Shown here: one piece after another, positions 1 to 64,000 of the stretch
Layout: every line of letters starts with the position of its first letter
How positions within the stretch are numbered: position 1 is the stretch's first letter
From: Candidatus Rifleibacterium amylolyticum
Lineage (GTDB): Bacteria; Muiribacteriota; Ozemobacteria; Ozemobacterales; Ozemobacteraceae
Length of the DNA stretch: 64,000 bases
Assembly: GCA_009917695.1 (NCBI GenBank)
Contig: JAACJG010000002.1
Coordinates: 124,001 to 188,000 of the forward strand
Reading direction: 5' to 3'
Notes under the pieces: generated by a model
The model's input: the letters and a program-made list of their open reading frames with translations, nothing else
What the model was told of the DNA's origin: nothing
Databases searched by the model: none
Position numbers and translations under genes: made by a program

Positions 1-748
1 TATTGCCGAACAGATAGGTTGCCAGAAAAATCATGCCGATCGAGCACAGCTGCATGATAATCTCGGGAATTGGCTTGGTAGTGATTTTCATTATGATGAA
101 AAGCGTGCCGAAAGGTATGAATATGTTGTCGGCGCCGCCGAGCGATATCGCCTCAAAGCAGGTTACCAGCACAGAAATCAGCAGGGCAGACAGCACGCAT
201 TCCATTCTTCCAACATCTGTCAGTAGCAGCAGACCAAGATGAACGATAAGGAAGGTCGAGAGCAGAAAGATGAATGAGCCTTCGATACTCTTGTTTTCTT
301 CTTCGACGTTATACACCTTGAAACCGTAAGAAATACCGATCAAGGCCGCCAGCGCATCTGAGACCGAAAGAACCGCAATCGAAATCAGATAAAAATATGG
401 CTTTTCGAGATAACTGGTCATCGAAAAAGTCAGATAAATCGCGAGAGGATGCAGAATGTCGCCGCTTGATTTGCGCTTTACCCCGTGGACAGAAGGCAGC
501 AGACCAAGCTTTTTGGTGGAAGCCATCAGAACGATGAATACAATGCCAAGTCCGAGGACCGTCCAGTGAGAAGTAAAAACATAGGCGAAACTCAGCGAAA
601 CCACGCCGCCGCTGAAATGAACGAACTTGCGGGTTCCTTCCTGCGAGCAGGCTCCGCTGCCGCGCAACAACTCGCCGAGCCCGACCAGAATGAGGAAAAT
701 GGCGGCAACGATCAGTGCCGAACCGAATTCGCTCTCCCAGTTAACCAT
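1..748 (-). CDS. Membrane CTP-dependent polyprenol/phytol kinase-like or phosphatidate cytidylyltransferase-like protein (partial)
   Basis: The reverse strand is open from an ATG at 748 to the left edge of the window, giving about 249 residues without a stop, so the C-terminus lies outside. The product is very hydrophobic, with about seven membrane segments. Near residues 40-50 it has RKFVHFSGG, the R-K-x-x-H signature of the dolichol kinase/phytol kinase group of the CDP-diglyceride synthetase superfamily. Later SDALAALIGISYG and SIEGSF match the S-D-x-x-A...G and EGS motifs of the same group. These enzymes use CTP at the inner membrane to phosphorylate prenyl alcohols or to activate phosphatidate; which substrate applies cannot be read here. 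No strong Shine-Dalgarno site precedes the ATG. The gene is divergent from the next gene, with about 100 bp between them. Confidence 0.7.
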   Translation of the reverse strand, partial: MVNWESEFGSALIVAAIFLILVGLGELLRGSGACSQEGTRKFVHFSGGVVSLSFAYVFTSHWTVLGLGIVFIVLMASTKKLGLLPSVHGVKRKSSGDILHPLAIYLTFSMTSYLEKPYFYLISIAVLSVSDALAALIGISYGFKVYNVEEENKSIEGSFIFLLSTFLIVHLGLLLLTDVGRMECVLSALLISVLVTCFEAISLGGADNIFIPFGTLFIIMKITTKPIPEIIMQLCSIGMIFLATYLFGN

Positions 749-836
749 ATTTACCGCCACAAATGACTTTCAGTAGATTCTAATCAGGGTGACGGCTAAA
801 TGCAAGGTTGACTTTGCTGCACTCAGGCAGATCATG

Positions 837-845
837 TGATATAAT
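837..845 (+). promoter_or_regulatory. Extended -10 promoter, possibly giving a leaderless mRNA
   Basis: TGATATAAT is a perfect extended -10 element (TGn followed by TATAAT at 840-845). It ends six bases before the ATG at 852. A start site at the usual distance would fall on or next to that ATG, and no Shine-Dalgarno sequence lies between. No well-spaced -35 box is seen; TTGACT at 808-813 is 26 bp away. Confidence 0.5.
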
Positions 846-851
846 TTTCTC

Positions 852-2441
852 ATGCGAATTAATGACATACTGGTCTGTTGTCTGGTCTCGGCTTTGATGG
901 TGCTTCTCGCCTCAGGGCAGATCATCGCCGGCAATTCTTCTGCACATGACAGACTCGGATCGATAGTAGTAACCTTCGATGCGCCGATAATAGAGCGATG
1001 CAATCAGTCGCAGGAATTTTACAACCTGCTGGTAACCACCATCAAGTCGCCGACGAATGGCATCATGCAACAGATTAAGAACAGCGGAGCTCTCTGGTCG
1101 GTAAGTTACAGTCGATGTGGTATTCAATTCGCCATTTATCATTTTGATGATCCTGGCGTAGCTGTTAAGATCTGCAAAGATATCCTCACCAGCCTCAAAC
1201 GATCATTGCGTGATAATTTTGCCAAAAGAAGCAGCCATGAATTCGCTGACTACATTCATTCGCTGCCCTCGCAAAGCGGATTCGTTACGGCATTCCGCCA
1301 CAAACCGGTAACTGTCGATCTTTCAGAGAACATGTCGGCTTATGCAAACGAACTTGCCGGCGCCGACGAACTTGGTTCTTTTTTCACGCAAGCATCGACT
1401 CCCGACAGCGACACAAATGTTCTGCCCAACGTTCAGCCGACGGTATACACGGTATTCAGCTGGCCAGACAATAATTCAGCGGCCTTTTTCACGGCAAAAT
1501 ATCTGGGCGAAAAGTTCATCAGAGAAGCCGGGCTCGAAGATCTGCTCAACTACGAGATTGTTTTTAATGACGCGGCGATCAGTCTGATTGTTTATCTTAC
1601 CGGCAGTGAAGAAATGCTGGCTGAAAATATGGCGAAGTTCAGACAGATCGATCAGTATCGGCTGGGTCGCGAACCACCGACAGACTGGCTGCAATTCAGT
1701 CGTTCGCTCAGCGAAATAATGAGTGATGATCTGCGCGACATTGCAAAAAAAGCGCTCTTTGAAGCCTGGCAGAAGCACTGGCATGGCGACTTTGCCAACC
1801 TGCGCATCGATGTTCCCGTCGCGCCAGGGCATCAGACCACTGGCATCTGCATGCCGACAGCGCATCAACATCTTGTGAGTTTTTCCAATGGAATTTTCCC
1901 GAATTTCGCCGCCACGCGCCATGAAAATGCCAGCAATACATGCGATATAACGATTGCCATTGGCGGCAACAACCGCAAAATCGTTGATGAGATTCGCAAC
2001 GACCTTGAGAACTCAGCGCCACCAGTATCGCTTACTCTTGTCAGCGAAAGCGAAATGCTCAAGATAGTTTTTCATTGCAGCGCTGACGAAGTCAGTGGCA
2101 ATCTTGCGCGTATTCGCAATCATATTTATAACAACCTTGTCGAAAAGGGGCTGATGAGCGAACCTGTCGATGCCCTGAAGATCGGCATTGCTGGAGTTAG
2201 TGCCATGCCGCCATTTGAGCTGCGCGGTCTGCTGCAGAAAGGCTGGGTTCCGACAGCACGCCCACATCAGACAACTCCGCTGACAGATCATTCGCGACTC
2301 CTGAGAGTTGACAATGCTTCGGCAGAAAGCCTGCGACAACGCTGGCAGCTCTATCTCGCCTCAAATCGTGGCCGCTCAGAACTCCTCGCCATGATTGCAG
2401 CGGCCGGGCATGAAGTTAAAGATTTTGTTCTACCAAGATAG
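852..2441 (+). CDS. Exported protein, possibly a degenerate M16-like peptidase fold
   Basis: A 529-residue protein with an N-terminal Sec signal (hydrophobic residues about 8-26, cleavage likely near IIAG). No lipobox cysteine is present. The mature part seems to contain two or three mixed alpha/beta units. The segment beginning VVTFDAP, followed by a helix and a glycine/serine-rich strand near residues 38-105, resembles the non-catalytic domains of M16 (pitrilysin/insulinase) peptidases. No HxxEH zinc motif was seen, so an active M16 peptidase is unlikely. I do not recognise the family with certainty. It may be leaderless (see promoter at 837-845). The next gene starts about 150 bp downstream on the same strand. 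Confidence 0.6.
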   Translation: MRINDILVCCLVSALMVLLASGQIIAGNSSAHDRLGSIVVTFDAPIIERCNQSQEFYNLLVTTIKSPTNGIMQQIKNSGALWSVSYSRCGIQFAIYHFDDPGVAVKICKDILTSLKRSLRDNFAKRSSHEFADYIHSLPSQSGFVTAFRHKPVTVDLSENMSAYANELAGADELGSFFTQASTPDSDTNVLPNVQPTVYTVFSWPDNNSAAFFTAKYLGEKFIREAGLEDLLNYEIVFNDAAISLIVYLTGSEEMLAENMAKFRQIDQYRLGREPPTDWLQFSRSLSEIMSDDLRDIAKKALFEAWQKHWHGDFANLRIDVPVAPGHQTTGICMPTAHQHLVSFSNGIFPNFAATRHENASNTCDITIAIGGNNRKIVDEIRNDLENSAPPVSLTLVSESEMLKIVFHCSADEVSGNLARIRNHIYNNLVEKGLMSEPVDALKIGIAGVSAMPPFELRGLLQKGWVPTARPHQTTPLTDHSRLLRVDNASAESLRQRWQLYLASNRGRSELLAMIAAAGHEVKDFVLPR

Positions 2442-2598
2442 CTATTGCCAGACCTGATGACACCGGGTCTTATGTGTCAGAGTCTGCATAAACATCGTAA
2501 AACCGCTAAGTATTTTGCCAGGCGGCTCATAAAAAACAGCCTGCCTGCCGATATTCATCTTGTCCTGTATCCTGCCGGAAACTTCAGGAGTTGTTATG

Positions 2599-5031
2599 AT
2601 GGAAAATCGCTCTGGCATAAGAGAACTACAGATCGCCCGTGGCCTGATAACGCTGCGCTGGGCGAGCATACCGATAATATTTGGCTTCAGTCTGCTCAGT
2701 TTGAAACTGCTCGGGATGAGCTTTCGCATTGAACCAATTTATGTATTGTGCTGTCTTCTCGCCATTCTGAACGTCTTTTACACGCTTCATTTTTCACTGC
2801 TGTCAAGACAGATGGTGGTAACACATGGCATGAACAGCTTGAAAAAGCTGCTGCTCAAGGTTATATCCACGTCCTTTTCCAGCATCAGAAGCCGTGGAAT
2901 TATTGGACTTCTTCAAATTCCAGCTGCAGTTCCGCGCGTTCTCGCCGTGCTTTATCTGATGATGCTTGAAACATTCAAGGACGTTTCATTCAATATTTTT
3001 TCGATCAACAATGTCATGCATACTCAGGTGATTGGCGACATCTTTGTCATCATGCTGCTGACCAGATATACCGGCACGACCGAAAGCCCGATGATGTTTC
3101 TCAGCGTGGTGCCAATAACGGTTGCCGGCGCGGTAATGGGCTTCAAGACCGGGGCGGTATATACCGCACTGACCATAACAGCCTGGCTGTTTACAAGCAT
3201 TCTGGTAAAATATCAGATAATTCCACACATCAAATTTTATCCACCGCTTTATGGCGATCTCAGCCAGAACTCAGGCTGGATCATTTCAAGCGCACTGGTT
3301 GTCAGCGCGGGTCTGGGCTCAGCCTCATATCTGGCTCACAAGTTGACGCTTGTATTCAAGGAACGGATCTTTTTTCTAAACGATCTGCTTTATAAGAGCA
3401 ATACCAGAGCTGTTTCCTCAACCATGGCGGCAGAGCAGACAAGCTGCGCCTGGTTGGTAGCCGATGCTACCGGTAGAGTAGAAAAAGTAAAAAGTGATAA
3501 GAGCGGTATATTTTCGTCTGATCTTGTAGACAAGAACCTGATGCATGCTTTTCCCGAACTGGAACAGTATGGAATGGCCTACGTCATTCAGGCAGTTATC
3601 ACCAGCGGCAGTCGGCGGGCACTTGAAAAGATCAAAATTCGCTCACGCGAAGGAACAGAACATATCTTCAATGCCAGGCTGAGTTCATTCAAGGACTGCG
3701 ACAACCAGACGCGCATCATGGCGATGTTCGAAGACCGCACCGAAGAAATCTTCATAAAAACTCATCTTGAAGCAATCAAGAAGGAACTCGCAGAAATTCA
3801 GACCAGCTTCGAAAAGGTATCTCTTGAAAACCGCGAAAATCATCGCATGTTTGAAGAGATGCAGAAGCTGGCCAGTGACCGCGCTGTAGAAATAGAGCTT
3901 CTCAGTCATAAGATAATCGCTCTCAAAGCCGAAGAGAGCAACGCCAGCAATCAGATTGCGAGTCTGATGAACGAACTGGCTGCTGTCAAATCGACCAATG
4001 ACCAGCTCAATTCAGAGCTTGAATACAAGCAGATGATTCTCGACGAAATCTCTGAACTGGTCAATGTCTGCACCGAACTGGACGCGCTTACCACACTGGT
4101 AGAGAAAAAAGCTCAGGAACTGTTCAATCTCGACAATACCTGTCTGCATATCTTCAAGGCAGAAGACAGTCAGAATCGCCGCAATGAAATTCTCGATATT
4201 AGAACCGCTTCTCCAAGGCTTCTTGATATTCCGCGCAACAACCCCGAAGCGCTCAATCCGGTGCTAAATGAGGGCAGGCCGGTTATGATCAATGCCCAGA
4301 TAACCCCTGAAAAGTCGGCATCCATGGAAATCAGCAATGGAACGATGCATCGCCTGATCGCTTATGTGCCTGTACGGCATCAGGGCAAGGTTCTCGGCAT
4401 GATGATGCTTGAAAAGTTTGGACAGAAAGAAAGCTCTGAAACCACGATCAATATGGTCAGTTACTATCTCAAGCATGCTTCGGCAGCGATAAAAAACGCT
4501 GTCGCCTTTCGAGAATCGAAAAACAAGAATGACCGTATGCATAAAAGCATTACCCGGCTTTACACCCAGCTGGACAGCATCAAAGCCATGGTATTCTCAA
4601 GGCCAAATGCAGAAGAACAGCCTTTCTTCAAGTTCATCTGCGAATTTGCCAAAATTACACAGGCCAGAGACGTAATGATGGTACGAGTTAACAATGATGG
4701 CAGTTACGATCCCTGTTCACGGGTAGATCGTTCTCGCCAGTTCAAGCTCAGTCAGTATGAAACGGAAATGGTAAAAACCATTCAGAAGAATCCGCTGCAT
4801 AAAGCGACGCTCGAAGTGGAAGAAGATGACACGACCTGTGCAGCCTACCCATTAGTTCATGAAAACAGGCTGTTCGGTATCGTCATGATTTATCACACCA
4901 GCGAAAACCCTGCTGAAGAAACCATCACCGAATTTTGCGTCAGGCTTCTGCGCGACAGACTGGCTCTTTACACACTCAACGAAGAAAAGGAAATCTGGGA
5001 AACCTTTTACCACGATAACCTGTCAGCCTGA
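2599..5031 (+). CDS. Membrane-anchored PAS/GAF sensor protein without visible output domain
   Basis: About 810 residues. AGGAG at 2586-2590 sits eight bases before the ATG at 2599; the ATG at 2596 is the alternative. Residues 1 to about 260 hold roughly six or seven membrane helices. A PAS-like domain follows (about 285-400, with LVADATGRVEKV and an IMAMFEDRTEE end). A coiled coil spans about 400-490. After it comes a GAF domain (about 500-650) containing the LIAYVPVRHQGKVLGMM core, and then a second, weaker GAF-like domain (about 690-800). No histidine kinase, GGDEF, EAL, HD-GYP or cyclase motif was found. It probably senses a signal and acts through a partner, as a scaffold or allosteric input. 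The ligand is unknown. Confidence 0.7.
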   Translation: MENRSGIRELQIARGLITLRWASIPIIFGFSLLSLKLLGMSFRIEPIYVLCCLLAILNVFYTLHFSLLSRQMVVTHGMNSLKKLLLKVISTSFSSIRSRGIIGLLQIPAAVPRVLAVLYLMMLETFKDVSFNIFSINNVMHTQVIGDIFVIMLLTRYTGTTESPMMFLSVVPITVAGAVMGFKTGAVYTALTITAWLFTSILVKYQIIPHIKFYPPLYGDLSQNSGWIISSALVVSAGLGSASYLAHKLTLVFKERIFFLNDLLYKSNTRAVSSTMAAEQTSCAWLVADATGRVEKVKSDKSGIFSSDLVDKNLMHAFPELEQYGMAYVIQAVITSGSRRALEKIKIRSREGTEHIFNARLSSFKDCDNQTRIMAMFEDRTEEIFIKTHLEAIKKELAEIQTSFEKVSLENRENHRMFEEMQKLASDRAVEIELLSHKIIALKAEESNASNQIASLMNELAAVKSTNDQLNSELEYKQMILDEISELVNVCTELDALTTLVEKKAQELFNLDNTCLHIFKAEDSQNRRNEILDIRTASPRLLDIPRNNPEALNPVLNEGRPVMINAQITPEKSASMEISNGTMHRLIAYVPVRHQGKVLGMMMLEKFGQKESSETTINMVSYYLKHASAAIKNAVAFRESKNKNDRMHKSITRLYTQLDSIKAMVFSRPNAEEQPFFKFICEFAKITQARDVMMVRVNNDGSYDPCSRVDRSRQFKLSQYETEMVKTIQKNPLHKATLEVEEDDTTCAAYPLVHENRLFGIVMIYHTSENPAEETITEFCVRLLRDRLALYTLNEEKEIWETFYHDNLSA

Positions 5032-5084
5032 GAAAGTCGGCTGACACCCTACTGAGAGCATGGCAAGCCGGAGTCTGACAACTC

Positions 5085-6092
5085 TCAGATATTGTAATAG
5101 CCTCGGTACCAGTCGATAAATCTCGACACCCCTATTTCGAGAGAGGTGTTCGGAGCGAAGCCGGTATCGCGCATCAGATCATCAACATCAGCGCAGGTGG
5201 CCGGCACGTCGCCGAGCTGCATTGGCAGCATTTCCATAACCGCCTTTTTACCGACCTTCTTCTCGATTATTTCGATGAACCTGAGCAATTCAACAGGTTT
5301 GTGATTGCCGATGTTGTAAAGGCGATAAGGCGCATGGCTGGTGGCGGGATCAGGAGTATCGCCACTCCAGTCGGGATTGGGAGTTGCAACCCTGTCGCAA
5401 ACTCTTACCACACCCTCAACGATGTCATCAATATAGGTAAAATCGCGTTGCATTTTGCCGTTATTGAAGACTTTTATTGGCTGCTCTTCGATAATTGCTT
5501 TGGTAAACATGAACAGAGCCATGTCTGGCCGACCCCATGGGCCATACACAGTAAAGAAGCGCAGACCGGTAACCGGCAGTCCATAGAGATGCGAATAAGT
5601 GTGCGCCATCAGCTCGTTAGCCTTTTTGGTAGCGGCATACAAAGACACCGGATGATCGACATTGTGATGAACCGAGAAAGGCATCTGGGTGTTGGAACCG
5701 TATACCGAGCTTGAAGAAGCATAGACGAGATGCTCGACCTTGTTGTGGCGGCAGGCCTCGAGAATATTCATGAAGCCAACGATATTTGCATCGATATAGG
5801 CATGAGGGTTTTCGATGCTGTATCTAACCCCAGCCTGTGCAGCAAGATTGATGACGCGGTCAAAATGATGGTCGGAAAAAACCTGGTTGAGTGCAGATCG
5901 GTCGCTGAGATCGGCCTTGATAAACGTAAAATTCTGGTGATTGCGTAAAATGTCGAGTCGGTCTGTTTTCAGCTTTACATCGTAGTAATCATTCAGGTTG
6001 TCGAGACCGACAACGTCGTCACCACGCTTGAGAAGGTATATGCTGAGGTGAAAACCAATAAAGCCGGCGGCGCCGCTAACCAGAATCTTCAT
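5085..6092 (-). CDS. NAD-dependent nucleotide-sugar epimerase (UDP-glucuronate 4-epimerase type)
   Basis: A 335-residue extended short-chain dehydrogenase. The start chosen is the ATG at 6092, preceded by AGGAG with a seven-base gap; it puts the Rossmann motif GAAGFIG at residues 7-13. The catalytic tyrosine/lysine pair is in [11 protein letters not shown], preceded by the serine-rich [24 protein letters not shown] is the substrate-loop signature shared by UDP-glucuronate 4-epimerases. The protein likely interconverts UDP-sugars in the cytoplasm for capsule, O-antigen or exopolysaccharide. It is alone here, with no glycosyltransferases nearby. It is divergent from iorA, and the two share the 115-bp intergenic region. 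Specificity for UDP-glucuronate over UDP-glucose is inferred from overall resemblance. Confidence 0.85.
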
Positions 6093-6164
6093 TTGACTGC
6101 TCCTGCGTTTTTTTTTGATGTTATCTTCTTTTTGCCGGCGCTGCAAGCCCGATTCTGAATTTTA

Positions 6165-6173
6165 TGCTATACT
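6165..6173 (+). promoter_or_regulatory. Extended -10 promoter for iorAB
   Basis: TGCTATACT is an extended -10 element (TGn plus TATACT at 6168-6173) located 34 bases before the iorA ATG. No clear -35 is present, which is usual for extended -10 promoters. Confidence 0.4.
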
Positions 6174-6207
6174 TCGTCAAGCAGAATTTACAGAAAAGGA
6201 GAAAGGA

Positions 6208-7986
6208 ATGAAGCAATCATCCAACCGGGCATTTCTCTCGGGAAATGCAGCCGTTGCCCGTGGGGCCTGGGAAGCCGGCGTCAGGTTCGCAGCCGCGTAC
6301 CCGGGTACCCCGTCGACCGAGATTCTTGAATATTGCGGCACTTACAGTGAGATAGATGCCCAATGGGCAGTGAACGAAAAGACTGCCATGGAGACGGTCA
6401 TCGGAGCATGCTATGGTGGAGCCAGATCCTTGTGCGCCCAGAAGCACGTCGGCCTCAACGTCGCTGCCGACCCCTTTTTTACCGTGGGTTATACCGGAGT
6501 AAACGCAGGACTCGTTATCGTTTCGGCCGATGATCCCGGCATGCACAGTTCGCAGAACGAACAGGACAACCGCTACTACGCCATGATGGCCAAAATTCCG
6601 ATGTTCGAACCTGCCAACAGTCAGGAAGCCAAAGACATGACCAGAGCAGCCATCAAGCTGTCAGAAGAATACGACACACCTGTGCTGCTGCGCATGACCA
6701 CACGAACTTCACACTCAGAAGGCATTGTCAGTCTGGGTGAGCGCGAAACCGCACCCGAGCGTGAATTTGTCCGTGACATGGCCAAATATTGCGTGCTGCC
6801 CAACAATGCCCGCCGCCTGCATGTCAAAGTTGAAGAGCGCCTGAAAAAAGTCGCTGAGTTTGCTGGTAACTGCGAATTTAACCGCATCGAAACCGGTGAC
6901 ACCCGCATTGGCATTATTTCATCAGGCATCAGCTACAGCCATGCCCGCGAAGTTTTCCCGAAAGCTTCGTATCTCAAGCTTGGCCTGACTTTTCCCATGC
7001 CGACCGAACTGATAAAAAAATTCGCCGAAACCGTCGAAACCCTTATTGTTATTGAAGAAAACGAGCCCTTTATTGAAACTGCAGTTCGTGTTCTTGGCAT
7101 AAAATGTATCGGCAAAGACCGTCTCCCGGTCTGTGGCGAGCTCAACCCCGACATAATCCATGAAGCGCTCAAGGATCTGGTCGATAAGCCCATGCCACAA
7201 CTGACAAAGATTCCTGATGTCGAAATTCCCGTGCGACCGCCAGTTCTCTGTCCGGGCTGCCCGCACCGCGGCATTTTCTTCATATTGCGCAAACTTGACT
7301 GCACGGTAACCGGTGATATCGGCTGCTACAGTCTTGGCGCATTCCCGCCACACAACGCCATACACACCATTGTCTGCATGGGTGCTTCGATCACCAATTC
7401 GCTTGGTATCGAAAAAGCCATGAAAGAAAAGATTCACGGCAAACTTGTCGCCGTTCTCGGCGAATCGACCTTTATGCACTCCGGCATAAGCGGCCTGATA
7501 GACACTGTTTACAACAAGGGCCGGCATGTCACGATAATTCTGGACAATTCGATCACCGCCATGACCGGGCATCAGGAAAACCCGGCCAGCGGCAGAACTC
7601 TCAAAGGCGAACCGGCCAAGGTTCTCGATTTTGAGGCGATCTGCCACGCCTGTGGCGTAACCAACGTCCATACTGTCGATCCCTTCGACCTCAAGGCGGT
7701 CGAATCGACTCTGAAAACCGCTCTGGCAGACAGCGAACCTTCAGTCATTATTGCCCGCCGCCCCTGTTTCCTGCTCAAGAGCTACAAACCAAAAGTGCAG
7801 CTGGTCTCGATCAACCGCGACAAGTGCGTTAAATGCGGCATCTGCTGGAAACTCGGCTGCCCGGCAATCGAAGTAAACCAGCAGGATGGCAAAACCCAGA
7901 TAAATACGGCTCTTTGCGTGCATTGTGGCTTGTGTGCTGCGGTCTGCAGACCTGGTGCCATTACTCAGGCGAAAGAGGAGGCATAA
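6208..7986 (+). CDS. iorA: Indolepyruvate:ferredoxin oxidoreductase alpha subunit
   Basis: A 592-residue thiamine-diphosphate and iron-sulphur enzyme subunit. The ATG at 6208 follows AAAGGAGAAAGGA. The N-terminal half carries AAAYPGTPSTEI and the pyruvate:ferredoxin oxidoreductase pyrimidine-binding fold. The centre has CPGCPHRG and GDIGCYSLG, followed by the TPP-binding region with TAMTGHQENP. The C-terminus holds ferredoxin-like cysteines, DKCVKCGICWKLGCP and CVHCGLCAAVCRPG. The last four-cysteine set is complete; the first has a longer gap, as in other IorA proteins. The enzyme decarboxylates aryl pyruvates from aromatic amino acid breakdown to acyl-CoA, reducing ferredoxin, in anaerobes. 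It is followed three bases later by iorB. Confidence 0.95.
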   Translation: MKQSSNRAFLSGNAAVARGAWEAGVRFAAAYPGTPSTEILEYCGTYSEIDAQWAVNEKTAMETVIGACYGGARSLCAQKHVGLNVAADPFFTVGYTGVNAGLVIVSADDPGMHSSQNEQDNRYYAMMAKIPMFEPANSQEAKDMTRAAIKLSEEYDTPVLLRMTTRTSHSEGIVSLGERETAPEREFVRDMAKYCVLPNNARRLHVKVEERLKKVAEFAGNCEFNRIETGDTRIGIISSGISYSHAREVFPKASYLKLGLTFPMPTELIKKFAETVETLIVIEENEPFIETAVRVLGIKCIGKDRLPVCGELNPDIIHEALKDLVDKPMPQLTKIPDVEIPVRPPVLCPGCPHRGIFFILRKLDCTVTGDIGCYSLGAFPPHNAIHTIVCMGASITNSLGIEKAMKEKIHGKLVAVLGESTFMHSGISGLIDTVYNKGRHVTIILDNSITAMTGHQENPASGRTLKGEPAKVLDFEAICHACGVTNVHTVDPFDLKAVESTLKTALADSEPSVIIARRPCFLLKSYKPKVQLVSINRDKCVKCGICWKLGCPAIEVNQQDGKTQINTALCVHCGLCAAVCRPGAITQAKEEA

Positions 7987-7989
7987 GAC

Positions 7990-8565
7990 ATGGGTAAAAA
8001 CATTCTACTTTGTGGCGTAGGCGGTCAGGGAACTCTTCTCGCCAGCAATCTACTGGCTGAATGTGCAATGGAAGCCGGCTTTGATGTCAAAAAGTCAGAA
8101 ATACACGGCATGGCACAGCGTGGCGGCAGCGTGGTAAGTCACGTTCGTTTCGGCGAACGTATCTGCTCACCCATAATCAGAAAAGGCGAATGTGACATTC
8201 TGCTCGCCTTCGAAGAACTCGAAGCACTGCGCTGGACTGAATACCTTAAACCGGGCGGACTGGTTCTCAGCAACGCCCAGAACATTCTGCCAATGTCGGT
8301 TTCAGCCGGTAACGCCAGGTATCCGCAAAATATCACCGAAACCCTGGCCAGAATTTCAGCCGAAGTCACTTCGGTCGATGCCATTGGCAAGGCGCGCGAA
8401 CTTGGCAATCAGAAATGCCTTAACGTCGTTCTGCTGGGTGTACTCGCCCGACGCATCGATGAAATCAAGCCGGAAATCTGGCCTGAAATGATCAGGAAAA
8501 TGGTGCCGCAACGTCTGCAGGAACTCAACCTGAAAGCATTCAAAACCGGCTGGGAACTCGCCTGA
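7990..8565 (+). CDS. iorB: Indolepyruvate:ferredoxin oxidoreductase beta subunit
   Basis: A 191-residue gamma-type subunit of the 2-oxoacid:ferredoxin oxidoreductase family. GVGGQGTLLASNLL near the start and EIHGMAQRGGSVVSHVR are the diagnostic motifs. AGAGGAGG lies about ten bases before the ATG, inside the end of iorA, so the two are translated together. The protein pairs with IorA to form the cytosolic heteromer that passes electrons to ferredoxin. A strong terminator follows at once, so the operon is just these two genes. Confidence 0.95.
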   Translation: MGKNILLCGVGGQGTLLASNLLAECAMEAGFDVKKSEIHGMAQRGGSVVSHVRFGERICSPIIRKGECDILLAFEELEALRWTEYLKPGGLVLSNAQNILPMSVSAGNARYPQNITETLARISAEVTSVDAIGKARELGNQKCLNVVLLGVLARRIDEIKPEIWPEMIRKMVPQRLQELNLKAFKTGWELA

Positions 8566-8572
8566 TGTTTGC

Positions 8573-8605
8573 AAAAAGAGCCGGCAGTCGGCCGGCTCTT
8601 TTTTT
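8573..8605. terminator. Bidirectional intrinsic terminator between iorB and the cyclase gene
   Basis: A nine-base perfect stem (AGAGCCGGC at 8577-8585 with its complement at 8591-8599) and a five-base loop. Seven T follow on the plus strand and a run of A precedes, so the same hairpin can end both convergent transcripts. Confidence 0.9.
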
Positions 8606-8618
8606 ATATGCTTAAGAA

Positions 8619-9806
8619 TCAGTTGCTGCGACGATTTTTGATGTTTCCGATCGCGACTTCAATAATCTTTTTGCCTGGCTCTGGTATTTGCAGATTACGC
8701 AGATTGGTGAACAGTTGCTCAGCATCCTTTTTTTTGTCCTGCATCCAGAACACTTCAGACAAAAGCAGAGCAAATACCGGTTTCTGCTGGTCGCCAACGC
8801 GGTAGACCATTTCACCACAGATAATTTCGGCACGATTGTAATGCCCCTCATGAACCAGCCTTTGCACGTCTCCGATAGTTCGGCGCTCGTGCTCGTTCAA
8901 ATTCAGCGTCAGCCGAAACGGATCTCTCGTCAACAGCGTGTCGCCGTTATCAGGCATTGGCGGAGGCTGCACTGGCGGCATTTGAGCCGGGAAAGCCTGA
9001 GGATGACCGGGTGGGAGCTGGTTGTCGCCTGGCACAGCAGCCTGCTGAGATCCTGGCGGAACCGGCATCATCGGTTGCTGCGGGTCATGCATAACGACCG
9101 GGGGTTGCTGCGCCTGAGCAGGCTGTCGGTTACGTCGCGCCCCGATAAAATAGCCGGCGACCAGAGTGAAAAAGATCAGGCCAGCGACAACTCCAGCTGC
9201 AATAAGCTTTTTATGTGAGTCTGACAGGCCTGTCTGCGCCTGCGCAACCGCCGGTTTCTTTGCTGCCGGCAGAGTTACCCCTGGCGAGCCATTCTTGAGA
9301 ACTTTGTAAATCTTTATCTCGCGGGTTGCGTTTTTCAGTTCCTGGGCACCGAGATCGACCGCGCCAAATTCGTTGCGGTTCATCGCCAGATAGGTTGACT
9401 CTGAAATAAAAACATCGTTGGTGTCGGCAAAAGTCTGAATTCTCGCGGCAATATTGACCGGATCACCAAAAAGATCGCCGTTTTCGTCGATGCCTACTTC
9501 ACCAGTATTAATGCCGATTCTGAAACGCACGATACTGTCAGGGTTCATCATCTGGGCATTACGCCCCTCAAGCTTGCGCTGAATCTCGATACCTGTCTGC
9601 ACTGCACTGGTAGGAGAATCGAAGCGCACCATGAAGCCGTCGCCCATGGTTTTAACCATCACACCGCCCCGCCTTTCCACAATATCAGAGACAAACTTGA
9701 ACATCTGATCGTGAAAAAGTTTCATTTCCTCAATAGTTTGCGAGGCTGAGCGTTTGGTATATCCCTGCATGTCGATGAACACTATTGTCATCAGCCGGTT
9801 TTCCAT
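8619..9806 (-). CDS. Class III adenylate/guanylate cyclase with transmembrane segment and C-terminal helical domain
   Basis: A 395-residue protein. Residues 1 to about 175 form a class III nucleotide cyclase domain. The metal-binding aspartates are in FIDMQGYT (D12) and KTMGDGFMVRF, and the transition-state pair is in GDPVNIAARIQ, so the catalytic set looks complete. One membrane helix follows at about 200-225 (GVVAGLIFFTLVAGYF), then a proline/glutamine-rich linker to about 300, then a helical TPR-like domain to the end. The order cyclase, membrane, linker, helical domain suggests a cytoplasmic N-terminal cyclase with an exported tail that could sense the envelope. AAGGAG lies five bases before the ATG. 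It sits 20 bases downstream of a HEAT/TPR gene on the same strand and is probably co-transcribed with it. ATP versus GTP preference cannot be stated. Confidence 0.85.
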   Translation of the reverse strand: MENRLMTIVFIDMQGYTKRSASQTIEEMKLFHDQMFKFVSDIVERRGGVMVKTMGDGFMVRFDSPTSAVQTGIEIQRKLEGRNAQMMNPDSIVRFRIGINTGEVGIDENGDLFGDPVNIAARIQTFADTNDVFISESTYLAMNRNEFGAVDLGAQELKNATREIKIYKVLKNGSPGVTLPAAKKPAVAQAQTGLSDSHKKLIAAGVVAGLIFFTLVAGYFIGARRNRQPAQAQQPPVVMHDPQQPMMPVPPGSQQAAVPGDNQLPPGHPQAFPAQMPPVQPPPMPDNGDTLLTRDPFRLTLNLNEHERRTIGDVQRLVHEGHYNRAEIICGEMVYRVGDQQKPVFALLLSEVFWMQDKKKDAEQLFTNLRNLQIPEPGKKIIEVAIGNIKNRRSN

Positions 9807-9826
9807 AACTGCTCCTTATATCGTCA

Positions 9827-12124
9827 TCAGACCTTCAGGCGCTCGAGCAGGTCACGCAAGTTCTTCAGACCCGGCGAATTCTCGGGCACTTCGCCAAGTG
9901 AACGCTGCAAAAGCTGAACCGCTTCCGCCTTCTTACCGCTCTTGACCATTATCAAAGCGAGATTGTAATAAATTCCGGCATCGCGGCCGTCGAGCTCAAG
10001 AGCCCGGGTATAGGCCTGGGCCGCTTTGTCATAATCCCCGTTCTTCTGACATGCGAACGCCATATTGGTCAGGTTGCGGGCATTGGGTTCCTGATACTTG
10101 AAACCCTCTTCGAACTGCCTGATTGCGTCTTCCCAGCGATTGGCCTTGAGATAGAGACTGGCAAGGTTGAACCTGATCACCGACAGATCCGGCTTAAGCT
10201 GCAATGCCTTTTTAAAATAATCGATCGCTTCCTGTATTTTGCCGCTTCGGTAAAAGGCGATGCCAAGATTGCTGTGCGCCTGCACATGAAAGGGGTCAAG
10301 CTCGATTACTTTGAGAAAATGCGCTATGGCCTCATCGCTGTGATTAAGTTGAAAATTCAGATTGCCGGCAAAAAATACCGCCATCAGATCGTGCGGAAAC
10401 TTTTTGAGAAACGCGTTGACACCTGCCAGAGCCTCTTCAAACCGGCTTGCCTGAAAATGATCGAGAAACAGACGTCGCAATGATTCTTTGTCTTCCGGCA
10501 ACGGCTTTTCAGCAGGCTGGGAAGCAGCTGGCGACGTCGCTGCCGGCACGGAAACTGGTGCTTCAACTTCTGCTGCCTTCTTTTCGAGTGCTGCAACTGC
10601 TTCTGCTTCAGGATTCTTAATCTGTGACAGGCTGTTTTTGAGAGGTGATAACAACGGCGAAGTCTCGATTTCACGCAGCGCCAGACCAATCTGACCAAGA
10701 ACGTAGGCTGCCGAGATTCGCGTGGCAACCTCGCCGCTTTCCAGCATTTTTTCGAGTTCCTGTAAGACCTCGACGTCGCCAAGCCTGAACAAAGCCTTGG
10801 CGGCGTTCGACCGCGTTCTGTTATCGCTGTCGCGTAGCATAGGCCGCAAAACATTGATGCCAGATTCACCCAGCACTTCTTCGAGACTTTCGACGGCATT
10901 GGCGCGCACGCGTGAATCACGGTCACGTAAAGCATTCTGTAGAGTGGGAACCCCTGAACGATCGCCAATCCGCCCCAGGCTGGTTATTACCGCTGATCTG
11001 ATTTTGAAGTTGCGATCAGTTTTGAGCATCTTAACCAGCCACGGCACGGCCGAAACGATGCGCAGGCGGCCGAGTGTAATAACAGCCTGCAGCTTGACAA
11101 AAGGTATCTTGTCAGAAAGCATGCGCACCAGAAGTTCTGTCTGCGCCTCTCTGGCACGATTGGCCAGAGCCAGAGCTGCATTTTTGCGCACATCGGCGTC
11201 GTCATCCTTGAGCAGCTCGATGCTCATTTCAAGAGCCTGGCTGTGATCTATCACCGACAGAACATAGCCAAGAGTGGCGCGAATCCACTTGTCGGGATCT
11301 TCCAGCATACTGCGCATTATCGGCGTCAGATCGACGCTGCCGAGACTCGCCGCAGCCACCATGGCATTACCGCGAACACGGTTATTGGGATGTTTGAGAA
11401 ATGGTTGAATCAATACCAGGGCTTTCTCGGCCGGCAGTCCAAGCCGTGCCAGACTCTCGACCGCGTTGGCTTTGACGCGGTCGTCAGTGTCGCGCAACGC
11501 CTTGGTCAGTGTGGGAACCGAGGTAAGATCGCCTATTGCGCCAAGTGCGGTTATTATTGCCGATCGCTTGCGCTCGTTGCGTTCTTTAAGATAAAAGGCA
11601 ACCAGCGGGTTGGTTGCACGATGGGCTCCCAGACGCGCCAGGGCATCGACAACATTGAGAAAAATCCATTCGTTGTTCTCGCCAAGACAGCCAAGCAGAT
11701 GAGATACCGCCGAACTGTCCTTGAGTCTGCCCAGCGAACTTATGCTGCAAAAGCGAACATTGGGATCGAGATCGCTCAAACCCTCGATAAGAGCATCTAC
11801 CGCCTTGCGGTCATGAAAGGCACCCAGAGCCAGAGCAATGTTAGGCCTAACTTCACGATCTGCCTCTTTAAATGCGTCGAGAAGCGGCTGCAAAGCCTGC
11901 GGATCACCGATCTCGGCAAGAGCCAGCGGCATCTGCTCGTCTTGACGCTCCTGTAATAATGCTGCTATCAGGGGCTTAACCGCTTCCGGGTCACCTATTT
12001 TACCGAGTGAACGCGCACCCTCGCCACGCAAACGAGAATCCTGGTGTGACAAAAAACCGATGAGTTTTCTGGTGCACGGCTTCAAAAGCCAGAAGCCGTT
12101 CTGTCGCAAACTGTGGTTTCCCAA
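9827..12124 (-). CDS. HEAT-repeat and TPR scaffold protein
   Basis: A 765-residue protein with a TTG start at 12124, supported by GAGGA seven bases upstream; no upstream ATG fits. Residues about 20-490 are about fifteen HEAT/PBS-lyase type repeats of about 31 residues, with the recurring form R-x-x-A-x-x-x-L-G-x-x-x-D. An alanine/proline linker follows (about 500-545), then five or so TPR units to the C-terminus, for example AHSNLGIAFYRSGKIQEAI. No signal peptide is present, so it is cytosolic. Such proteins act as protein-binding solenoids, not enzymes. Its position just upstream of the nucleotide cyclase suggests it carries or regulates that signalling unit; this is inference. Confidence 0.85.
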   Translation of the reverse strand: MGNHSLRQNGFWLLKPCTRKLIGFLSHQDSRLRGEGARSLGKIGDPEAVKPLIAALLQERQDEQMPLALAEIGDPQALQPLLDAFKEADREVRPNIALALGAFHDRKAVDALIEGLSDLDPNVRFCSISSLGRLKDSSAVSHLLGCLGENNEWIFLNVVDALARLGAHRATNPLVAFYLKERNERKRSAIITALGAIGDLTSVPTLTKALRDTDDRVKANAVESLARLGLPAEKALVLIQPFLKHPNNRVRGNAMVAAASLGSVDLTPIMRSMLEDPDKWIRATLGYVLSVIDHSQALEMSIELLKDDDADVRKNAALALANRAREAQTELLVRMLSDKIPFVKLQAVITLGRLRIVSAVPWLVKMLKTDRNFKIRSAVITSLGRIGDRSGVPTLQNALRDRDSRVRANAVESLEEVLGESGINVLRPMLRDSDNRTRSNAAKALFRLGDVEVLQELEKMLESGEVATRISAAYVLGQIGLALREIETSPLLSPLKNSLSQIKNPEAEAVAALEKKAAEVEAPVSVPAATSPAASQPAEKPLPEDKESLRRLFLDHFQASRFEEALAGVNAFLKKFPHDLMAVFFAGNLNFQLNHSDEAIAHFLKVIELDPFHVQAHSNLGIAFYRSGKIQEAIDYFKKALQLKPDLSVIRFNLASLYLKANRWEDAIRQFEEGFKYQEPNARNLTNMAFACQKNGDYDKAAQAYTRALELDGRDAGIYYNLALIMVKSGKKAEAVQLLQRSLGEVPENSPGLKNLRDLLERLKV

Positions 12125-12154
12125 CTTTAAGTCCTCGTTCTACCAGATTTTTCT

Positions 12155-12184
12155 TAAAAAAAGACCCGGCCTAACCGGGTCTTT
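12155..12184 (-). terminator. Intrinsic terminator of the tudor-like gene
   Basis: A ten-base perfect stem (12160-12169 with 12175-12184) and a five-base loop. On the minus strand the hairpin is followed by seven T (A-run at 12156-12162). It separates the small gene at 12205-12459 from the HEAT gene, which must therefore have its own promoter. Confidence 0.85.
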
Positions 12185-12204
12185 CTCTAGCTGGATATAT
12201 CTTA

Positions 12205-12459
12205 TCAACCCATTCGCAGGTTTTTAACTCCAACCTTTTCGAACGCAACCTTCATTTTGTTGATTCCGTCGTCGGTGGTTCCAGTTTCGATAACTTCTCC
12301 GGTGTCATCCCATATTTTGTGATACACAATGTCACCTTTAGCGAACGTAGCGGTCATCGAATACTCGCGAGCCTCGCCTGAAGTTGTCTTGCCCTTTTTT
12401 TTGGGCGTAATTTCTTCACTGGCTGCACCAGCTTTTTTGATCGTCTTTGCACGTGCCAT
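12205..12459 (-). CDS. Small basic protein with a UvrD/PcrA C-terminal-tudor-like domain
   Basis: An 84-residue protein. The first 35 residues are lysine/alanine-rich and probably disordered. Residues about 38-84 have the pattern F-x-K-G-D-I-V-Y-H...G-x-V...M-K-V-A-F-x-x-V-G-V-K-N-L, closely like the tudor/SH3-type domain at the C-terminus of PcrA/UvrD helicases, which binds RNA polymerase, and like CarD-type domains. No helicase is attached. A free-standing version could bind RNA polymerase or nucleic acid; this is inference. GGGAGGG lies about seven bases before the ATG, and a TTGACT box with 17-bp spacing to TAATTT lies upstream. It has its own terminator, so it is monocistronic. Confidence 0.75.
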   Translation of the reverse strand: MARAKTIKKAGAASEEITPKKKGKTTSGEAREYSMTATFAKGDIVYHKIWDDTGEVIETGTTDDGINKMKVAFEKVGVKNLRMG

Positions 12460-12580
12460 AACTCTACCCTCCCTTCAAGGAAGTTTGAGAACAAATTACC
12501 ATAGACTACCACCCAAGTCAAATATTTACTGTACAAAAAACTCAGATCTGATTTGCAGTCCGAAATTTTATGGTGCGCAA

Positions 12581-12609
12581 TTGACACTCTCTGTACAGAA
12601 CCGTATAAT
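12581..12609 (+). promoter_or_regulatory. Perfect consensus sigma-70 promoter for the C11 peptidase
   Basis: TTGACA at 12581-12586 and TATAAT at 12604-12609 are separated by exactly 17 bases. Transcription should begin near 12616, after the ATG at 12614, so translation must begin at the GTG at 12641. Confidence 0.85.
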
Positions 12610-12640
12610 TAAAATGCTTAGTAAGCGCTGGAGGAAAAGT

Positions 12641-15301
12641 GTGGATAATACAAGTATAAGAACCTCGACAGCTTTAATCATTGCCATTCTGCTTTTCGCA
12701 GCTATTTTGCCTGCCTTTTCAGCACAGCCAGCTGAAAAGGAATGGACCTTCATGATTTTCATGGCGGCAGACAACAACCTTGAGGCCGCGACTTCTCTCG
12801 ATATCAACGAAATTGAAAAATACGGCTCGACCGAGCAGATCAATTTTGTCGCACAGATCGACCGCAATGGCGGCTATTCTAATAATTCCGAGCTCAAATG
12901 GGCAGGAGCGCGCCGCTTCTTTATCACAAAAGACAAAGAAGCTGACAAAATGAACTCGCAGATGATCGAAGATCTTGGCAATGTCGATATGGCCGACCCG
13001 GGTGCCCTCACTGACTTTGTCGAATGGGCCAGGGAAAACTACCCGGCCCGGCGCTACGCTCTCATCCTCTGGAACCACGGCACTGGCTGGAAAGAGATTC
13101 AACCAGGCGCCATGGAAGCCGACGTGGGCGAAATTGGCCTGCCGGCCGGCATGCAGGCAGCCATAAACAATATTTCCTACAATATTTCCTACGATGATAC
13201 CTCAAAGACTTCGATGAGCATACCAGTGCTGGGCGAAACTCTCAGCCAGATCAAGGAGATTCTCGGGCAACCCATAGATCTTCTCGGTTTTGACGCCTGC
13301 CTTATGCAGATGGCTGAAGTCGCCTGGACAGCATCGCCGTATGCTCGCTTTCAGGTTGGTTCGCCGGATCTGGAACCCGAGCGCGGCTGGCCTTACGACC
13401 TGATCGCCGCCGCCCTGACCAAAAAACCGGAAATGGAAGCAAAAGAGCTCGCCGACACCATAGTCAGCTCATACAACAAATCCTATGTCGGCGGTTCGCA
13501 GGGTAACACCGCAGTAGTTCTTTCAGCTATCGACTCCAGCAAAAGCGAAGCTTTCAAAAGCGCCCTCAATAATTTCTGCAATTCTGCCCGCCGCAACATT
13601 CATGAAATAGACAAATACGAAAACGCCCGCAATGAAGCGCTTAAATACTCATTCGGCGATTACGTAGATCTTGGGCATTTTCTTAATCTGCTGATCAAGG
13701 CGAAAGTGAACGCCGAGACCAGATCAGCGGCAGCCGCTCTGCTGAAAACCATGAGTGGAAACAGACGCAGCGGCGGATATGTCAGCAAAATGGCGAGTAA
13801 TGGCGAAAAATTTGCCAGCAGCACTGGCATTTCCATATTTTTCCCAACCCGCCAGGGATTCAGAACTTATCACAAACGCTACAAGGTACATACTCTCGCC
13901 CAGGAAACCGAATGGTTCAACTTCCTCAGCGAGCTTGCCACCCCCAATATGGCGTATCTGAAACTCGAAGACATTATCCTCGAAGACAAGAACAAAGACG
14001 GCCGTATCGCTGCCGGCGAAGAGGTTTCGGTATTGCTTTCGGTGCGAAATCTAGGGCGCAAGCCACTTGCCAGCGCAGAGATCACCTGCAGGTCTGAGAG
14101 CACACTCATCGACAACACCGAGCTGACTACAACACTCAATCGACTGCCGGCCCCCGGCAAGGTCGAACTCATCCAGGGTTTTAAATTCACAGTATCGGAA
14201 GGCGCACCGGTTCACAGCGAAATAGCTCTCAATCTGACGCTTTCAGGCCAGGGTCTACCCGACTCTACCATTAAAACGACGTTTTACGTTAAAGAACCCT
14301 TTGCCTCAACCGGACACGCTCTTCTCGTCATCACCGACCACTTTTCGCCGGCCAGCCCAGTGCTTCAGCAGATGTTGCAGGGCGCCAGCGTCAAATTCGA
14401 CACCTGGGATCGCGTCTTCGACGGCGAACTGCGCCCTGAAGTGCTCAAACGTTATCTTGACGGCTGGGTACTGGTAGCCGCCCAGGATTCGACGCCCGAG
14501 CAGTCACTCAGCGAAGAAGAGATTGCAGCGCTCGACAGTTTTCTCAAATCTGGCGGCAGACTGGTTTTGAATGGTCAGGATCTCGCCTTCACCCTTCGCG
14601 AAAGTGACTTCTTGCGCACGCGCTGCAAGATCCGCTTCGTTCAGGATGACGTCAACGTGCATGTTGTATCTGGCGCCAACGGATTTGCCGGCGGCCAGAG
14701 TTTTCAGATATTTGGCGGCGATGGTGCCAACAATCAGAAATGGCCGGACGAGATCGATCCGCTCAGTGGCGCCGAGCCAATCATAAAATATGAAGAAGGC
14801 GCACGCGACAAAGCTGATGACAGCGAAATGAACGGGCCGAGTCACAAACCCGGCGCCTTATCGCGCGGTATCAAATCAAGCGGCGTAGCTGGTATCAAAC
14901 TGGTTGACGGTTACCGGCTGATGCTTTTCAGCTTCGGCATCGAAGCCATCAACAGCAGCAGCCAGAGAATTGCCCTGATGAGAGAAATCGCCAGCTTCAT
15001 GCAACCTGACTCTGCCAGCGAACTACAGAACCTGGCCAACGCTGCATCAAGGCGAATTCCTGCCGGACAATCGAGCGAACGCGTCATTCTCGAACGCGCC
15101 GATCTGCTGACAAGCATCGAAGACAGACTTCTTCAGCAGATAAAAGAAGAATTCAACAAGAACCCGCAGGCCCGCGATCGCGTGCTGGACGAGATTCGTT
15201 CGTTACCCTCACAGGAACGCCGCGCCCTCAAACGGCTCGAAAAAAATGTTCAATCACTATTGGATTTTAGTGAAGAGCATGGTACTCTGAGGCAACGCTG
15301 A
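12641..15301 (+). CDS. Secreted clostripain-family (C11) cysteine peptidase
   Basis: An 886-residue protein. The GTG start at 12641 is set by GGAGG six bases upstream and by the promoter position. Residues 1-28 are a Sec signal ending PAFSA. The C11 domain runs from about 34 to 430: WNHGTGW gives the catalytic histidine (H146) and GFDACLMQMAE the catalytic cysteine (C220). Clostripain-type peptidases cut after arginine or lysine and mature by self-cleavage. After about 440 comes a calcium-loop-like stretch (DKNKDGRIAAGEE) leading into an Ig/CARDB-like beta domain, then an alpha/beta domain (about 560-790) and a helical tail. It is secreted or surface-retained and probably digests protein outside the cell. 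No anchor signal is visible. Confidence 0.9.
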   Translation: MDNTSIRTSTALIIAILLFAAILPAFSAQPAEKEWTFMIFMAADNNLEAATSLDINEIEKYGSTEQINFVAQIDRNGGYSNNSELKWAGARRFFITKDKEADKMNSQMIEDLGNVDMADPGALTDFVEWARENYPARRYALILWNHGTGWKEIQPGAMEADVGEIGLPAGMQAAINNISYNISYDDTSKTSMSIPVLGETLSQIKEILGQPIDLLGFDACLMQMAEVAWTASPYARFQVGSPDLEPERGWPYDLIAAALTKKPEMEAKELADTIVSSYNKSYVGGSQGNTAVVLSAIDSSKSEAFKSALNNFCNSARRNIHEIDKYENARNEALKYSFGDYVDLGHFLNLLIKAKVNAETRSAAAALLKTMSGNRRSGGYVSKMASNGEKFASSTGISIFFPTRQGFRTYHKRYKVHTLAQETEWFNFLSELATPNMAYLKLEDIILEDKNKDGRIAAGEEVSVLLSVRNLGRKPLASAEITCRSESTLIDNTELTTTLNRLPAPGKVELIQGFKFTVSEGAPVHSEIALNLTLSGQGLPDSTIKTTFYVKEPFASTGHALLVITDHFSPASPVLQQMLQGASVKFDTWDRVFDGELRPEVLKRYLDGWVLVAAQDSTPEQSLSEEEIAALDSFLKSGGRLVLNGQDLAFTLRESDFLRTRCKIRFVQDDVNVHVVSGANGFAGGQSFQIFGGDGANNQKWPDEIDPLSGAEPIIKYEEGARDKADDSEMNGPSHKPGALSRGIKSSGVAGIKLVDGYRLMLFSFGIEAINSSSQRIALMREIASFMQPDSASELQNLANAASRRIPAGQSSERVILERADLLTSIEDRLLQQIKEEFNKNPQARDRVLDEIRSLPSQERRALKRLEKNVQSLLDFSEEHGTLRQR

Positions 15302-15410
15302 CATCTCAACGCCAGCAGGCATAAAAGCCTGACCAGGCTTTGCAAAATCTTCCTGACGACTGTTCAGCTGTTTGTCATGTACTTGTAGTTATAGAATCGG
15401 GTATGCCAGA

Positions 15411-15794
15411 TTGAACAAGCCAAGAGTTCTCATCAGTTCACCATCTCCTGAGCTTCTCGGCCGCAGCAGCGGTCGCGAAGAGCCAAACCCAGCCGCAATG
15501 CGCAACCGCTGGCACATTATCAGACTCTATCTGACAGCGATTCTTCTGCTTGGTTCGATGTTCACCGTCTATGTCTGGCAATCGACCAAGATGGTCGAGA
15601 TAAAACTGCGCATCAAAGCCATCGAAGGTGATATAACCGCACTTGAGAACGCCAATGCCGATCTGCGTGGCGAAATTTCAAAACTCCAGTCACTGGCTCG
15701 CATCGAGTCGGTTGCTAAAGCAGAATTGGGCATGGTCGAAGCCACCCGACTGGTTTACATCACCATGCCTGAAAAGTGGAACTCACGACCATGA
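15411..15794 (+). CDS. ftsL: FtsL/DivIC-like cell-division protein
   Basis: A single-pass protein of about 127 residues with a cytoplasmic head of about 40 residues, one membrane helix (LYLTAILLLGSMFTVYVW) and a periplasmic coiled coil of about 50 residues ending in a short tail. This is the FtsL/DivIC architecture. It lies directly before rsmH, the place of ftsL in dcw clusters, and its TGA overlaps the rsmH ATG. The start is uncertain: TTG at 15411 is listed, TTG at 15372 and ATG at 15498 are possible, and none has a strong Shine-Dalgarno site. The sequence of FtsL is poorly conserved, so the call rests on architecture and context. Confidence 0.75.
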   Translation: MNKPRVLISSPSPELLGRSSGREEPNPAAMRNRWHIIRLYLTAILLLGSMFTVYVWQSTKMVEIKLRIKAIEGDITALENANADLRGEISKLQSLARIESVAKAELGMVEATRLVYITMPEKWNSRP

Positions 15795-16750
15795 ATCATT
15801 TTCACCACACACCCGTTCTTGTCGAAGCTGTAATCAGATATGCATTACCGGAGAATGCCAGATTATTTGCTGACTGCACCTTTGGGCTTGGCGGACACAG
15901 CAAGGCCATTCTCGAACAAAACCCGCAGCTGGAAACTCTGATTGCTATTGACCGTGACCGCCAGATTCTCGATCATTCATGTTCGGTTTACGATGACAAA
16001 AGAATACAGAGAATTCAGGCACGAGCCTCCGAACTACCCCTTGCCCTGCGCCAGCTTCACATCGACGGAGTAGACGGAATTCTGGTTGATCTCGGCGTCT
16101 CTTCATATCAGCTCGAAGACCCGGAACGCGGTTTTTCCTTCACACGACCAGGGCCGCTTGACATGCGTATGGACAAAGAAAACCCGACCACCGCCGAAGA
16201 TATCGTAAACAACCTCGAGCGCAACGAACTGATTAAAATATTTCGCGAATATGGTGAAGAGAAGTTCAGCCCGAGGATAGCCGATGCCATCATTCGCAGC
16301 CGACAGAACGGTCGTATAACCCGCACCGATCAGCTGGCTACTATTATCGCCGGGGCCGTACCTGCAGCCTGTCGACGCGAGAGCAGCATTCATCCTGCAA
16401 CCAGAGTGTTTCAGGCGATAAGAATAGCGGTGAACCAGGAGCTCGAAGAGCTTGCAGCCTTTCTGGCTGTTGCTCTCGGCTGCCTAAGGCCAGGTGGTCA
16501 TCTCAGCGTCATTTCTTTTCATTCGCTTGAAGACCGGCTGGTAAAGAATTTTATGCAGGAACGCGCGCGCGGCTGCGTATGTCCACCGCGCTTTCCCGTT
16601 TGCGTCTGCGGTAAAAAGCCTGAGATCGAAATTTTGACCCGCAAACCGATATTCGCCGAGGACAACGAAGTTGCCGACAATCCCAGATCGAGATCGGCGA
16701 GGCTTCGCAGTTGCCGTAAATGTGCACCAGCAAGGGCTGACAAACGATGA
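15791..16750 (+). CDS. rsmH: 16S rRNA m4C1402 methyltransferase
   Basis: A 319-residue SAM-dependent methyltransferase (MraW). Motifs seen: HTPVLVEAV at the start, DCTFGLGGHS as the SAM-binding loop, DGILVDLGVSS, RGFSFTRPGPLDMRM, RIAVNQELEEL and SVISFHSLEDRLVK. It N4-methylates C1402 of 16S rRNA. The start ATG at 15791 forms an ATGA overlap with the ftsL-like stop, and its own stop forms an ATGA overlap with ftsI, so translation is coupled at both ends. A GTG at 15776 in the same frame is a weaker alternative. Confidence 0.97.
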   Translation: MNHFHHTPVLVEAVIRYALPENARLFADCTFGLGGHSKAILEQNPQLETLIAIDRDRQILDHSCSVYDDKRIQRIQARASELPLALRQLHIDGVDGILVDLGVSSYQLEDPERGFSFTRPGPLDMRMDKENPTTAEDIVNNLERNELIKIFREYGEEKFSPRIADAIIRSRQNGRITRTDQLATIIAGAVPAACRRESSIHPATRVFQAIRIAVNQELEELAAFLAVALGCLRPGGHLSVISFHSLEDRLVKNFMQERARGCVCPPRFPVCVCGKKPEIEILTRKPIFAEDNEVADNPRSRSARLRSCRKCAPARADKR

Positions 16751-18777
16751 AACGACGAAAGATGCATCCGCGAATTTTCAGGGCAGCGCTACTGCTCGGC
16801 AGTTTTGCAATTCTGCTGACGCTTTTTGCATTCAGACTCGTGCATCTACAGGTTATTCAGCACAGGGAATGGGCGCAGCGTTCGACCAAGAACCATGTCA
16901 GCAAGCGAGTTCTCGACATGAAACGTGGTAACATCTACGATCGCAACGGCGTAGAACTCGCGATTTCAGTTGATACCTGGTCGGTTTACATCTTCACCCG
17001 CGAGATCAAGTCACTGCCGGAAGCTGCCAACATGCTTGCAACCGTACTCCCAATGACTCGTGATGAAATAATCAGCAAGGTCGGTGACCGTTCCGGTTAT
17101 ATCCTTGTTTACAAAGATCTCGAACCCAATCTGGCCATGAAAATACAGCGCCTGGACATCCCCGGTGTCAATCTCGAAAGCCACTACCGCCGTTATTACC
17201 CGCAAAAACAGATTGCATCGAATCTGATCGGCTTTACTGGCGCTGAGAAAAAAGGGCTGGAGGGTCTCGAACTGCTTTTTGACAAAACTCTACGCGGATA
17301 TCCTGGTCTGGCTGTCCAGGAAGACATCAGCCTCAGTGACAGCGGACCAGCAAAGATGCGCGTAATCACGCCGCCAATGGGCGGCAGCAACATTCATCTG
17401 TCAATAGATACATTTATTCAGCACACGCTCGAGTCTGAGCTTGCACAGCTGATGAAAGAATATGACCCCATCGATGCAACCGCCATTGTAATGGACCCAC
17501 ACAACGGCGAAATACTGGGCCTCGCATGCCTGCCCGGCTATGATCTTAACAACTTCTCCGAGGCCAAACCGGCAGACCGGCGAAACCGCCCGGCTACCGA
17601 CATTTTTGAACCTGGTTCCTGCATAAAAATCTTTGCAGTCGCCAGTGCGCTCGAAAACAAAAAAGTGGACAGGGGCACAAGGTTTTACTGCCGCGGTTAC
17701 GGCGAAGTTAACGGTCGCCGGGTGCGCTGCCATGGTGCCCATGGCCTTGTTGACCTTGACCGGGCTATTGCCGAATCCTGCAACGCTGCCATGGTGCAGA
17801 TTGCCCAGATGATCGAGCCTTCAATGCTTTATCGCACCTACAAAAACTTTGGTTTTGGCGATCCGACGGGTGTCGAGGTTCTGGCCGAAAGCAATGGCAT
17901 ATTCAAACCGCCCTCCCGCTGGTCAGGCTTTTCGGCAACCTCTCTGAGTATCGGCCAGGAAATGGCGGTTACCGGCCTGCAGCTTGTACAGGCCTATTCA
18001 GCTATTGCCAATGGCGGCGTTCTGATCAAACCAAGGCTGGTGCGCCGAATCAGCTCATCGGATTCAGATATCCGCCAGGAATTCAGGCGCGAGGAAATAC
18101 GCCGGGTTCTGCCAGAAGATACTGCAAGGTGGTTACGCCGCATGCTGATGGGAGTTGTCGAAGGCGGAACCGGTAAACTCTCGCTGCTTGAAAACTATAC
18201 TGTCGGCGGCAAGACCAGTACCGCTCAGAAAGCCAATCCAAAGGGCGGCTATTTTAACGACAAGGTAGTAGTTTCATTTATTGGTATGGCTCCAGCACTG
18301 GACCCGAGAATTGTGCTTTTTGTCGCCTGTAACGAGCCCAAGGGCGACGAACGCACCCTGTTCGGCGGCAAAGTTACCGCCCCTTCCTTTGCCCGCATAG
18401 CAGACCGCGTGCTCAAACATCTCAAGGTGCCGCCCGACAGGTCACTTACCGCAGCGGCCCGTGAGCAACAGCTGTTAAAGCTGCAAAGCAGCGTAGTCAA
18501 AAAAGAAATCATCAAACTGCCCGATAAATTGAGTGAGCCGGCGGCAAATGCAACAATTACAGCAGCGGTCTCAGCCGCCCCGAAAGCAGTTAGAAAAGGC
18601 GTACCCGATCTGCGCGGAAAGTCGCTGCGACAGGCGATGAAACTGGTCAACGATCTTGAACTGAAAGCAGTCTTCGAGGGCGAAGGTATAGTGGTCGGCC
18701 AGACCCCTCCGGCCGGCCAGCCTGTTCCCGACACTAAAATTCTTAAAATCACCCTTTCGCCCGAACCCTACAACTGA
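16747..18777 (+). CDS. ftsI: Septal peptidoglycan transpeptidase (class B PBP) with PASTA domain
   Basis: A 676-residue protein with an N-terminal membrane anchor (about 11-33) and a PBP dimerisation domain starting at KRGNIYDRNG. In the transpeptidase domain the active motifs are S-C-I-K (S291), S-C-N (S344-N346) and K-T-S (K489-S491). A PASTA domain of about 65 residues closes the protein. FtsI/PBP2B-type enzymes cross-link septal peptidoglycan in the periplasm. A cysteine directly follows the catalytic serine, which is permitted in SxxK. The gene overlaps rsmH by ATGA. The PASTA domain is typical of Gram-positive PBP2x and of several deep-branching diderms. Confidence 0.95.
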   Translation: MKRRKMHPRIFRAALLLGSFAILLTLFAFRLVHLQVIQHREWAQRSTKNHVSKRVLDMKRGNIYDRNGVELAISVDTWSVYIFTREIKSLPEAANMLATVLPMTRDEIISKVGDRSGYILVYKDLEPNLAMKIQRLDIPGVNLESHYRRYYPQKQIASNLIGFTGAEKKGLEGLELLFDKTLRGYPGLAVQEDISLSDSGPAKMRVITPPMGGSNIHLSIDTFIQHTLESELAQLMKEYDPIDATAIVMDPHNGEILGLACLPGYDLNNFSEAKPADRRNRPATDIFEPGSCIKIFAVASALENKKVDRGTRFYCRGYGEVNGRRVRCHGAHGLVDLDRAIAESCNAAMVQIAQMIEPSMLYRTYKNFGFGDPTGVEVLAESNGIFKPPSRWSGFSATSLSIGQEMAVTGLQLVQAYSAIANGGVLIKPRLVRRISSSDSDIRQEFRREEIRRVLPEDTARWLRRMLMGVVEGGTGKLSLLENYTVGGKTSTAQKANPKGGYFNDKVVVSFIGMAPALDPRIVLFVACNEPKGDERTLFGGKVTAPSFARIADRVLKHLKVPPDRSLTAAAREQQLLKLQSSVVKKEIIKLPDKLSEPAANATITAAVSAAPKAVRKGVPDLRGKSLRQAMKLVNDLELKAVFEGEGIVVGQTPPAGQPVPDTKILKITLSPEPYN

Positions 18778-18855
18778 AAAAAACTGTTTTAACCAGCGTA
18801 AAAAACTGATAGAATCCTGTAACTCTGATAATGAAAGTGTAAACTGGAGTCTGTA

Positions 18856-20346
18856 ATGAAAACACTGCGAAGCATTCTGCCATCTAATACAGTATCTACA
18901 ACCGGAGTGCTCGATATCGAAATCGGCGGTATCGCGTTCGATTCAAGGTATGTGCACAAAGGCGACCTCTTCTTTGCCCTGAACGGCCAGCATATCGATG
19001 GCAGTGCCTTTATCTTCGATGCCATCGAACGCGGCGCAGCGGCAGTTATTACAGAGTCTTCGCGCAAAAACATCGAAGTGCCGGTAGTCAAGGTCAAAGA
19101 CGCGCGACAGGCTTTGTCAGAGGTATCTGACAAGTATTACGATCACCCCTCACAAAAGGTCAAATTGCTCGGGATAACTGGCACCAAAGGCAAAACCACG
19201 ATAACCTATCTGGCTCAGGCAGTTCTCAAAAAGGCTTTTGGCCATGCTTTCAGAATCGGCACGGTCGAGTATGATATGGAATTTCAGAAAATTCCAGCCA
19301 CCAACACTACTCCAGAATCACAGGTCCTCCATTCACTGATCGATCAGGCACTCAAAAACGGTATAAAGCATGGCGTCATCGAAGTAAGCTCACATTCGCT
19401 CAAAACCTGGCGGGCAGAACACCTTAGCTTCGCAGTAGCTGGCTTCACCAACCTTTCTATCGAGCACACCGAGTTTCACCCTGACATGAACGACTATTTC
19501 AACGCCAAAAAGCGTCTGTTCACTGATCTCGCAGCCCGCGACAAGGCCTGCATAATCAGCATCGATGATGATTACGGCAAAAGAATGGCGAGCGAATGCA
19601 AAGCTGCCGGACTGAACGTTAAGACCCTTTCACTTTACGACACCAGCGCCGACTTCTACAGCGAGAATCTGAAGATGTCGGGAACCGGCAGCGATTTTGT
19701 CTTCTGCCATGGCAGCGACAAACAACCCTGCCATATCAATCTGCCGGGCGAATACAATGTATTTAACGCGCTTATGGCTGGCGCCATGAGTATGGCGGCA
19801 GGAGCCGACCTGAACGCAGTCAGTAATGGCATCGGTTCCATAAAGAACGTGCCTGGCCGACTTGAAGCCATTCATAACGATCAGGGCATCAACGTCGTTG
19901 TCGATTACGCCCATAGCCCGGCCGCACTCGAAAACGTGCTCAAGGCCATGCGCCCGGTAACCAAAAATCGCCTGATCACCGTTTTCGGCTGTGGTGGCAA
20001 CCGCTCGCATGAAAAACGGCCGATCATGGGCAAGGTTGCCGTCAAGTATTCAGACATGGTTATCGTCACCAGTGACAATCCGCGCAAAGAGCAGCCAGAA
20101 GCAATTATCGAACAGATAATGACTGGCATCAACGAAGTTGGAATTGAAAGCGGCAAAAAGGTTCTTCAGGATGCTGACCGCAAAGCCGCTATTTTCAAGG
20201 CACTTGGTGCCGCACAAGCTGGCGACACTGTTGTGATTGCTGGAAAGGGCCACGAAACCGGTCAATATTTCGCTGATCGCACTATTCCATTCGACGATCG
20301 TGAAGTCGCCCGCAGCTTTTTCCGGAAACCAGACGATGACAGATAA
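18856..20346 (+). CDS. murE: UDP-MurNAc-tripeptide synthetase (meso-DAP adding)
   Basis: A 496-residue Mur ligase. GGAG lies seven bases before the ATG. The N-terminal uridine-binding domain includes DSRYVHKGDLFFAL, the ATP loop is GITGTKGKTT, and the C-terminal domain has VTSDNPRKEQP. The DNPR motif (residues 407-410) is the one that selects meso-diaminopimelate in known MurE enzymes; lysine-adding enzymes differ here. The enzyme adds the third residue to UDP-MurNAc-L-Ala-D-Glu. The gene overlaps murF by 11 bases. Confidence 0.96.
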   Translation: MKTLRSILPSNTVSTTGVLDIEIGGIAFDSRYVHKGDLFFALNGQHIDGSAFIFDAIERGAAAVITESSRKNIEVPVVKVKDARQALSEVSDKYYDHPSQKVKLLGITGTKGKTTITYLAQAVLKKAFGHAFRIGTVEYDMEFQKIPATNTTPESQVLHSLIDQALKNGIKHGVIEVSSHSLKTWRAEHLSFAVAGFTNLSIEHTEFHPDMNDYFNAKKRLFTDLAARDKACIISIDDDYGKRMASECKAAGLNVKTLSLYDTSADFYSENLKMSGTGSDFVFCHGSDKQPCHINLPGEYNVFNALMAGAMSMAAGADLNAVSNGIGSIKNVPGRLEAIHNDQGINVVVDYAHSPAALENVLKAMRPVTKNRLITVFGCGGNRSHEKRPIMGKVAVKYSDMVIVTSDNPRKEQPEAIIEQIMTGINEVGIESGKKVLQDADRKAAIFKALGAAQAGDTVVIAGKGHETGQYFADRTIPFDDREVARSFFRKPDDDR

Positions 20347-21730
20347 CTGGACTGCCAGGCAGATAGCTCTGGCCTGTGAAGGCGAACTGCTGCACGACAG
20401 CAGTCAGCCAATATCCGGCTTCAGTATTGACACGCGAACAATTCAAGCTGGCAATCTTTTTGTTGCGCTCAAAGGTGAGAACCAGGACGGGCACCTTTAT
20501 GCCGCAAAGGCTGCAGATGCCGGCGCAGCTGCTCTTCTCATTTCTGATACGACTGCGGTTACCGGACTCGCAGACAAGGCTGCTGTCATAAAGGTTGCCG
20601 ACACACTGGCCGGCCTGCAGAAAATTGCGCAGAATCGCCGCAGCCAGCTACAGTCAAAAGTCATCGGCGTTACCGGCAGCAACGGCAAAACCACGACGCG
20701 CGCCATGTTACAGCACCTGCTGACCAGTGTCGCTACCTGCAGCGCCACCAGCGGCAATCTCAACAATCATATCGGCCTGCCGCTGACCATTCTCGGGCTG
20801 GACAAATCGGCTGATTACGCGGTTCTTGAAATGGGTATGAACCATCAGGGCGAGATACGCGATCTCTGCCGAATCGCCCGGCCCGACGCTGCCCTGATCA
20901 GCAACATCGGACCCGCCCACATCGGTATTCTCGGCAGCCTCAAAAATATTGCGCTGGCAAAGGCCGAAATACTCGAAAATCTCTCAGAAAACCAGACGGC
21001 AGTCGTACCTGGCGACACTGAATTCAGCGAACTTCTTCGCCAGGCGACCAGAGCCAGACTTTATTATTTTGGCGAAGGCGAAAATAATGATTATCGCATC
21101 TCTGACCTGCAGATGTCGGTCGAAGGCGTCAGCTTCAGCTTAACCGCGCCGGAATGTCACTGCAACTGCCGGCTACAGCTGGCCGGTCGCCATAATGCCT
21201 TCAATGCAGCAGCAGCGCTGGCCCTTTTCCATCAGCTCGGGCACGACCTGCAAAAGGGCTGTCAGCTGCTCGAAAGCTTTGCCCCTGTTGGCGCCCGTAT
21301 GGAAAGAGTCGAAATCGATGGCATCAACATTCTTCTCGACTGTTATAATGCTAATCCCGGCTCGATGAGTGAAGCGCTCAGGTTTTTAACCGTCTGCCCG
21401 GCGCCGCGCATAGCGGTACTCGGCGACATGCGCGAACTCGGCGACATGTCTGTGTCGATGCATCGCCAGTTAGGGGTGCAGGCGGCCGAAAGCAGCCCGG
21501 AGCTGCTCGTCTGCGTAGGAGCTGATGCCGCACATATAGCGGCAGCTGCCCGCGAGAACGGCATGGCTGAAACTTCAGTAATAGCATTAAGCACGAACGC
21601 TGAGGCAGCCGAAATATTGAAGGACAAACTGATAAAGGGCTCGACCGTTCTTTTCAAGGCAAGCCGGGGCATGCACTTTGAAACCATAGTGCGCAGCCTC
21701 TGGCCAGGCCTCGGCAAAGATCTGCACTGA
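20336..21730 (+). CDS. murF: UDP-MurNAc-tripeptide-D-Ala-D-Ala ligase
   Basis: A 464-residue Mur ligase. The ATG at 20336 lies inside the end of murE (ATGACAGATAA). The ATP loop is GVTGSNGKTTTRAML, followed by NHIGLPLTILGL and the LEMGMNHQGEI signature of MurF; LLDCYNANPGSM is the C-terminal motif. The enzyme joins D-Ala-D-Ala to the UDP-MurNAc-tripeptide in the cytoplasm and completes the pentapeptide passed to MraY, which is the next gene. Confidence 0.96.
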   Translation: MTDNWTARQIALACEGELLHDSSQPISGFSIDTRTIQAGNLFVALKGENQDGHLYAAKAADAGAAALLISDTTAVTGLADKAAVIKVADTLAGLQKIAQNRRSQLQSKVIGVTGSNGKTTTRAMLQHLLTSVATCSATSGNLNNHIGLPLTILGLDKSADYAVLEMGMNHQGEIRDLCRIARPDAALISNIGPAHIGILGSLKNIALAKAEILENLSENQTAVVPGDTEFSELLRQATRARLYYFGEGENNDYRISDLQMSVEGVSFSLTAPECHCNCRLQLAGRHNAFNAAAALALFHQLGHDLQKGCQLLESFAPVGARMERVEIDGINILLDCYNANPGSMSEALRFLTVCPAPRIAVLGDMRELGDMSVSMHRQLGVQAAESSPELLVCVGADAAHIAAAARENGMAETSVIALSTNAEAAEILKDKLIKGSTVLFKASRGMHFETIVRSLWPGLGKDLH

Positions 21731-21753
21731 GCCGTTAAATAAGGAGTTTTTGC

Positions 21754-22848
21754 TTGTTCAGCTCTATTTTCGAGCCACTATCGATCCGTATCATTTTTTC
21801 AATAGTCACATCTTTTCTGCTGTCAATGATCATCGCGCCACGGGTCATCTTTAACCTTAAATCGCGCCAGATCGGCCAGACCGTGCGCGAAGAGGGCGTC
21901 AAGGAACACCTTAAAAAGAGCGGTATTCCGACCATGGGCGGCATAATCATTCTGATACCACTGATGATCACCACCATACTCTGGTGCAAGCTCAACCCGT
22001 TCGTGATAATTGCCCTGCTGGTGACCGCCATAATGGGCCTGATCGGCTTTTTTGACGACATCACCAAAGTAGTCCGGGCAAGATCACTTGGCCTCACTGC
22101 CCGACAAAAACTGTTAGGCCAGATTCTGGCAGGGTTCGGCGCCGCTCTGGCGATCAAGTATTATCCTGGCCTGCGTTTCGAACTGACCATGCCCGGCAAA
22201 GAAATTCTCGAACTGACACCAACCTGCACACAGCTGCCGGTTTTTGGTGCGCTCGATCTTGGCTGGCTTTACATTCCCTTTGCCATCGCAGTTATAGTTG
22301 GCGCAACCAATGCCGTGAACCTGACCGACGGACTCGACGGCCTGGCCGCCGGAACTGTCGTGGTGGCAGCAACTCCTTTCATGGTATTTTCCTATGTATG
22401 CGGACATATAATTTTTGCCCGTCATATTGGCGTGGTTTACATTGCCGGAGTTGGCGAGCTGGCAGTAATGAGCGCGGCAATCGGCGGCGGCTGCCTCGGC
22501 TTTTTATGGCATAACGCCCACCCTGCATCTGTATTTATGGGTGACACCGGTTCGCTGGCACTTGGCGGCGCTCTCGGCGCCATCGCTCTCTGCAGCAAAA
22601 CCGAATTTTATCTCGCCATTGTTGGCGGCATATTCGTAATCGAAGCTCTATCAGTCATTCTACAGGTCAGCTATTTCAAAATGACCAAAGGCAAGCGCAT
22701 CTTCAAGATGAGCCCGATTCACCACCATTTCGAACTCTGCGGCTGGGCCGAAGAGAAGGTGGTAATCAGATTCTGGATGGTCGGCATCATGATGGCACTG
22801 GTCGGCCTGACTCTTTTCGCTTCACGCCTCGTCGCAACTGCCGCATAA
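21754..22848 (+). CDS. mraY: Phospho-MurNAc-pentapeptide transferase
   Basis: A 364-residue integral membrane enzyme with about ten helices. It starts with TTG at 21754; AAGGAG at 21741-21746 is seven bases upstream and no nearby ATG has such a site. Signatures seen: GIPTMGG, FFDDITKV, NAVNLTDGLDGLA, GDTGSLALGG and SPIHHHFELCGW. The enzyme transfers phospho-MurNAc-pentapeptide to undecaprenyl phosphate to make lipid I. The dcw run ends here: instead of murD, a terminator and a convergent lipoprotein gene follow. Confidence 0.97.
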   Translation: MFSSIFEPLSIRIIFSIVTSFLLSMIIAPRVIFNLKSRQIGQTVREEGVKEHLKKSGIPTMGGIIILIPLMITTILWCKLNPFVIIALLVTAIMGLIGFFDDITKVVRARSLGLTARQKLLGQILAGFGAALAIKYYPGLRFELTMPGKEILELTPTCTQLPVFGALDLGWLYIPFAIAVIVGATNAVNLTDGLDGLAAGTVVVAATPFMVFSYVCGHIIFARHIGVVYIAGVGELAVMSAAIGGGCLGFLWHNAHPASVFMGDTGSLALGGALGAIALCSKTEFYLAIVGGIFVIEALSVILQVSYFKMTKGKRIFKMSPIHHHFELCGWAEEKVVIRFWMVGIMMALVGLTLFASRLVATAA

Positions 22849-22877
22849 AAAAAACTCCCCGGCATCGGGCGCCGGGG
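22847..22877 (-). terminator. Intrinsic terminator of the DUF4382-type lipoprotein gene
   Basis: A seven-base GC stem (22857-22863 with 22871-22877). On the minus strand it is followed by a T-run (A-run at 22847-22854 on the plus strand). The A-run overlaps the last codon of mraY. Confidence 0.75.
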
Positions 22878-22912
22878 AAAAGCAATTGGGATGTTATGAA
22901 CAAAACAAGTTT

Positions 22913-24298
22913 TCAGCGATAGTAAACCGAGAGCTGAATACCAGTAAGACGCATGTTAACAAGGCTGATGTTTCTGCTGGCCATATAATAGGCACTGCTC
23001 GGATTACTGCGGATCATTTCGGTCACATCGACAGTATAGGTCTTGCCAGGAGTGTAAGTCGCATAGAATTCTCCGAGATAGTTGCCAGTCACAGCAGCGT
23101 TACCTGCCCACCAATCACCCATGTCACTCACAGCGCTGACCTGCTGAGTAGTAGAGAGATAGTTCAGACATCTGCCAGAGCCGATCTCAAAGTATTCAGC
23201 AGTAAATTTCATTTCAGCCTTCACAAAAGCAAGACTGACAAAGTCAATGTTAACTGGAGTTTCAAGAGCTACTTCAGCAAATTCGCCATTTGCATCGGCA
23301 AACGGATAAATCTCTGAAAACCAACCCGTGTTTCCGACACTGCTGTGAATGACTGCCGGATTGATCTGCACGTTCACAGCTGCAATCTGGCCGGCTTCAA
23401 CCGACACCGAGAGCGAATAGTCGAGATAGTCAGGATGACTGGCCTTGAGGTTATAGATACCTTTCGGAACTTTTGTGAACGAAAAGGCGCCGCTAGCATC
23501 TGTCACAGCTGAGAAGGCAGTTCCGTCAAGGACGACAGTTACACCAGCGAGTTTCTGAGAATTAATCATGTTCTCAACAATACCAGCAATATCACCATCG
23601 GTAACTTCGGGAGTCGTTTCTATTGGCCTGAGTTCAGAAGAGATCTTAATTACAGGAATCATGGTCGCGAATTTCAGAAGTCTGGTGCGCAGAATGCGAT
23701 GTTTGAAATGCATTGTCAAGTAAGTGGAAAATCCATCTTTGATCTCAAAGCTGCCCTTGAGATGAAACTTTTTGGAAGGGATGATCAGTTTGTAGGTGAT
23801 ATTTTTATCTTTAAGGGTTGCAGAGCTGACATGAAGAACGATTTCTTTGTATTTACCGGGAGCCAGTTCGAGATCTGCGAGAACCTGCGAAATATTGTCT
23901 GCGCTGGGGTTGCCGACGAGACTGATGCTGCGTGTTCCGGTGAAGGTAGTTTTAACGCCCTTGTCTGACTTGACCTCGAGCTTATTAAAGGTTATAAGTA
24001 TATCATCAGCATTATCAGGGCTGAGGAAGAGAAGTTTCAGCCGGGAAATTCCTTTTTTTACACCTTCACGCATAGAGTAATCTATCTTATAATTGCTCTT
24101 GGCAAAAGTGTATTTGCGATCGAGTTTCTTGGTGAACTTGCAGGCCAGGAGCTGTGAGGAGGAAGAATCCATAGTCGGCGCCGAATTCGACATGGAAACA
24201 CCCACAGGATTGGAAGAACCGCTGCCACCACCGAAACATCCGGTGAGTATGGGAAGAACTATTACCATCATCAGTGTCAGCAGTTTTAGGCGATTCAT
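22913..24298 (-). CDS. Lipoprotein with DUF4382-like and carboxypeptidase-regulatory-like domains
   Basis: A 461-residue protein. The ATG at 24298 has AGGAGG five bases upstream; an upstream in-frame start is not supported. The signal ends with the lipobox LTGC, so it is lipid-anchored in the envelope. Residues about 60-215 look like DUF4382 (pattern I-x-F-N-K-L-E-V, later LELAPGKYKEIVLHV). About 235-320 is a carboxypeptidase regulatory-like beta sandwich (GVTVVLDGTAFSAVTDASG). The C-terminal 140 residues form a beta domain ending YTVDVTEMIRSNP...QLSVYYR, similar to DNRLRE/disaggregatase-type modules. It is probably a surface protein that binds a ligand or carbohydrate. It is divergent from the giant protein at 24359, and the two may work together. 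Confidence 0.75.
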   Translation of the reverse strand: MNRLKLLTLMMVIVLPILTGCFGGGSGSSNPVGVSMSNSAPTMDSSSSQLLACKFTKKLDRKYTFAKSNYKIDYSMREGVKKGISRLKLLFLSPDNADDILITFNKLEVKSDKGVKTTFTGTRSISLVGNPSADNISQVLADLELAPGKYKEIVLHVSSATLKDKNITYKLIIPSKKFHLKGSFEIKDGFSTYLTMHFKHRILRTRLLKFATMIPVIKISSELRPIETTPEVTDGDIAGIVENMINSQKLAGVTVVLDGTAFSAVTDASGAFSFTKVPKGIYNLKASHPDYLDYSLSVSVEAGQIAAVNVQINPAVIHSSVGNTGWFSEIYPFADANGEFAEVALETPVNIDFVSLAFVKAEMKFTAEYFEIGSGRCLNYLSTTQQVSAVSDMGDWWAGNAAVTGNYLGEFYATYTPGKTYTVDVTEMIRSNPSSAYYMASRNISLVNMRLTGIQLSVYYR

Positions 24299-24358
24299 AG
24301 GGTCCTCCTGTTTTACATCTAACAAAATCAATCGGCGCTAATATAAGGCAAGCAAATC

Positions 24359-27300
24359 TTGTACCTGTTTTACAAATATAGCCTAAATCAGAGAAACTGC
24401 CTGTTGAAGGCACTATCAGCAATATATAAATTATTGCAGGAAACTCGCAGCGGGAAATTTTCCCTAGTCGCCCTGATCGCCATAGGGATTTTTTACCCTG
24501 CCATTGTCCATGGTATACAGACAAAGAGAGACGAATTAACAGCCTCACCCATCTACAATGCAAGTTTCGATTTTGCACTTGAAGAGCACAGCCAACCACG
24601 CGCCCACGTTGTACCGGCGCGCTTTTATTTTACCGCAACCGACAGCGAGCACTTGTACAATCTATCTTCCGGCGACACTGCCTATACCGCCTGGAAATCA
24701 GTTTACCCGACCGAATCGTGGGGTACACCCGAAAAATCGGCGCAAATTCCCGGTTACTACCTTGCGCTAAGTGCGAATCAAATCAGACCAGACACGCTAA
24801 CATCGATCGCAGCGGGAAAATATATTGCCACCAGCAATCTATCAGGAGTGGCTAAGCTTGAAACTTTCAGCAACAGCTCGATTTACCTTAACAGCCCGGA
24901 TTCTTCCAGAACATTCTCCAGTTCTGCCCCGAATCTTCCCCTGACTATGATTCAGACCCGTGCCAGAATCTACGTCTGCTGGGTCGAATATGATCCAGAC
25001 ACATTCAGCTCATCAATAAAAATCACTTCAACTTCTGATGGCGTAAACTTCGTCGGTTCGCACACATTAGTCGCAACGGGCAATTTCTCTCCCTCCATCG
25101 GGGTATCTGGCTGCAGCATAAGTCACGGCTCCGATGAATACATCGCTGTAACATACGCCAAGTCATCTTCTGAGGCTAACATCTTAACATTTAAGGCGCC
25201 CCCAACTGTCATTGATCCACCCTATCCGGCGACCTATACCACCACCATAGGCCTTACCGATATAAGCTCACGGGAAATCGCCGTGACCCAGAACCCACGA
25301 ACATCAGAGATAATCATTTCGTGGCTGAGACTTGATGGAGATTACAAGGGCTATTACCGCACATTCAGTTTTACTCCAAACAACACATGGACACCCATTT
25401 CAGCGGTGACACTTGTTGCTTCAGGCTTCTCCAAAAATTATGGCGTCAGCGTCGAAAGCTACACCAACTTCGAGAACACTTTTGTAATACCTTCAGCGAC
25501 AGAACTAAAAAGCTATACGCTTAGAGACAGCGTATCCGCCCACGACAACTTCAGTCCGGCAGGCTATGCAACTCAGTTCAATTTCACTGACAACCAGAAA
25601 CATTATGCAGGCCTGCTCAGCTATGACTTCATCAACAAATATTTCTATTTCTACAAACGCGAGCTTAGGTTCCCCGATGAGGGGCGGTGGGATAAAACGA
25701 GCAAGACCCTTCATCTGGAAGGACCGCCGTGGCCAAACACGCTTGTAAAAATCGAATATGAATTTACTGAAGTTGCTACAGATGCATGCATAGTTCACAT
25801 GGTGAATGCGAATGGCGGGCGCCAGCCGTTTAACAACATGACCGGTGTCATTGCCAGCAGCGCCTCAGCACTGTATACGGTCGAATTTGACTACAACATG
25901 GATACCGGACTGTATGCCGGATACATGAACAACAAGATCCGTATGTTAGACAGCTTGAACAATCCGGTCAACATCAGTTATGTGTCAGGCACCAGCACTG
26001 GAATTTCTTTCAGGCCAGCTGGAGATCTGACGCTTAACACCAGTTACCGTATCGAAATTGCCAGCGACGTCATAGATGCTCGTGGCACCCAGATATGGGA
26101 GCCGGTCACGCTCAACTTCACTACCCAGAAAAGCAGCTCATCGGTTATTGCCAGCGAGGTCAAAAACATCACCGCCTGGCGCGATGCTGCCCGCACGCAG
26201 CCGGTTTCCGACGGTGAAGCCAGCGATACCGCCGACATCTATCTTAGACTTGATGCAATTGATCCGGCATTCAATACCATAGACACCGCAACAGTGGCTA
26301 TTCTACTCAATGGTGTGCAAATCGCACAAGCCACACTTACCCAGCTCAATGCCACTTCTAACTATTTCGACGGCTTTTACAAGCTTTCTACCGCACTGGC
26401 AACCGACAGCGTATATACCTTCAAGGCACATCCAAGCTCGGCGACAACAACCAGCGTCATCGTCAACTATCCAACTTTCACGCCGGTGTATCCGTTGTCT
26501 GGCGCAACGAATGTACCTGGCCTGCCGACAATAAGAGTCAAAGCCAGCGAACCGATTCGTCCGGAATATATCTCAGCTGCCTCTGTAAAGCTGCTGAAGG
26601 GTGCCGTTGAAATCGCAGTCAGTCGCTCTTATGACGCAGGCAATCGCGAGATCGTCATTGTCCCGGATGCCAGTCTCGAAAGCGAAACGACCTATACCGT
26701 TTCGGTCGCTTCGATGCGTGATTCATACTACAACGTGCAGAAATCAGCGTTTTCTTATCAGTTCACCGTTGCCGACATTAAACCACCGGAAGTTACTCCC
26801 GCCAGCCCCATTAACGGCGAAGCCGGGGTTACAATCGACCGCTTCATCGTCTTCAATATCAGCGAAGCTCTTGCAGCCGCAACCGTTAACAAGACTTCAG
26901 TCAAACTCACCAGAGCCGGCATTCCAGCCAGCTACAGCATTATTCTCAGTGGCAGCAAGATCACCATCGACCCCGACGATGCGCCAGATGGCGGCCTTGA
27001 GCCGCAGACCACATACGTGGCAGAAGTTACCACCGCAGTCACTGACCTGGCCGGAAACAATTTGCCAGCGGCTGTCAGCATCTCCTTTACGACTCAGCCT
27101 TATTCAACCCCACCGACAGCGATCGGTAATATCACTCTCTATAAAGATCCGTTGCTGATATTTGGCTGGGGGCTCTACGAAAAGATTCCCGCTTCTGCCA
27201 CCGTATACATCAAAGTGACTGGCGACGATGGCGCTACTCAGACCCGCGATCTGGCAACTGCCAGCCTTAACTTTTCATGGGGTGCGCCTCAGAAAAAAAT

Positions 27301-30300
27301 CAGCCTGGTCGAGACCGCCTCAAACTCTACAGGCATCTATTTTGGCAGCTTCAACTTTGGCTCCACGCTTTACGGGTTTCCAAATCCACTGCCACCGACC
27401 AATGCCGGCAGTATGACTTTCAGCGTCGATCTTGATCCAGCCGAAGCCGCAACACTTACCGTTACATTTCCGGCGCTGGTTCCTGCAGAAACTCTGGTTA
27501 ACAGCACATCCGGCCAGGTAGTCGCGTCAAACGCCAGCAACGTCAGAATCGATTCCAGCATAATCCTGAGTTTCTCAGACCAGCTGCTCGATAGCGGCAA
27601 CCCGGTATCGCTGGCAATATCATCTGGAGCCGTCACTCTGTCCGGCACGCGCACACTCAGCGCCGACCGGCGTAAAATCACCTTCCAGCCTGACAGCCCG
27701 CTTCCCTACTCGAGCAAAATAACGGTCTCGGCGCCTTACGCCGCCACCGGCCTGAAATCTATGCAAGGCAATCCGCTTTATCGCAATGCCTACTTCACTT
27801 TTACGACCCAGGATGCTCAGACACAGCCACTAAGCATTACACAGGTAAATCTCTTTCCTGATTCCGGCTACTCTGCAGCTAACAGCTACGACAGCAACGA
27901 CGATTTTCCACGCAGCGGCACCATATACGTCGAAGCGCGCGGCCCCGACGCCGCTTCGAATACTGTCGATTTCACCACGGTCAACATAAGCACCGGAGAC
28001 AGTCTGCAACTCAACGAAACCAGCGCCAGCTCGGGCATTTACCGCGGAATTTACAACTACCCCAGTCAGGCGAACGGCTTTGCGTTTATCGTTTCATCAG
28101 CAGTTACGCCTGCTGCCAGCCGGACATTGATCTTGAGCGTTCCTTCTCTGGCGCCAGTGACACCGGCTTCAGCCAGCACAGACGTATCGATCAACACAAC
28201 GATCAGAGCAAAAGGCAGCGAGGATCTTGACCCGACGACGGTTAACAGCAGCAACGTCAAGCTGTTTAAAGGAGGCGTCGAAGTTGCCGGTGCAGTCAGC
28301 TACATTGCCAGCGAAAAAGAAATCGTATTCACTCCCCTGTCACAGCTGGCAACAAGCACTTTGTATGTTTACAGCATGAGCGGCATCAAGGATCTGGTCG
28401 GAAACACCATCAGCAGTAATCTTGTGGTCAGTTTCACGACGCAGGCAGTTACAGCACCGCCAATTCCTCCTATCACTCTCAAAGTTTATGCGAACAGCGA
28501 CTATACCGGCGAACTGGCTGATCTTGCTTTTGTGATACCCGGCAGCCAGGTTTTTGCCGAGATCTCGGCAACAGATGTTTCGGCAACAACTATAGACTCG
28601 ACTCTGCTTCAACAGAAATCAAACCTGTCAGGAACAACGACTAATTACACTCTGCTGGAAACAGGCATTAACACCGGAATTTTGCGCGCAGGCGTAACAC
28701 TTTTCAGCGAAGGGAGTGCGACACTGACGCTCACTTCTCTAACCGACACAAACAAGTTCGTCAGGCTTAATACCTACTCTTACCCGACAATTTCGGGATT
28801 GGCTCCTGCCTCTGGAACTGCAAATATATACCTGAACCGGGATATCATCATCACCACAAACAAGAACGTTGCAGCGGCCAGCTTGAGCACCTCGACGATA
28901 CGCCTTTCAGATTCCTCGGGAGCTGCTTCTTATGCATTGAGTCTGACCAGTCCTACCACCATAACAGTAAAAACTGATCTTGAAGCTGGTTCAACTGTGG
29001 TTTTGAGGATCACTCCGGGGCTGAAAGACACTGATGGCATGAGCTTTCCAGATACCATTGCCAACTACAGCACAATTTCAAGAAGTTTTTCCGATTTCGG
29101 CCTGTATTCCGATGCAGGTTTTATCAACCTTCTGGCCATGGGCGCCGAAGTCGAAACCGGGCAAACCGTATATCTCAAACTGGAGGGTACCGACACAAGA
29201 TTCGGCGAAGTCGAACAGGCAACGGCAACTCTAAAATCAAGCAATCCTGATCAGTTGATCTCTCTGACTGAGACCGCTGCCGGCCGCTTCAGCAGCCCGT
29301 TTGTCATACCAGACCTGCCCAACGAAACCGTTGAGTTTATCCCCGAAAACCGCGCCGATTTTACCCGCACCCTTAAAATATTGCCGGCTTTTGCCCTGCT
29401 CTCTTATTCACCGGCCAGCGGGGCAATTACCGTGCCGGCCGACAGCTGGCCAACCTGGAACTTCACCCGACCGGTACGCAGCACTGACATTACCACAGCC
29501 AATTTTTCGCTTAAAAAAGCCTCAGATGGCTCTCTGGTACCGGGAACTCTTACGACCTCCGGCACAGGCATGCAGGTTCGCTTTCAGCCGGCCGGCCTGC
29601 TTGCATTGCTGACGCAATACGAAATGTCAGTTTCGGCGACAGTTAGAGATAATTCTGGCAATGTGCTTGGCGAAGGTCTCAAAACGCGCTTCACGACTCA
29701 GCCGCCACCGGCTCCACCAGACGAGAACATCAGTATCGCCAATTACGAGACCGCCGAATACGCCACCAGAACCTTTGCGGTTGCATACAACGAGAGCCTC
29801 TACCTCGAACTTGTCGCCAAAGACACCTCTTTTTCTACTTACGAAACAGCCCGGGTGCGCCTCGAATCTTCTGATGGCAGCCTCGACGGCCTCGAACTGA
29901 CTCTTATCGAAATTGCGCCGCCATCTGGCATTTACCGGCTGGCACTGCCAATTAATCTACCACCGGGCACTACGATAAAAGTGCAGTCACAGGGCGACCC
30001 GACCAAAACGATCACCATCACCGCCAGGGTCAGAACCAACTTTGTATCGATGAGTCCTGCTTCAGGCACTGGCAATCTATTTTTAGACAGCCCGATTACC
30101 CTGAAATTCAGTCACAGCATCGATCGCACTACCGCAACAAATGGCGTCAAGATGCTGGCTTCTGCCAGCGCAGATATACCGCTGCGCTTTGCCTGGGCTG
30201 ATTCAGACCGAACAATTATCATCACACCTGACGTCGCCTATGCAAGTTCAACCAGACATTCGTTACAGCGACTCACCAACCTGCGCGACAGCAACGGCCT

Positions 30301-31954
30301 GTTCCTGCTGCCAGACACCGCCTGGCTCACAACGCGGAGCCCGGCCAGCGCAACGCTCGACCTGCTCACCGGCATTGCTCCACGCAGCGGACAAAGTGTT
30401 GCGCTGCATGGCGAGGCGACACCAGGCAATCTCGTAGTGCTGGCGACGACGACCAACATGTTCGAAACTTACGCTGAAACGCGCACTGTGCAGATAACGA
30501 CAGCCTCTGGCAGCAATCTGGTGACCCTTTCAGAAACCGCACCGGGCAGCTTCAGAGGCGAATACAGCCTTGCTGACGACATCGTTGGCGAGATCAACTC
30601 CGCCCTGCTCTTTGCCGGGGTGCCTTCGCTGACCTTCAACCTGGCGCCTTTGCCCGAAGTCGTTTCGATCATTCCGGCCTCAGGAAGCAGCGGCATCGCT
30701 GAACTGCCTGCCATTTCGGCGACTTTCAGCCGCAGACTTGCCTTCGAGTCAACCAATGATGCGCTGCGCATTCTAACCGATGCCGGCAACATCGTTACCA
30801 CGCGAACCAGTCCTGATGCCGACAGCACAGGCTTCAGCTGGCTGCCACTTTCGCCGTTGCCACTCCAATCAACCTGCACACTACAGCTGTCAGGGCTGAC
30901 CGATTATCTCGGCCAAAGCATGCCTGTCTACCAGCACCCATTCATGACCGGCGGCCGTCAGGGCATCAATCTTTTCAGTGACAACAGTTTCGCGCAGCTG
31001 ATTGCAACCAATCAGGTCGATATCCCGGTGGTATTCGTCGAGGTCGCCGCTTCCGGCACCCTCAACCTGGCCGGCCGCACCTTTGACCTTCTTGCCCGCA
31101 CCGGTACCCGCGCCACGTCGACGGTAAAACTGCAGCTCGAGGCCTATAACACCGAAAGTGGCCGATTCAGATGCAGCCTCGAATTTGAGCCAGGCAAGGC
31201 GGTTCCACAGTACCCACTGGCGCTGCTTCCCGGTGAATGGCTTGAAATGACCTCTCCCATACTTACCGACGATGTCAAAGTAATATATTACAAACACTCC
31301 GGCTCAGCTTCGCCTGAAAACATTCTCGGAATCAGACTCTACTCAGAAAAGCATTTCGCTCAGCGGATAACCGACACAATCGCCAACCCCAGCCTGTTCA
31401 TCGAAGTCGAAGCCGAAGACCTCAACTGGTTCACCACTGATATCACCAGAATCAAAATAAGCTCTGAAGCAGATCAGGCCGGCCTGATACTCGACCTGGT
31501 CGAAAACGGCACCCACTCATCACAGTTCCGTAATTTTGTCAGACTCAGTCGCGATAACAGCGATGCAACGATCAACAACCTCAAGGTTCTGCCGGCCCAG
31601 CGGATCTTTATTGAATCGGTCACTGATCCGGCCGTCAAGACATCGATCCTGTATCTGCCGGTTAACACCATCAAAATGATGTCGGTTTATCCCAGCCCGG
31701 CCCGGGGCAGCAAGGTGAGTTTCAGATTTTATCTTAATTTCCCGACTTACGTCGATCTCAAAATTTATGACACTGCCGGACACGAAGTCTATTCGACCGG
31801 CATTCGCGGCATTGAAGGCGAAAACGTCTATGAATGGCGCCTGCCACGCAAGATTGCCAATGGCACTTATTTCTACTCAGTAAAAATAGATAACGAAAGC
31901 GGGTTTCCTGACGCCAAACGCCGGGTACGCGGCAAATTTGCGATTTTGCGCTGA
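24359..31954 (+). CDS. Giant exported surface protein of alternating Ig-like (Big_5) and beta modules with a FlgD-Ig-like C-terminal tail
   Basis: A 2,531-residue protein. A hydrophobic export segment lies at about 37-54. Starts at TTG 24359, 24404 or 24434 are possible; the last gives a normal-length signal peptide. Residues about 70-470 are beta-rich and look like a propeller. From about 500 two module types alternate. One is Big_5/SbsA-type Ig, each opening with a form of P-x-S-G-x-x-x-V near 710, 815, 1045, 1268, 1482, 1684, 1898 and 2104 and ending x-x-F-T-T-Q. The other has L-x-x-D...V-Y-(I/L)-x-(V/L)-x-x-x-D and ends L-x-E-T...S-G-I-Y-x-G. Residues about 2442-2531 (YPSPARGSKVSF, LKIYDTAGHEVYS, NGTYFYSVKI) match FlgD-Ig or type IX-style sorting tails. 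It probably acts in adhesion or in the cell surface layer. Confidence 0.85.
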   Translation: MYLFYKYSLNQRNCLLKALSAIYKLLQETRSGKFSLVALIAIGIFYPAIVHGIQTKRDELTASPIYNASFDFALEEHSQPRAHVVPARFYFTATDSEHLYNLSSGDTAYTAWKSVYPTESWGTPEKSAQIPGYYLALSANQIRPDTLTSIAAGKYIATSNLSGVAKLETFSNSSIYLNSPDSSRTFSSSAPNLPLTMIQTRARIYVCWVEYDPDTFSSSIKITSTSDGVNFVGSHTLVATGNFSPSIGVSGCSISHGSDEYIAVTYAKSSSEANILTFKAPPTVIDPPYPATYTTTIGLTDISSREIAVTQNPRTSEIIISWLRLDGDYKGYYRTFSFTPNNTWTPISAVTLVASGFSKNYGVSVESYTNFENTFVIPSATELKSYTLRDSVSAHDNFSPAGYATQFNFTDNQKHYAGLLSYDFINKYFYFYKRELRFPDEGRWDKTSKTLHLEGPPWPNTLVKIEYEFTEVATDACIVHMVNANGGRQPFNNMTGVIASSASALYTVEFDYNMDTGLYAGYMNNKIRMLDSLNNPVNISYVSGTSTGISFRPAGDLTLNTSYRIEIASDVIDARGTQIWEPVTLNFTTQKSSSSVIASEVKNITAWRDAARTQPVSDGEASDTADIYLRLDAIDPAFNTIDTATVAILLNGVQIAQATLTQLNATSNYFDGFYKLSTALATDSVYTFKAHPSSATTTSVIVNYPTFTPVYPLSGATNVPGLPTIRVKASEPIRPEYISAASVKLLKGAVEIAVSRSYDAGNREIVIVPDASLESETTYTVSVASMRDSYYNVQKSAFSYQFTVADIKPPEVTPASPINGEAGVTIDRFIVFNISEALAAATVNKTSVKLTRAGIPASYSIILSGSKITIDPDDAPDGGLEPQTTYVAEVTTAVTDLAGNNLPAAVSISFTTQPYSTPPTAIGNITLYKDPLLIFGWGLYEKIPASATVYIKVTGDDGATQTRDLATASLNFSWGAPQKKISLVETASNSTGIYFGSFNFGSTLYGFPNPLPPTNAGSMTFSVDLDPAEAATLTVTFPALVPAETLVNSTSGQVVASNASNVRIDSSIILSFSDQLLDSGNPVSLAISSGAVTLSGTRTLSADRRKITFQPDSPLPYSSKITVSAPYAATGLKSMQGNPLYRNAYFTFTTQDAQTQPLSITQVNLFPDSGYSAANSYDSNDDFPRSGTIYVEARGPDAASNTVDFTTVNISTGDSLQLNETSASSGIYRGIYNYPSQANGFAFIVSSAVTPAASRTLILSVPSLAPVTPASASTDVSINTTIRAKGSEDLDPTTVNSSNVKLFKGGVEVAGAVSYIASEKEIVFTPLSQLATSTLYVYSMSGIKDLVGNTISSNLVVSFTTQAVTAPPIPPITLKVYANSDYTGELADLAFVIPGSQVFAEISATDVSATTIDSTLLQQKSNLSGTTTNYTLLETGINTGILRAGVTLFSEGSATLTLTSLTDTNKFVRLNTYSYPTISGLAPASGTANIYLNRDIIITTNKNVAAASLSTSTIRLSDSSGAASYALSLTSPTTITVKTDLEAGSTVVLRITPGLKDTDGMSFPDTIANYSTISRSFSDFGLYSDAGFINLLAMGAEVETGQTVYLKLEGTDTRFGEVEQATATLKSSNPDQLISLTETAAGRFSSPFVIPDLPNETVEFIPENRADFTRTLKILPAFALLSYSPASGAITVPADSWPTWNFTRPVRSTDITTANFSLKKASDGSLVPGTLTTSGTGMQVRFQPAGLLALLTQYEMSVSATVRDNSGNVLGEGLKTRFTTQPPPAPPDENISIANYETAEYATRTFAVAYNESLYLELVAKDTSFSTYETARVRLESSDGSLDGLELTLIEIAPPSGIYRLALPINLPPGTTIKVQSQGDPTKTITITARVRTNFVSMSPASGTGNLFLDSPITLKFSHSIDRTTATNGVKMLASASADIPLRFAWADSDRTIIITPDVAYASSTRHSLQRLTNLRDSNGLFLLPDTAWLTTRSPASATLDLLTGIAPRSGQSVALHGEATPGNLVVLATTTNMFETYAETRTVQITTASGSNLVTLSETAPGSFRGEYSLADDIVGEINSALLFAGVPSLTFNLAPLPEVVSIIPASGSSGIAELPAISATFSRRLAFESTNDALRILTDAGNIVTTRTSPDADSTGFSWLPLSPLPLQSTCTLQLSGLTDYLGQSMPVYQHPFMTGGRQGINLFSDNSFAQLIATNQVDIPVVFVEVAASGTLNLAGRTFDLLARTGTRATSTVKLQLEAYNTESGRFRCSLEFEPGKAVPQYPLALLPGEWLEMTSPILTDDVKVIYYKHSGSASPENILGIRLYSEKHFAQRITDTIANPSLFIEVEAEDLNWFTTDITRIKISSEADQAGLILDLVENGTHSSQFRNFVRLSRDNSDATINNLKVLPAQRIFIESVTDPAVKTSILYLPVNTIKMMSVYPSPARGSKVSFRFYLNFPTYVDLKIYDTAGHEVYSTGIRGIEGENVYEWRLPRKIANGTYFYSVKIDNESGFPDAKRRVRGKFAILR

Positions 31955-31966
31955 TTCTGCTATCAT
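31938..31966 (+). promoter_or_regulatory. Promoter for ybaB inside the 3' end of the giant gene
   Basis: TTGCGA (31938-31943), 17 bases, then TATCAT (31961-31966) with TGC directly before it, forming an extended -10. It lies 36 bases before the ybaB ATG. Confidence 0.5.
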
Positions 31967-32001
31967 CTTTTCCATAAAAACTTGTCTTAAGGAGAGTCGT
32001 T

Positions 32002-32322
32002 ATGAAGGGTGGATTCAACATGCAGAGCCTGATGAAACAGGCTCAGAAAATGCAGGAAAAAATGCAGAAGGCCCAGGAAGAAATGAAGGACAAAACCGTC
32101 GAAGCCACCGTTGGCGGCGGAATTGTCAAGGTCGTCTTCAACGGCGCCCAGGAAATGCTCAGCATCGAAATCAACAAGGATGCCGTCGATCCTGACGACG
32201 TCGAAACCCTGCAGGATCTCGTTCTGTCTGCTGTTAACGCCGGGCTGGCCAAATCGAAAGAAATGGCTCAGGAAGAAATGGGCGCTATTACTGGTGGTAT
32301 GAATATTCCCGGGATGTTCTGA
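32002..32322 (+). CDS. ybaB: YbaB/EbfC family nucleoid-associated protein
   Basis: A 106-residue protein, the normal family length. AAGGAGAG lies before the ATG. The N-terminal helix is rich in M, K, Q and E (MKQAQKMQEKMQKAQEEM) and is followed by VEATVGGGIVKVVFNG, the typical YbaB core, with a methionine/glycine-rich end. YbaB forms dimers that bind DNA in the nucleoid. In many bacteria it lies beside dnaX and recR; neither is seen here. Confidence 0.92.
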   Translation: MKGGFNMQSLMKQAQKMQEKMQKAQEEMKDKTVEATVGGGIVKVVFNGAQEMLSIEINKDAVDPDDVETLQDLVLSAVNAGLAKSKEMAQEEMGAITGGMNIPGMF

Positions 32323-32351
32323 GAAATTCAGCCAAAGCAATCTTAAGATTG

Positions 32352-32388
32352 AATGCGCGAAAAAGTCATTGTGGCTTTTTCGCGCATT
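32352..32388. terminator. Long hairpin between convergent ybaB and the coiled-coil gene
   Basis: A fourteen-base perfect inverted repeat (32352-32365 with 32375-32388) and a nine-base loop. The T-rich side of the stem is inside the hairpin and no separate T-run follows. Its place between convergent genes makes it a likely two-way terminator. Confidence 0.6.
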
Positions 32389-32415
32389 AGCTTTGGAAAA
32401 GCTGCATAGAACAGG

Positions 32416-32880
32416 TCATTTTACCTTGTTGATGAAGCAGCTGCCGTAATTCTGATTCTGACGATAGCCTTTGAGGCCGCGGGATCCCTGCCTTATGCGG
32501 CCAATCTCGGCCTTGATTTCGTCTTTGAGACCGGCAATGTGCGTTTCGACGGCCTTATCGCTGTCTACCAGTTCTTTAAGAGCGTGTCGAACCTGATTGC
32601 AATCTGTCTCAAGTTGTGGAGCCAGTACCGAAATAGTGCGAACGGCTTCGGCGATGCTGTTACAGCTGAACGGATGGTCAGGAAAGCTGTTTTCCATGGC
32701 CTTCACCAGTTCCTGGGTCAGCACCGCGAGGTCTTCCATAACCAGATCACGCTGTTCGATAAGATTTTTAAAAGACTCGAGACTGCCACCCTGCTCGATG
32801 AACTTCTGATTTGCAGTACTCAGCCGTTGGTAGGCTTTTGTCAACGCCGCAATCTTGCCTGCCATAGCCATTTGTGTCAT
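32416..32880 (-). CDS. Small helical coiled-coil protein (FlgN/FliT-like in shape)
   Basis: A 154-residue, almost fully helical protein with no signal or membrane segment. Heptad-like stretches run from residue 5 to about 130, and the tail GLKGYRQNQNYGSCFINK is more conserved-looking. The length, helix pattern and a C-terminal G-Y motif recall FlgN/FliT-type export chaperones, but no flagellar gene is nearby and the resemblance is weak. Its ATG overlaps the kinase stop (ATGA), so it is translated with the Ser/Thr kinase and is probably a partner or substrate of it. Confidence 0.7.
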   Translation of the reverse strand: MTQMAMAGKIAALTKAYQRLSTANQKFIEQGGSLESFKNLIEQRDLVMEDLAVLTQELVKAMENSFPDHPFSCNSIAEAVRTISVLAPQLETDCNQVRHALKELVDSDKAVETHIAGLKDEIKAEIGRIRQGSRGLKGYRQNQNYGSCFINKVK

Positions 32881-34535
32881 TCCTTTTTGTCTGCTGTTTT
32901 TATTTTGCCGAGTATCTTGTCAAGGTGGTCAAACAGCGACTGAGAAAACAGTATAGTTTCTTTATGTTCGGCAAAAACAGCGTGACCGCCACGATCGACA
33001 CCATTGAAGGTCTCGACGATCGACACACCAGTCCAGCCAAGCTTCTGCACTGCTATGATGAATTCGAGCGGCCAGAAAAACCCGCGGAACCCTTCAGGAC
33101 TGCGCGGCATATTGCGATCGCCAACCATCAGAAAGATCGGAAAGTCCTTTTCTTCATAGGCGCCAAAGAACCAGTTGGATTGATCCCAGGCCAGGAATGA
33201 ATCTTTTTTGTTGATCGAAAAGCTGCGCTTGGCTCTCTCGGTAAAGTTGATCTGGCCAACGATAATGTCTTTACCTTCTGTAGTTGCGAGTTTCTGCTCG
33301 ATCGTATTGATGGTAAAAGGCAAACCACGCTTTTCAAATGCTATGGTCTCGAGTTTGAAAATAGAATTGAATTTGTCGATAACCAGAGGCTGACTCTTGA
33401 AGCCAAGTGCCATCTTGATCTGCACTTCGAGTCTGGCATAGTCATCCTGCAGAGTCTGGCAGAGAATGTTAAGATTCTCGACTTTTTCGACATCAGGAGT
33501 CAACTTGCTCTTTTCGATCTTGAGTTTCTGTCGGTTTTCGATAAGCTCAGCGCGCTGGCGTTTGAGAATAGCCTGTTCTTCGCTGAGGGTGCGCTTTTTG
33601 AAGCTGCGGCGGGCAAGATCGACACCGCGGATCTCGCCGGCGATAGAACTGATACCAAGACCGGCTTTGCCCTGACGGGTTACTTCGAGCAGGCGCTCGA
33701 GCTCACCCTGTACCATTTCGGCGGTCGGGTAGCGCTGCGTCGGATCCTTCGACAAAAGCTTGAGCACTATCTGCTCAAGCTTTTGCGGAATCGCGGGATT
33801 CAGCTGGCGTGGTGGCGCAAAGTTCCACTTGGTCTGTTCGATGAAAACCTGCATGGCACGCTTGCCCTTGAACGGCAGATGACCGGTCAATTTTTCATAC
33901 ATGACCACGCCATAAGAAAACAGATCCGACAGAAAATCGATCGGTTTATTGGTAAGCTGCTCAGGGCTGGCATAGGCGACAGTAAACATGCCGTCAGCAC
34001 TGAGATTCAGATCGTCATCCTTCTCTGAATACTTGGCGATGCCAAAGTCGATCAGACAGGGCTTGTATTCACTGCCACGCAGAATTATATTCTGTGGCTT
34101 TATGTCTCGATGCACCAGCCCCTTTTTATGCACATAGCCAAGCGCTTCGAAGCAGCCGATAAAAACGGTCAGATACTCTTCCATGCTTGGAATGGCCTGC
34201 TTGACGCCTAGAGTCGTCATTGAATTGCCCAGTGGAAAGCTGTCGAGCGACAAGCCTTTGACGTAATCCATGACAAGATAATGAAAATCGGCTTCACATC
34301 CCTGTGCGACAAAATTGACAATGTTGGGATGCCGCAGGTTTTTGAGTATCTCGCCTTCCTGCTTGAACTGGCCGAGTATGGCCGGCACCTTGGCCACTTC
34401 CGGATCAAGAAGCTTTATGGCCACCAGCTTATCTGTGTCAAGCTGGTAGCCAATATATACCGAACCCATTCCACCACACCCGATAAGATCGAGAAGATGG
34501 TAATTCGTTAATTCTGGAGGATTAACGATTGGCAT
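32877..34535 (-). CDS. Hanks-type Ser/Thr protein kinase with coiled coil and novel C-terminal domain
   Basis: A 552-residue protein. The kinase domain fills about residues 11-285: glycine loop GCGGMGSVY, lysine in VAIKLLD, catalytic loop HRDIKPQN, metal loop LIDFGIAKYS and YASPEQL. All catalytic residues are present. A coiled coil spans about 315-375 (start EEQAILKRQRAEL). The last 170 residues form an alpha/beta domain I do not recognise (from GFKSQPLVIDK to the end). There is no membrane helix and there are no PASTA repeats, so it is a cytosolic kinase. Its upstream neighbours are a TPR protein and a PP2C phosphatase, its likely antagonist; the coiled-coil gene overlaps downstream. Confidence 0.92.
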   Translation of the reverse strand: MPIVNPPELTNYHLLDLIGCGGMGSVYIGYQLDTDKLVAIKLLDPEVAKVPAILGQFKQEGEILKNLRHPNIVNFVAQGCEADFHYLVMDYVKGLSLDSFPLGNSMTTLGVKQAIPSMEEYLTVFIGCFEALGYVHKKGLVHRDIKPQNIILRGSEYKPCLIDFGIAKYSEKDDDLNLSADGMFTVAYASPEQLTNKPIDFLSDLFSYGVVMYEKLTGHLPFKGKRAMQVFIEQTKWNFAPPRQLNPAIPQKLEQIVLKLLSKDPTQRYPTAEMVQGELERLLEVTRQGKAGLGISSIAGEIRGVDLARRSFKKRTLSEEQAILKRQRAELIENRQKLKIEKSKLTPDVEKVENLNILCQTLQDDYARLEVQIKMALGFKSQPLVIDKFNSIFKLETIAFEKRGLPFTINTIEQKLATTEGKDIIVGQINFTERAKRSFSINKKDSFLAWDQSNWFFGAYEEKDFPIFLMVGDRNMPRSPEGFRGFFWPLEFIIAVQKLGWTGVSIVETFNGVDRGGHAVFAEHKETILFSQSLFDHLDKILGKIKTADKKE

Positions 34536-34555
34536 AAATGCCTTTCAGGATTGAT

Positions 34556-35110
34556 TTATTTGCCCTGCGTGGAAAGGTAGTCGATGCGCTCCTGAGCGTT
34601 TTTGGCGATCTTGGAGTTCGGCTTGAGCCTTATGACTTCATTCCATTCCTTTTTGGCTTCGGCCATCATGCTTTTCTTAAAATAGCTGTTGGCCAGGTAA
34701 TAGTGCTGGTTTTCGTTGTCAGGCTTGATTGCCAGGGCTCTTTTATAAGTTTCGATGGCCTTGTCGATGTTATTGTTGCTGTAATACATGAATGCAAGCC
34801 AGTCAAGCAGGTCAACGTTATTCGGGTCACCTTCGAGCAGCTTTTCAACCTCGTTTATGCCTTCACCGGTTCCGGCAGTGTACTTGGTCAGCAGCTCTTC
34901 TTCTTCAGCTTTCATATCATTCTGAAGATCAGAACCAGACAGAACCTGTTTGAAGCGCTTGTGGGTAAGGTTTTCTTTCTTTTCTTCGACCGGCGGTTCA
35001 GCCTTTGTCTCTTCCTTGCCCTTGTCTTTGTCTTTGCCGCTCAGCACAAAAACGACAATGCCTATCAGAACGACTATCCCAATTATAATTGCTATAAGCA
35101 TCCCGTCCAT
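34556..35110 (-). CDS. Membrane-anchored TPR protein
   Basis: A 184-residue protein. GGAGGT lies eight bases before the ATG. One N-terminal helix (AIIIGIVVLIGIVVFVL) anchors it. A charged K/E-rich linker (about 24-45) and two to three TPR units (about 70-180) follow, for example AIETYKRALAIKPDNENQHYYLA. The TPR part probably faces the cytoplasm, where it could dock the kinase encoded 20 bases downstream. It sits between the PP2C and kinase genes in one transcription direction. Confidence 0.82.
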   Translation of the reverse strand: MDGMLIAIIIGIVVLIGIVVFVLSGKDKDKGKEETKAEPPVEEKKENLTHKRFKQVLSGSDLQNDMKAEEEELLTKYTAGTGEGINEVEKLLEGDPNNVDLLDWLAFMYYSNNNIDKAIETYKRALAIKPDNENQHYYLANSYFKKSMMAEAKKEWNEVIRLKPNSKIAKNAQERIDYLSTQGK

Positions 35111-35178
35111 TTGAAGTGACCTCCAGATTTCACTAATTGTATATATACTTCAAAACCAGAAGATTTACCATAGTTTTA

Positions 35179-36000
35179 TTAAACTCCACCAGCATTTACC
35201 TTGTTGAATAGTTGATTAAGCAATCTTTCAAAAGAATAGCGGGCGGGAAAAGCCAGCGGAAGCTGGTCAAATGCGAATACGACTGCCGTCGAGTTGTCTT
35301 TGCCGCCAGCGCGGTTTGCCGCTTCAACAAGCTTAACAGCTGCGTTTTCCGGCTGATTTTCAACCAGGATTTCTTTGATCCTGCCGTCTTCGATCATGCC
35401 GGTAACACCATCAGAACATATCATGAATACGTCATTCACCTGTATATCTGTTTCAAAAATATCCGGTACGACAAATTGCCGACTGCCCATTACCCGGCTC
35501 AATATATGTCGGGTCGGATGCACCCGGGCCTGTTCGGGCGTCAGTTTGCCCAACCGAACCTGCTCAGCAACCAGTGAATGATCATTGGTCAGTTGAATCA
35601 GGCTGTCTCCACGCAGACGATATAGCCGTGAATCGCCAATATGACCGACCAGAGCACTGCTGCCCCATGTTATCATCATGGTCAGAGTATTCCCCATCCC
35701 AGAAGTCTCAGGATGCTCCTGGGAATACCCCCAGACGGCTGAATTGGTCTGGGAAAACAATTCTTCGAGCATCGGCACACTCATGGCATTGCCGGCACTG
35801 GTAGAAAACCACTCAGAAACAGTCTTCATGGCGATTGCCGAGGCGACTTCGCCGGCATTCTGACCGCCCATTCCATCGGCAACGGCAAACAGGCAGACCT
35901 GCCGCTCTATAGCAGGCCCGCTCCATGGCGGAATGACCAGACAGGCGTCCTCGTTGTTTCTCCTGACCATTCCAAGGTGTGTATAGCTTGATATGCGCAA
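35179..36000 (-). CDS. PP2C-family Ser/Thr protein phosphatase
   Basis: A 273-residue protein. A TTG start at 36000 places the conserved opening SSYTHLGMVRRNNED right at the N-terminus, as in PrpC/Stp-type enzymes. Metal-binding and fold motifs: ADGMGGQNAGEVAS, GHIGDSRLYRLR, ICSDGVTGMI and GKDNSTAVV. No membrane segment is present. It should dephosphorylate proteins modified by the kinase at 32877-34535. The Shine-Dalgarno site is weak. A terminator separates it from the HU gene upstream, so it probably opens the signalling operon. Confidence 0.92.
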   Translation of the reverse strand: MRISSYTHLGMVRRNNEDACLVIPPWSGPAIERQVCLFAVADGMGGQNAGEVASAIAMKTVSEWFSTSAGNAMSVPMLEELFSQTNSAVWGYSQEHPETSGMGNTLTMMITWGSSALVGHIGDSRLYRLRGDSLIQLTNDHSLVAEQVRLGKLTPEQARVHPTRHILSRVMGSRQFVVPDIFETDIQVNDVFMICSDGVTGMIEDGRIKEILVENQPENAAVKLVEAANRAGGKDNSTAVVFAFDQLPLAFPARYSFERLLNQLFNKVNAGGV

Positions 36001-36083
36001 GTTTATTACTTCTTATACAGTTTCACACATTAACGAATAAGTATATTTTGGCTTGGGCAAATGTCAAGAAATATACCGGGCAT

Positions 36084-36113
36084 AAAAAAAGAGCCACCCT
36101 TTCGGGAGGCTCT
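36084..36113 (-). terminator. Intrinsic terminator of the HU gene
   Basis: On the minus strand an AGAGCC-n-CCC stem with one mismatch and a GAAA tetraloop, followed by seven T (A-run 36084-36090 on the plus strand). Confidence 0.85.
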
Positions 36114-36127
36114 TCTATCGTCAGAAA

Positions 36128-36424
36128 TTATTTCTTCTTCTTGGCAACGGTGCCGTTTACCATGTCTTTCAGCTCTTTGCCAGCGATGAACTTGGCAACT
36201 TTTTTGGCTGCGATCTTGATGGGCTTCTTGGTCTGGGGGTTGACACCTTTGCGAGCTTCGCGCTTAACGGTTGCAAAAGAACCGAAGCCGATGAGCTGCA
36301 CTTTGTCGCCCTTTTTGAGTCCGCCCTTAACGGCGTCTACAAAAGCTTCAAGGATAGCCTGAGCACTTGCATTGGTAACGTCTGCTTTTTTAGCGATTGC
36401 CTTCACGAGTTCTGATTTATTCAC
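36128..36424 (-). CDS. hup: HU-family DNA-binding protein
   Basis: A 98-residue histone-like protein. The GTG at 36424 has AGGAGG six bases upstream and gives the classic start VNKSELVKAIAKKAD. The DNA-binding arm region contains GFGSFATVKREARKGVNPQTKKPIKI (seen as GFGSF, RKGVNPQT and related pieces), and the tail is lysine-rich (KKKK). HU dimers bend and compact DNA. It has its own promoter and terminator and is monocistronic. An upstream TTG at 36451 would lie at the predicted transcription start and is rejected. Confidence 0.95.
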   Translation of the reverse strand: MNKSELVKAIAKKADVTNASAQAILEAFVDAVKGGLKKGDKVQLIGFGSFATVKREARKGVNPQTKKPIKIAAKKVAKFIAGKELKDMVNGTVAKKKK

Positions 36425-36456
36425 GGAAACCCTCCTGGAAAATTTGGTCAAGGTTG

Positions 36457-36485
36457 ATTATACATATTACCTCGACGATGCACAA
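36457..36485 (-). promoter_or_regulatory. HU promoter
   Basis: On the minus strand TTGTGC (36480-36485), 17 bases, TATAAT (36457-36462). The predicted start near 36450 leaves a leader of about 25 bases containing the strong ribosome site. Confidence 0.65.
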
Positions 36486-36650
36486 GTGGGTAAACTACTA
36501 AAATTCAACTTTTCGACTCCGACCCGTCACCCGCAGGCCGTCAAATTCACTTGTAGTCTATGTTTTTGTATGTATAAAAACTATAAAAAATTTTTTTTCA
36601 GTGAACTCCCGGCAACGATGCCAGTCTTATTGAATATCGATACACTCGCT

Positions 36651-36842
36651 TCAGGAATCGACGTGCAACCCCATGGATTCAAGCTCCACAACTAGAGATT
36701 CAGCCATGCGCTGGGCCAGACGGTCACGCTGCTGAGGTGTGAGATGGTTGATGCGATAGTAGTTCTGAATTGTGCTGCCTTCTTCCAGGCGATCCAAAAA
36801 ACGGTGAATGTCGATCGCTTTAACCACGTCACTTGAGTTCAT
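36651..36842 (-). CDS. Small hypothetical protein
   Basis: A 63-residue, mostly helical and acidic reading frame with good codon character (begins MNSSDVVKAIDIHRFL, ends MGLHVDS). A GGCGGGTG stretch lies about seven bases before the ATG and may be its ribosome site. No signal, membrane segment or cysteine is present. I do not recognise the family. It lies upstream of HU on the same strand but 165 bp and a promoter separate them. Confidence 0.5.
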   Translation of the reverse strand: MNSSDVVKAIDIHRFLDRLEEGSTIQNYYRINHLTPQQRDRLAQRMAESLVVELESMGLHVDS

Positions 36843-36962
36843 CTGTCACCCGCCTGCAAAATTTTATGGTTGCAGTTATAGCACACCCGGCGACTTCTTC
36901 GCAAAGGGCGACAAACTGGCTGGTAAACAGGAGTTCATCGAACCCTCGACCGCTATCCCGCA

Positions 36963-37140
36963 TCAGCTTTCCGTTAAAAATTTTGAAGTTTTTTTAGCCC
37001 GGTGCAATGCGCATTCTGGCATTTTCAGCCACTCAACAGGCCCTTTTTGCACATTGTGCAAAAAGCCGGTATACCAGCTCCAGAGGTCGAAAATGTTCAG
37101 GTGCATCAGCCTCAGCCGTATCAGGTCATCTTCATCAATA
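36963..37140 (-). pseudogene. Decayed 3' fragment related to the methyltransferase gene at 41051
   Basis: Plus-strand bases 37041-37129 align without gaps to 41012-41100, with about 65 of 89 identical by eye. On the minus strand the fragment reads D-D-L-I-R-L-R-L-M-H-L-N-I-F-D against C-D-Q-I-M-L-K-V-M-H-L-S-I-F-D at the end of the methyltransferase. It stays open to a TGA at 36963, past where the intact gene stops. The rest of the methyltransferase is missing, and the frame is closed by TGA just upstream. The remaining intergenic DNA on both sides (36843-36962 and 37141-37339) shows nothing I can name. A perfect ten-base stem with an ATT loop lies at 37043-37065 within the conserved part. 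Confidence 0.55.
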
Positions 37141-37339
37141 CAGGTTCAAATGGGGATACGAAAGAATCAAACTTTGTATTGAAGAGCTCTGGAAATCGAG
37201 AATCCGTTGCAATGTGCCTTTAATGAATTCACCGCTACTCTGTTTGCCTTTGCAACATGCTTATTTCCTTGCAACTCAGATTATGGCTGACTGCTTTTCA
37301 TATATGGTGCTGTTGTTTTAATTCTGGCTCAGACGAATA

Positions 37340-37372
37340 AAAGGCCTCGCGGCAATATGACACGAGGCCTTT
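37340..37372 (-). terminator. Hairpin terminator after the TadG-like gene
   Basis: A ten-base perfect stem (37340-37349 with 37363-37372) 28 bases after the TadG-like stop. On the minus strand it is followed only by a short T-rich stretch. Confidence 0.65.
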
Positions 37373-37400
37373 GAATTCGCAATCTGTAGCCAGCCAGAAT

Positions 37401-40148
37401 TTAATAAAGCTTACCTGGCGGCAATTCATTAGGATCGACAATGTATCTGATAAATTTTCCTCTTACCTGGCCAGGTTGATAGGGCCCAAGGTCGCCGGCA
37501 TGACCAGCTTCGTAATCCAGCGTTCCATCGTAGCCTGCTCTGGTGTAACTTGCAGGAGGAATGACTTCAAATTCGGCAAACCCAATGATTCTAACAGAAG
37601 CCTCAAAGTCGTAATTCTCGGGTCGGTAAATGCCATTGGGATGATCAGTGCCCTGCAGATCGTAAATACTGGAAGCAGACGCATTTTTTGTGCTGTTCAA
37701 AGGAATTTCAGGGCCAATGTCGGTAATCGGAACGATGATTCTTGAGTTCGGCTTATAAGTTTCGTTGCCGTAGACTCTGAAACCGACCGCCTGATCGGTC
37801 GGGCCAGCCATGTTTCCTGGTTCGATCATAAGGCGGTCATTGATTTCCAGCGGGTTATTAAAGCCGAACATGAAGCGATCACGATAATCATTGGCGCCAC
37901 CGCCATTGGTGTTGTCCATGTCAACCGGACCGTAGCTGCTTTTGTTTTTTCCGGTGATATCATCTGGCGGAGGAACATCGCCGGTAACATCTTTTTCTAC
38001 CAATGACCCAAGAAGTATGTTATTCAGAACCAGACGCTTGCTTTGGACATTATGATGGTAATGTCCGGCGAGAAACGTGAACTCGCCGCTGCCCTTCTGA
38101 CCTTTAACATAACGAGCCTGAGAGCTGTTTGTGGTTCTGTTCCCCAGAATTGCAGTCTCATCTTTGACGCAATCGTGATTAAATACAGCGGTGTGGCCCG
38201 TGCCCGTATCAGGATAAGTGCCATGATTCTGGCATCTGGGGTCAGTGGCTCCGATAAGTGTAAATGGGAGGCTTGTCCCTGCCGATATAGGCGAGTTAAT
38301 CGTCGAATAATAGCTGACGCCAACTTTGATTGGAAATCGACGATATATATAGTCTTCAAAAGCGAAACAGTCGGAAAATGCCGTAACTGGATCTTTGCCC
38401 TCATAGATTCCTGCCTGCCAAAGAGCTATATCCAGCGTTTCGGGAGCAAAGCACTGAGCAAAAAGAAACCCGCCAATTTCTACATGGCTGCGAATCCTTC
38501 GTGCAACATCCCACTTCATTTTTTGCACTGCTGTCGCCTTATCAAACCACCCGGCAGCGTTATCGCCGATACCTGGCCCATTGTTACCTGTACCGATCAC
38601 GTCTCTGGGCTTGGGTTCAGACCCTTCGTCGCTGGTGTAACCATGGGCTGCGGCTATGCCACGCAAGGTGTTATATTCTCGACATTGCAGATAATCACTC
38701 GATCCACACATAGTGACACCGGCATCGTCTCGATAAAAAACACCGTTCTTGCCCTGACGTTCGGCACAGCGTATATGGCGCAGCTGGCAACTGTCTTCAT
38801 CATATGAATCTGCCCACTGCCAGCTGGTTACTGTAACCCACTGCCATTTCCCTGAAACTCTCTTCCATTTCTGAGTCGTTGTAAGAGTATATTTTCCACT
38901 GCAGTATGGGCACATCCTGTTCTGAGCATTGTCTTCTGTTCCTAAACTGTTGTTGTCGAAAAAAGTCCTACAGGTCCAGTCCCGCCGTCCGCAGCCACCG
39001 CTGAAACCGGTAAAGTCTTCGTGATGAAGATGCACCCAGTGGTATCCATCGAGGGTGCCGTCGAGAATCTCGCCATCGTAAATATGCGAATTATTATCCT
39101 CATCATAGGTTTCAGTTCTTTGCCAACCATCTGGCATACTGTATCCCCCGTATGGAATAAGCGCACTTCTAAGAACTTCTTCAACCGGATCTGCCCCAGC
39201 CTGCGACGAGTAAACCGCTATCCTTGGCCGGTCATACAATTCGAGAACATTGGGATTTACCTGATCAAATATGGCCTGAATTGCATCTGAGCCTTCAATG
39301 ACTTCATATGATACAGATTTGTAAGGATTAGATTTAAGCTTGGCAATCAAATCATCGTGATATGGCAGAAAAAATGAACCTCCACGATAACCAAGCAGCC
39401 AATAAACAGGTGTAAATCCGGTATCAGTTCCATTGCCTATTCTCAGGCACCAGAAGGCAATACCGTAAGCTCTGAGATATCCTGTTTCGCTCTTCTGGGC
39501 ACCAGAATCCATAGGTATCAGGATCATTTTCAAGCCATCCTGATCTGGTGGTATTTCTGTATTGCCGCCGCCGGAACCAAGCTTGAGTATGTATTCCTGA
39601 CCATCCTGAAAACCCTCGTCACTACCAAACAGGGAGCAAGTATACATGTTTTTGCTAAAATCTTTGGTGGTTCCGTGAGGAATAGCAAGGGGAATGATTC
39701 CCGCAAAACTTGAACCGCTATCACGACTGGCGGAAACTTCTGTAGAATTTATATTCATTATCCTTGCAAAGAACAGCCCAACCCCACCTTTGGCTGCGAC
39801 TTTCAGACTGTCCCTGCTTATCTCAGTTTCGATATCATTATCGCTAAGTTCCTCCTGAGAAAAGCCGTTTGTCCTGATGACTTCAATAATATGATTTCTG
39901 ACATTTTGTATATCTTCGGCAGTCAGTTGTTTACCTGGCTCAAAATCTGCCAGCCTGTCAAAACCCGCTTTCCAGCCGGCATTAACCGCCGTCTGAAGCC
40001 TGCTGTGGCTGAAATAAAGATAACCAATATCTGTGACCAGAGCGATTATGCTAATCATGAGCACGGCTGCCAGAGCAGTCATCACCAATACGCTGCCGTG
40101 CCTGTTCAGAGAGCAAATATAGCCAGAACTGCATTTTCTAATATTCAT
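37401..40148 (-). CDS. TadG-like pilus protein fused to a large HLHHEDFTG-motif domain
   Basis: A 915-residue protein. GGAGGG lies five bases before the ATG. Residues about 15-60 (HGSVLVMTALAAVLMISII, then HSRLQTAVNAGWKAG) form the membrane anchor and pseudopilin-like start of TadG/TadE proteins. Residues about 150-340 form a mixed domain with MILIPMDSGAQKSE. Around residue 370 is WVHLHHEDFTGF. Cysteine pairs follow (C-x6-C; C-P-Y-C near 407; two more pairs to about 490). Then come VARRIRSHVEIGGFLFAQC and HYHHNVQSKRLVLNNILLG near 680. The HLHHEDFTG...GGFLFA...RLVLNN order recalls a family often annotated 'asparagine synthetase B' in Bacteroidota and Gemmatimonadota, from memory. The rest is beta-rich. 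TadE lies 70 bases upstream. Confidence 0.75.
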   Translation of the reverse strand: MNIRKCSSGYICSLNRHGSVLVMTALAAVLMISIIALVTDIGYLYFSHSRLQTAVNAGWKAGFDRLADFEPGKQLTAEDIQNVRNHIIEVIRTNGFSQEELSDNDIETEISRDSLKVAAKGGVGLFFARIMNINSTEVSASRDSGSSFAGIIPLAIPHGTTKDFSKNMYTCSLFGSDEGFQDGQEYILKLGSGGGNTEIPPDQDGLKMILIPMDSGAQKSETGYLRAYGIAFWCLRIGNGTDTGFTPVYWLLGYRGGSFFLPYHDDLIAKLKSNPYKSVSYEVIEGSDAIQAIFDQVNPNVLELYDRPRIAVYSSQAGADPVEEVLRSALIPYGGYSMPDGWQRTETYDEDNNSHIYDGEILDGTLDGYHWVHLHHEDFTGFSGGCGRRDWTCRTFFDNNSLGTEDNAQNRMCPYCSGKYTLTTTQKWKRVSGKWQWVTVTSWQWADSYDEDSCQLRHIRCAERQGKNGVFYRDDAGVTMCGSSDYLQCREYNTLRGIAAAHGYTSDEGSEPKPRDVIGTGNNGPGIGDNAAGWFDKATAVQKMKWDVARRIRSHVEIGGFLFAQCFAPETLDIALWQAGIYEGKDPVTAFSDCFAFEDYIYRRFPIKVGVSYYSTINSPISAGTSLPFTLIGATDPRCQNHGTYPDTGTGHTAVFNHDCVKDETAILGNRTTNSSQARYVKGQKGSGEFTFLAGHYHHNVQSKRLVLNNILLGSLVEKDVTGDVPPPDDITGKNKSSYGPVDMDNTNGGGANDYRDRFMFGFNNPLEINDRLMIEPGNMAGPTDQAVGFRVYGNETYKPNSRIIVPITDIGPEIPLNSTKNASASSIYDLQGTDHPNGIYRPENYDFEASVRIIGFAEFEVIPPASYTRAGYDGTLDYEAGHAGDLGPYQPGQVRGKFIRYIVDPNELPPGKLY

Positions 40149-40218
40149 GTGTTCCCTCCAACCAACCAGTCAACCAACCAATTGTTCTTCTTCATTTAAT
40201 GGAAAGCGATCTGTGATG

Positions 40219-40668
40219 TTATTCTTTTCGCTCCTTTGCCGAGGCATGTATGGTGATAGTTCCCGGTTTGCTTTCGCTACCTACAAGGCTCCCCAGAAGC
40301 GGGGTAACAGGACTGAAATCGAAAGACGCTTTCACCTCCACGGTTTCAAAGCCATTAACGCCCACCCCGGCGAATTCTATTGCGCTGTAGTTGTTTTCAG
40401 CCATCATCGGCGACCTGAATTTCCAGAAAACTGCTTTTACAGAGTCTTCGGGTGTATGTGTCGCAGACGTGAACATGTCTCTGGCTACCAGCGGATGAAT
40501 CCGCTTTGTAGCGGCGCGGGCAGCTTGAATGCATTGATAGTTCAACGTGCTCCATGCATGCATTGCTCTGCCAAAATCGAAAATTCCAATCAGCGCAAAC
40601 AGGAACAAAGGCAAAACCAAGGCCATTTCAACTGTCGCCTGACCACGCTTTTTTCTGGGTTTATACAT
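40219..40668 (-). CDS. TadE-like pseudopilin family protein
   Basis: About 149 residues from the ATG at 40668; a TTG at 40701 in frame is the alternative, and the AGGGAGGG between them is rather far (11 bases) from the ATG. The N-terminus has the TadE signature KKRGQATVEMALVLPLFLFALIGIFDF (seen as GQATVEMAL plus the hydrophobic helix). A periplasmic domain of about 110 residues follows. TadE/TadF proteins are minor pseudopilins processed at the membrane for Flp/Tad pilus assembly. Only the TadG-like gene accompanies it, and no TadA ATPase or TadB/C is in the window. Confidence 0.85.
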   Translation of the reverse strand: MYKPRKKRGQATVEMALVLPLFLFALIGIFDFGRAMHAWSTLNYQCIQAARAATKRIHPLVARDMFTSATHTPEDSVKAVFWKFRSPMMAENNYSAIEFAGVGVNGFETVEVKASFDFSPVTPLLGSLVGSESKPGTITIHASAKERKE

Positions 40669-41050
40669 TATGCTGTTTTCCCTCCCTACCAAATCGACCA
40701 AGCAAGAATCGTGCTCATTTTCCCAAATAAATCATAAAAAAAAGCGCAGCGAATTATCATAGAATTTGCAAAATTCTCGTGTCGATTTGCATAAAAGCAG
40801 CTTAAGATTGTTTCGTCTCTCACCGCATGGTAATGGCTCTATGAGGAATTAGAATGATCGCAAACCATCTAAGCACAGCAACATGTATTCAAGAATTCAA
40901 TGAAGCCTTTGCAGCGAAAGGCTAATGTTTTGGAGAATTTTTTCATTGCCCAGGTAAAAATTACCACACAAAAAGGTAAAAATACCCCACAAACGCCAAC
41001 CAATCATTCGACCCTTTTTACACATTGTGCAGAATGCCGGCATACCGGGG
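40669..41050. other. Intergenic stretch without a gene
   Basis: No convincing reading frame. It holds the two tandem palindromic sites at 40952-40995, the part of the duplicated methyltransferase 3' region lying beyond that gene's stop (41012-41050), and an A/T-rich zone next to tadE (40730-40800) that may carry the tadE promoter. No consensus promoter was identified. Confidence 0.6.
40952..40995. repeat. Tandem 22-bp repeat, each copy centred on a palindrome
   Basis: Two adjacent copies beginning AGGTAAAAAT, with a 22-base period. Copy one contains GGTAA-n3-TTACC (40953-40965) and copy two GGTA-n4-TACC (40975-40986). A two-turn spacing of palindromes is typical of a pair of operator sites; which gene they would control is not clear. 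Confidence 0.6.
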
Positions 41051-41593
41051 CTAACGATCGAAGATACTCAGGTGCATAACCTTGAGCATGATCTGGTCGC
41101 AGAGCGAAAAACCTGCCTGCTCGCCCAGCTGCTTTATCATTTCGGCCGGCATGCGATGATCGAGCGGTGGCCCGATTTCCTGGTCGACGTAAGGCCATTC
41201 AAGCACCGCCAGGCGGTGGCGCGTCACCCTGAAAGCTTCACGCATAGCCTGCAAGGCATCGTCAGTTTCGTGCAGCACATGTGACATGAGAACCAGATCG
41301 AAGCTGGCATCAGCAAACGGCAGCTTTTCAGCAAAGGCATTGCTGAATTCGACGCCAGGCACCAGTTCTGCCGCAACTTTCAGATAGTTGTCGTTACAGT
41401 CGATGCCGTGAACCTCGCAACCTCGCAGATGAAAGGCTTCGGCAAACAATCCGGTACCGGTGCCGATATCGAGAACTCTGGTGGCATTACACCCGGCAAA
41501 ACAGTAATTTAAAACCCGATCAACCTGTAGTCTGGCTGAGCGCTCGGGATTACGTAACTTTTCAATCGAACCGGCAAAGCGTTTCTCATTCAT
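41051..41593 (-). CDS. SAM-dependent methyltransferase (class I, Methyltransf_11 type)
   Basis: A 180-residue protein. The SAM-binding loop is VLDIGTGTGLFAE, followed by the acidic residue in HGIDCNDNYL. LPFADASFDLVLMSHVLHE is the post-II motif of small-molecule or quinone-type methyltransferases. The substrate is not evident. The ATG lies eight bases after the NptA-like stop, but with no strong ribosome site. The C-terminus is short: sequence after the TAG keeps similarity to a second copy at 37041-37129, so the gene may once have been longer. Confidence 0.85.
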   Translation of the reverse strand: MNEKRFAGSIEKLRNPERSARLQVDRVLNYCFAGCNATRVLDIGTGTGLFAEAFHLRGCEVHGIDCNDNYLKVAAELVPGVEFSNAFAEKLPFADASFDLVLMSHVLHETDDALQAMREAFRVTRHRLAVLEWPYVDQEIGPPLDHRMPAEMIKQLGEQAGFSLCDQIMLKVMHLSIFDR

Positions 41594-41601
41594 AAAAAAT
41601 C

Positions 41602-43776
41602 TTAGCTTACCGGACTGCCGGGAGGCTTAATCTCTTCATTAGCAGCCTGAAGCGCGGCTTCTATCGCAGCATCACCCTGTTCAGACGGGATCTGGTTTTT
41701 ATGATACCAGTCAACGATCATCGCTTTCGACATCTCGATAGAGTGCATATTCAGTCGTTTGAAGCATTGCAACAGATCCATGTGCAGAGTTGAAGTTTCA
41801 ATAGACTGCACCTTATGCTGGAAAACGCGACGCATGTGAGCGGTGCGCAGTCGCTTGATCAACACTTCGAAGGTTCTCTCCGACTTCATGACTCTTTCGG
41901 CCTGTTCGGTGCTGTGAGTCGCAAAAGCGTTGATAATAAGCTTGAAGTTCTCATTGGAACGATCGAACATGCCCAGCAATTCGCGGAAGCCCTCTTCAGA
42001 AAACCTGATTTCTTCACGCGCCTTGGCTCGCGCAAACGGCACGATGATCTTGTGAATAAGGTCAGCCTGCCCTTCGAGTTCGTTGATAATCGACATATAG
42101 CGCATCATCACCGAAGTCTGTTCTTCTGTCAATGACTCTTCTGAAAGACTGGACAGATACTTGGTAATCTCATACTGGGCCGTATCGACCTTCTCCTCTC
42201 GAAAAGAAACTTCCTGAATCGTTTCTTCGCGACCGTATGAGATCATTTCTGGCACCTTCTCCATCATGAACTCGACATGGCCGGCCATGCGCAGAATCTC
42301 GCGTGCGACGTTTCCAAGTGCCAGTTCAGGCGATTTAAGAAGGCTTTCTGAGAGATACTTGGTTTTGACCGATCGCATCGACTCTTCTGAAGACTCCTCC
42401 GGTATCAGCAGATGTGTCAGTTTGATGATCTGGTCGTAAAAGGGAAACATGACGATCATCTTGAGAATGGCCGAAATCATGTGAGCATTCGCAACTTCGC
42501 GCGCCGGGGACGAAGAGAAAGGCGCGGTGCACCAGACTACGAAGTCACTGAAACTGAGGTATTCATAAAGAAACGGCAGAAAGATTACAGTGCCGATAAG
42601 ATTATAAAGAACATTGAGCAGAGCCGTCTTTTTGGCGGCGGCAGAGCCACCGATAGCAGCAATCCAGCCGGTGATGCAGGTGCCCGTATGAGCGCCAAGA
42701 ATCAAAGGAATTGAAGCATGCAGAGTGATCAGGCCCTGACTGGCAAATACCACGACAAGACCTATGGTCGCACCACTGCTCTGAATGAGAGCGGTGAAGA
42801 GCATCGATCCGATGATCGCACTGATCGGGTAATTGCTGAACGACAGAAGCATTTCTCTGAAGGCTGGGAAGCTGCGCAAAGGCGACATCGAGACGCTCAT
42901 GATCTTCATCCCGTAAAAGATAAAACCAAAACCCATGATGATATCGCCCGCATACAAAACCGTTTTGTTGCGCGAGAACTTGAGAATGAAACCGGCACCA
43001 ATCATCAACAGAGCGAAGTGCGAAATCTCGAAGGCAATCAGCTGCACCGTAATGGTGGTTCCGATATTGGCGCCGAAAATAACTGAAAGCGTCTGACTGA
43101 TCGTCATCAGAGAAGCATTAACAAAGCCAACCAGCATGACTGTGGTAGCCGAACTGCTCTGCGTGACGGCGGTAACCAGAATACCGGTGATAACGCCCAT
43201 GTATCGGTTGTTGGTAAAGGTACCGAGAATAGACTTCATTTTTTTGCCGGCGATTTTCTGTAAACCGTCTGCACCAAGATTCATGCCGAAAAGAAACATA
43301 CCGAGTCCGCCCATCAGGCCGAAAATCAGATACATGACCCAGTTTTCTTCATTGACACCAAAATCGACATAGGTAAAGACAGCCGGGTTTTCACGCAACT
43401 GCGCCATAACCCGATAGCTCCCGGCTTCTGTTGGCGAGAATGGCTCAAGCCGGATTATGCCAACCGGGTTACTTTTTATGCTTGTTGCCGGCAATTTAAA
43501 GGCCTTTGCCGCCGAAGGACGATTTACCACAATAAGGTCGACAATGCCGCCAACGACCGGATTATCGTTGAGATCGACCAGCTTGAGCTCTACAGGCTTA
43601 CTGTTGCCATGGGCCAGAATCGACTGCTCATTCCCTGAGTCGACGAGCAGACGCATGGTAGGTGTAGCCGGGTCTACCACGGTTACGGGTGAATTACTGG
43701 CGAAAGCTCCGTTAAAAGCGAGCAAAGCAAAAACAGCAGCAAAGAGAACAGGCAACAAACGGCGGCGTGAAAACAT
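41602..43776 (-). CDS. Na+/Pi cotransporter (NptA/YjbB family) with N-terminal Ig-like and C-terminal PhoU-like domains
   Basis: A 724-residue protein. The ATG at 43776 has GAGGA eight bases upstream. A Sec signal (about 5-27) precedes an Ig-like/invasin-type domain of about 95 residues (PTMRLLVDSGNEQSI...), placed in the periplasm. The transporter part has two inverted repeats with the signatures TAVTQSSSATTVMLVGFV and LIQSSGATIGLVVVFA plus GANIGTT and GAHTGT. The last 200 residues form a PhoU-like helical bundle in the cytoplasm. It likely moves phosphate with sodium. NptA proteins with a PhoU tail are common; the added extracellular Ig domain is less usual. Confidence 0.9.
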   Translation of the reverse strand: MFSRRRLLPVLFAAVFALLAFNGAFASNSPVTVVDPATPTMRLLVDSGNEQSILAHGNSKPVELKLVDLNDNPVVGGIVDLIVVNRPSAAKAFKLPATSIKSNPVGIIRLEPFSPTEAGSYRVMAQLRENPAVFTYVDFGVNEENWVMYLIFGLMGGLGMFLFGMNLGADGLQKIAGKKMKSILGTFTNNRYMGVITGILVTAVTQSSSATTVMLVGFVNASLMTISQTLSVIFGANIGTTITVQLIAFEISHFALLMIGAGFILKFSRNKTVLYAGDIIMGFGFIFYGMKIMSVSMSPLRSFPAFREMLLSFSNYPISAIIGSMLFTALIQSSGATIGLVVVFASQGLITLHASIPLILGAHTGTCITGWIAAIGGSAAAKKTALLNVLYNLIGTVIFLPFLYEYLSFSDFVVWCTAPFSSSPAREVANAHMISAILKMIVMFPFYDQIIKLTHLLIPEESSEESMRSVKTKYLSESLLKSPELALGNVAREILRMAGHVEFMMEKVPEMISYGREETIQEVSFREEKVDTAQYEITKYLSSLSEESLTEEQTSVMMRYMSIINELEGQADLIHKIIVPFARAKAREEIRFSEEGFRELLGMFDRSNENFKLIINAFATHSTEQAERVMKSERTFEVLIKRLRTAHMRRVFQHKVQSIETSTLHMDLLQCFKRLNMHSIEMSKAMIVDWYHKNQIPSEQGDAAIEAALQAANEEIKPPGSPVS

Positions 43777-43975
43777 TCCTGACTTCCTCAATCTTTTTTG
43801 TGGTAAACTTGTATTCTATAAAAGCGCAGCAGGACTTGTCAAATAAAACTTATGCACAATTTAGTGTATGGCAAGCAAAAAATGGCAGCACTGCGCCAAC
43901 CTGTCCCTGAAAAAATGTCGCTATAAAATCTTGCAGCTATTATCACGCCGGACATCGCTGATGCTTTCTCATCAT

Positions 43976-44008
43976 AAAAGAAGCCCGGTACTTACGCACC
44001 GGGCTTCT
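43976..44008 (-). terminator. Hairpin terminator after the small D/G/S-rich protein gene
   Basis: An eleven-base perfect stem (43979-43989 with 43998-44008), followed on the minus strand by TTTA. It lies 12 bases past the stop at 44021. Confidence 0.7.
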
Positions 44009-44020
44009 GGTAAAAATCTA

Positions 44021-44257
44021 TTAAAAAAGAACGCCGCCTGTGTCGCCGCCGCAGTCGAAACCGCCGCCGCTGCTGCCGCTGTCCCAGCTGTCGCCAGAGT
44101 CGGTTGAATCCGGACCCGGATCTGGAGCCGGTGCGGGATCAGTATAAGGGCCTCCATCGTTGTCAGTGCCCTGGTCAGGCATATCTACGGCCATGGCAGA
44201 GAACGAAAAACCGAGCATGAAAACAGCACAGAGCAGAAAGATAATTCCTCGTCGCAT
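44021..44257 (-). CDS. Small exported Asp/Gly/Ser/Pro-rich protein
   Basis: A 78-residue precursor. AGGAGG is eight bases before the ATG at 44257. Residues 1-23 are a Sec signal ending SAMA. The mature 55 residues are low-complexity and acidic: a DNDGGPYTDPAPAPDPGP stretch, then S/D/G repeats (DSGDSWDSGSSGGG) and two cysteine/glycine bits at the end. The strong ribosome site, signal peptide and terminator argue that it is real. No function is known; acidic D/G/S stretches can bind calcium. Confidence 0.7.
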   Translation of the reverse strand: MRRGIIFLLCAVFMLGFSFSAMAVDMPDQGTDNDGGPYTDPAPAPDPGPDSTDSGDSWDSGSSGGGFDCGGDTGGVLF

Positions 44258-44352
44258 CAATAATTCCTCCTGATATTTCGCTGGTAAATATTACCTGGTA
44301 ATTGTAACAGATCTTAAAACTCAGACTCGATCAGAAAACACATGGCCGCCGA

Positions 44353-44739
44353 TCAGTAAATCCGGTGGGCCTTGATATACTTTTCCTGCATATCGAGCAG
44401 CTTATGCAGTGCCAGACCAACCTCTTCTTCACAATCCATCATATTCTTGAATTCATCGGCCACAGCACGGGCTTCACGCATATCTTTTTCGGTAGTTATA
44501 TCGGCGACGATCTTGCAGATTATACCGCGGGCCTTTTCAATTTCGTTGTAGCATTCTTCTGGGCTGATAACCGGAGTGTGACCAAAATTAAAATGCAGAC
44601 TCTCATTAAGAACCGCCTGACATTGAGACCACATCCACATGTTCTGACGCAGAGTTACAGTATCGAGCGCCATTAATGAACTGGCCAGAGTCAGCATCAT
44701 CACAACTGCAAAAACTAACAGGCTTTTTGTTCTGAACAC
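44353..44739 (-). CDS. Small exported helical protein
   Basis: About 128 residues. GTG at 44739 has GGAG about nine bases upstream; TTG at 44754 is the other possibility but includes the ribosome site. The N-terminal signal (SLLVFAVVMMLTLASSLMA) is clear. The mature part is helical, with three conserved-looking cysteines (in SQCQAV, EECYNE and MDCEEE) plus one in GIICKI. I do not recognise the family. The gene lies about 95 bases upstream of the other small exported gene on the same strand, which has its own ribosome site. Confidence 0.7.
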   Translation of the reverse strand: MFRTKSLLVFAVVMMLTLASSLMALDTVTLRQNMWMWSQCQAVLNESLHFNFGHTPVISPEECYNEIEKARGIICKIVADITTEKDMREARAVADEFKNMMDCEEEVGLALHKLLDMQEKYIKAHRIY

Positions 44740-45011
44740 TTTACATTTCTCCAAGTGATTAATTTTGTATGCTGCTTAACGCAAATACCATGCCATTTGG
44801 CTAATACTGATTTAATCAGGTACACCCTGATATGCCTGTTATCTTTCGCCAGTTTTTTGTCACTCACCTGCTGAAGTTTTTGAACATGGCAGCAATCACC
44901 CGCCTGTGGTAAGTTATAGCAATCGTGCTTAGCCGATCGGTGCCAGAAACAACCCGGATGAAGGGCGAAGCTATAGGAAGCAAATAATCAACGAGTTCTC
45001 ATATAGTAATT
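44740..45011. other. Intergenic region between the exported-protein gene and gnd
   Basis: No gene seen. It contains a perfect inverted repeat ATCAGG-n5-CCTGAT at 44815-44831, overlapped by CTGA-n5-TCAG at 44807-44819, which could form alternative hairpins or an operator. The gnd promoter must lie in this stretch, but no good consensus match was found. Confidence 0.5.
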
Positions 45012-45023
45012 GTTCTCGTAATC
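45012..45023 (+). repeat. GTTCTCGTAATC hexamer seed in the gnd leader
   Basis: Two hexamers, GTTCTC and GTAATC, 20 bases before the gnd ATG. The same 12 bases begin the array at 56291, and a related CTCGTAATC begins the array at 49706. Confidence 0.5.
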
Positions 45024-45043
45024 TACAGTGAAAGGATACAGTC

Positions 45044-46501
45044 ATGACCAAACCAGCAGATATTGGACTGATCGGTCTTGCGGTAATGGGTGAAAATCTC
45101 GTTCTCAACATGGAAAGCAAAGGCTTTCGCGTTGCCTGCTTCAATCGCAGTGTTGAAAAGGTCGATGCCTTTCTGGCCGGCCGCGGCAAAAATCGCAACC
45201 TCATCGGTTGCCGCAGTCTTGAAGAGCTTGTCAAAAGCCTTTCACAACCGCGCAAGATCATGATGATGGTGCGCGCCGGAAACCCCGTCGATGACCTGTT
45301 AAACACCCTGCTGCCTCTTCTGGATGCCGGAGATGTGCTTATCGATGGCGGCAACAGCCATTACCCGGACACGGTTCGCCGCTGTCGCCAGGCGGCAGAG
45401 AGCGGCGTTTTCTTCGTTGGCGCCGGCGTATCCGGCGGCGAAGAAGGTGCACTCAACGGCCCGTCACTCATGCCTGGCGGAGCAGCAGAAGCCTGGCCTC
45501 TTATCAAGCCAATTTTTCAGGCTATCGCCGCCAAAGTTGCCGAAAATCAACCTTGCTGCGAATGGATCGGTCCTGACGGGTCGGGACATTTCGTCAAAAT
45601 GGTACATAACGGCATTGAATACGGCGACATGCAGCTGGTAAGCGAGGCCTATCATCTTCTGTCGCAGGGGCTCGGCATGTCGGCACATGAGATTCAACCG
45701 ATTTTCGCAAGCTGGAATCAGGGAATTCTCGATTCTTATCTCATCGAAATCACTGCCGACATTCTCAGTAAAACCGATCCTGAAAGCGGACACCAGGTAG
45801 TAGACATTATTCTTGACACTGCCGGCCAGAAAGGCACCGGCAAATGGACATCGCAGGTCGGTCTCGACCTCGGCGTCGCAATTCCACAGATCGCCGAAGC
45901 GGTTTTTGCCCGCAGCATTTCAGCGATAAAAGACGAACGTATTGCCGCCAGCAGTGTATTACAGGGGCCGCGCGGCGGCTTTAACGGTGACCGCAAAGAA
46001 TTCATAAAACAGTTGCACGATGCCGTCTATGCCGCGAAAATCTGCTCCTATGCCCAGGGCTTTCAGCTGCTGCGCGCCGCTTCCCAGGAATATGACTGGC
46101 AGCTGAACTTTGGCGAAATTGCACTTATGTGGCGCGGTGGCTGCATAATCAGAGCACGCTTTCTCGACGATATCAAAAAGGCCTTCGTCGCCCGCCCCGA
46201 TCTGCCCAATCTGCTGCTGGCGCCTTTCTTCACCGAAGCACTGACTGACGCACAGACAGCCTGGCGCCATGTAGTAAAAACAGCTGTCGACCTGGGCATA
46301 CCGGTTCCGGCTATGAGCACAGCCCTCACCTATTATGACGGCTACCGCTGCGCCAGACTGCCTGCCAACCTGTTACAGGCCATGCGCGACTACTTCGGCG
46401 CGCATACCTACGAACGTATCGACCGGCCGCGCGGCGAATTCTTCCACACCAACTGGACCGGCAAAGGCGGCGACACTTCTTCGACCAGCTATAACGCCTG
46501 A
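45044..46501 (+). CDS. gnd: 6-Phosphogluconate dehydrogenase (decarboxylating)
   Basis: A 485-residue protein, the usual length. AAAGGA lies seven bases before the ATG. GLAVMGENLVLNM is the NADP-binding start; VGAGVSGGEEGALNGPSLMPGG and GHFVKMVHNGIEYGDMQL carry the substrate-binding and catalytic lysine/asparagine/glutamate residues. The C-terminal tail THWTGKGGDTSSTSYN-like sequence (here NWTGKGGDTSSTSYNA) closes the partner's active site. It oxidises 6-phosphogluconate to ribulose 5-phosphate in the pentose phosphate pathway. No zwf or pgl is next to it. Confidence 0.97.
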   Translation: MTKPADIGLIGLAVMGENLVLNMESKGFRVACFNRSVEKVDAFLAGRGKNRNLIGCRSLEELVKSLSQPRKIMMMVRAGNPVDDLLNTLLPLLDAGDVLIDGGNSHYPDTVRRCRQAAESGVFFVGAGVSGGEEGALNGPSLMPGGAAEAWPLIKPIFQAIAAKVAENQPCCEWIGPDGSGHFVKMVHNGIEYGDMQLVSEAYHLLSQGLGMSAHEIQPIFASWNQGILDSYLIEITADILSKTDPESGHQVVDIILDTAGQKGTGKWTSQVGLDLGVAIPQIAEAVFARSISAIKDERIAASSVLQGPRGGFNGDRKEFIKQLHDAVYAAKICSYAQGFQLLRAASQEYDWQLNFGEIALMWRGGCIIRARFLDDIKKAFVARPDLPNLLLAPFFTEALTDAQTAWRHVVKTAVDLGIPVPAMSTALTYYDGYRCARLPANLLQAMRDYFGAHTYERIDRPRGEFFHTNWTGKGGDTSSTSYNA

Positions 46502-46533
46502 AAAAAACTGCCCCGGTCTGATAACCGGGGCAG
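46501..46533. terminator. Terminator between convergent gnd and the DxDDT protein gene
   Basis: A ten-base perfect stem (46508-46517 with 46524-46533). On the minus strand it is followed by seven T; on the plus strand by CTCTTTA. It serves the minus-strand gene best and may stop gnd too. Confidence 0.8.
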
Positions 46534-46551
46534 CTCTTTATCAGTTGATTG

Positions 46552-48267
46552 TCAGGGATTAAGCCTGATGCGGCGGGCTCCCATCGGGGCCATATCGAGA
46601 TCGTAGGCCAGCGCATATTTGGTCAGAGCTTCGAGTGCTATCGCCACGGTGAAAGCCTGCGAGCGCCAGTGCGCCAGATCCCAGAATGAAGCGGCGAAAA
46701 ACAGGCCCGACATCCAGGTAGCGCACTTGTTGCCGGGGGTCTTGAACTTGCCTCTGGTTTCGGGGTTTTTCGGCTTCTGCCAGATGCACTGTTCGAGCAG
46801 ATAGTCGATGCCGGCGCGCAAAGCCGTGTCGTATTCTTTTGCAAGGCCCATTTCGGCAGCATTTTCGCGGCCGATGTTGATCAGCGAAATTACAGCCAGA
46901 CCGGTTGACAGATGGTCGCTTTTGTCATCGCCACCCGGGAAAGCGCCACGACGGGTCGGATTCTTTCTGCCCCACTCTATCTGTGCCTTGAGCAGATCAC
47001 GCAGCAGAAACTGCATCGCCGCCTTCATTTCAGGCTCACGCGCATTGCCATCACGGTAGGCGCGGCTGGCGCTGTAAGGAAAAATCATATTCTGAGGATA
47101 ATAAAGACCGGCTTCGGGCCAGCTTTTTGTTTCTGCGGCTTTGCGAATCAGGCGGACGCAGTCATTGTAGCCAGGCAACTCTTTGCTGCCGGTCAACGCC
47201 ATGGCAAACAGCACGTTTGAATTAACCACGACATCAACGTTATTAACTCCAAGAGGAATAATTCCGATTTCAGGGCGATCGAAGACCGGAGCAGTTTCGT
47301 CTTTAAGCCAGGTCAGAAAGGCGCCTGAATCTTTGCCCTTCCAGCCATCGCGTCCATCTTCGCGGGCACGGCCAATATCACGAAACTCAGTGATGCGCAG
47401 CAGCGCGGCATGATCAGGCACAATGCCTGAATCAGGGAACCTCTGATGAAAGAAATGCTGAACTGCCACCGCTGTCGAGGTATCGTCGGCATCGTTGGGA
47501 ATATTGAACAGCGCATCGGCGCCAGTCGGGTTGCCTTTTCGGTCAAGGCAGGCTTCGAGCCAGTATTTTGGCGGCGTCTGCTGACCCTTGGCGAGCCTGG
47601 CAAACAATTTGGCATACTTCGGATTGAGATAGGCCTTTGCCAGAAATTCGAGCTGTGACACCGGAATATTGAAAGGTCCGGTGCGCGGCGCCTTGCTGCT
47701 GAAACCAGGCAGAACAGCCCAGAAATTGTAAGCATCATCGCGCTTGAAACTCTGTATATTCTGCATGGCCAGGCGCAGCATGCTGTTGATATGCTGTTGT
47801 TCTGGAGCCAGAGCCGATTCATCGAAAAGGAAAAGAGGATAAGCAATAAATGCAGTCATGAACAGGCTTGAATCCTGAACAGCAGCCGGTGATCGGCCCT
47901 TAAAACCGAGTTTATTCGGCAAAAAATGAATATAGCTTGCCCACTCGCCGCTGCGATTCTTGGCAACAAGGCTTTTTGGCGCAGGCAGACCGATATTTTC
48001 GCGGAACGGAATATTGAAACTGAGCCGGGTATCGCAGCCATCGCCCTCTTCTGAACTGTCGTATTCACATGATCTTTTGCCGGAACGCTCTTTTACCTGG
48101 CGGTCTTCGAGAAATGCCAGAGCGCCAAGAATTGTCTGCGACAGGCGTTTATCGGCCATGCGCTCAGCCATGATCCTTGCCACGGCATCTTCGTTGCCGG
48201 CCCAGACATCAGCACCAGCTGACACAGCCAGCAAAACAGCCAGCACAATCAATGTACGAAGTTTCAT
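46552..48267 (-). CDS. Secreted alpha/alpha-barrel protein with a DxDDT motif (terpene-cyclase-like fold)
   Basis: A 571-residue protein. GAGGGGG lies before the ATG, and a Sec signal covers about 1-23 (LLAVSAGADVWAG). The mature part is made of helical pairs typical of an alpha/alpha toroid, as in squalene-hopene cyclases, prenyltransferase beta subunits and alpha-2-macroglobulin thioester domains. Residues 259-263 read DADDT inside NIPNDADDTSTAVAVQHF, matching the acidic DxDD motif of class II terpene cyclases. NVDVVVNSNVLFAMA resembles the repeat helices. Export argues against membrane squalene cyclisation, so the true substrate is unknown. A cysteine-containing acidic loop lies near 67-79. 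Confidence 0.7.
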   Translation of the reverse strand: MKLRTLIVLAVLLAVSAGADVWAGNEDAVARIMAERMADKRLSQTILGALAFLEDRQVKERSGKRSCEYDSSEEGDGCDTRLSFNIPFRENIGLPAPKSLVAKNRSGEWASYIHFLPNKLGFKGRSPAAVQDSSLFMTAFIAYPLFLFDESALAPEQQHINSMLRLAMQNIQSFKRDDAYNFWAVLPGFSSKAPRTGPFNIPVSQLEFLAKAYLNPKYAKLFARLAKGQQTPPKYWLEACLDRKGNPTGADALFNIPNDADDTSTAVAVQHFFHQRFPDSGIVPDHAALLRITEFRDIGRAREDGRDGWKGKDSGAFLTWLKDETAPVFDRPEIGIIPLGVNNVDVVVNSNVLFAMALTGSKELPGYNDCVRLIRKAAETKSWPEAGLYYPQNMIFPYSASRAYRDGNAREPEMKAAMQFLLRDLLKAQIEWGRKNPTRRGAFPGGDDKSDHLSTGLAVISLINIGRENAAEMGLAKEYDTALRAGIDYLLEQCIWQKPKNPETRGKFKTPGNKCATWMSGLFFAASFWDLAHWRSQAFTVAIALEALTKYALAYDLDMAPMGARRIRLNP

Positions 48268-48340
48268 TTGTTACCCCCTCGCCCAGTTCTGCCAACAGTA
48301 TACCCTACGCCACTAATACTGCCAACCCCAAAATATCTCT

Positions 48341-49585
48341 TTAACTCTGCGGGTTAGGCGAGTTAAGCATGACACGACGGCGCAACAGAAGATAAATGAT
48401 GGCGGCGGATGAGCAACTGAGACCGCCCAGAACCATGGCAGTCGAGGTTGAAGTATAGGTAGAAAACCAGCCCATAAACAGGCTTCCTACCGGCGACATG
48501 CCGCTGAAACACATCATGTATATGCTCATTACCCGGCTTAACATGCGCTTTTCAGATGACATCTGCAACAAAGTATTGCTCGCGGCCCAACCAGACACAA
48601 TGCAGCTCCCCATAAAAATGCAGATAATCAGAGAAACCGGCAGACTGCGGGAATAGGCCAGCATTACCGTCAGCAGGCCATAAAAGCCGAATGCGGCCGG
48701 CGGAAACTTCTCGATTCCTTCGATATTCTTACGCAAGGCCAGAAAAAGCGCGCCGGCAACTGCACCCAGCCCCATGGCAGAGGTCAGATACCCAAGAGTT
48801 GCCGCATCACCGCCAAGATGTCTGTCGGCAATGACCGGCATCAGCACCATCTGCACCGACATTCCCATAAGGCTCATGACTGAAATCAGAATAAAGGCGG
48901 GAAGAATGACCGGATGTCCGGCAGAATACCTGAAGCCTTCTATTATTCGCTTGGAAAAACTTTCGGCAGGCCCCTTGTCGCCACCTTCTGACTGTAGCCG
49001 CATGCGATAAAGAACCCAGGCCATAGGCAAAAACGACAGACTGTTCATAAGAAAACAGGGTGCTTCACCGAGACTTGCCACGACAATACCGGCAAGTCCG
49101 GGGCCAACAAGTCGCGCCAGATTGAATGAAATAGAATTGAGCGCAATTGCATTCGCCAGCATCTTTTTGTCTTCGATCATGTCAGAGATGAAAGAATGCC
49201 GGCCCGGCATATCGAAAGCATTGACAAAACCCAGCAACATGCTGAGAAACAGAATCCAGTTCACCGTGATGTGTCCGGTCTGTGTCATCACTGCCAGCAC
49301 CATTGCCTGCGCAAACCCCAGCACCTGCGAAGCCGAAAGAATCTTGCGGCGAGGTCCCGAATCGAGCATGGCACCGGCCCATGGCATCAGCAAGAATGAA
49401 CTGAACCAGCTGAAAAAGGTGATAACACCAAGCCAGCCGGCAGAATCGGTGAGACGATAAACCAGCCAGCTCATGCCCAGTCGCTGCATCCAGGTGCCAA
49501 GCGAGCTTATGCTGTTGGCGACGAAATAGCGCCGATAATTACCGCTCTGCAGCGCAATAAATGTATTTTTCAGACTGCCCCGCAT
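48341..49585 (-). CDS. MFS transporter (MFS_3/enterobactin-exporter-like)
   Basis: A 414-residue protein with twelve predicted membrane helices. It opens FIALQSGNYRRYFVANSISSLGTWMQRL, which is the typical start of the DHA3/MFS_3 subgroup (seen as NYRRYF and GTWMQ). Motif-A-like residues follow helix 2 (AGAMLDSGPRRK). DMPGRHSFISDM is the helix-4/5 loop signature. These carriers export drugs or siderophores by proton antiport. Substrate unknown. The gene lies 73 bases downstream of no clear partner and is probably a single gene. Confidence 0.88.
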   Translation of the reverse strand: MRGSLKNTFIALQSGNYRRYFVANSISSLGTWMQRLGMSWLVYRLTDSAGWLGVITFFSWFSSFLLMPWAGAMLDSGPRRKILSASQVLGFAQAMVLAVMTQTGHITVNWILFLSMLLGFVNAFDMPGRHSFISDMIEDKKMLANAIALNSISFNLARLVGPGLAGIVVASLGEAPCFLMNSLSFLPMAWVLYRMRLQSEGGDKGPAESFSKRIIEGFRYSAGHPVILPAFILISVMSLMGMSVQMVLMPVIADRHLGGDAATLGYLTSAMGLGAVAGALFLALRKNIEGIEKFPPAAFGFYGLLTVMLAYSRSLPVSLIICIFMGSCIVSGWAASNTLLQMSSEKRMLSRVMSIYMMCFSGMSPVGSLFMGWFSTYTSTSTAMVLGGLSCSSAAIIYLLLRRRVMLNSPNPQS

Positions 49586-49708
49586 TTTCGCATCCAGTCA
49601 GATCAGCATAAAATAAGGCCAAACCGCAAAACTGCCCCGCCCAAGATAATTTATCTTATCGACATTTGCAAACAAAGCGTTTTAAGATATCTTTGCTCTC
49701 TCTTCCTC

Positions 49709-49858
49709 GTAATCGTAATCGTAATCGTAATCGTTATCGTTATCGGTATCGCTATCGGGATCGTCTTTGTCTTTGTCTTTGTCTTTGTCTTTGTCTTCGT
49801 CTTTGTCTTTGTCTTTGTCTTTGTCTTTGTCTTCGTCTTCGTCTTCGTCTTCGTTATT
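49709..49858 (+). repeat. 25-unit degenerate hexanucleotide array before the 5'-nucleotidase gene
   Basis: Unit order from 49709: GTAATC x4, GTTATC x2, GGTATC, GCTATC, GGGATC, GTCTTT x5, GTCTTC, GTCTTT x5, GTCTTC x4, GTTATT. The period is exactly six over 150 bases. The array ends six bases before the ATG at 49865. A TTGCAA (49666-49671), 16 bases, TATCTT (49688-49693) promoter just before it would make the array the mRNA leader. In the frame of the nucleotidase the array is open and would read Val-Ile then Val-Phe repeats, but no ATG, GTG or TTG lies upstream in that frame. Confidence 0.9.
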
Positions 49859-49864
49859 GCCCCT

Positions 49865-51838
49865 ATGCCAACTGAATATCACAAATCCGCCTGGCTCCAT
49901 CTACTTCTGCTGCTTGTCATGCTCTCCAGCCCGACTGCCGCAGAAGTTCTGCACTTCACGGTTCTGCACACCAGCGACGAGCATTCAAGCCTCATGCCAG
50001 TGCCGCTTGTCGATTACCGCCCCGGCGAACACGACCGCGCCACCGGCGGCTTCGCGCGCCTTGCCACGCTAATCAGCAGAATTCGCTCGCAGAAACCCGA
50101 CATTCCGGCTCTGCTGCTTTCTTCGGGCGATTTCATCGGCGGCACACCCTTTTCATGGCTGATTCTAAACGACAGTTCGCCAGAACTCGAGATAATGCAC
50201 CATCTCGGTTACAATGCTACAACCATCGGCAACCATGAATTCGACTATGGTTCGCATGGCCTCGCAAATTATTTCATTCGCCTGCAGACACAGGGAAAAT
50301 TGCTGCCAGTAATCGTGTCAAATCTGCGCGCCCCGCCGGACCACCCGATAAATCAGGCCGGCATCAAAGAAAACCATATTCTCGAACTGGCTAACGGCTT
50401 GAAAACAGGTATATTCGCGCTGCTCGGCCGTGGTGCCCACCGTGTTTCGCCGGACGCAAAACCGCTCGACTTCGTCGAACAGCATCAGTGCGCGCGCGAA
50501 CAGGTTGCAAAGCTTAAAAAGGCTGGTGCCAATGTAATAATAGCGCTGACCCACGCCGGCATCGCCGAAGACCGTGAACTGGCCGGATCTGTTGCCGGCA
50601 TCGATCTGATTCTCGGTGGCCACGAACACCTTCAGTTGCCTGCACCCGAAAAGGCAGGCAACACCTTGATAATGCACAGCGGTTACTACACCCAGAATCT
50701 CGGCCAGCTCGACCTCGCCTGGGATACCGATTCACAGAAGCTCGACCTGCTAAACCGCCAGACCGGTGCGCCGTTTCTGCACAAAATAGACTCAAACATT
50801 CCCGAAGACCCTCAAACTGCCGCAATCATCGAAGATTATCGTCGTCAGCTCAACGACTTTGTCGCCAGCTTCACCGCCGGTGAATTCGCTGATATTTCGC
50901 AGATTGTTGCCAGATCAGAGTTTGCGCTACCTCGCAATCTGCCTTTCAACGAATCGACGATCGGTAACTTTGTCACCGATGCCATGCGCATCGAAACCGA
51001 AAAACTGCTCGGAGAGAGAGTCGATTTTGCCTTGCAGGCCAACGGCACCATACGCGGCGGACTTCTTGTCGGCAGCGACCGCCATAATGCCGGCAAAATA
51101 ACGCTCTTTGACCTGATCAGCATAAGTTCTATGGGCAACGGACCTGATAAACTGCCAGGTTATCCGCTGGTGTCGCTTTATTTAACCGGCGCCGAGATTC
51201 ATCGATTGCTCGAAATCGCTGTGATTCTGCCACAACTCTGGGGTGATATATACTTTCTACAGTTCTCGGGTCTGCGCTATACCTATGACCCGGCGCGAAC
51301 CTTCTGGATGCGCCAGGTTCCTTTGCTCAAGCTGCCCTGGCCCTCCGGCAAAAGTGTCATTTCGGCCGAGCGACTGGTAAAACTCGGAGAGACCGCCGAC
51401 CAAGATGTCTACGAGCCTTTCCCAGACGATGGAAGCAAACTCTATCATCTGGTAACCACGCATTATCTGGCAAACTACCTGCCCATGGTTGGCACCCGCC
51501 TGCCCAAACTCAAATTGACGGTGAAAAACAAACATGGCAAAGAAGTGAATCTTGACGACAGCATAATTCGCGAAAACACCCGCGAATTCAAGGTATGGGA
51601 GGCCACCGCCCGCTATATCGCTTCATTCGACCAGAGCGCTGATAACTTGCCGACCATTCCCACTCGCTACCAGAAAATAGAAGGACGCATCAACACAGGT
51701 CAGGGCGAATGGCTCTGGTTCTGGCCGCTGCTGACCGCAATCATTATCCTTGTTGTCCTGTTAATGCTTGCCATCAGCTTAATCCGCCGCCGAAAAAAAT
51801 CAGGCCACCCCGTCGGGCAGCCTGATCTATCGAATTGA
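49865..51838 (+). CDS. Exported 5'-nucleotidase (UshA-like metallophosphoesterase), membrane-anchored at the C-terminus
   Basis: A 657-residue protein. A signal peptide spans about 10-27. The metallophosphoesterase domain shows HTSDEHS, SSGDFIGGT, TTIGNHEFDYG, ALTHAGI and LGGHEHL, the full dimetal site. The 5'-nucleotidase C-terminal domain follows (NLPFNESTIGNFVTDAMR, ALQANGTIRGGLLVG). A membrane helix near 625-645 (LLTAIIILVVLLMLAISL) and basic RRRKK end the protein. It should hydrolyse nucleotides or other phosphate esters outside the inner membrane. No Shine-Dalgarno site precedes the ATG; the hexamer array occupies that place, so the array may control its translation. Confidence 0.92.
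   Translation: MPTEYHKSAWLHLLLLLVMLSSPTAAEVLHFTVLHTSDEHSSLMPVPLVDYRPGEHDRATGGFARLATLISRIRSQKPDIPALLLSSGDFIGGTPFSWLILNDSSPELEIMHHLGYNATTIGNHEFDYGSHGLANYFIRLQTQGKLLPVIVSNLRAPPDHPINQAGIKENHILELANGLKTGIFALLGRGAHRVSPDAKPLDFVEQHQCAREQVAKLKKAGANVIIALTHAGIAEDRELAGSVAGIDLILGGHEHLQLPAPEKAGNTLIMHSGYYTQNLGQLDLAWDTDSQKLDLLNRQTGAPFLHKIDSNIPEDPQTAAIIEDYRRQLNDFVASFTAGEFADISQIVARSEFALPRNLPFNESTIGNFVTDAMRIETEKLLGERVDFALQANGTIRGGLLVGSDRHNAGKITLFDLISISSMGNGPDKLPGYPLVSLYLTGAEIHRLLEIAVILPQLWGDIYFLQFSGLRYTYDPARTFWMRQVPLLKLPWPSGKSVISAERLVKLGETADQDVYEPFPDDGSKLYHLVTTHYLANYLPMVGTRLPKLKLTVKNKHGKEVNLDDSIIRENTREFKVWEATARYIASFDQSADNLPTIPTRYQKIEGRINTGQGEWLWFWPLLTAIIILVVLLMLAISLIRRRKKSGHPVGQPDLSN
51793..51826 (-). terminator. 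Intrinsic terminator of the alcohol dehydrogenase, inside the 5'-nucleotidase 3' end
   Basis: Stem ATCAGGC (51799-51805) with GCCTGAT (51820-51826) and an inner GC stem. Seven T follow on the minus strand (A-run 51793-51799). It lies within the last codons of the convergent nucleotidase gene. Confidence 0.75.
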
Positions 51839-51845
51839 CCTTTTA

Positions 51846-53003
51846 TCAGAGGCAGAGCTCGAGAATCTGGCGGCTTACTTCGAGGTTGACATCGCCGTTT
51901 TCGCCGAGCTTGATCATCTGGTGAGAATTAAGCTGAGCGATGACTTTGTCGACGCTTTCGGCACCGATGTTGTAATCGCTCAAACGGGTTTTAACTCCGA
52001 GCGCTTCGAAGAATTCACGGGTCTTGTGAATTGCCTCGGCGGCCTGATGCTCATCGTTACCTGACTTTATGTTCCAGACGCGGCGACCGAACTGCGCGAG
52101 TTTTTCGAGCTTGCCCGCTTTGCGCAGCGTCAGATTGGCCGGCAGAACTATTGCCAGCGTAACCGCGTGATCGAGACCATACAGAGCAGTCAGCTCATGA
52201 CCAATCATGTGGGTTGACCAGTCCTGCGGCACACCGGCACCAATGAGGCCATTCAGCGCCAGAGTGGCACACCACATCAGGTTGGCTCTGACATCGTAAT
52301 TTTCGGGGTCTTTGAGTGCCAGCGGGCCCTCTTCGATAAGTGTCATCAGCAGGCCTTCAGCAAAACGATCCTGCACGCAGGCCTGCGCCGGCTGTGTCAG
52401 ATACTGTTCAGCAATATGAACGAAAGCATCGATGACGCCGTTGGCGACCTGGCGCGGCGGCAAAGTATAAGTCTTGAGTGGGTCAAGCACCGAAAACATC
52501 GGGAACACCTTTGCGCTGTTGAACGGCAGCTTGGCTTTGGTAGCCGCGCGCGTGATAACCGAACCTGAATTCATCTCAGAACCGGTAGCCGGCAGCGTCA
52601 GTACGCTGGCAAAAGGCAGCGCCTGCTTTACGCACGAACCAAAAGTCTGAATTATTTTCCAGGGATCGTCATCGAAAAGAGCTGCTGCTGCGATAAATTT
52701 GGTGCCATCGATGACCGAGCCACCGCCAGCTGCCAGCAGAAAATCGCACCCGGTCGCCTTAACCTGTTCAACACATTTCATCAGGGTTTCATAGGTCGGG
52801 TTCGGCTCTACGCCAGAGAATTCGTGAACCTCACGACCTGCGAGAGCGCTCATGATCTCGTCATAAGTTCCATTATGCTTGATACTTCCCCCGCCATATA
52901 CAAGCATGATTTTTTTGCCTTCGGGAATCTCGCGCTTGAGAGAACCAATAGTGCCCTTGCCAAAAATAATCTTCGTCGGATTGTGAAAAGTAAAATTACG
53001 CAT
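51846..53003 (-). CDS. Iron-dependent alcohol dehydrogenase (YqhD/BdhA type)
   Basis: A 385-residue group III alcohol dehydrogenase. GAGGAGG lies seven bases before the ATG. The N-terminus FTFHNPTKIIFGKG and the dinucleotide loop GGGSVIDGTKF are typical. LTLPATGSEMNSGSVIT is the family signature, and the iron ligands are in NGVIDAFVHIAEQYL, HMIGHEL and the following LDHAVTLAIVLP. The enzyme reduces aldehydes to alcohols with NAD(P)H in fermentation. A glycine after GGG-S-V-I-D favours the butanol dehydrogenase/YqhD branch. It is monocistronic. Confidence 0.93.
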   Translation of the reverse strand: MRNFTFHNPTKIIFGKGTIGSLKREIPEGKKIMLVYGGGSIKHNGTYDEIMSALAGREVHEFSGVEPNPTYETLMKCVEQVKATGCDFLLAAGGGSVIDGTKFIAAAALFDDDPWKIIQTFGSCVKQALPFASVLTLPATGSEMNSGSVITRAATKAKLPFNSAKVFPMFSVLDPLKTYTLPPRQVANGVIDAFVHIAEQYLTQPAQACVQDRFAEGLLMTLIEEGPLALKDPENYDVRANLMWCATLALNGLIGAGVPQDWSTHMIGHELTALYGLDHAVTLAIVLPANLTLRKAGKLEKLAQFGRRVWNIKSGNDEHQAAEAIHKTREFFEALGVKTRLSDYNIGAESVDKVIAQLNSHQMIKLGENGDVNLEVSRQILELCL

Positions 53004-53175
53004 CTTCAGCCTCCTCGTCGTATATCTCCTCTGAAGATATTCTGACGCTCAACAAAAGTCAAACCGTCCTACACTCCTGACAGTTGGCCGGCAAGATGAG
53101 AATCTTTGTTTATTGCGACAAAATATATTACACTTTTAAATAAGTCACACTTTGAGACCAGTCAGGAGAAATGAA

Positions 53176-55179
53176 ATGCGCAGGCGCCGTCAGCTGAGAA
53201 AAATCTTCGCATGGTCGCTGCTGCTTTTCGCCATGATTCTGATTAATGTGCTGGTCAGCGAAATCGCATTCGCGCGCGCTGGCGGTGGACATGGCTATTC
53301 GGGTGGTGGTGGCGGCGGTCGCTCTGGCGGTGGCGGTGGTGGCGAAGCCGAACTGATCTGGCTGCTGATCAGACTTATCATATACTACCCGCACATCGGC
53401 ATTCCTCTTGCCATTGTCGTGGCAGTGCTCGCCTGGAAAGGCTACCTGAAGGGCGAGGATACCTATATCGACTACACCATAACCAAGGCCGACCGGGTCA
53501 AACATGACAGTTTTTCAAAGGTTGCGCTTACTCAGCTCAAGCAGCGTGACCCGGGCTTTGACGAGAACTTTTTCAATGGCCGCGCCAAAAAAGCGTTCCG
53601 GTTGATTCAGGAAGCCTGGACCGCAAGAAAGCTCGATAAGGCGCAAGCGTTTCTTTCAGACGGCATCTACGAGCAGTTCAGCATACAACTTGCCGAAATG
53701 CGCGAAAAAGGTATTATCGACCACATGGAAGCGCTCGAAATTCTGACGGCGACGCCGGTCAAATTTCAAAGCGATAAAAACTTCGATGTCATACATCTGC
53801 GAATAGACGCCAGTGCCATAAACTATCGCAAAGATGAAAAGACCGGCAAGCTGATCAATGGCTCGCGAAGTCCGGAACCATTTGCCGAAGTCTGGTCGTT
53901 CATGCGCAAGCCCGGTGTTAAAACACTTAAGAAGGGCGGTCTGATGGAAGGACAGTGCCCGAACTGTGGCAACCCGATTCAGATCGGTCGCCTGTCAAAA
54001 TGCGAAGTCTGTGGCGCACTGCTGCGTTCTGGCGAATATGACTGGGTGCTGACCAGCATCACCCAGGCCTGCGAATGGTCAGTGCGCTCTGACAAGGCAG
54101 TTCCCGGGCTCGACGCCATGGTGGCCGCCGACCCCGGTTTCAACATGCAGCACATCAAAGAACGTGTTTCTGTCATGTTCTGGCGCAAAACAGAAGCTGA
54201 ACGCATCGGTAAAGTTGAACCTCTGCGCAAAATTGCACGCAACGAATTCTGCGATGCCCAGCTGCAGTGGCTGAAGCCCGACAAATCTGGAGCGCGTCGC
54301 TTTTACACCGGCTGTGCCGTTGGCGCTGTCGATCTGCTTGGCATCGAGATGCTCGAACCCGATGACAACGCTTTTGTCGAAGTTATCTGGAGCGGTATTC
54401 CTTCGTTTCAGATGCCGGGAAAAGAGATAGAAACGGCCGGCCAGCCGATAAATTTCCGGCATGTCTTCGTTCTGGCGCGGCGCCACGGCGCTGTCACCAA
54501 GCTCGAAGCATCACTCGCCAGCTCGCACTGCCCTTCATGCGGAGCGCCAGAGCAGACCGGCAGCGAGAATGAGTGCGCCTACTGCGGCTCGGTAATGAAT
54601 GACGGCAAAAGCGAATGGGTGCTCGACGCCGTTGTCGACCGCAGCGATCCACAGGTCAGAGAGATTCTCAACCGCATCAGCGTTGCAGCACGTAAATCAG
54701 TTGAAGACGCGCGCGCGCGTATCGACGCCCACCAGAAAGACAAAAAACAACCAGCCGTACCGCCACCTCTCGACGATTTTGGTATTTCTGGCATTGAACT
54801 GCTGCGCTGGACAGTTGCCATGATGCTGGCTGATGGCCATATCGATGACAAAGAAATGAGCATGATCCGCGAACTTGCCAGCCGGCGCGACATTCCTGAA
54901 GCCCGCATTCAGCAGATAATCGATGAATTCAAAGCGGTCATCGACCCGATAGTGCATGTCACGACGACAAGCAAGATAGAAGCAGACACTGAGCTGCTGC
55001 GCCATATAGCCCGCGTCGCACTTGCCGATGGCAAGCTTACCTCAGAAGAAACTGATATGCTCAAAGCCGTCGGCAGTAAAATTGGCATGAGTGGCATCGA
55101 CATCGACATGCTGCTCAAACGCGAACGCAGAGCCATATTCCAGGAAGCCAAAGATATTCTGCGCAAAATCAAGCGCTGA
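53176..55179 (+). CDS. Tandem Tim44-like/zinc-ribbon membrane protein with TerB-like C-terminus
   Basis: A 667-residue protein. AGGAG at 53164-53168 is seven bases before the ATG at 53176. A signal-like helix (WSLLLFAMILINVLVSEIAFA) is followed by a glycine-rich stretch (GGGHGYSGGGGGGRSGGG) and a second helix (HIGIPLAIVVAVLAW). A Tim44-like domain (about 105-245) ends in a zinc ribbon CPNCG...CEVCG. The same pair repeats: a second Tim44-like domain (about 300-445) and the ribbon CPSCG...CAYCG. A TerB-like helical domain (about 535-665) contains MLADGHIDDKEMSMI and ALADGKLTSEETDML. The protein is membrane-tethered. Its role is unknown; the Tim44 fold often binds membranes or hydrophobic ligands. 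Confidence 0.85.
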   Translation: MRRRRQLRKIFAWSLLLFAMILINVLVSEIAFARAGGGHGYSGGGGGGRSGGGGGGEAELIWLLIRLIIYYPHIGIPLAIVVAVLAWKGYLKGEDTYIDYTITKADRVKHDSFSKVALTQLKQRDPGFDENFFNGRAKKAFRLIQEAWTARKLDKAQAFLSDGIYEQFSIQLAEMREKGIIDHMEALEILTATPVKFQSDKNFDVIHLRIDASAINYRKDEKTGKLINGSRSPEPFAEVWSFMRKPGVKTLKKGGLMEGQCPNCGNPIQIGRLSKCEVCGALLRSGEYDWVLTSITQACEWSVRSDKAVPGLDAMVAADPGFNMQHIKERVSVMFWRKTEAERIGKVEPLRKIARNEFCDAQLQWLKPDKSGARRFYTGCAVGAVDLLGIEMLEPDDNAFVEVIWSGIPSFQMPGKEIETAGQPINFRHVFVLARRHGAVTKLEASLASSHCPSCGAPEQTGSENECAYCGSVMNDGKSEWVLDAVVDRSDPQVREILNRISVAARKSVEDARARIDAHQKDKKQPAVPPPLDDFGISGIELLRWTVAMMLADGHIDDKEMSMIRELASRRDIPEARIQQIIDEFKAVIDPIVHVTTTSKIEADTELLRHIARVALADGKLTSEETDMLKAVGSKIGMSGIDIDMLLKRERRAIFQEAKDILRKIKR

Positions 55180-55187
55180 TCAAATGG

Positions 55188-56276
55188 TCAGTCCCAGACG
55201 ATGCCTTCGACATGATCGATGCCGAGGCCGGCTGATTCTGAGAGTTTGAGCCAGGGGCCTTCGATTTCGGCGCCGCCGATTACCGGGTCTTCGCTGCACA
55301 GCGACGGGCTGTCGAGATCGCAGCGCGTGATAATGCTGCGGGCGCAGGCAAGATGCACCGCAGCAGTGACACTGATTTTGCTTTCCATCATACAGCCGAG
55401 AAAACACTCGACATTGTGCATTTCGGCGAGAGCACAGATGCGCAGGGCGCCGCGCAGGCCACCGGTTTTCATAAGCTTGATATTGATATAGTCGGCAGCT
55501 CCCATGGCAATGATCTTTTCGGCGTCAAGCGCCGAGAATACCGCTTCGTCAGCCAGAACAGGGGTGTCGATGCTTTCTTTGACCTGTTTGAGACCAGCGA
55601 GGTCATGCGCCAGAACCGGCTGTTCGAGCAGATCTATATTAAAGCTGCCGGCCTCGATTTCACGCATGATTCGCACTGCCTCGCGGGCTGTCCAGCCCTG
55701 ATTTGCGTCAAGGCGCAGTTTTATACCAGCACCGACCGCATCTCGAACGGCTTCGATACGCGCTATATCTACGTCTGACTGCAACCCCACCTTGAGTTTG
55801 AGGATTCTGAAGCCGCGTGAAACTGCAATTTTGCTGTCTTCAGCCATTTCTTCAGGGCTGTTGACACTTATGGTCAGGTCGGTTTCGATCTTGTTCCGAT
55901 AACCGCCGAGAAGTCTATAGACAGGAATATTGTATAGCCGGCCGAACAGATCAAAAATAGCCATTTCTACTGCGGCTTTAGCACTGGTGTTCTTGACCAG
56001 GGCGCCGTCGAGAGTATTGAGGGTGTCTTCAAGATTGGCAACCTCTTTGCCCTTGAGCCTGGGAAGTATGAACTCATGAATTGCGCCGCGCACACTGCCC
56101 TGCGACTCGCCAGTTATCGGCCCGGTCGGGTGCGCCTCGCCGATTCCCGTTACTCCGGCGTCGGTATCAACAGCAACCACGATCGAAGCAATATGATCGA
56201 TCGTTCGCAAAGCCGTTTTAAAAGGTGTGCGCAGCGGAATCGAAAGAACTCCGGTTCTGATATTGGTAATCTTCAT
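55188..56276 (-). CDS. Dipeptide epimerase (L-Ala-D/L-Glu epimerase type, enolase superfamily)
   Basis: A 362-residue protein. The ATG at 56276 follows GGGGGGGAAC. The acid/base lysines are in LKLKVGL and KLMKTGG. Metal ligands are in DANQGW, LLEQPV and ADEAVF. The C-terminal C-D-L-D-S-P matches the D-x-D motif that binds the dipeptide amino group in Ala-Glu epimerases. The enzyme converts L-Ala-D-Glu from murein to L-Ala-L-Glu. It lies downstream of an NlpC/P60 endopeptidase that could release this dipeptide, but 195 bp and a hexamer array separate them. It ends eight bases from the convergent Tim44-like gene. Confidence 0.88.
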   Translation of the reverse strand: MKITNIRTGVLSIPLRTPFKTALRTIDHIASIVVAVDTDAGVTGIGEAHPTGPITGESQGSVRGAIHEFILPRLKGKEVANLEDTLNTLDGALVKNTSAKAAVEMAIFDLFGRLYNIPVYRLLGGYRNKIETDLTISVNSPEEMAEDSKIAVSRGFRILKLKVGLQSDVDIARIEAVRDAVGAGIKLRLDANQGWTAREAVRIMREIEAGSFNIDLLEQPVLAHDLAGLKQVKESIDTPVLADEAVFSALDAEKIIAMGAADYINIKLMKTGGLRGALRICALAEMHNVECFLGCMMESKISVTAAVHLACARSIITRCDLDSPSLCSEDPVIGGAEIEGPWLKLSESAGLGIDHVEGIVWD

Positions 56277-56290
56277 GTTCCCCCCCAATC

Positions 56291-56320
56291 GTTCTCGTAA
56301 TCGTAATCGTAATCGGTATC
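56291..56320. repeat. Five-unit hexanucleotide array upstream of the dipeptide epimerase
   Basis: GTTCTC, GTAATC x3, GGTATC on the plus strand, followed by GATC. It lies on the 5' side of the epimerase ribosome site (minus strand, where it reads GATTAC). It shares the first 12 bases with the gnd leader site at 45012-45023 and the GTAATC...GGTATC order with the array at 49709. Confidence 0.85.
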
Positions 56321-56471
56321 GATCTCTCCATATAAGATCTCACTGAATAATTCCTGTTCTGGGTCGGCTGCTCAGTCGGAATGCTTTTTCTTCAGCGATT
56401 CGCTTCGCTCACAAGCTTACGAAAAAGCAAACCGACTTCGCGCCTGAAATATTCAATGAGCTTTTGTATAG

Positions 56472-57914
56472 CTAATTCTTCCCGCCAGCATCCGGCAACA
56501 CGAACTCACGCGCTGAATAGATGCCTTCCATGTATTTGCGGCCATCTGACAGGTAGGTCACCAGCAGTGGCGTCACAAAAACACAACGGGCGGTTGAGCG
56601 TACAAGATTGCCTTCTGCATCTGGCACTCGAAAACCCGCAAAGTCGTGAATGATGTAATAATCATCGTTGTAGCGCCCAAGATAAAGCATGGCATGGCCG
56701 GCCATATAGATCGGAGTTCCGGCCGGCAGACTGTCGAAAACTGCTTTGCGCTCTTCGAGCGTCATTTCTTTGGTGAATTCATGCATGACACCAACAGCCA
56801 GCTTACCCTGTTCGCCAGAATTGCGCGGCACCAGCACGCCCATGCTGCGATAAATGTCCATGATAAAGGCGCTGCAGTCACGGGTATTGAACATTCCACC
56901 CCAGCCGTAACGCTGGCCGAGAAACTTGAAAGCCTGAGTGATGATGTTTTTTCGGGTCAGTGGCATATAGCCGACACGCACGTCTTCTGAGCGTGCAATC
57001 AGGCCGATTCTGAATTCGAGTTTGCCATCTTCGCCACGCGACGGCAGTTTAACAACATAATTGCCGGCAGGGTGCTGACCATCTATGTTGAATTGAAATT
57101 CAGAGCGGTCGGCAAGCGGAATACGGGCACCCATGTCGAGCTGCAGCTCTGATATCTCAGGGCGCAGCGGGTTGTAGCCGGTGAATACGCCTTTACCGGT
57201 TACGACAAGGAATTTTTCGGCATCGAGATAGTCGAAGAGCTCGCGGCGGCTGGTAAATGCGACATCCTGAGCTGGCAGCCAGGCCCGATAATTGTAGGCC
57301 TGAGCGAAAAGCCATTTGCCGTCGCGGCTGGCATGCAGCACCGCCAAGGGCTCTGCCGGGTATAGAGCTGTTTCGATGAACATGTCACTTTCGAAGTCGT
57401 CGGGTTCTGAAAATACGCGGTCATAAGTTGGAAAAGCCCGCATTTCCGTGCGTTTAACTGTGATAGCGAACTGCACTTCGGTAAGACTTCTGATATTATC
57501 GATATTCAAAAGATCTTCGAGCGCAACGTAATACTCATCGCTGACTTCTTCGCCCTTGAGATAGCGCTTTTTCTGGGGGCGCGCGCTGGCTTTTTCGATC
57601 GACTGCCGCAACTGTTCACCAGCCATGGCCGACGGAAAATGGCGAAGATCCATGAGCATTTCACATTCGGCGAAACCTTTGCGATTATAGCGTTCGATCT
57701 CGTCACTGGTCATAATTATCTGATCCTGGTCTGCCACATTCTGCAGCCAGAATTCCGGAAACAGCATTTCATCACTTACACCGGGAATATTCAGATCGAA
57801 CTGCACGAAAACTTCACCTCTGTCAGAACATTGCGAATATAGCGGATGACTGCAGAAAACACCAGCGAGAAAGACGACAAAAAAAACACTGCGAAACTGT
57901 TTGAATGCCTGCAT
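56472..57914 (-). CDS. Exported NlpC/P60 peptidoglycan endopeptidase with SH3-like domains (YkfC type)
   Basis: A 480-residue protein with a Sec signal (about 8-27). The middle (about 145-315) has two SH3b-like domains, including TEMRAFPTYDRVFSE and YRAWLPAQDVAF. The NlpC/P60 domain (about 320-470) has the catalytic cysteine in TRDCSAF (C347) and histidines in AGHAMLYLG (H407) and IIHDF (H423). YkfC-type enzymes cut between D-Glu and diaminopimelate in murein peptides and need a free L-Ala, releasing L-Ala-D-Glu. It lies next to a dipeptide epimerase and a DUF819 membrane protein. The ribosome site GGAG is about 11 bases from the ATG. Confidence 0.88.
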   Translation of the reverse strand: MQAFKQFRSVFFVVFLAGVFCSHPLYSQCSDRGEVFVQFDLNIPGVSDEMLFPEFWLQNVADQDQIIMTSDEIERYNRKGFAECEMLMDLRHFPSAMAGEQLRQSIEKASARPQKKRYLKGEEVSDEYYVALEDLLNIDNIRSLTEVQFAITVKRTEMRAFPTYDRVFSEPDDFESDMFIETALYPAEPLAVLHASRDGKWLFAQAYNYRAWLPAQDVAFTSRRELFDYLDAEKFLVVTGKGVFTGYNPLRPEISELQLDMGARIPLADRSEFQFNIDGQHPAGNYVVKLPSRGEDGKLEFRIGLIARSEDVRVGYMPLTRKNIITQAFKFLGQRYGWGGMFNTRDCSAFIMDIYRSMGVLVPRNSGEQGKLAVGVMHEFTKEMTLEERKAVFDSLPAGTPIYMAGHAMLYLGRYNDDYYIIHDFAGFRVPDAEGNLVRSTARCVFVTPLLVTYLSDGRKYMEGIYSAREFVLPDAGGKN

Positions 57915-57933
57915 TATGTTTCATACTCCAGAT

Positions 57934-59091
57934 TCAGATCATCGAAAGAATTTTGCCAACCAGCAACCCGCCGCCGGTGCCGATTACGTAACCCAGCATA
58001 CCCATCAGAACACCAACCGGCACCAGCACTTCGCTGTAAGCAGCTGCCAGAATAGGCGCCGATGCTACCCCGCCAATATTGGCCAGACTTGCTACGCCGC
58101 AGGTGAACAGGTCCAGCTTGAAAAGACGCGCAATAAGAGCCAGAAGCACAGCATGCACCAGCAGGATGACAAAACCGCAGAAAATATAGAAAGGTGCCTG
58201 CGACAGTTCGGCGAAATTGGCGCGCGACCCGATCAGCGCAACGATAAGGTAAAGCATCAGACTCGCGAGCGGCGAGATTCCCGCCACCTTGCCGAGAGGT
58301 GTCATAGCAGCAATAATGCCGACGACTGTCGTGAGAATGACTGTCCAGCTGTATGTAGAGATGAAAGCGCTTGTCGGAAGCATCGGCGCGACATATTGTG
58401 CCAGAGCTGCCACTGCAAAAGCGCTTCCGAGCAGCAGAATCAGGTCAGAAAAGCTCATGTTCTGCGGGCGATCACCGTGATCGGCCATCAGGCTGGCACC
58501 GACTTCGTCGATCTGGCTGGTGTCGGCTTTGGTCCAGTGGTTGAAGTGCTTTGCATAAGGCACAACTGCCAGCAGCAGCATAACCCAGACCGCGTAGTTG
58601 ATCGAGTCCATCATCAGCGTATAGCCCATCTGCGAGTCGCTGACGCCAAGCGCGAGCTGAATAGCCGCCATATTACCGGTGCCGCCCATCCAGGAGCCGG
58701 AAAGGGCCGCGAAGGTTTTCCAGGTATGCGGTTCAAAATGGCTTTTAAAAAGGAAATAAGTCACGACGAAGCCGGCGCCGATAGTCACCGAAGCCGAAAA
58801 AAAGCCAAGCAGCATGCGGGGCCCGAGCCTGAAGATCTTTTTGAGGTCGCAGTGCAGCAGCATCAGAAAGATCATTACCGGCAGAACGTTGTTTTTGAGC
58901 TGAGTGTAGTAAAAATTGATTTCGTCGGTTTTCTTCCAGAGACCGAGCGTAGAGAAGGTCATTACTGCGAAGTAAAGTACGACGATTCCCGGCACGTAAT
59001 CGAAAAATTTGCGGTATTTTTTGTCGAGCTGCACTATTACTGCGGCTATGAACAGCAGAACCGCGACATAAGCAAAGCCGCTTTCAATCAT
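57934..59091 (-). CDS. DUF819 family integral membrane protein
   Basis: A 385-residue protein with about eleven membrane helices. The ATG at 59091 has GGGAGAG just upstream. Signatures resembling DUF819 (Bacillus YjcL) are GSWMGGTGNMAAIQLALG and MDSINYAVWVMLL in the first half, and ANIGGVASAPILAAAY near the end; the two GG-x-x-N/A motifs suggest an inverted-repeat transporter fold. Function in the family is not established. It lies 19 bases before the NlpC/P60 gene on the same strand, which suggests it could carry murein-derived peptides or amino acids. Confidence 0.82.
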   Translation of the reverse strand: MIESGFAYVAVLLFIAAVIVQLDKKYRKFFDYVPGIVVLYFAVMTFSTLGLWKKTDEINFYYTQLKNNVLPVMIFLMLLHCDLKKIFRLGPRMLLGFFSASVTIGAGFVVTYFLFKSHFEPHTWKTFAALSGSWMGGTGNMAAIQLALGVSDSQMGYTLMMDSINYAVWVMLLLAVVPYAKHFNHWTKADTSQIDEVGASLMADHGDRPQNMSFSDLILLLGSAFAVAALAQYVAPMLPTSAFISTYSWTVILTTVVGIIAAMTPLGKVAGISPLASLMLYLIVALIGSRANFAELSQAPFYIFCGFVILLVHAVLLALIARLFKLDLFTCGVASLANIGGVASAPILAAAYSEVLVPVGVLMGMLGYVIGTGGGLLVGKILSMI

Positions 59092-59375
59092 TATTCTCTC
59101 CCTCTGCGCCGCCAGACCGTTGGTTCGCACTCATTACAGTTCATCAGCGGCGGATTTCGTATGCAAAACAAGATACCACATGCACAAAATTTTGTACGCA
59201 GCTTTCTAAAAATCGCTATCGTTCTTTGCTGTAACACAATCGCCAACTCTTAACATTCCCACTCTGTGCCATTAGCCGACTACCACCAGCTGCCATTGTG
59301 TCGAGCCAGACTTCGGACAGCAATTAATGTTACAATGTGTCTAATCTTGATTTTCCCGCAAGAGAGGTATTGATT

Positions 59376-60692
59376 TTGAAAACTGTGAAAAAGATGCTTC
59401 TGGCGATTGTTGGGCTGGTGGCCATTGTCTTTGTCGTGCAGACAGCTCGAATCGTTTCGCTGTTCCGCTCTGCCAGCAGTGGAATGTCGGGCGTTACCGG
59501 CAGCGCACCGGCGAGTCCTGCCGCGCCGGCACCATCACGACTGCCATTGCCTGATCTGGTATTGGGCTTGACCCGCCCGGCCGAATGGCACGACATAAGC
59601 AGCAGCAAAATATCTTCACCGTTTTCCTTAACCGGCGGCAAACTGGTCCCGCTCGACGAGGCTATTTCTGATATGGAAGAAATCAAACCTGAAATCAGGC
59701 AGAGATTCGAAAAAGAACTGCCGGCCCGTCTTATGTCGAGAATCAAAGATCTGCCTGAACCGCCTGAAATCCCGGAAATCCTGATAATTTCTGCACCAAC
59801 ACCAGATTTCAGGGCTATACGTGAAACTGCGCGTTACTGGTATCTCATGAGCAGATGGTTTTTCAGTCAGGGCCAGCATGAAATCGCTCTGGCGATTGAC
59901 ACTGCCATTCTGCTTCTTGCCCACGAAGTCGAGACTTGCGATGCCGCAGGTGCGTCTCTTATTTCGCGAATGATTGCCATAGCAGTCAGAAACATTGGCA
60001 CCGCTGCAATCATGGAGATGTCAGATAAGCTTAATCTGCCGGCGGCCAGGCTGAAAAGCTGGACTGCGGTTCTTATGCGTCTGCACGATAACATGCCCGG
60101 CATGGAAAGAGCCTGGATGTGCGAAAAGAAGCTGATTCCAAGCGTTTTTCATGCGAGTAACATTCCGAATCGCAACCGGCTGGCTGAAGCCATGTGTGAC
60201 CCGAACCGACAGAAAAAGTATATCGATACTTTTTACAATCCACTGATAGAGGCATGCAAAAAGCCATACCCTGAAGCCATGGAAGTGGCACGCACTCATC
60301 AGAAAAAAGCTGAAGAATTACAGAGAATTCTTGATCCCGGCCTGCACTATCTGGTCTATTTCTTCATGCCCGAAGACTTTTTCATGCAGTTCATGATGTC
60401 GATGGCCATACCTTCATTTAGAAAAGCATTCGACCAGGACTTCAATTCACGCCAGGTTTTCCGGGCCGCCATAATTGTACTGGCTCTGCGTGCTTACCAG
60501 ATCGAGCACAAGTCGCTGCCCGACTCGCTTGAAGAGCTCGAAAAGTGGCTGGGAAAAAGCCTGCCAGCCGACGTTTATACAGATAAACCCATGCTTTATA
60601 ACAACAGCGGTGAAAAAATACTCTACAGCGCCGGCCCTGACGGCAAACCCGACACCTCTGACGACACGGTATTCATGCCCATAACTCCCTGA
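59376..60692 (+). CDS. Membrane-anchored hypothetical protein with pseudopilin-like C-terminal segment
   Basis: About 438 residues from the TTG at 59376, which has AGAGAGG eight bases upstream; an ATG at 59394 is possible. One N-terminal anchor (LLAIVGLVAIVFVV) is followed by a serine/alanine/proline-rich linker. The body is a helical domain of about 270 residues. The last 70 residues have RAYQIEHKSLPDSLEEL, then DVYTDKPMLYNNSGEKILYS and AGPDGKPDTSDDTVF. That ending is like the 'P-x-S-L-x-x-L...D-P-F...Y-S-x-G-x-D' tail seen in many planctomycete hypothetical proteins and in type II pseudopilins. Function unknown; probably located at the outer face of the inner membrane. Confidence 0.75.
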   Translation: MKTVKKMLLAIVGLVAIVFVVQTARIVSLFRSASSGMSGVTGSAPASPAAPAPSRLPLPDLVLGLTRPAEWHDISSSKISSPFSLTGGKLVPLDEAISDMEEIKPEIRQRFEKELPARLMSRIKDLPEPPEIPEILIISAPTPDFRAIRETARYWYLMSRWFFSQGQHEIALAIDTAILLLAHEVETCDAAGASLISRMIAIAVRNIGTAAIMEMSDKLNLPAARLKSWTAVLMRLHDNMPGMERAWMCEKKLIPSVFHASNIPNRNRLAEAMCDPNRQKKYIDTFYNPLIEACKKPYPEAMEVARTHQKKAEELQRILDPGLHYLVYFFMPEDFFMQFMMSMAIPSFRKAFDQDFNSRQVFRAAIIVLALRAYQIEHKSLPDSLEELEKWLGKSLPADVYTDKPMLYNNSGEKILYSAGPDGKPDTSDDTVFMPITP

Positions 60693-60737
60693 AAATACGT
60701 CACTGCGCTGAATTTTCGCAAAATCTCCGCGATGTGA

Positions 60738-61463
60738 CTAAAATTTTCTGTAGATAAAATCTGGCAAAATCTTTAGCAGAAAAGCGATAAATCGCCAGCG
60801 GCGGGTGATATAGGCGCGCGATCGCCGAGCCCTGATGGCATCGTAGATCTGTCTGGCAGCCTTTTCAGGTGATGCGACCCAGAACAAGCCTTCGCCCTGT
60901 GCCATGCGGGTATCGACAAAGCCCGGCAAAATATCGGTGACATATATTGGCTTGCCAGACCTGGCCGCCTTGATTCGCAGGCCTTCTGTATAGTTACTGA
61001 CGAAAGCCTTCGAGGCATTGTAGGCTGGCGCTTCATGACTGCCGCGGAATGCCGCAACAGACGATAAACTTACGAGGTGCCCGCTGCCCCGGGCGAGAAA
61101 ATAGCGCATCGCCGCAGTAGCCATGGCGGCGAAGCCGGTTACGTTGGTGGCAATGGTTGTTGCTTCCGGCTCCCACGCGAGCTCAGGGTTAGGCATGCCG
61201 GTTCCGGCACTAAGCACAATCAGATCGACATCGCCAAGCTCAGCAATAAGAGTGTCGAGTGCCGATATGGACTGCTGTGGAGAATCGACGTCGATCTGCC
61301 GGCAGACGACCTTATCGCCGTGCTGCAGTTGAATTTCGTCGAGCAGTTCGCGCCGACGCCCGGTAACGCCAACCCGGCAACCATGGCTGATCAGCAATTC
61401 GGCCAGCGCGCGGCCAATTCCCGATGTCGCTCCGACAATAATCGCAGTTTTAAAGACCGTCAC
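60738..61463 (-). CDS. Short-chain dehydrogenase/reductase
   Basis: About 241 residues. GTG at 61463 has AAAGGG eight bases upstream; the ATG at 61469 is only two bases from it and is the alternative. The cofactor loop is VGATSGIGRALAE. VTGRRRELL suggests NADP binding through the arginines. Catalytic residues are the serine in SLSSVAAFRG and the tyrosine/lysine in PAYNASKAF. LSAGTG stands in place of NNAG. Substrate unknown. The gene is convergent with the gene before and has no operon partner. Confidence 0.9.
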   Translation of the reverse strand: MTVFKTAIIVGATSGIGRALAELLISHGCRVGVTGRRRELLDEIQLQHGDKVVCRQIDVDSPQQSISALDTLIAELGDVDLIVLSAGTGMPNPELAWEPEATTIATNVTGFAAMATAAMRYFLARGSGHLVSLSSVAAFRGSHEAPAYNASKAFVSNYTEGLRIKAARSGKPIYVTDILPGFVDTRMAQGEGLFWVASPEKAARQIYDAIRARRSRAYITRRWRFIAFLLKILPDFIYRKF

Positions 61464-61662
61464 AATCATTTCCCTTTCATTTCTGAGAACTCTAAGGCTC
61501 ATGATAATAACAGATCAGACCGCAGAAAGTCTTGATTTAGGACGAGGAATTCCCGAGGTGAGAAGTTCGCTGCATTTTTTGCGATAATCAGTTAAAATGA
61601 TAGTCTTGAACTGACTAAGGCGAATTGCAATATCAGCGAAGCTGTTGAGAAAGGTTATCGAT

Positions 61663-62199
61663 ATGGCAAAAAAATCTTTTCCGCTGGCGAAGGTCTACAG
61701 TCTGCTTGAATCGGGGCCAGTAGTGCTTGTTACCACTGCCCGCAAAGGCCGCGCCAACATCATGGCGATGTCGTGGCACATGATGGTAGACTTCGAACCG
61801 CCTCTCGTAAGCTTTATCGTCAGCGACCGCAACCACTCGTTCAACCTGCTCAAGACGACGAAAGAGTGCGTCATTAACATTCCTACCCTCGCAATAGCTG
61901 AACAGGCAATTGGTTGTGGTAACACTTCAGGTGCAAAAATAGACAAGTTCGCCACCTTCGGCTTGACCGCCCGGCCGGCTGAGCAAGTACAGGCACCGCT
62001 GATAGAAGAGTGTTACGCCAGCCTCGAGTGCCGCATTGTCGATACAAAAAACGTCAACAAATACGGCATGTTCATCGCTGAGGTCGTGCAGGCCTGGGTC
62101 GATACCAAAGTAAAACAACCGCAGACCATTCACCATTACGGCAAAGAAAACTTCATGGTCGCCGGCAATCACATCAAAATCAAATCAAAGATGAAGTGA
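61663..62199 (+). CDS. Flavin reductase-like FMN-binding protein
   Basis: A 178-residue protein. GAAAGG lies eight bases before the ATG at 61663. The split-barrel flavin fold is shown by PVVLVTTARKGRANIMAMSW, PPLVSFIVSDRNHSFNLL and ECVINIPTLAIAEQAIGCG; it ends in a long beta region with HHYGKENFMVAG. Proteins of this group bind FMN and reduce flavins or are flavoredoxins in anaerobes. The cysteine in AIGCGNTSG is typical of the flavoredoxin-like branch. The next gene starts 43 bases later on the same strand. Confidence 0.9.
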   Translation: MAKKSFPLAKVYSLLESGPVVLVTTARKGRANIMAMSWHMMVDFEPPLVSFIVSDRNHSFNLLKTTKECVINIPTLAIAEQAIGCGNTSGAKIDKFATFGLTARPAEQVQAPLIEECYASLECRIVDTKNVNKYGMFIAEVVQAWVDTKVKQPQTIHHYGKENFMVAGNHIKIKSKMK

Positions 62200-62242
62200 C
62201 GATCTCCGGCAAATGCCGGCAGCATCTGAGACAGGAGAAGCC

Positions 62243-62962
62243 ATGGAACTGAGCTGGCAGACGAGAAGAGAACTGGTACAATATGTTGCGGCATTTTATA
62301 TGATACTGCTGTTCATATTCTGGCTGATACGCGCGAAACTGCCTCAACAGCCCAGAGAAATAGAAGCCTACGATGATTTCAAAGAGAAATTCACCGCGGC
62401 TGCCAACCAGCAGATACTCTTTATTCCAGGAACGACATCAATTCTCGATTCTGAGCAAACAGTCATTATGAGCCACTGCATGAGATTTCTGGAAAGGCAC
62501 AGCGGTGATCTTGCGCAACGCGAAATGACTCTGCTGGTCAGCTGCCCATTCAAATATGGATACCTCCAGGATTTTCTGCAGAGTCGCAATATTAAAGCAA
62601 ATGTCGATTTTCTCGCCTTCGACACCATATCGTTTCTTTATGCTGCTGCCGGCGCAGCAGAACGCCAGAAGCCTTCGGTAACGTTTCTCGCGGGGGCATT
62701 CGGCATGGAAAATCTCGTGCTGGGCGAAACTGTCAGCTGCCACGGCAGCATCCACACGGCCTGTTCTGACTTCTCATCCCTTCCAGACGCCGTAGTGGTC
62801 GCTAACGGAACCATCATCGGTGAAGAACTCTATGCGCTGCCGGCCAGCGAATCTGCAACAACGGCTGACCGCATTTTTCTGGCCGTAAATGAGGCTCTCA
62901 AGCTGATAACTATTGCAACAATCCTGATCGGTTCGATATACCTCAGCCTGCCCGGCCAATAG
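62243..62962 (+). CDS. Hypothetical membrane protein with two terminal helices
   Basis: A 239-residue protein. AGGAG is five bases before the ATG at 62243. One membrane helix lies near the N-terminus (YVAAFYMILLFIFWLI) and one at the C-terminus (LITIATILIGSIYL). The loop between them, about 170 residues, has an alpha/beta pattern with LLVSCPFKYGYLQDFL and VTFLAGAFGMENLVLGE. The two-helix layout places this domain on one side of the membrane. Family not recognised. It probably forms a unit with the flavin reductase-like gene upstream. Confidence 0.7.
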   Translation: MELSWQTRRELVQYVAAFYMILLFIFWLIRAKLPQQPREIEAYDDFKEKFTAAANQQILFIPGTTSILDSEQTVIMSHCMRFLERHSGDLAQREMTLLVSCPFKYGYLQDFLQSRNIKANVDFLAFDTISFLYAAAGAAERQKPSVTFLAGAFGMENLVLGETVSCHGSIHTACSDFSSLPDAVVVANGTIIGEELYALPASESATTADRIFLAVNEALKLITIATILIGSIYLSLPGQ

Positions 62963-63002
62963 TCTTAACCGTTAGCAAAAACAGCAACCTCAGTCAGACC
63001 GG

Positions 63003-63368
63003 TCACGATTCGTGACCAACTACAATCAAAAGGGCTTTTAAAGCCTCTTTGAGTATGCTCTGATCGACAGCCCCTATTTTTTTAACAAGCCGCTGTGTAT
63101 CGAGGCTTTTAATCTGTAACAGATCGAGAGCAGAATCCTTTTGCAGGCCGGTAGAATCATCCGCAGCAAGAAAAATATGCCATGCATTGTTGGCAAATTC
63201 AGTGCGCCAACCAGTCACTGGAACCACGACCTTTAACGGCAGAATACCAAGAGAATCGATGCTTAATATAAGAGCCGGCCGAACTTTTTTTATTTCTGCC
63301 ACTATGGTCGGGTCGAAATTGATCAGCCAGATATCACCACGAGATGGCTGTGCCAGGCTAATATTCAT
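63003..63368 (-). CDS. MazF/PemK-family toxin
   Basis: A 121-residue protein. The opening PSRGDIWLINFDPTIVAEIKKVRPALILS is the MazF/PemK signature (seen as RGDIWL, then KKVRPALI). VVVPVTGWR and the later SALDLLQIKSLDTQRL complete the fold. Such toxins are sequence-specific mRNA endonucleases held inactive by the antitoxin. It overlaps the upstream antitoxin gene by 11 bases. The N-terminal methionine at 63368 has no separate strong ribosome site, which fits coupled translation. Confidence 0.92.
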   Translation of the reverse strand: MNISLAQPSRGDIWLINFDPTIVAEIKKVRPALILSIDSLGILPLKVVVPVTGWRTEFANNAWHIFLAADDSTGLQKDSALDLLQIKSLDTQRLVKKIGAVDQSILKEALKALLIVVGHES

Positions 63369-63645
63369 ACAGATCGCCTTCTGAACCGGCGAATTCGTCG
63401 TTATTCCGGTAATACTTCTGCATTTTTTCCGCCTGCAGACGTAGCAGGCTGTCTCTTACCTCGAGTGGCAACAGCAACAGATCATCCCGGGAAAGCTCGA
63501 TGGTCTTGTTCTCTTTTGCCAGCCATTCACGAATGATCGTCTCGATCTGTCGATTGATCGATCTCTTTTCGGCAGCAGCTATCATTCGCAGCTTTTCCAG
63601 TAATTCAACCGGCAAATAAAGACCATGCCTGACATGTGTAGTCAT
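63358..63645 (-). CDS. Antitoxin with ribbon-helix-helix-like N-terminus
   Basis: A 95-residue protein. The first 45 residues (VRHGLYLPVELLEKLRMIAAAEKRSINRQIE, seen as beta strand then two helices) have the Arc/MetJ ribbon-helix-helix pattern for DNA binding. The acidic C-terminal half (SRDDLLLLPLEVRDSL, then NNDEFAGSEGDLYEY) would wrap the toxin. AGGTG lies before the ATG. It probably represses its own promoter through the inverted repeat between the -10 and -35 boxes. Confidence 0.88.
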   Translation of the reverse strand: MTTHVRHGLYLPVELLEKLRMIAAAEKRSINRQIETIIREWLAKENKTIELSRDDLLLLPLEVRDSLLRLQAEKMQKYYRNNDEFAGSEGDLYEY

Positions 63646-63665
63646 AATTTTTTCACCTCTTTCTA

Positions 63666-63694
63666 AATATACGCTACATTGCGTAAACTGTCAA
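63666..63694 (-). promoter_or_regulatory. Toxin-antitoxin promoter with central inverted repeat
   Basis: On the minus strand TTGACA (63689-63694), exactly 17 bases, TATATT (63666-63671). Between and over the -10 edge is TACGC-n6-GCGTA (63670-63685), a natural operator for the antitoxin. Confidence 0.8.
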
Positions 63695-63735
63695 AGCCGG
63701 TGCGAATCTGAAAATCAGTTAACTGCACCAGGCAG

Positions 63736-64000
63736 TTATGAGGTCTTTGGCGTAATATGGGCGTCGACAAGCTGATTGACTTTTGCCAGAAAGATCTGGT
63801 TGAAGCCGGGCAGCGGGACCATTGGCGCTTCGAGGCTTTCGGTAAGAGACTCCGGCACCCTGCCCTGGCGAACGACTTCGCGGCCGGCGTTTTTGACCAG
63901 ATCGAGATAGCTGGCCAGATACCCGGCAAATTCAGGCGCACCGCCAGCCAGCAAGGCTCCGGCACCGCGATAGATTTCGCCGCAGAGTTCGAGCTGCATG
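63736..64000 (-). CDS. C-terminal part of an unidentified protein (partial)
   Basis: The minus strand is open from the right edge to a stop at 63736, giving about 87 residues. The ATG at 63999 is at the very edge and may be internal. The fragment is mostly helical (EIYRGAGALLAGGAPEFAGYL, seen in part; then FNQIFLAKVNQLVDAH). It cannot be assigned. Only 37 bases lie between its stop and the -35 box of the toxin-antitoxin operon. Confidence 0.5.
   Translation of the reverse strand, partial: MQLELCGEIYRGAGALLAGGAPEFAGYLASYLDLVKNAGREVVRQGRVPESLTESLEAPMVPLPGFNQIFLAKVNQLVDAHITPKTS

Follow-up and report, generated by a model that had tools for sequence, protein, structure and literature searches.

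A TadG-type minor pilin of Candidatus Rifleibacterium amylolyticum carries an inserted head with a predicted class I glutamine-amidotransferase-like fold

The 915-residue open reading frame at positions 37401-40148 (minus strand) of the window, the 64,000-nucleotide stretch of DNA that we analysed, encodes a TadG-type minor pilin with an inserted head of predicted class I glutamine-amidotransferase-like (GATase1-like) fold. The draft assembly comprises 5.4 Mb in 35 contigs, of which contig 2 contains the window. We read the protein, with a probability of roughly 70%, as a large tip-type minor pilin of a Tad (type IVc) pilus, of the TadG/CpaL/KilN type, that carries a GATase1-like head instead of a vWA head. 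The preliminary description of this DNA had linked the protein to a pseudopilus; we assign it instead to the probable tip of a Tad pilus.

The N-terminal anchor, recognized earlier as TadG-like, scored 26.4 bits against the Pfam family PF13400 (Tad anchor, residues 17-56), above the curated cut-off of 22.3. The whole anchor region (residues 1-196; 39561-40148, minus strand) consists of a leader, a long helix (17-67) and a small β-domain, and shares 48% identity with a headless TadG paralogue of the same genome (548 residues, on C7, adjoining TadE genes). At the other end of the protein, a C-terminal β-module (residues 728-912; 37413-37967, minus strand) is also common to headless TadG. Since the headless paralogue aligns at both ends, everything in between, a head of ~515 residues, is an insertion. 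The suggested co-occurrence with TadE was confirmed by a TadE minor pilin gene immediately upstream (40219-40701, minus strand; PF07811, 52.4 bits). Directly past the TadG stop codon, folding revealed a GC hairpin followed by UUUUAUU (37330-37372, minus strand; fold z-score of -6.73 for the stretch 37325-37400), which has a loop of >8 and was missed by the terminator scan. It is likely the terminator closing a TadE-TadG unit, and because of this strong hairpin and U-rich tail just 3' of the stop codon we regard the two genes as a compact unit. The headless TadG paralogue at L010:7668-9314 seems to hold two copies of the C-terminal module.

The head is homologous and collinear to a secreted stand-alone protein of 418 residues encoded in the same genome (L011:5891-7147, minus strand). 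BLASTP aligned the two in two collinear blocks, with 33% identity (E=4e-21) and 29% identity (E=1e-17), and both blocks were also found by profile. The first half of the head (residues 205-382; 39003-39536, minus strand) ends in HLHHEDFTG (373-381; 39006-39032). The second half (residues 541-722; 37983-38528, minus strand) contains GGFLFAQC (559-566) with the elbow Cys566 (38451-38453), GG-His696 (38061-38063) and RLVLNNILLG (705-714; 38007-38036). Between the two blocks, directly past HHEDFTG, falls a Cys-rich insert (residues 383-500; 38649-39002, minus strand) with eight cysteines, including those of CPYC (413-416; 38901-38912). All four motifs lie where the preliminary description had placed them, and its assignment of the head to the HLHHEDFTG family is upheld by the two homology blocks together with the fold match described below. 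Its fusion, however, stood only in part: TadG and the HLHHEDFTG domain are indeed joined, but not in a simple end-to-end layout. Alignment shows two insertions, one nested in the other, with the head inside the C-terminal module of TadG and the Cys module inside the head.

Of 287 genomes drawn from across the domain, 98 contained the stand-alone family, outside Riflebacteria nearly always as a single copy of ~420 residues; genomes of many bacterial families have it as a single-copy gene. It matched no Pfam or NCBIfam family and had no PDB relative by sequence; EcoRV matches of the stand-alone protein in the PDB (E=0.5) were discarded as chance. An NCBIfam VirB4 match (E=0.078, 11 bits against a cut-off of 1050) was set aside as chance too. 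The homology with the heads is collinear over the whole domain and includes HHEDFTG, GGFLFAxC, RLxLNNIL and GG-His. Unlike the heads, the stand-alone protein has neither pilin parts nor a Cys insert, and it keeps W126-D127-D128, H36, H381 and HDPxD, a set that has largely disappeared from the heads. The full set of invariant residues of the stand-alone family is not found in the heads, which, judged from their sequences, are a derived branch of the family and not plain members of it. In its own locus (L011:2363-13647), the stand-alone gene is grouped with genes for DUF4159, DUF4175, TPR and peptidase proteins, the last of which reads as M48-like, and a similar grouping was seen in several other genera.

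AlphaFold predicted the stand-alone protein with a pLDDT of 79.9 and a pTM of 0.83. With Foldseek, this model matched class I glutamine-amidotransferase-like structures, namely STM3548 (2gk3, E=3e-7), lin1909 (3fij), 3soz and the ThuA-like 1t0b, and further GH42 β-galactosidases and carbamoyl-phosphate synthetase chains. The model of the full fusion (pLDDT 83.3), whose alignment also included stand-alone rows, matched GH42 enzymes, 2gk3 and 3fij (E 7e-4 to 8e-5). The same set of targets, GATase1, GH42-middle and ThuA, was thus reached from two separate models, so that the structural match awaited by the preliminary description was obtained for the stand-alone protein and the head alike. The model drew on no more than ~30 sequences. 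Because the whole-chain TM-scores were low, we limit the claim to the fold class and name no closer relative: the head and its stand-alone family are predicted to adopt the class I glutamine-amidotransferase (GATase1/ThuA/GH42-middle) fold. This is a first structural assignment for a widespread family without a name.

In both models, a conserved cysteine directly follows a strand and directly precedes a helix: C228 in the stand-alone protein (strand 223-227, helix 229-239) and C566 in the window protein (561-565 and 567-582). This strand-to-helix turn is the nucleophile-elbow position of the class I glutamine-amidotransferase fold. Of a Cys-His-Glu triad like that of class I enzymes, the window head offers two candidate members, the elbow Cys566 and GG-His696. 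The head resembles these structures in its fold and in the cysteine at the turn, but differs in having no detectable sequence similarity to them and in its His-rich HHED loop. According to the preliminary description, the HLHHEDFTG family is often mis-annotated as asparagine synthetase B, a name that a GATase1-like fold would make understandable. Asparagine synthetase B itself (an Ntn-type glutamine amidotransferase joined to a synthetase) was rejected, with no AsnB, GATase_7 or Asn_synthase match in Pfam or NCBIfam. A search for annotated stand-alone homologues among plasmids returned none, and in the literature searched we found no work tying the asparagine synthetase B name or DUF4159 to TadG.

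As anticipated, the same fusion occurs in other genomes. The distribution was derived from a separate genome search: of 40 genomes examined from the uncultured phylum Riflebacteria, 30 had head-bearing TadG, in four families (f1, f4, f5 and f6; one f1 genome, G019, yielded a fragment only), while families f2, f3, f7 and f8 had the stand-alone protein only. No fusion was found in 58 other genomes bearing the stand-alone protein or in 17 genomes of one further phylum. When the genome contigs were scanned with the fusion alignment, the matches were limited to Riflebacteria TadG without a head and a single TadG of Clostridiaceae. In the tree, one supported branch (100/99) separates all heads from the stand-alone proteins, which is compatible with a single capture of the head into TadG within one phylum. 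The fusion genes frequently belong to TadE-TadG clusters or to the tad operon, and several genera have the head-bearing TadG as the closing gene of a tad operon, after two TadE genes (L089, L090, L091, L095, L097). Inserts in the heads span ~130-525 residues in f1 and ~1,060-1,160 residues in f5, where a TIG domain occupies the insertion point used by the Cys module, and in f4 the main insert is at a different loop, near stand-alone position 127. The TadG proteins L045, L046, L048 and L049 reach ~1,800-1,900 residues with such a TIG-containing insert. One f4 genome has a tandem array of four head-bearing TadG genes of 924-934 residues each (L047:2558-14604), as if tips were multiplying.

Conservation within the heads was compared with that of the stand-alone family, in which 110 residues are invariant among 22 proteins. 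Among these, 39 are each retained by 90% or more of 20 site-positive fusion heads, and those lost include Q33, H36, W126, D127, D375, D378 and H381. Nine of the 39 (D128, V130, W159, H161, H163, H164, F167, C228 and H374 in stand-alone numbering) are in turn lost in nearly all of six other heads. Most fusions keep the WxHLHHEDF loop, the elbow Cys and the GG-His together, whereas all six site-less fusions lack both the Cys and the His and have an altered HHED loop. More distant families always have the elbow Cys and the GG-His, with an HHED loop that is somewhat variable and, in L052, not alignable. With the key columns (loop, Cys and His) excluded from its construction, the tree calls for no fewer than two independent losses of the site residues. 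A two-by-two test of co-loss gave P=3e-7, but it ignores relatedness and scores L052 as kept, so that the honest count is the at least two events on the tree. Such coordinated loss looks like the loss of one functional site, and we regard the co-conserved HHED/Cys/His set as a putative Cys-His site in most copies. In the genus of the window protein, a head-bearing TadG with a site-less head is split into two open reading frames (L058:6169-8630), which may point to a copy in decay or to an error of assembly.

The strongest alternative, which we hold at somewhat below even odds, is that the head is a purely structural or adhesive scaffold: an enzyme fold captured once that displays Cys-rich or TIG/Ig-like modules from one loop, the HHED/Cys/His set being a structural or metal-holding core. 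The many stand-alone invariants lost in the heads speak for it, as do the great diversity of the inserts (from the ~130-residue ones of f1 to the TIG-containing ones of f5) and the fact that the tad operon in the genus of the window protein still encodes site-less heads with an intact Cys module. It accounts less well for the fact that all 20 site-positive f1 heads have kept HHEDFTG together with the elbow Cys and the GG-His despite only ~33% overall identity to the stand-alone family, or for a coordinated loss that resembles the disappearance of a single functional site.

The preliminary description had called the cysteine pairs unexpected for either parent, and indeed neither the stand-alone family nor headless TadG has the insert. 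Its cysteines pair in sequence as 386/393, 413/416, 454/461 and 481/489. The first six are invariant in 22 of 22 aligned fusions from the same bacterial family (or genus) as the window protein, and 481/489 are nearly so. Site-less copies carrying the insert still keep these cysteines, so that maintenance of the Cys module does not depend on the putative site. A profile search of the PDB gave no confident match for the insert, and an ERO1-like match on a relative (E=0.032, below the cut-off) was treated as noise from Cys composition. The eight cysteines might bind metal in a zinc-ribbon-like or rubredoxin-like manner and make the pilus head metal-sensing or redox-active, a proposal that has in its favor the CPYC/CSYCR-type knuckle, the even number of cysteines in most copies and a best PDB profile match to a zinc-finger protein, itself non-significant (E=0.15). 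We consider it doubtful: instead of the two CxxC knuckles of a zinc ribbon or rubredoxin, most copies have one CxxC only, the rest being CxnC with n of ~6-8, and the sequence contains no CxxCH heme motif. The protein is moreover exported, and disulfides are favored over metal by the even Cys number in most copies, the apparently paired gains and losses of cysteines and the DsbA-like oxidase gene in the genome.

The genome contains three TadG-type genes. Besides the window copy and the headless one, a head-bearing TadG of 873 residues (on C8) lies within a tad operon with secretin, CpaE, CpaF, TadB, TadC and two TadE genes; it has lost the putative site residues and kept the Cys module. Prepilin peptidases and Flp-type pilins are encoded in the same genome. 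The window TadG lies apart from the tad operon, next to one TadE gene only, and this location would fit a surface enzyme anchored in the membrane that has the Tad anchor in common with tip pilins without being one. Such a role is improbable given the TadE neighbor, the C-terminal module common to headless TadG and the occurrence of its orthologues in tad operons of other genera. An assembly artefact or a chance order of motifs, for which nothing speaks beyond the draft status of the assembly, is refuted by conservation, as the head aligns in order to the stand-alone protein, a paralogue exists in the same genome, and uninterrupted homologues recur in many independent assemblies, genera and families of the phylum.

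TadG-type tips with variable heads are already known, and Tad-pilus tips were recognized only recently as exchangeable heads (KilN, PMC12075869) or mechanosensors (CpaL, PMC12607857). The KilLMN proteins, which form TadE/F/G-like sets, were shown genetically to be exchangeable Tad-pilus tips, with models in which a variable domain of the large TadG-like pilin is exposed (Herrou et al., PMC12075869). The Myxococcus tips share with those described here the TadE/TadF/TadG-like clusters, the several copies per genome and the large pilin exposing a variable domain. They differ in that the extra domain of KilN4 has no characterized homologue, while the window head can be traced to a stand-alone relative and assigned a fold, and in that the window copy has no second small minor pilin alongside. 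CpaL, the TadG orthologue of Caulobacter crescentus, is predicted to have a Rossmann-type vWA head split by an inserted β-domain and to lie at the pilus tip, in a complex with small minor pilins (PMC12607857). We count that predicted complex as part of a shared plan, together with the pilin-like anchor and the large Rossmann-type head split by an inserted module. The CpaL head, however, is a vWA domain with a MIDAS, whereas the window head is GATase1-like, carries a Cys-rich insert (TIG in related proteins) and is placed inside the C-terminal module of TadG. A vWA head was rejected for the window protein, with no vWA among the best 50 Foldseek matches and no D-x-[ST]-x-[ST] in the sequence. 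In the literature searched, we did not find a head of GATase1 fold that can be traced to a stand-alone family, is nested in TadG and is itself a platform for insertions.

The plan matches that of the KilN and CpaL tips while the fold of the head differs, and we therefore read the protein as a tip minor pilin whose head would make contact with a ligand on a surface. A prepilin peptidase would remove the leader of the window TadG, which would then join TadE at the end of a pilus, and the tad machinery encoded on another contig would push this tip outward until the head contacts its ligand. The Cys module may form a stabilized recognition cap beside the pocket, and it, or the Ig-like modules found elsewhere, would flank the pocket and probably set recognition. 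The intact HHED/Cys/His set of the window paralogue might bind or modify the ligand; the operon paralogue, which lacks this set and keeps the Cys module, should be a binding-only tip. The three tip sets of the genome, two headed and one headless, could serve as exchangeable tips. Tentatively, and with less confidence than we give the scaffold, the tip might even carry an active enzyme with a Cys-His site, a hydrolase or transferase of GATase1 fold on an extendable fiber that acts on the touched surface, with the inserted Cys-rich or TIG modules setting its specificity and site-dead paralogues kept as binding-only tips; the loss of many stand-alone invariants counts against this putative catalysis.

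A pilus tip of this kind may bind, or even act chemically on, whatever it touches. The origin of its head can be traced to a secreted enzyme-fold protein, single-copy in many bacteria, that was captured into TadG within one phylum and then diversified, with modules inserted at mainly one loop and the putative site lost coordinately in some paralogues. This traceability makes the choice between a binding tip and an "enzyme on a stick" directly testable. Elsewhere in the window, genes for a Ser/Thr protein kinase, a TPR protein and a PP2C phosphatase (32877-36000, minus strand) lie beside an HU-like gene past the TadG terminator. On the plus strand (24359-31954), an open reading frame of 2,531 residues contains nine Big_5 Ig-like domains and probably encodes a large surface protein.

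Follow-up and report, generated by a model that had tools for sequence, protein, structure and literature searches.

A DUF819 membrane protein encoded with murein-peptide enzymes as a candidate importer of L-Ala-D-Glu

Three adjacent minus-strand genes in the window (the whole 64,000-nucleotide stretch of Candidatus Rifleibacterium amylolyticum DNA analyzed here) encode a DUF819 membrane protein, an exported SH3b-NlpC/P60 endopeptidase, and an enolase-superfamily dipeptide epimerase. We propose, with moderate confidence, that they form a murein-peptide scavenging unit in which DUF819 imports L-Ala-D-Glu by secondary transport. DUF819 is repeatedly encoded beside enzymes that degrade cell-wall peptides and is therefore the probable, hitherto missing importer of a wall-derived dipeptide; in our best reading it would replace the peptide ABC importer on which other systems rely.

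The three encoded proteins

The initial annotation placed the three genes in a row on one strand, an arrangement confirmed by three minus-strand ORFs and their Pfam matches. ORFs were called with a simple longest-ORF rule, which fails in GC-rich loci and was backed by six-frame and tblastn searches. The DUF819 gene (57934..59091, minus strand) encodes 385 amino acids counted from the ATG at 59091, where homologues also begin; the ORF caller's GTG lies at 59130. A spacing of 19 bases, with GGAG preceding the ATG, separates it from the endopeptidase gene (56472..57914, minus strand; 480 amino acids), and ~195 bases lie between the latter and the epimerase gene (55188..56276, minus strand). For the epimerase, the ATG at 56276 is the probable start codon; its ORF opens with a TTG at 56288, and counted from that TTG, residue 5 is the first to align with PDB entries. 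The region contained 5 promoter-like sites versus 3.3 in shuffled sequences and 5 terminator-like sites versus 4.8, and these sites were set aside.

DUF819 is the only polytopic protein of the run. It matched PF05684 with 354.2 bits (Pfam cut-off of 27), covering positions 2–378 of the 379 in the profile. A sequence search of the PDB returned no solved DUF819 relative. Across every aligned group, N140, D162, and S335 are nearly invariant; T138, Q145, S163, and D327 are specific to the clade of the window protein. Among the structural matches listed, the AlphaFold model (pLDDT 89.2) aligned over nearly its whole chain with the Na+/citrate symporter CitS (Z 25.5, 357 residues) and the Asp:Ala antiporter AspT (Z 25.1, 346 residues), at 12–14% identity in the structural alignments. 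The protein is predicted to adopt a CitS/AspT-like elevator fold (CPA/AT clan, reentrant), so that its initial description as transporter-shaped holds as a predicted carboxylate/amino-acid elevator-transporter fold. The substrates of CitS and AspT (citrate; Asp/Ala) are acidic, as is the dipeptide proposed for DUF819. In the accessible portion of the open-licence literature, DUF819 (PF05684) is nowhere connected with the epimerase or with the transport of L-Ala-D-Glu.

The epimerase scored 178.3 bits against MR_MLE_C and 78.3 bits against MR_MLE_N and had the L-Ala-D/L-Glu epimerase of B. subtilis (1jpm/1tkk; E 4.5e-101) as its nearest match. Alignment with this enzyme revealed that the residues that we take to be its catalytic lysines, metal ligands, and DxD pair are retained. 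Because the scores fell below the cut-offs of the two NCBIfam L-Ala-D/L-Glu epimerase models (248 versus 500 and 109.5 versus 343), both of which are narrow, we name the protein a dipeptide epimerase, and its sequence suggests that it is likely specific for L-Ala-D/L-Glu.

The endopeptidase matched SH3_6 (54.9 bits) and NLPC_P60 (38.2 bits), and the family alignment showed the catalytic Cys-His-His residues in DCS, GH, and IxHD motifs. As first annotated, an exported endopeptidase would be paired with a cytosolic epimerase; signal peptides were assessed by eye, and a signal-like N terminus was found on the former enzyme and was absent from the latter. The assignment to the YkfC type was not borne out. 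Asp-256, which defines YkfC and recognizes a free N-terminal L-Ala according to the part of PMC2954226 available, is replaced by Asn in the window protein and in 35 of the 36 related rows that span the position, and we therefore dismissed a YkfC identity. The best solved match was instead DvLysin (3m1u; E 8.4e-25, residues 150–439). The DvLysin class comprises a c-clip, two SH3b domains, and NlpC/P60; Pfam gave SH3_6 and NLPC_P60, with the c-clip unreported. DvLysin and PnpA, the best solved relatives of the window protein, cut gamma-D-Glu-mDAP in muropeptides, and the accessible text of PMC7860986 does not report them with an epimerase or DUF819. Judged from its sequence, the window enzyme probably also cuts peptides that are still attached to glycan.

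Gene neighborhoods of DUF819 within its clade

We surveyed 84,980 species genomes and analyzed the best 80 of at least 426 confirmed loci from the clade of the window's DUF819. An epimerase and/or NlpC/P60 gene lay within 5 kb of DUF819 in 59 of these best 80 of 426 (58 without L118, linked solely via diverged, opposite-strand NlpC/P60-like matches). The linked loci among the best 80 of 426 span ~7 phyla and vary in gene order, strand, and accessory genes, bearing out the suggested murein link of DUF819 within this clade. The commonest partner was the epimerase (49 of the best 80 of 426), often as the sole one. Neither gene was within 5 kb in the other 21 of the best 80 of 426, of which only L091, L095, and L104 had more than 5 kb of flank on both sides. 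The profiles behind these counts derive from clusters of these very loci, supplemented by eight others; the window proteins alone as queries gave the same picture. Phylum names are those in record titles, and L044, L064, and L114 group elsewhere in the tree and are probably mislabeled bins.

In a quick tree of DUF819, linked loci clustered, and the deepest branches of the clade were linked. This tree held 111 of 113 rows after two of fewer than 300 residues were dropped; L042 and L169 are absent, L119–L126 were left out by choice, and long branches were flagged among the distant rows. Relatives encode further genes near DUF819, namely amidase, M20 dipeptidases, S66, NamZ, and MurQ or NagA: M20 dipeptidases adjoin DUF819 in Clostridia, and alteromonads have complete murein-catabolic surroundings around it. 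The Bacillota locus L217 combines DUF819 and the epimerase with an exported true YkfC that has the RDS motif and Asp-256. No epimerase match was found in five of seven examined unlinked Campylobacterota-type genomes carrying a clade DUF819. We also considered a displaced transporter beside epimerases that have no adjoining DUF819 (16 loci plus L119 and L120), but this idea was unsupported, as most of these loci have no adjacent polytopic transporter.

Within the phylum (Candidatus Riflebacteria), DUF819 was present in 12 of 39 genomes, and its linkage exceeds chance. Eleven of the 12 have an NlpC/P60 match beside DUF819 (in G023 merely a 34-residue match); in the twelfth, G010, the epimerase adjoins DUF819. 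An epimerase orthologue lies on the same contig within 3.6 kb of DUF819 in nine of the 12. In two further genomes, G011 and G012, NlpC/P60 and the epimerase are still paired but DUF819 gave no match, indicating that another importer can serve. The window's own genome encodes four SBP_bac_5 proteins, potential parts of peptide ABC importers, and an Amidase_2 outside the cluster, which in relatives adjoins it. No S66 carboxypeptidase was found in this genome.

Proposed pathway and alternative explanations

We infer the substrate, the direction of transport, the coupling ion, and the order of cuts as follows. Since the window endopeptidase lacks the YkfC aspartate and probably acts on glycan-linked peptides, an amidase step is probably needed, in which the amidase would detach the stem from MurNAc. 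From the freed stem, L-Ala-gamma-D-Glu would be released, and DUF819, as an elevator-type secondary transporter, would move this acidic dipeptide into the cell, with Na+ or H+ as the probable coupling ion. The cytosolic epimerase would then convert L-Ala-D-Glu to L-Ala-L-Glu, which ordinary dipeptidases may hydrolyze.

The authors of the B. cereus YkfC study proposed that this very dipeptide is imported there (PMC2954226). The YkfB/YkfC system of B. cereus, together with OppA, and dpp-ykfABCD of B. subtilis share with the proposed unit an exported or cytosolic NlpC/P60 endopeptidase, a cytosolic L-Ala-D/L-Glu epimerase, and a peptide importer. Their importer, however, is an ABC system, whereas in the window a single gene, DUF819, would provide a secondary transporter for this step, and the window endopeptidase is DvLysin-like rather than a YkfC. 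Conserved linkage, epimerase likeness, amidase and M20 neighbors, the murein-catabolic surroundings in alteromonads, locus L217, the import proposed for B. cereus, the CitS/AspT fold, and the sole polytopic protein support import of the dipeptide by DUF819; against it we count the unlinked DUF819 genes outside the clade, the five of seven Campylobacterota-type genomes, G011 and G012, the SBP_bac_5 proteins, the absence of Asp-256, and the missing S66 match.

When NlpC/P60 cuts, a piece with mDAP is set free as well; AspT, which has the same fold, moves Asp and Ala; DAP-decarboxylase-like genes (cluster 13) are near in seven loci; and in certain loci NlpC/P60 occurs with no epimerase next to it. 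These observations would fit a DUF819 that imports another degradation product (mDAP, mDAP-D-Ala, free glutamate or alanine, or a longer stem peptide). We consider this rather unlikely, as the enzyme found most commonly and often alone beside DUF819 acts on the dipeptide, free amino acids would make a clustered epimerase needless, and a Paraglaciecola without an adjacent epimerase carries a YcjG/DgcA-like one elsewhere. We consider it even less probable that DUF819 exports or exchanges a solute such as an amino acid or cation made or needed in peptide use. The AspT gene adjoins a decarboxylase, and AspT exchanges Asp for Ala; its fold is common to Na+/H+ antiporters, and PLP-dependent decarboxylases likewise adjoin the distant DUF819-like genes of L172, L189, and L220. 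Yet no decarboxylase recurs in the neighbor clusters of the clade, and with the endopeptidase exported and the epimerase cytosolic, the step still missing from the pathway is import.

That the neighborhood reflects descent or hitch-hiking, with DUF819 uninvolved in murein-peptide use, is very improbable and already contradicted by the linkage in 59 of the best 80 of 426 loci together with the tree. The tree does indicate a common ancestry of linked loci, and most distant DUF819 genes have other neighbors, but the linkage has been kept over ~7 phyla through changes in gene order, strand, and accessory genes. Moreover, DUF819 occurs with other dipeptide enzymes beyond the clade: M15 (L169 and, in the accessible part of PMC12671195, meningococci) and M19 (L213, L214, and L218).

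If dipeptide import by DUF819 is true, the protein would supply the import step that exported-endopeptidase pathways need, for which peptide ABC transporters are usually credited, and one gene for a secondary transporter would suffice to scavenge murein dipeptides. A widespread family thereby receives a specific, testable substrate proposal within one well-defined clade.

DUF819 outside the clade

Among 289 evenly sampled bacterial genomes, 35 contained DUF819, and most DUF819 genes outside the clade in this sample had no murein neighbor. The expectation that dipeptide transport would give the whole family a function was therefore too broad. Only two of the 29 places outside the phylum in the even sample were linked, L167 by an adjacent epimerase and L169 by an M15 gene, so we dismissed DUF819 as a general murein protein and limit our claim to one clade. 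The epimerase was present in two of 33 distant loci, which are the 29 places plus five plasmid matches minus L190, where the profile left DUF819 unlabeled. Fourteen Bacillota genomes gave a match; wide flanks were viewed in 12 of them, and G214 was covered as well, with G451, below the cut-off, left out.

Certain distant members adjoin M15, M19, or S9 peptidases. It is possible, and we suggest it only tentatively, that the family consists of elevator-type dipeptide importers, especially of dipeptides with D-residues, each branch having its own processing enzyme: L-Ala-D-Glu would be handled by epimerase and NlpC/P60, D-Ala-D-Ala by M15, mixed dipeptides by M19, and others by S9. Such a family would represent a peptide-transporter fold apart from the ABC, POT, and AmpG types, and it points to where further importers, of D-Ala-D-Ala and other mixed-chirality dipeptides, may be sought. 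The available part of PMC12671195, which describes the M15-DUF819 gene pair of meningococci, reports no epimerase or NlpC/P60 and proposes no DUF819 function, in which the pair differs from the window; it is alike in that DUF819 lies by a peptidase whose family counts D-Ala-D-Ala enzymes among its members. The same pairing occurs in L169 of the Bacillota genome G214, with a distant DUF819 of 28% identity.

Genes of the window and their predicted activities

Three minus-strand genes follow one another in transcription order in the window. DUF819 (57934-59091) comes first and is separated by 19 bases from a gene for an SH3b-containing NlpC/P60 protein (56472-57914), which is followed by one for a dipeptide epimerase (55188-56276). 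Judged by eye, the NlpC/P60 N-terminus has a basic and then a hydrophobic run resembling a Sec signal, and its relatives carry clearer signals, some with a lipoprotein-like cysteine. The epimerase has no signal-like N-terminus, in agreement with the initial annotation, which had set an exported endopeptidase against a cytosolic epimerase.

The closest solved protein to the epimerase was the Bacillus subtilis L-Ala-D/L-Glu epimerase (1jpm/1tkk; E 4.5e-101). In the alignment with that enzyme, both its catalytic residues and its DxD pair are conserved; the protein scored below the narrow NCBIfam cut-offs for L-Ala-D/L-Glu epimerase.

The endopeptidase had been described as YkfC-type, an assignment that we dropped. 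Its nearest solved relative was the lysin DvLysin (3m1u; E 8.4e-25), the match to YkfC (3h41) was weak (E 4e-7), and the window protein, like 35 of the 36 relatives aligned there, has Asn in place of Asp256, the residue with which YkfC recognises a free N-terminal L-Ala (PMC2954226). According to the available text of one study, DvLysin and PnpA cleave the gamma-D-Glu-mDAP bond in muropeptides (PMC7860986). The window enzyme therefore probably cuts this bond, without being classed as YkfC.

Hexanucleotide repeats lie at 56287-56321, immediately ahead of the epimerase start, and a relative has longer ones in the same gap (L039:12636-12910). Two further arrays (49707-49764 and 49763-49851), one with ~15 GTCTTT copies, precede a 5'-nucleotidase-like gene at 49865. 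Such arrays could be length-variable expression switches.

Linkage within the phylum and across bacteria

DUF819 was found in 12 of the 39 genomes examined from the window's phylum, Candidatus Riflebacteria, adjoined by NlpC/P60 in 11 and by the epimerase in the remaining one. An epimerase orthologue lies ≤3.6 kb from DUF819 in nine of the 12, on a different contig in two (G026 and G027), and was not seen in G023. Two other genomes (G011 and G012) retain the NlpC/P60-epimerase pair with no DUF819 match.

We then scanned 84,980 species genomes; the following counts rest on the best 80 of 426 confirmed DUF819 relatives. Within 5 kb of DUF819, the epimerase was present in 49/80 loci (47 matches on the DUF819 strand, two on the opposite), NlpC/P60 in 31, both in 21, and either in 59 (58 if L118 is left out). 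The murein link anticipated for DUF819 neighbours holds in the window's clade. By record labels, linked loci span Riflebacteria, Bacillota, Thermodesulfobacteriota, Spirochaetota, Campylobacterota, Fusobacteriota, and Pseudomonadota; gene order is not constant, with divergent layouts in Paraglaciecola. On the tree, the linkage label required 9 changes compared with a shuffled mean of 36.8, and the link is present on the clade's deepest branches. The link is mostly lost in one Campylobacterota subclade (13/14 rows of the tree), where five of seven genomes searched gave no epimerase match (G310, G311, G313, G315, and G316) and two did (G312 and G314). DUF819 from bins labelled Methylomirabilis (L044), Lutibacter (L064), and WWE3 (L114) groups with Riflebacteria, Clostridia, and Campylobacterota, respectively; these bins are probably mislabelled or mixed.

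The accessory neighbours are those that would be needed to take murein all the way to free amino acids and sugars. In Riflebacteria-type loci (L043, L044, L053, L119, and L121) and a Woeseiaceae locus (L099), an Amidase_2 gene lies next to DUF819 or the epimerase, and one of 51% identity is found on another contig of the window's genome. In four alteromonad loci (L074, L075, L082, and L110), DUF819 and NlpC/P60 are accompanied by S66, NamZ, MurQ, and NagA together with a BadF-type kinase and an SSF transporter, in what looks like a complete murein-use island. Clostridia loci add PepV- or PepD-type M20 dipeptidases, a class A-like serine hydrolase, and DUF3870.

DUF3870 (PF12986; ~110 residues) occurs in 19 of these best 80 of 426 loci (e.g. 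L061:4192-4527), and also in L159 and L217. It adjoins DUF819 and the epimerase in Clostridia, in Fusobacterium, in a spirochaete, and in one more Bacillota genome, and could act in this pathway as a soluble component or as a regulator.

DUF819 fold and a proposed import route

No solved DUF819 relative was found by sequence. An AlphaFold model of the window protein (pLDDT 89.2, pTM 0.85) matched the elevator-type transporters CitS and AspT along almost its full length (Z 25.5 and 25.1, respectively), compared with Z ~13 or less for Na+/H+ antiporters, and Foldseek also returned CitS. The match fits the CPA/AT-clan assignment made for DUF819 in earlier work, as given in its accessible part (PMC8396727).

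The gene content and linkage described here underlie the pathway that we consider most likely. NlpC/P60 and an amidase would free L-Ala-gamma-D-Glu outside the cell, DUF819 would import it with an elevator movement powered by an ion gradient, and the epimerase would yield L-Ala-L-Glu in the cytosol for dipeptidases. Import by DUF819, with its ion and direction, we infer from the linkage and the predicted fold. Combining an exported endopeptidase with dipeptide import and a cytosolic epimerase is a known scheme; the new element is DUF819 in the import role, for which we found no report in the accessible portions of the open-licence literature searched.

The clearest single case is L217 (Bacillota genome G495), with the run DUF3870, DUF819, epimerase, NlpC/P60. 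Its NlpC/P60 has a signal-like N-terminus and an RDS motif, and its top solved match was Bacillus cereus YkfC (E 2.6e-130). In the available text on that enzyme, the crystal contains L-Ala-gamma-D-Glu, and the authors propose extracellular breakdown followed by import of this dipeptide, with an oppA gene adjacent (PMC2954226). In L217, DUF819 stands in the place of oppA. The L217 DUF819 is 40% identical to that of the window and lacks ~30 residues in the alignment, which may reflect a deletion or an assembly fault.

DUF819 beyond the clade

An even sample of 289 genomes contained DUF819 in 35. The initial annotation had taken the linkage as a clue to the whole family; this stands for the window's clade but not beyond it, where only 2 of 33 distant loci examined (L159 and L167) have the epimerase. 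Among 12 Bacillota loci, DUF819 adjoins an M19 dipeptidase in three (L213, L214, and L218), an M20 dipeptidase in one (L212), and epimerase with YkfC in one (L217); all four are absent beside it in the other seven. In a further Bacillota genome, G214 (L169), an M15 gene lies beside DUF819; elsewhere, S9 peptidases adjoin it in L161 and L164, and an M15-DUF819 pair is mentioned for meningococci in the accessible text of PMC12671195. These neighbours hint at a family-wide but uneven dipeptide theme, most distant members having none.

In L179, whose DUF819 branches close to the base of the linked clade, an AstE/AspA-type deacylase (PF24827; L179:8194-9174) lies 23 bases from DUF819 and might substitute for the peptidase or epimerase. 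As far as the available texts go, land plants carry bacterially derived genes for L-Ala-D/L-Glu epimerase (PMC3605383) and also DUF819 genes (PMC6121227, PMC9460107). Very distant DUF819-like genes adjoin PLP-dependent decarboxylases in three unrelated loci (L172:5526-6962, L189:4912-6222, and L220:4603-5964), a pairing reminiscent of AspT-type decarboxylation exchange; in L189 and L190, a gene that looks TSUP-like by eye sits in between or close by.
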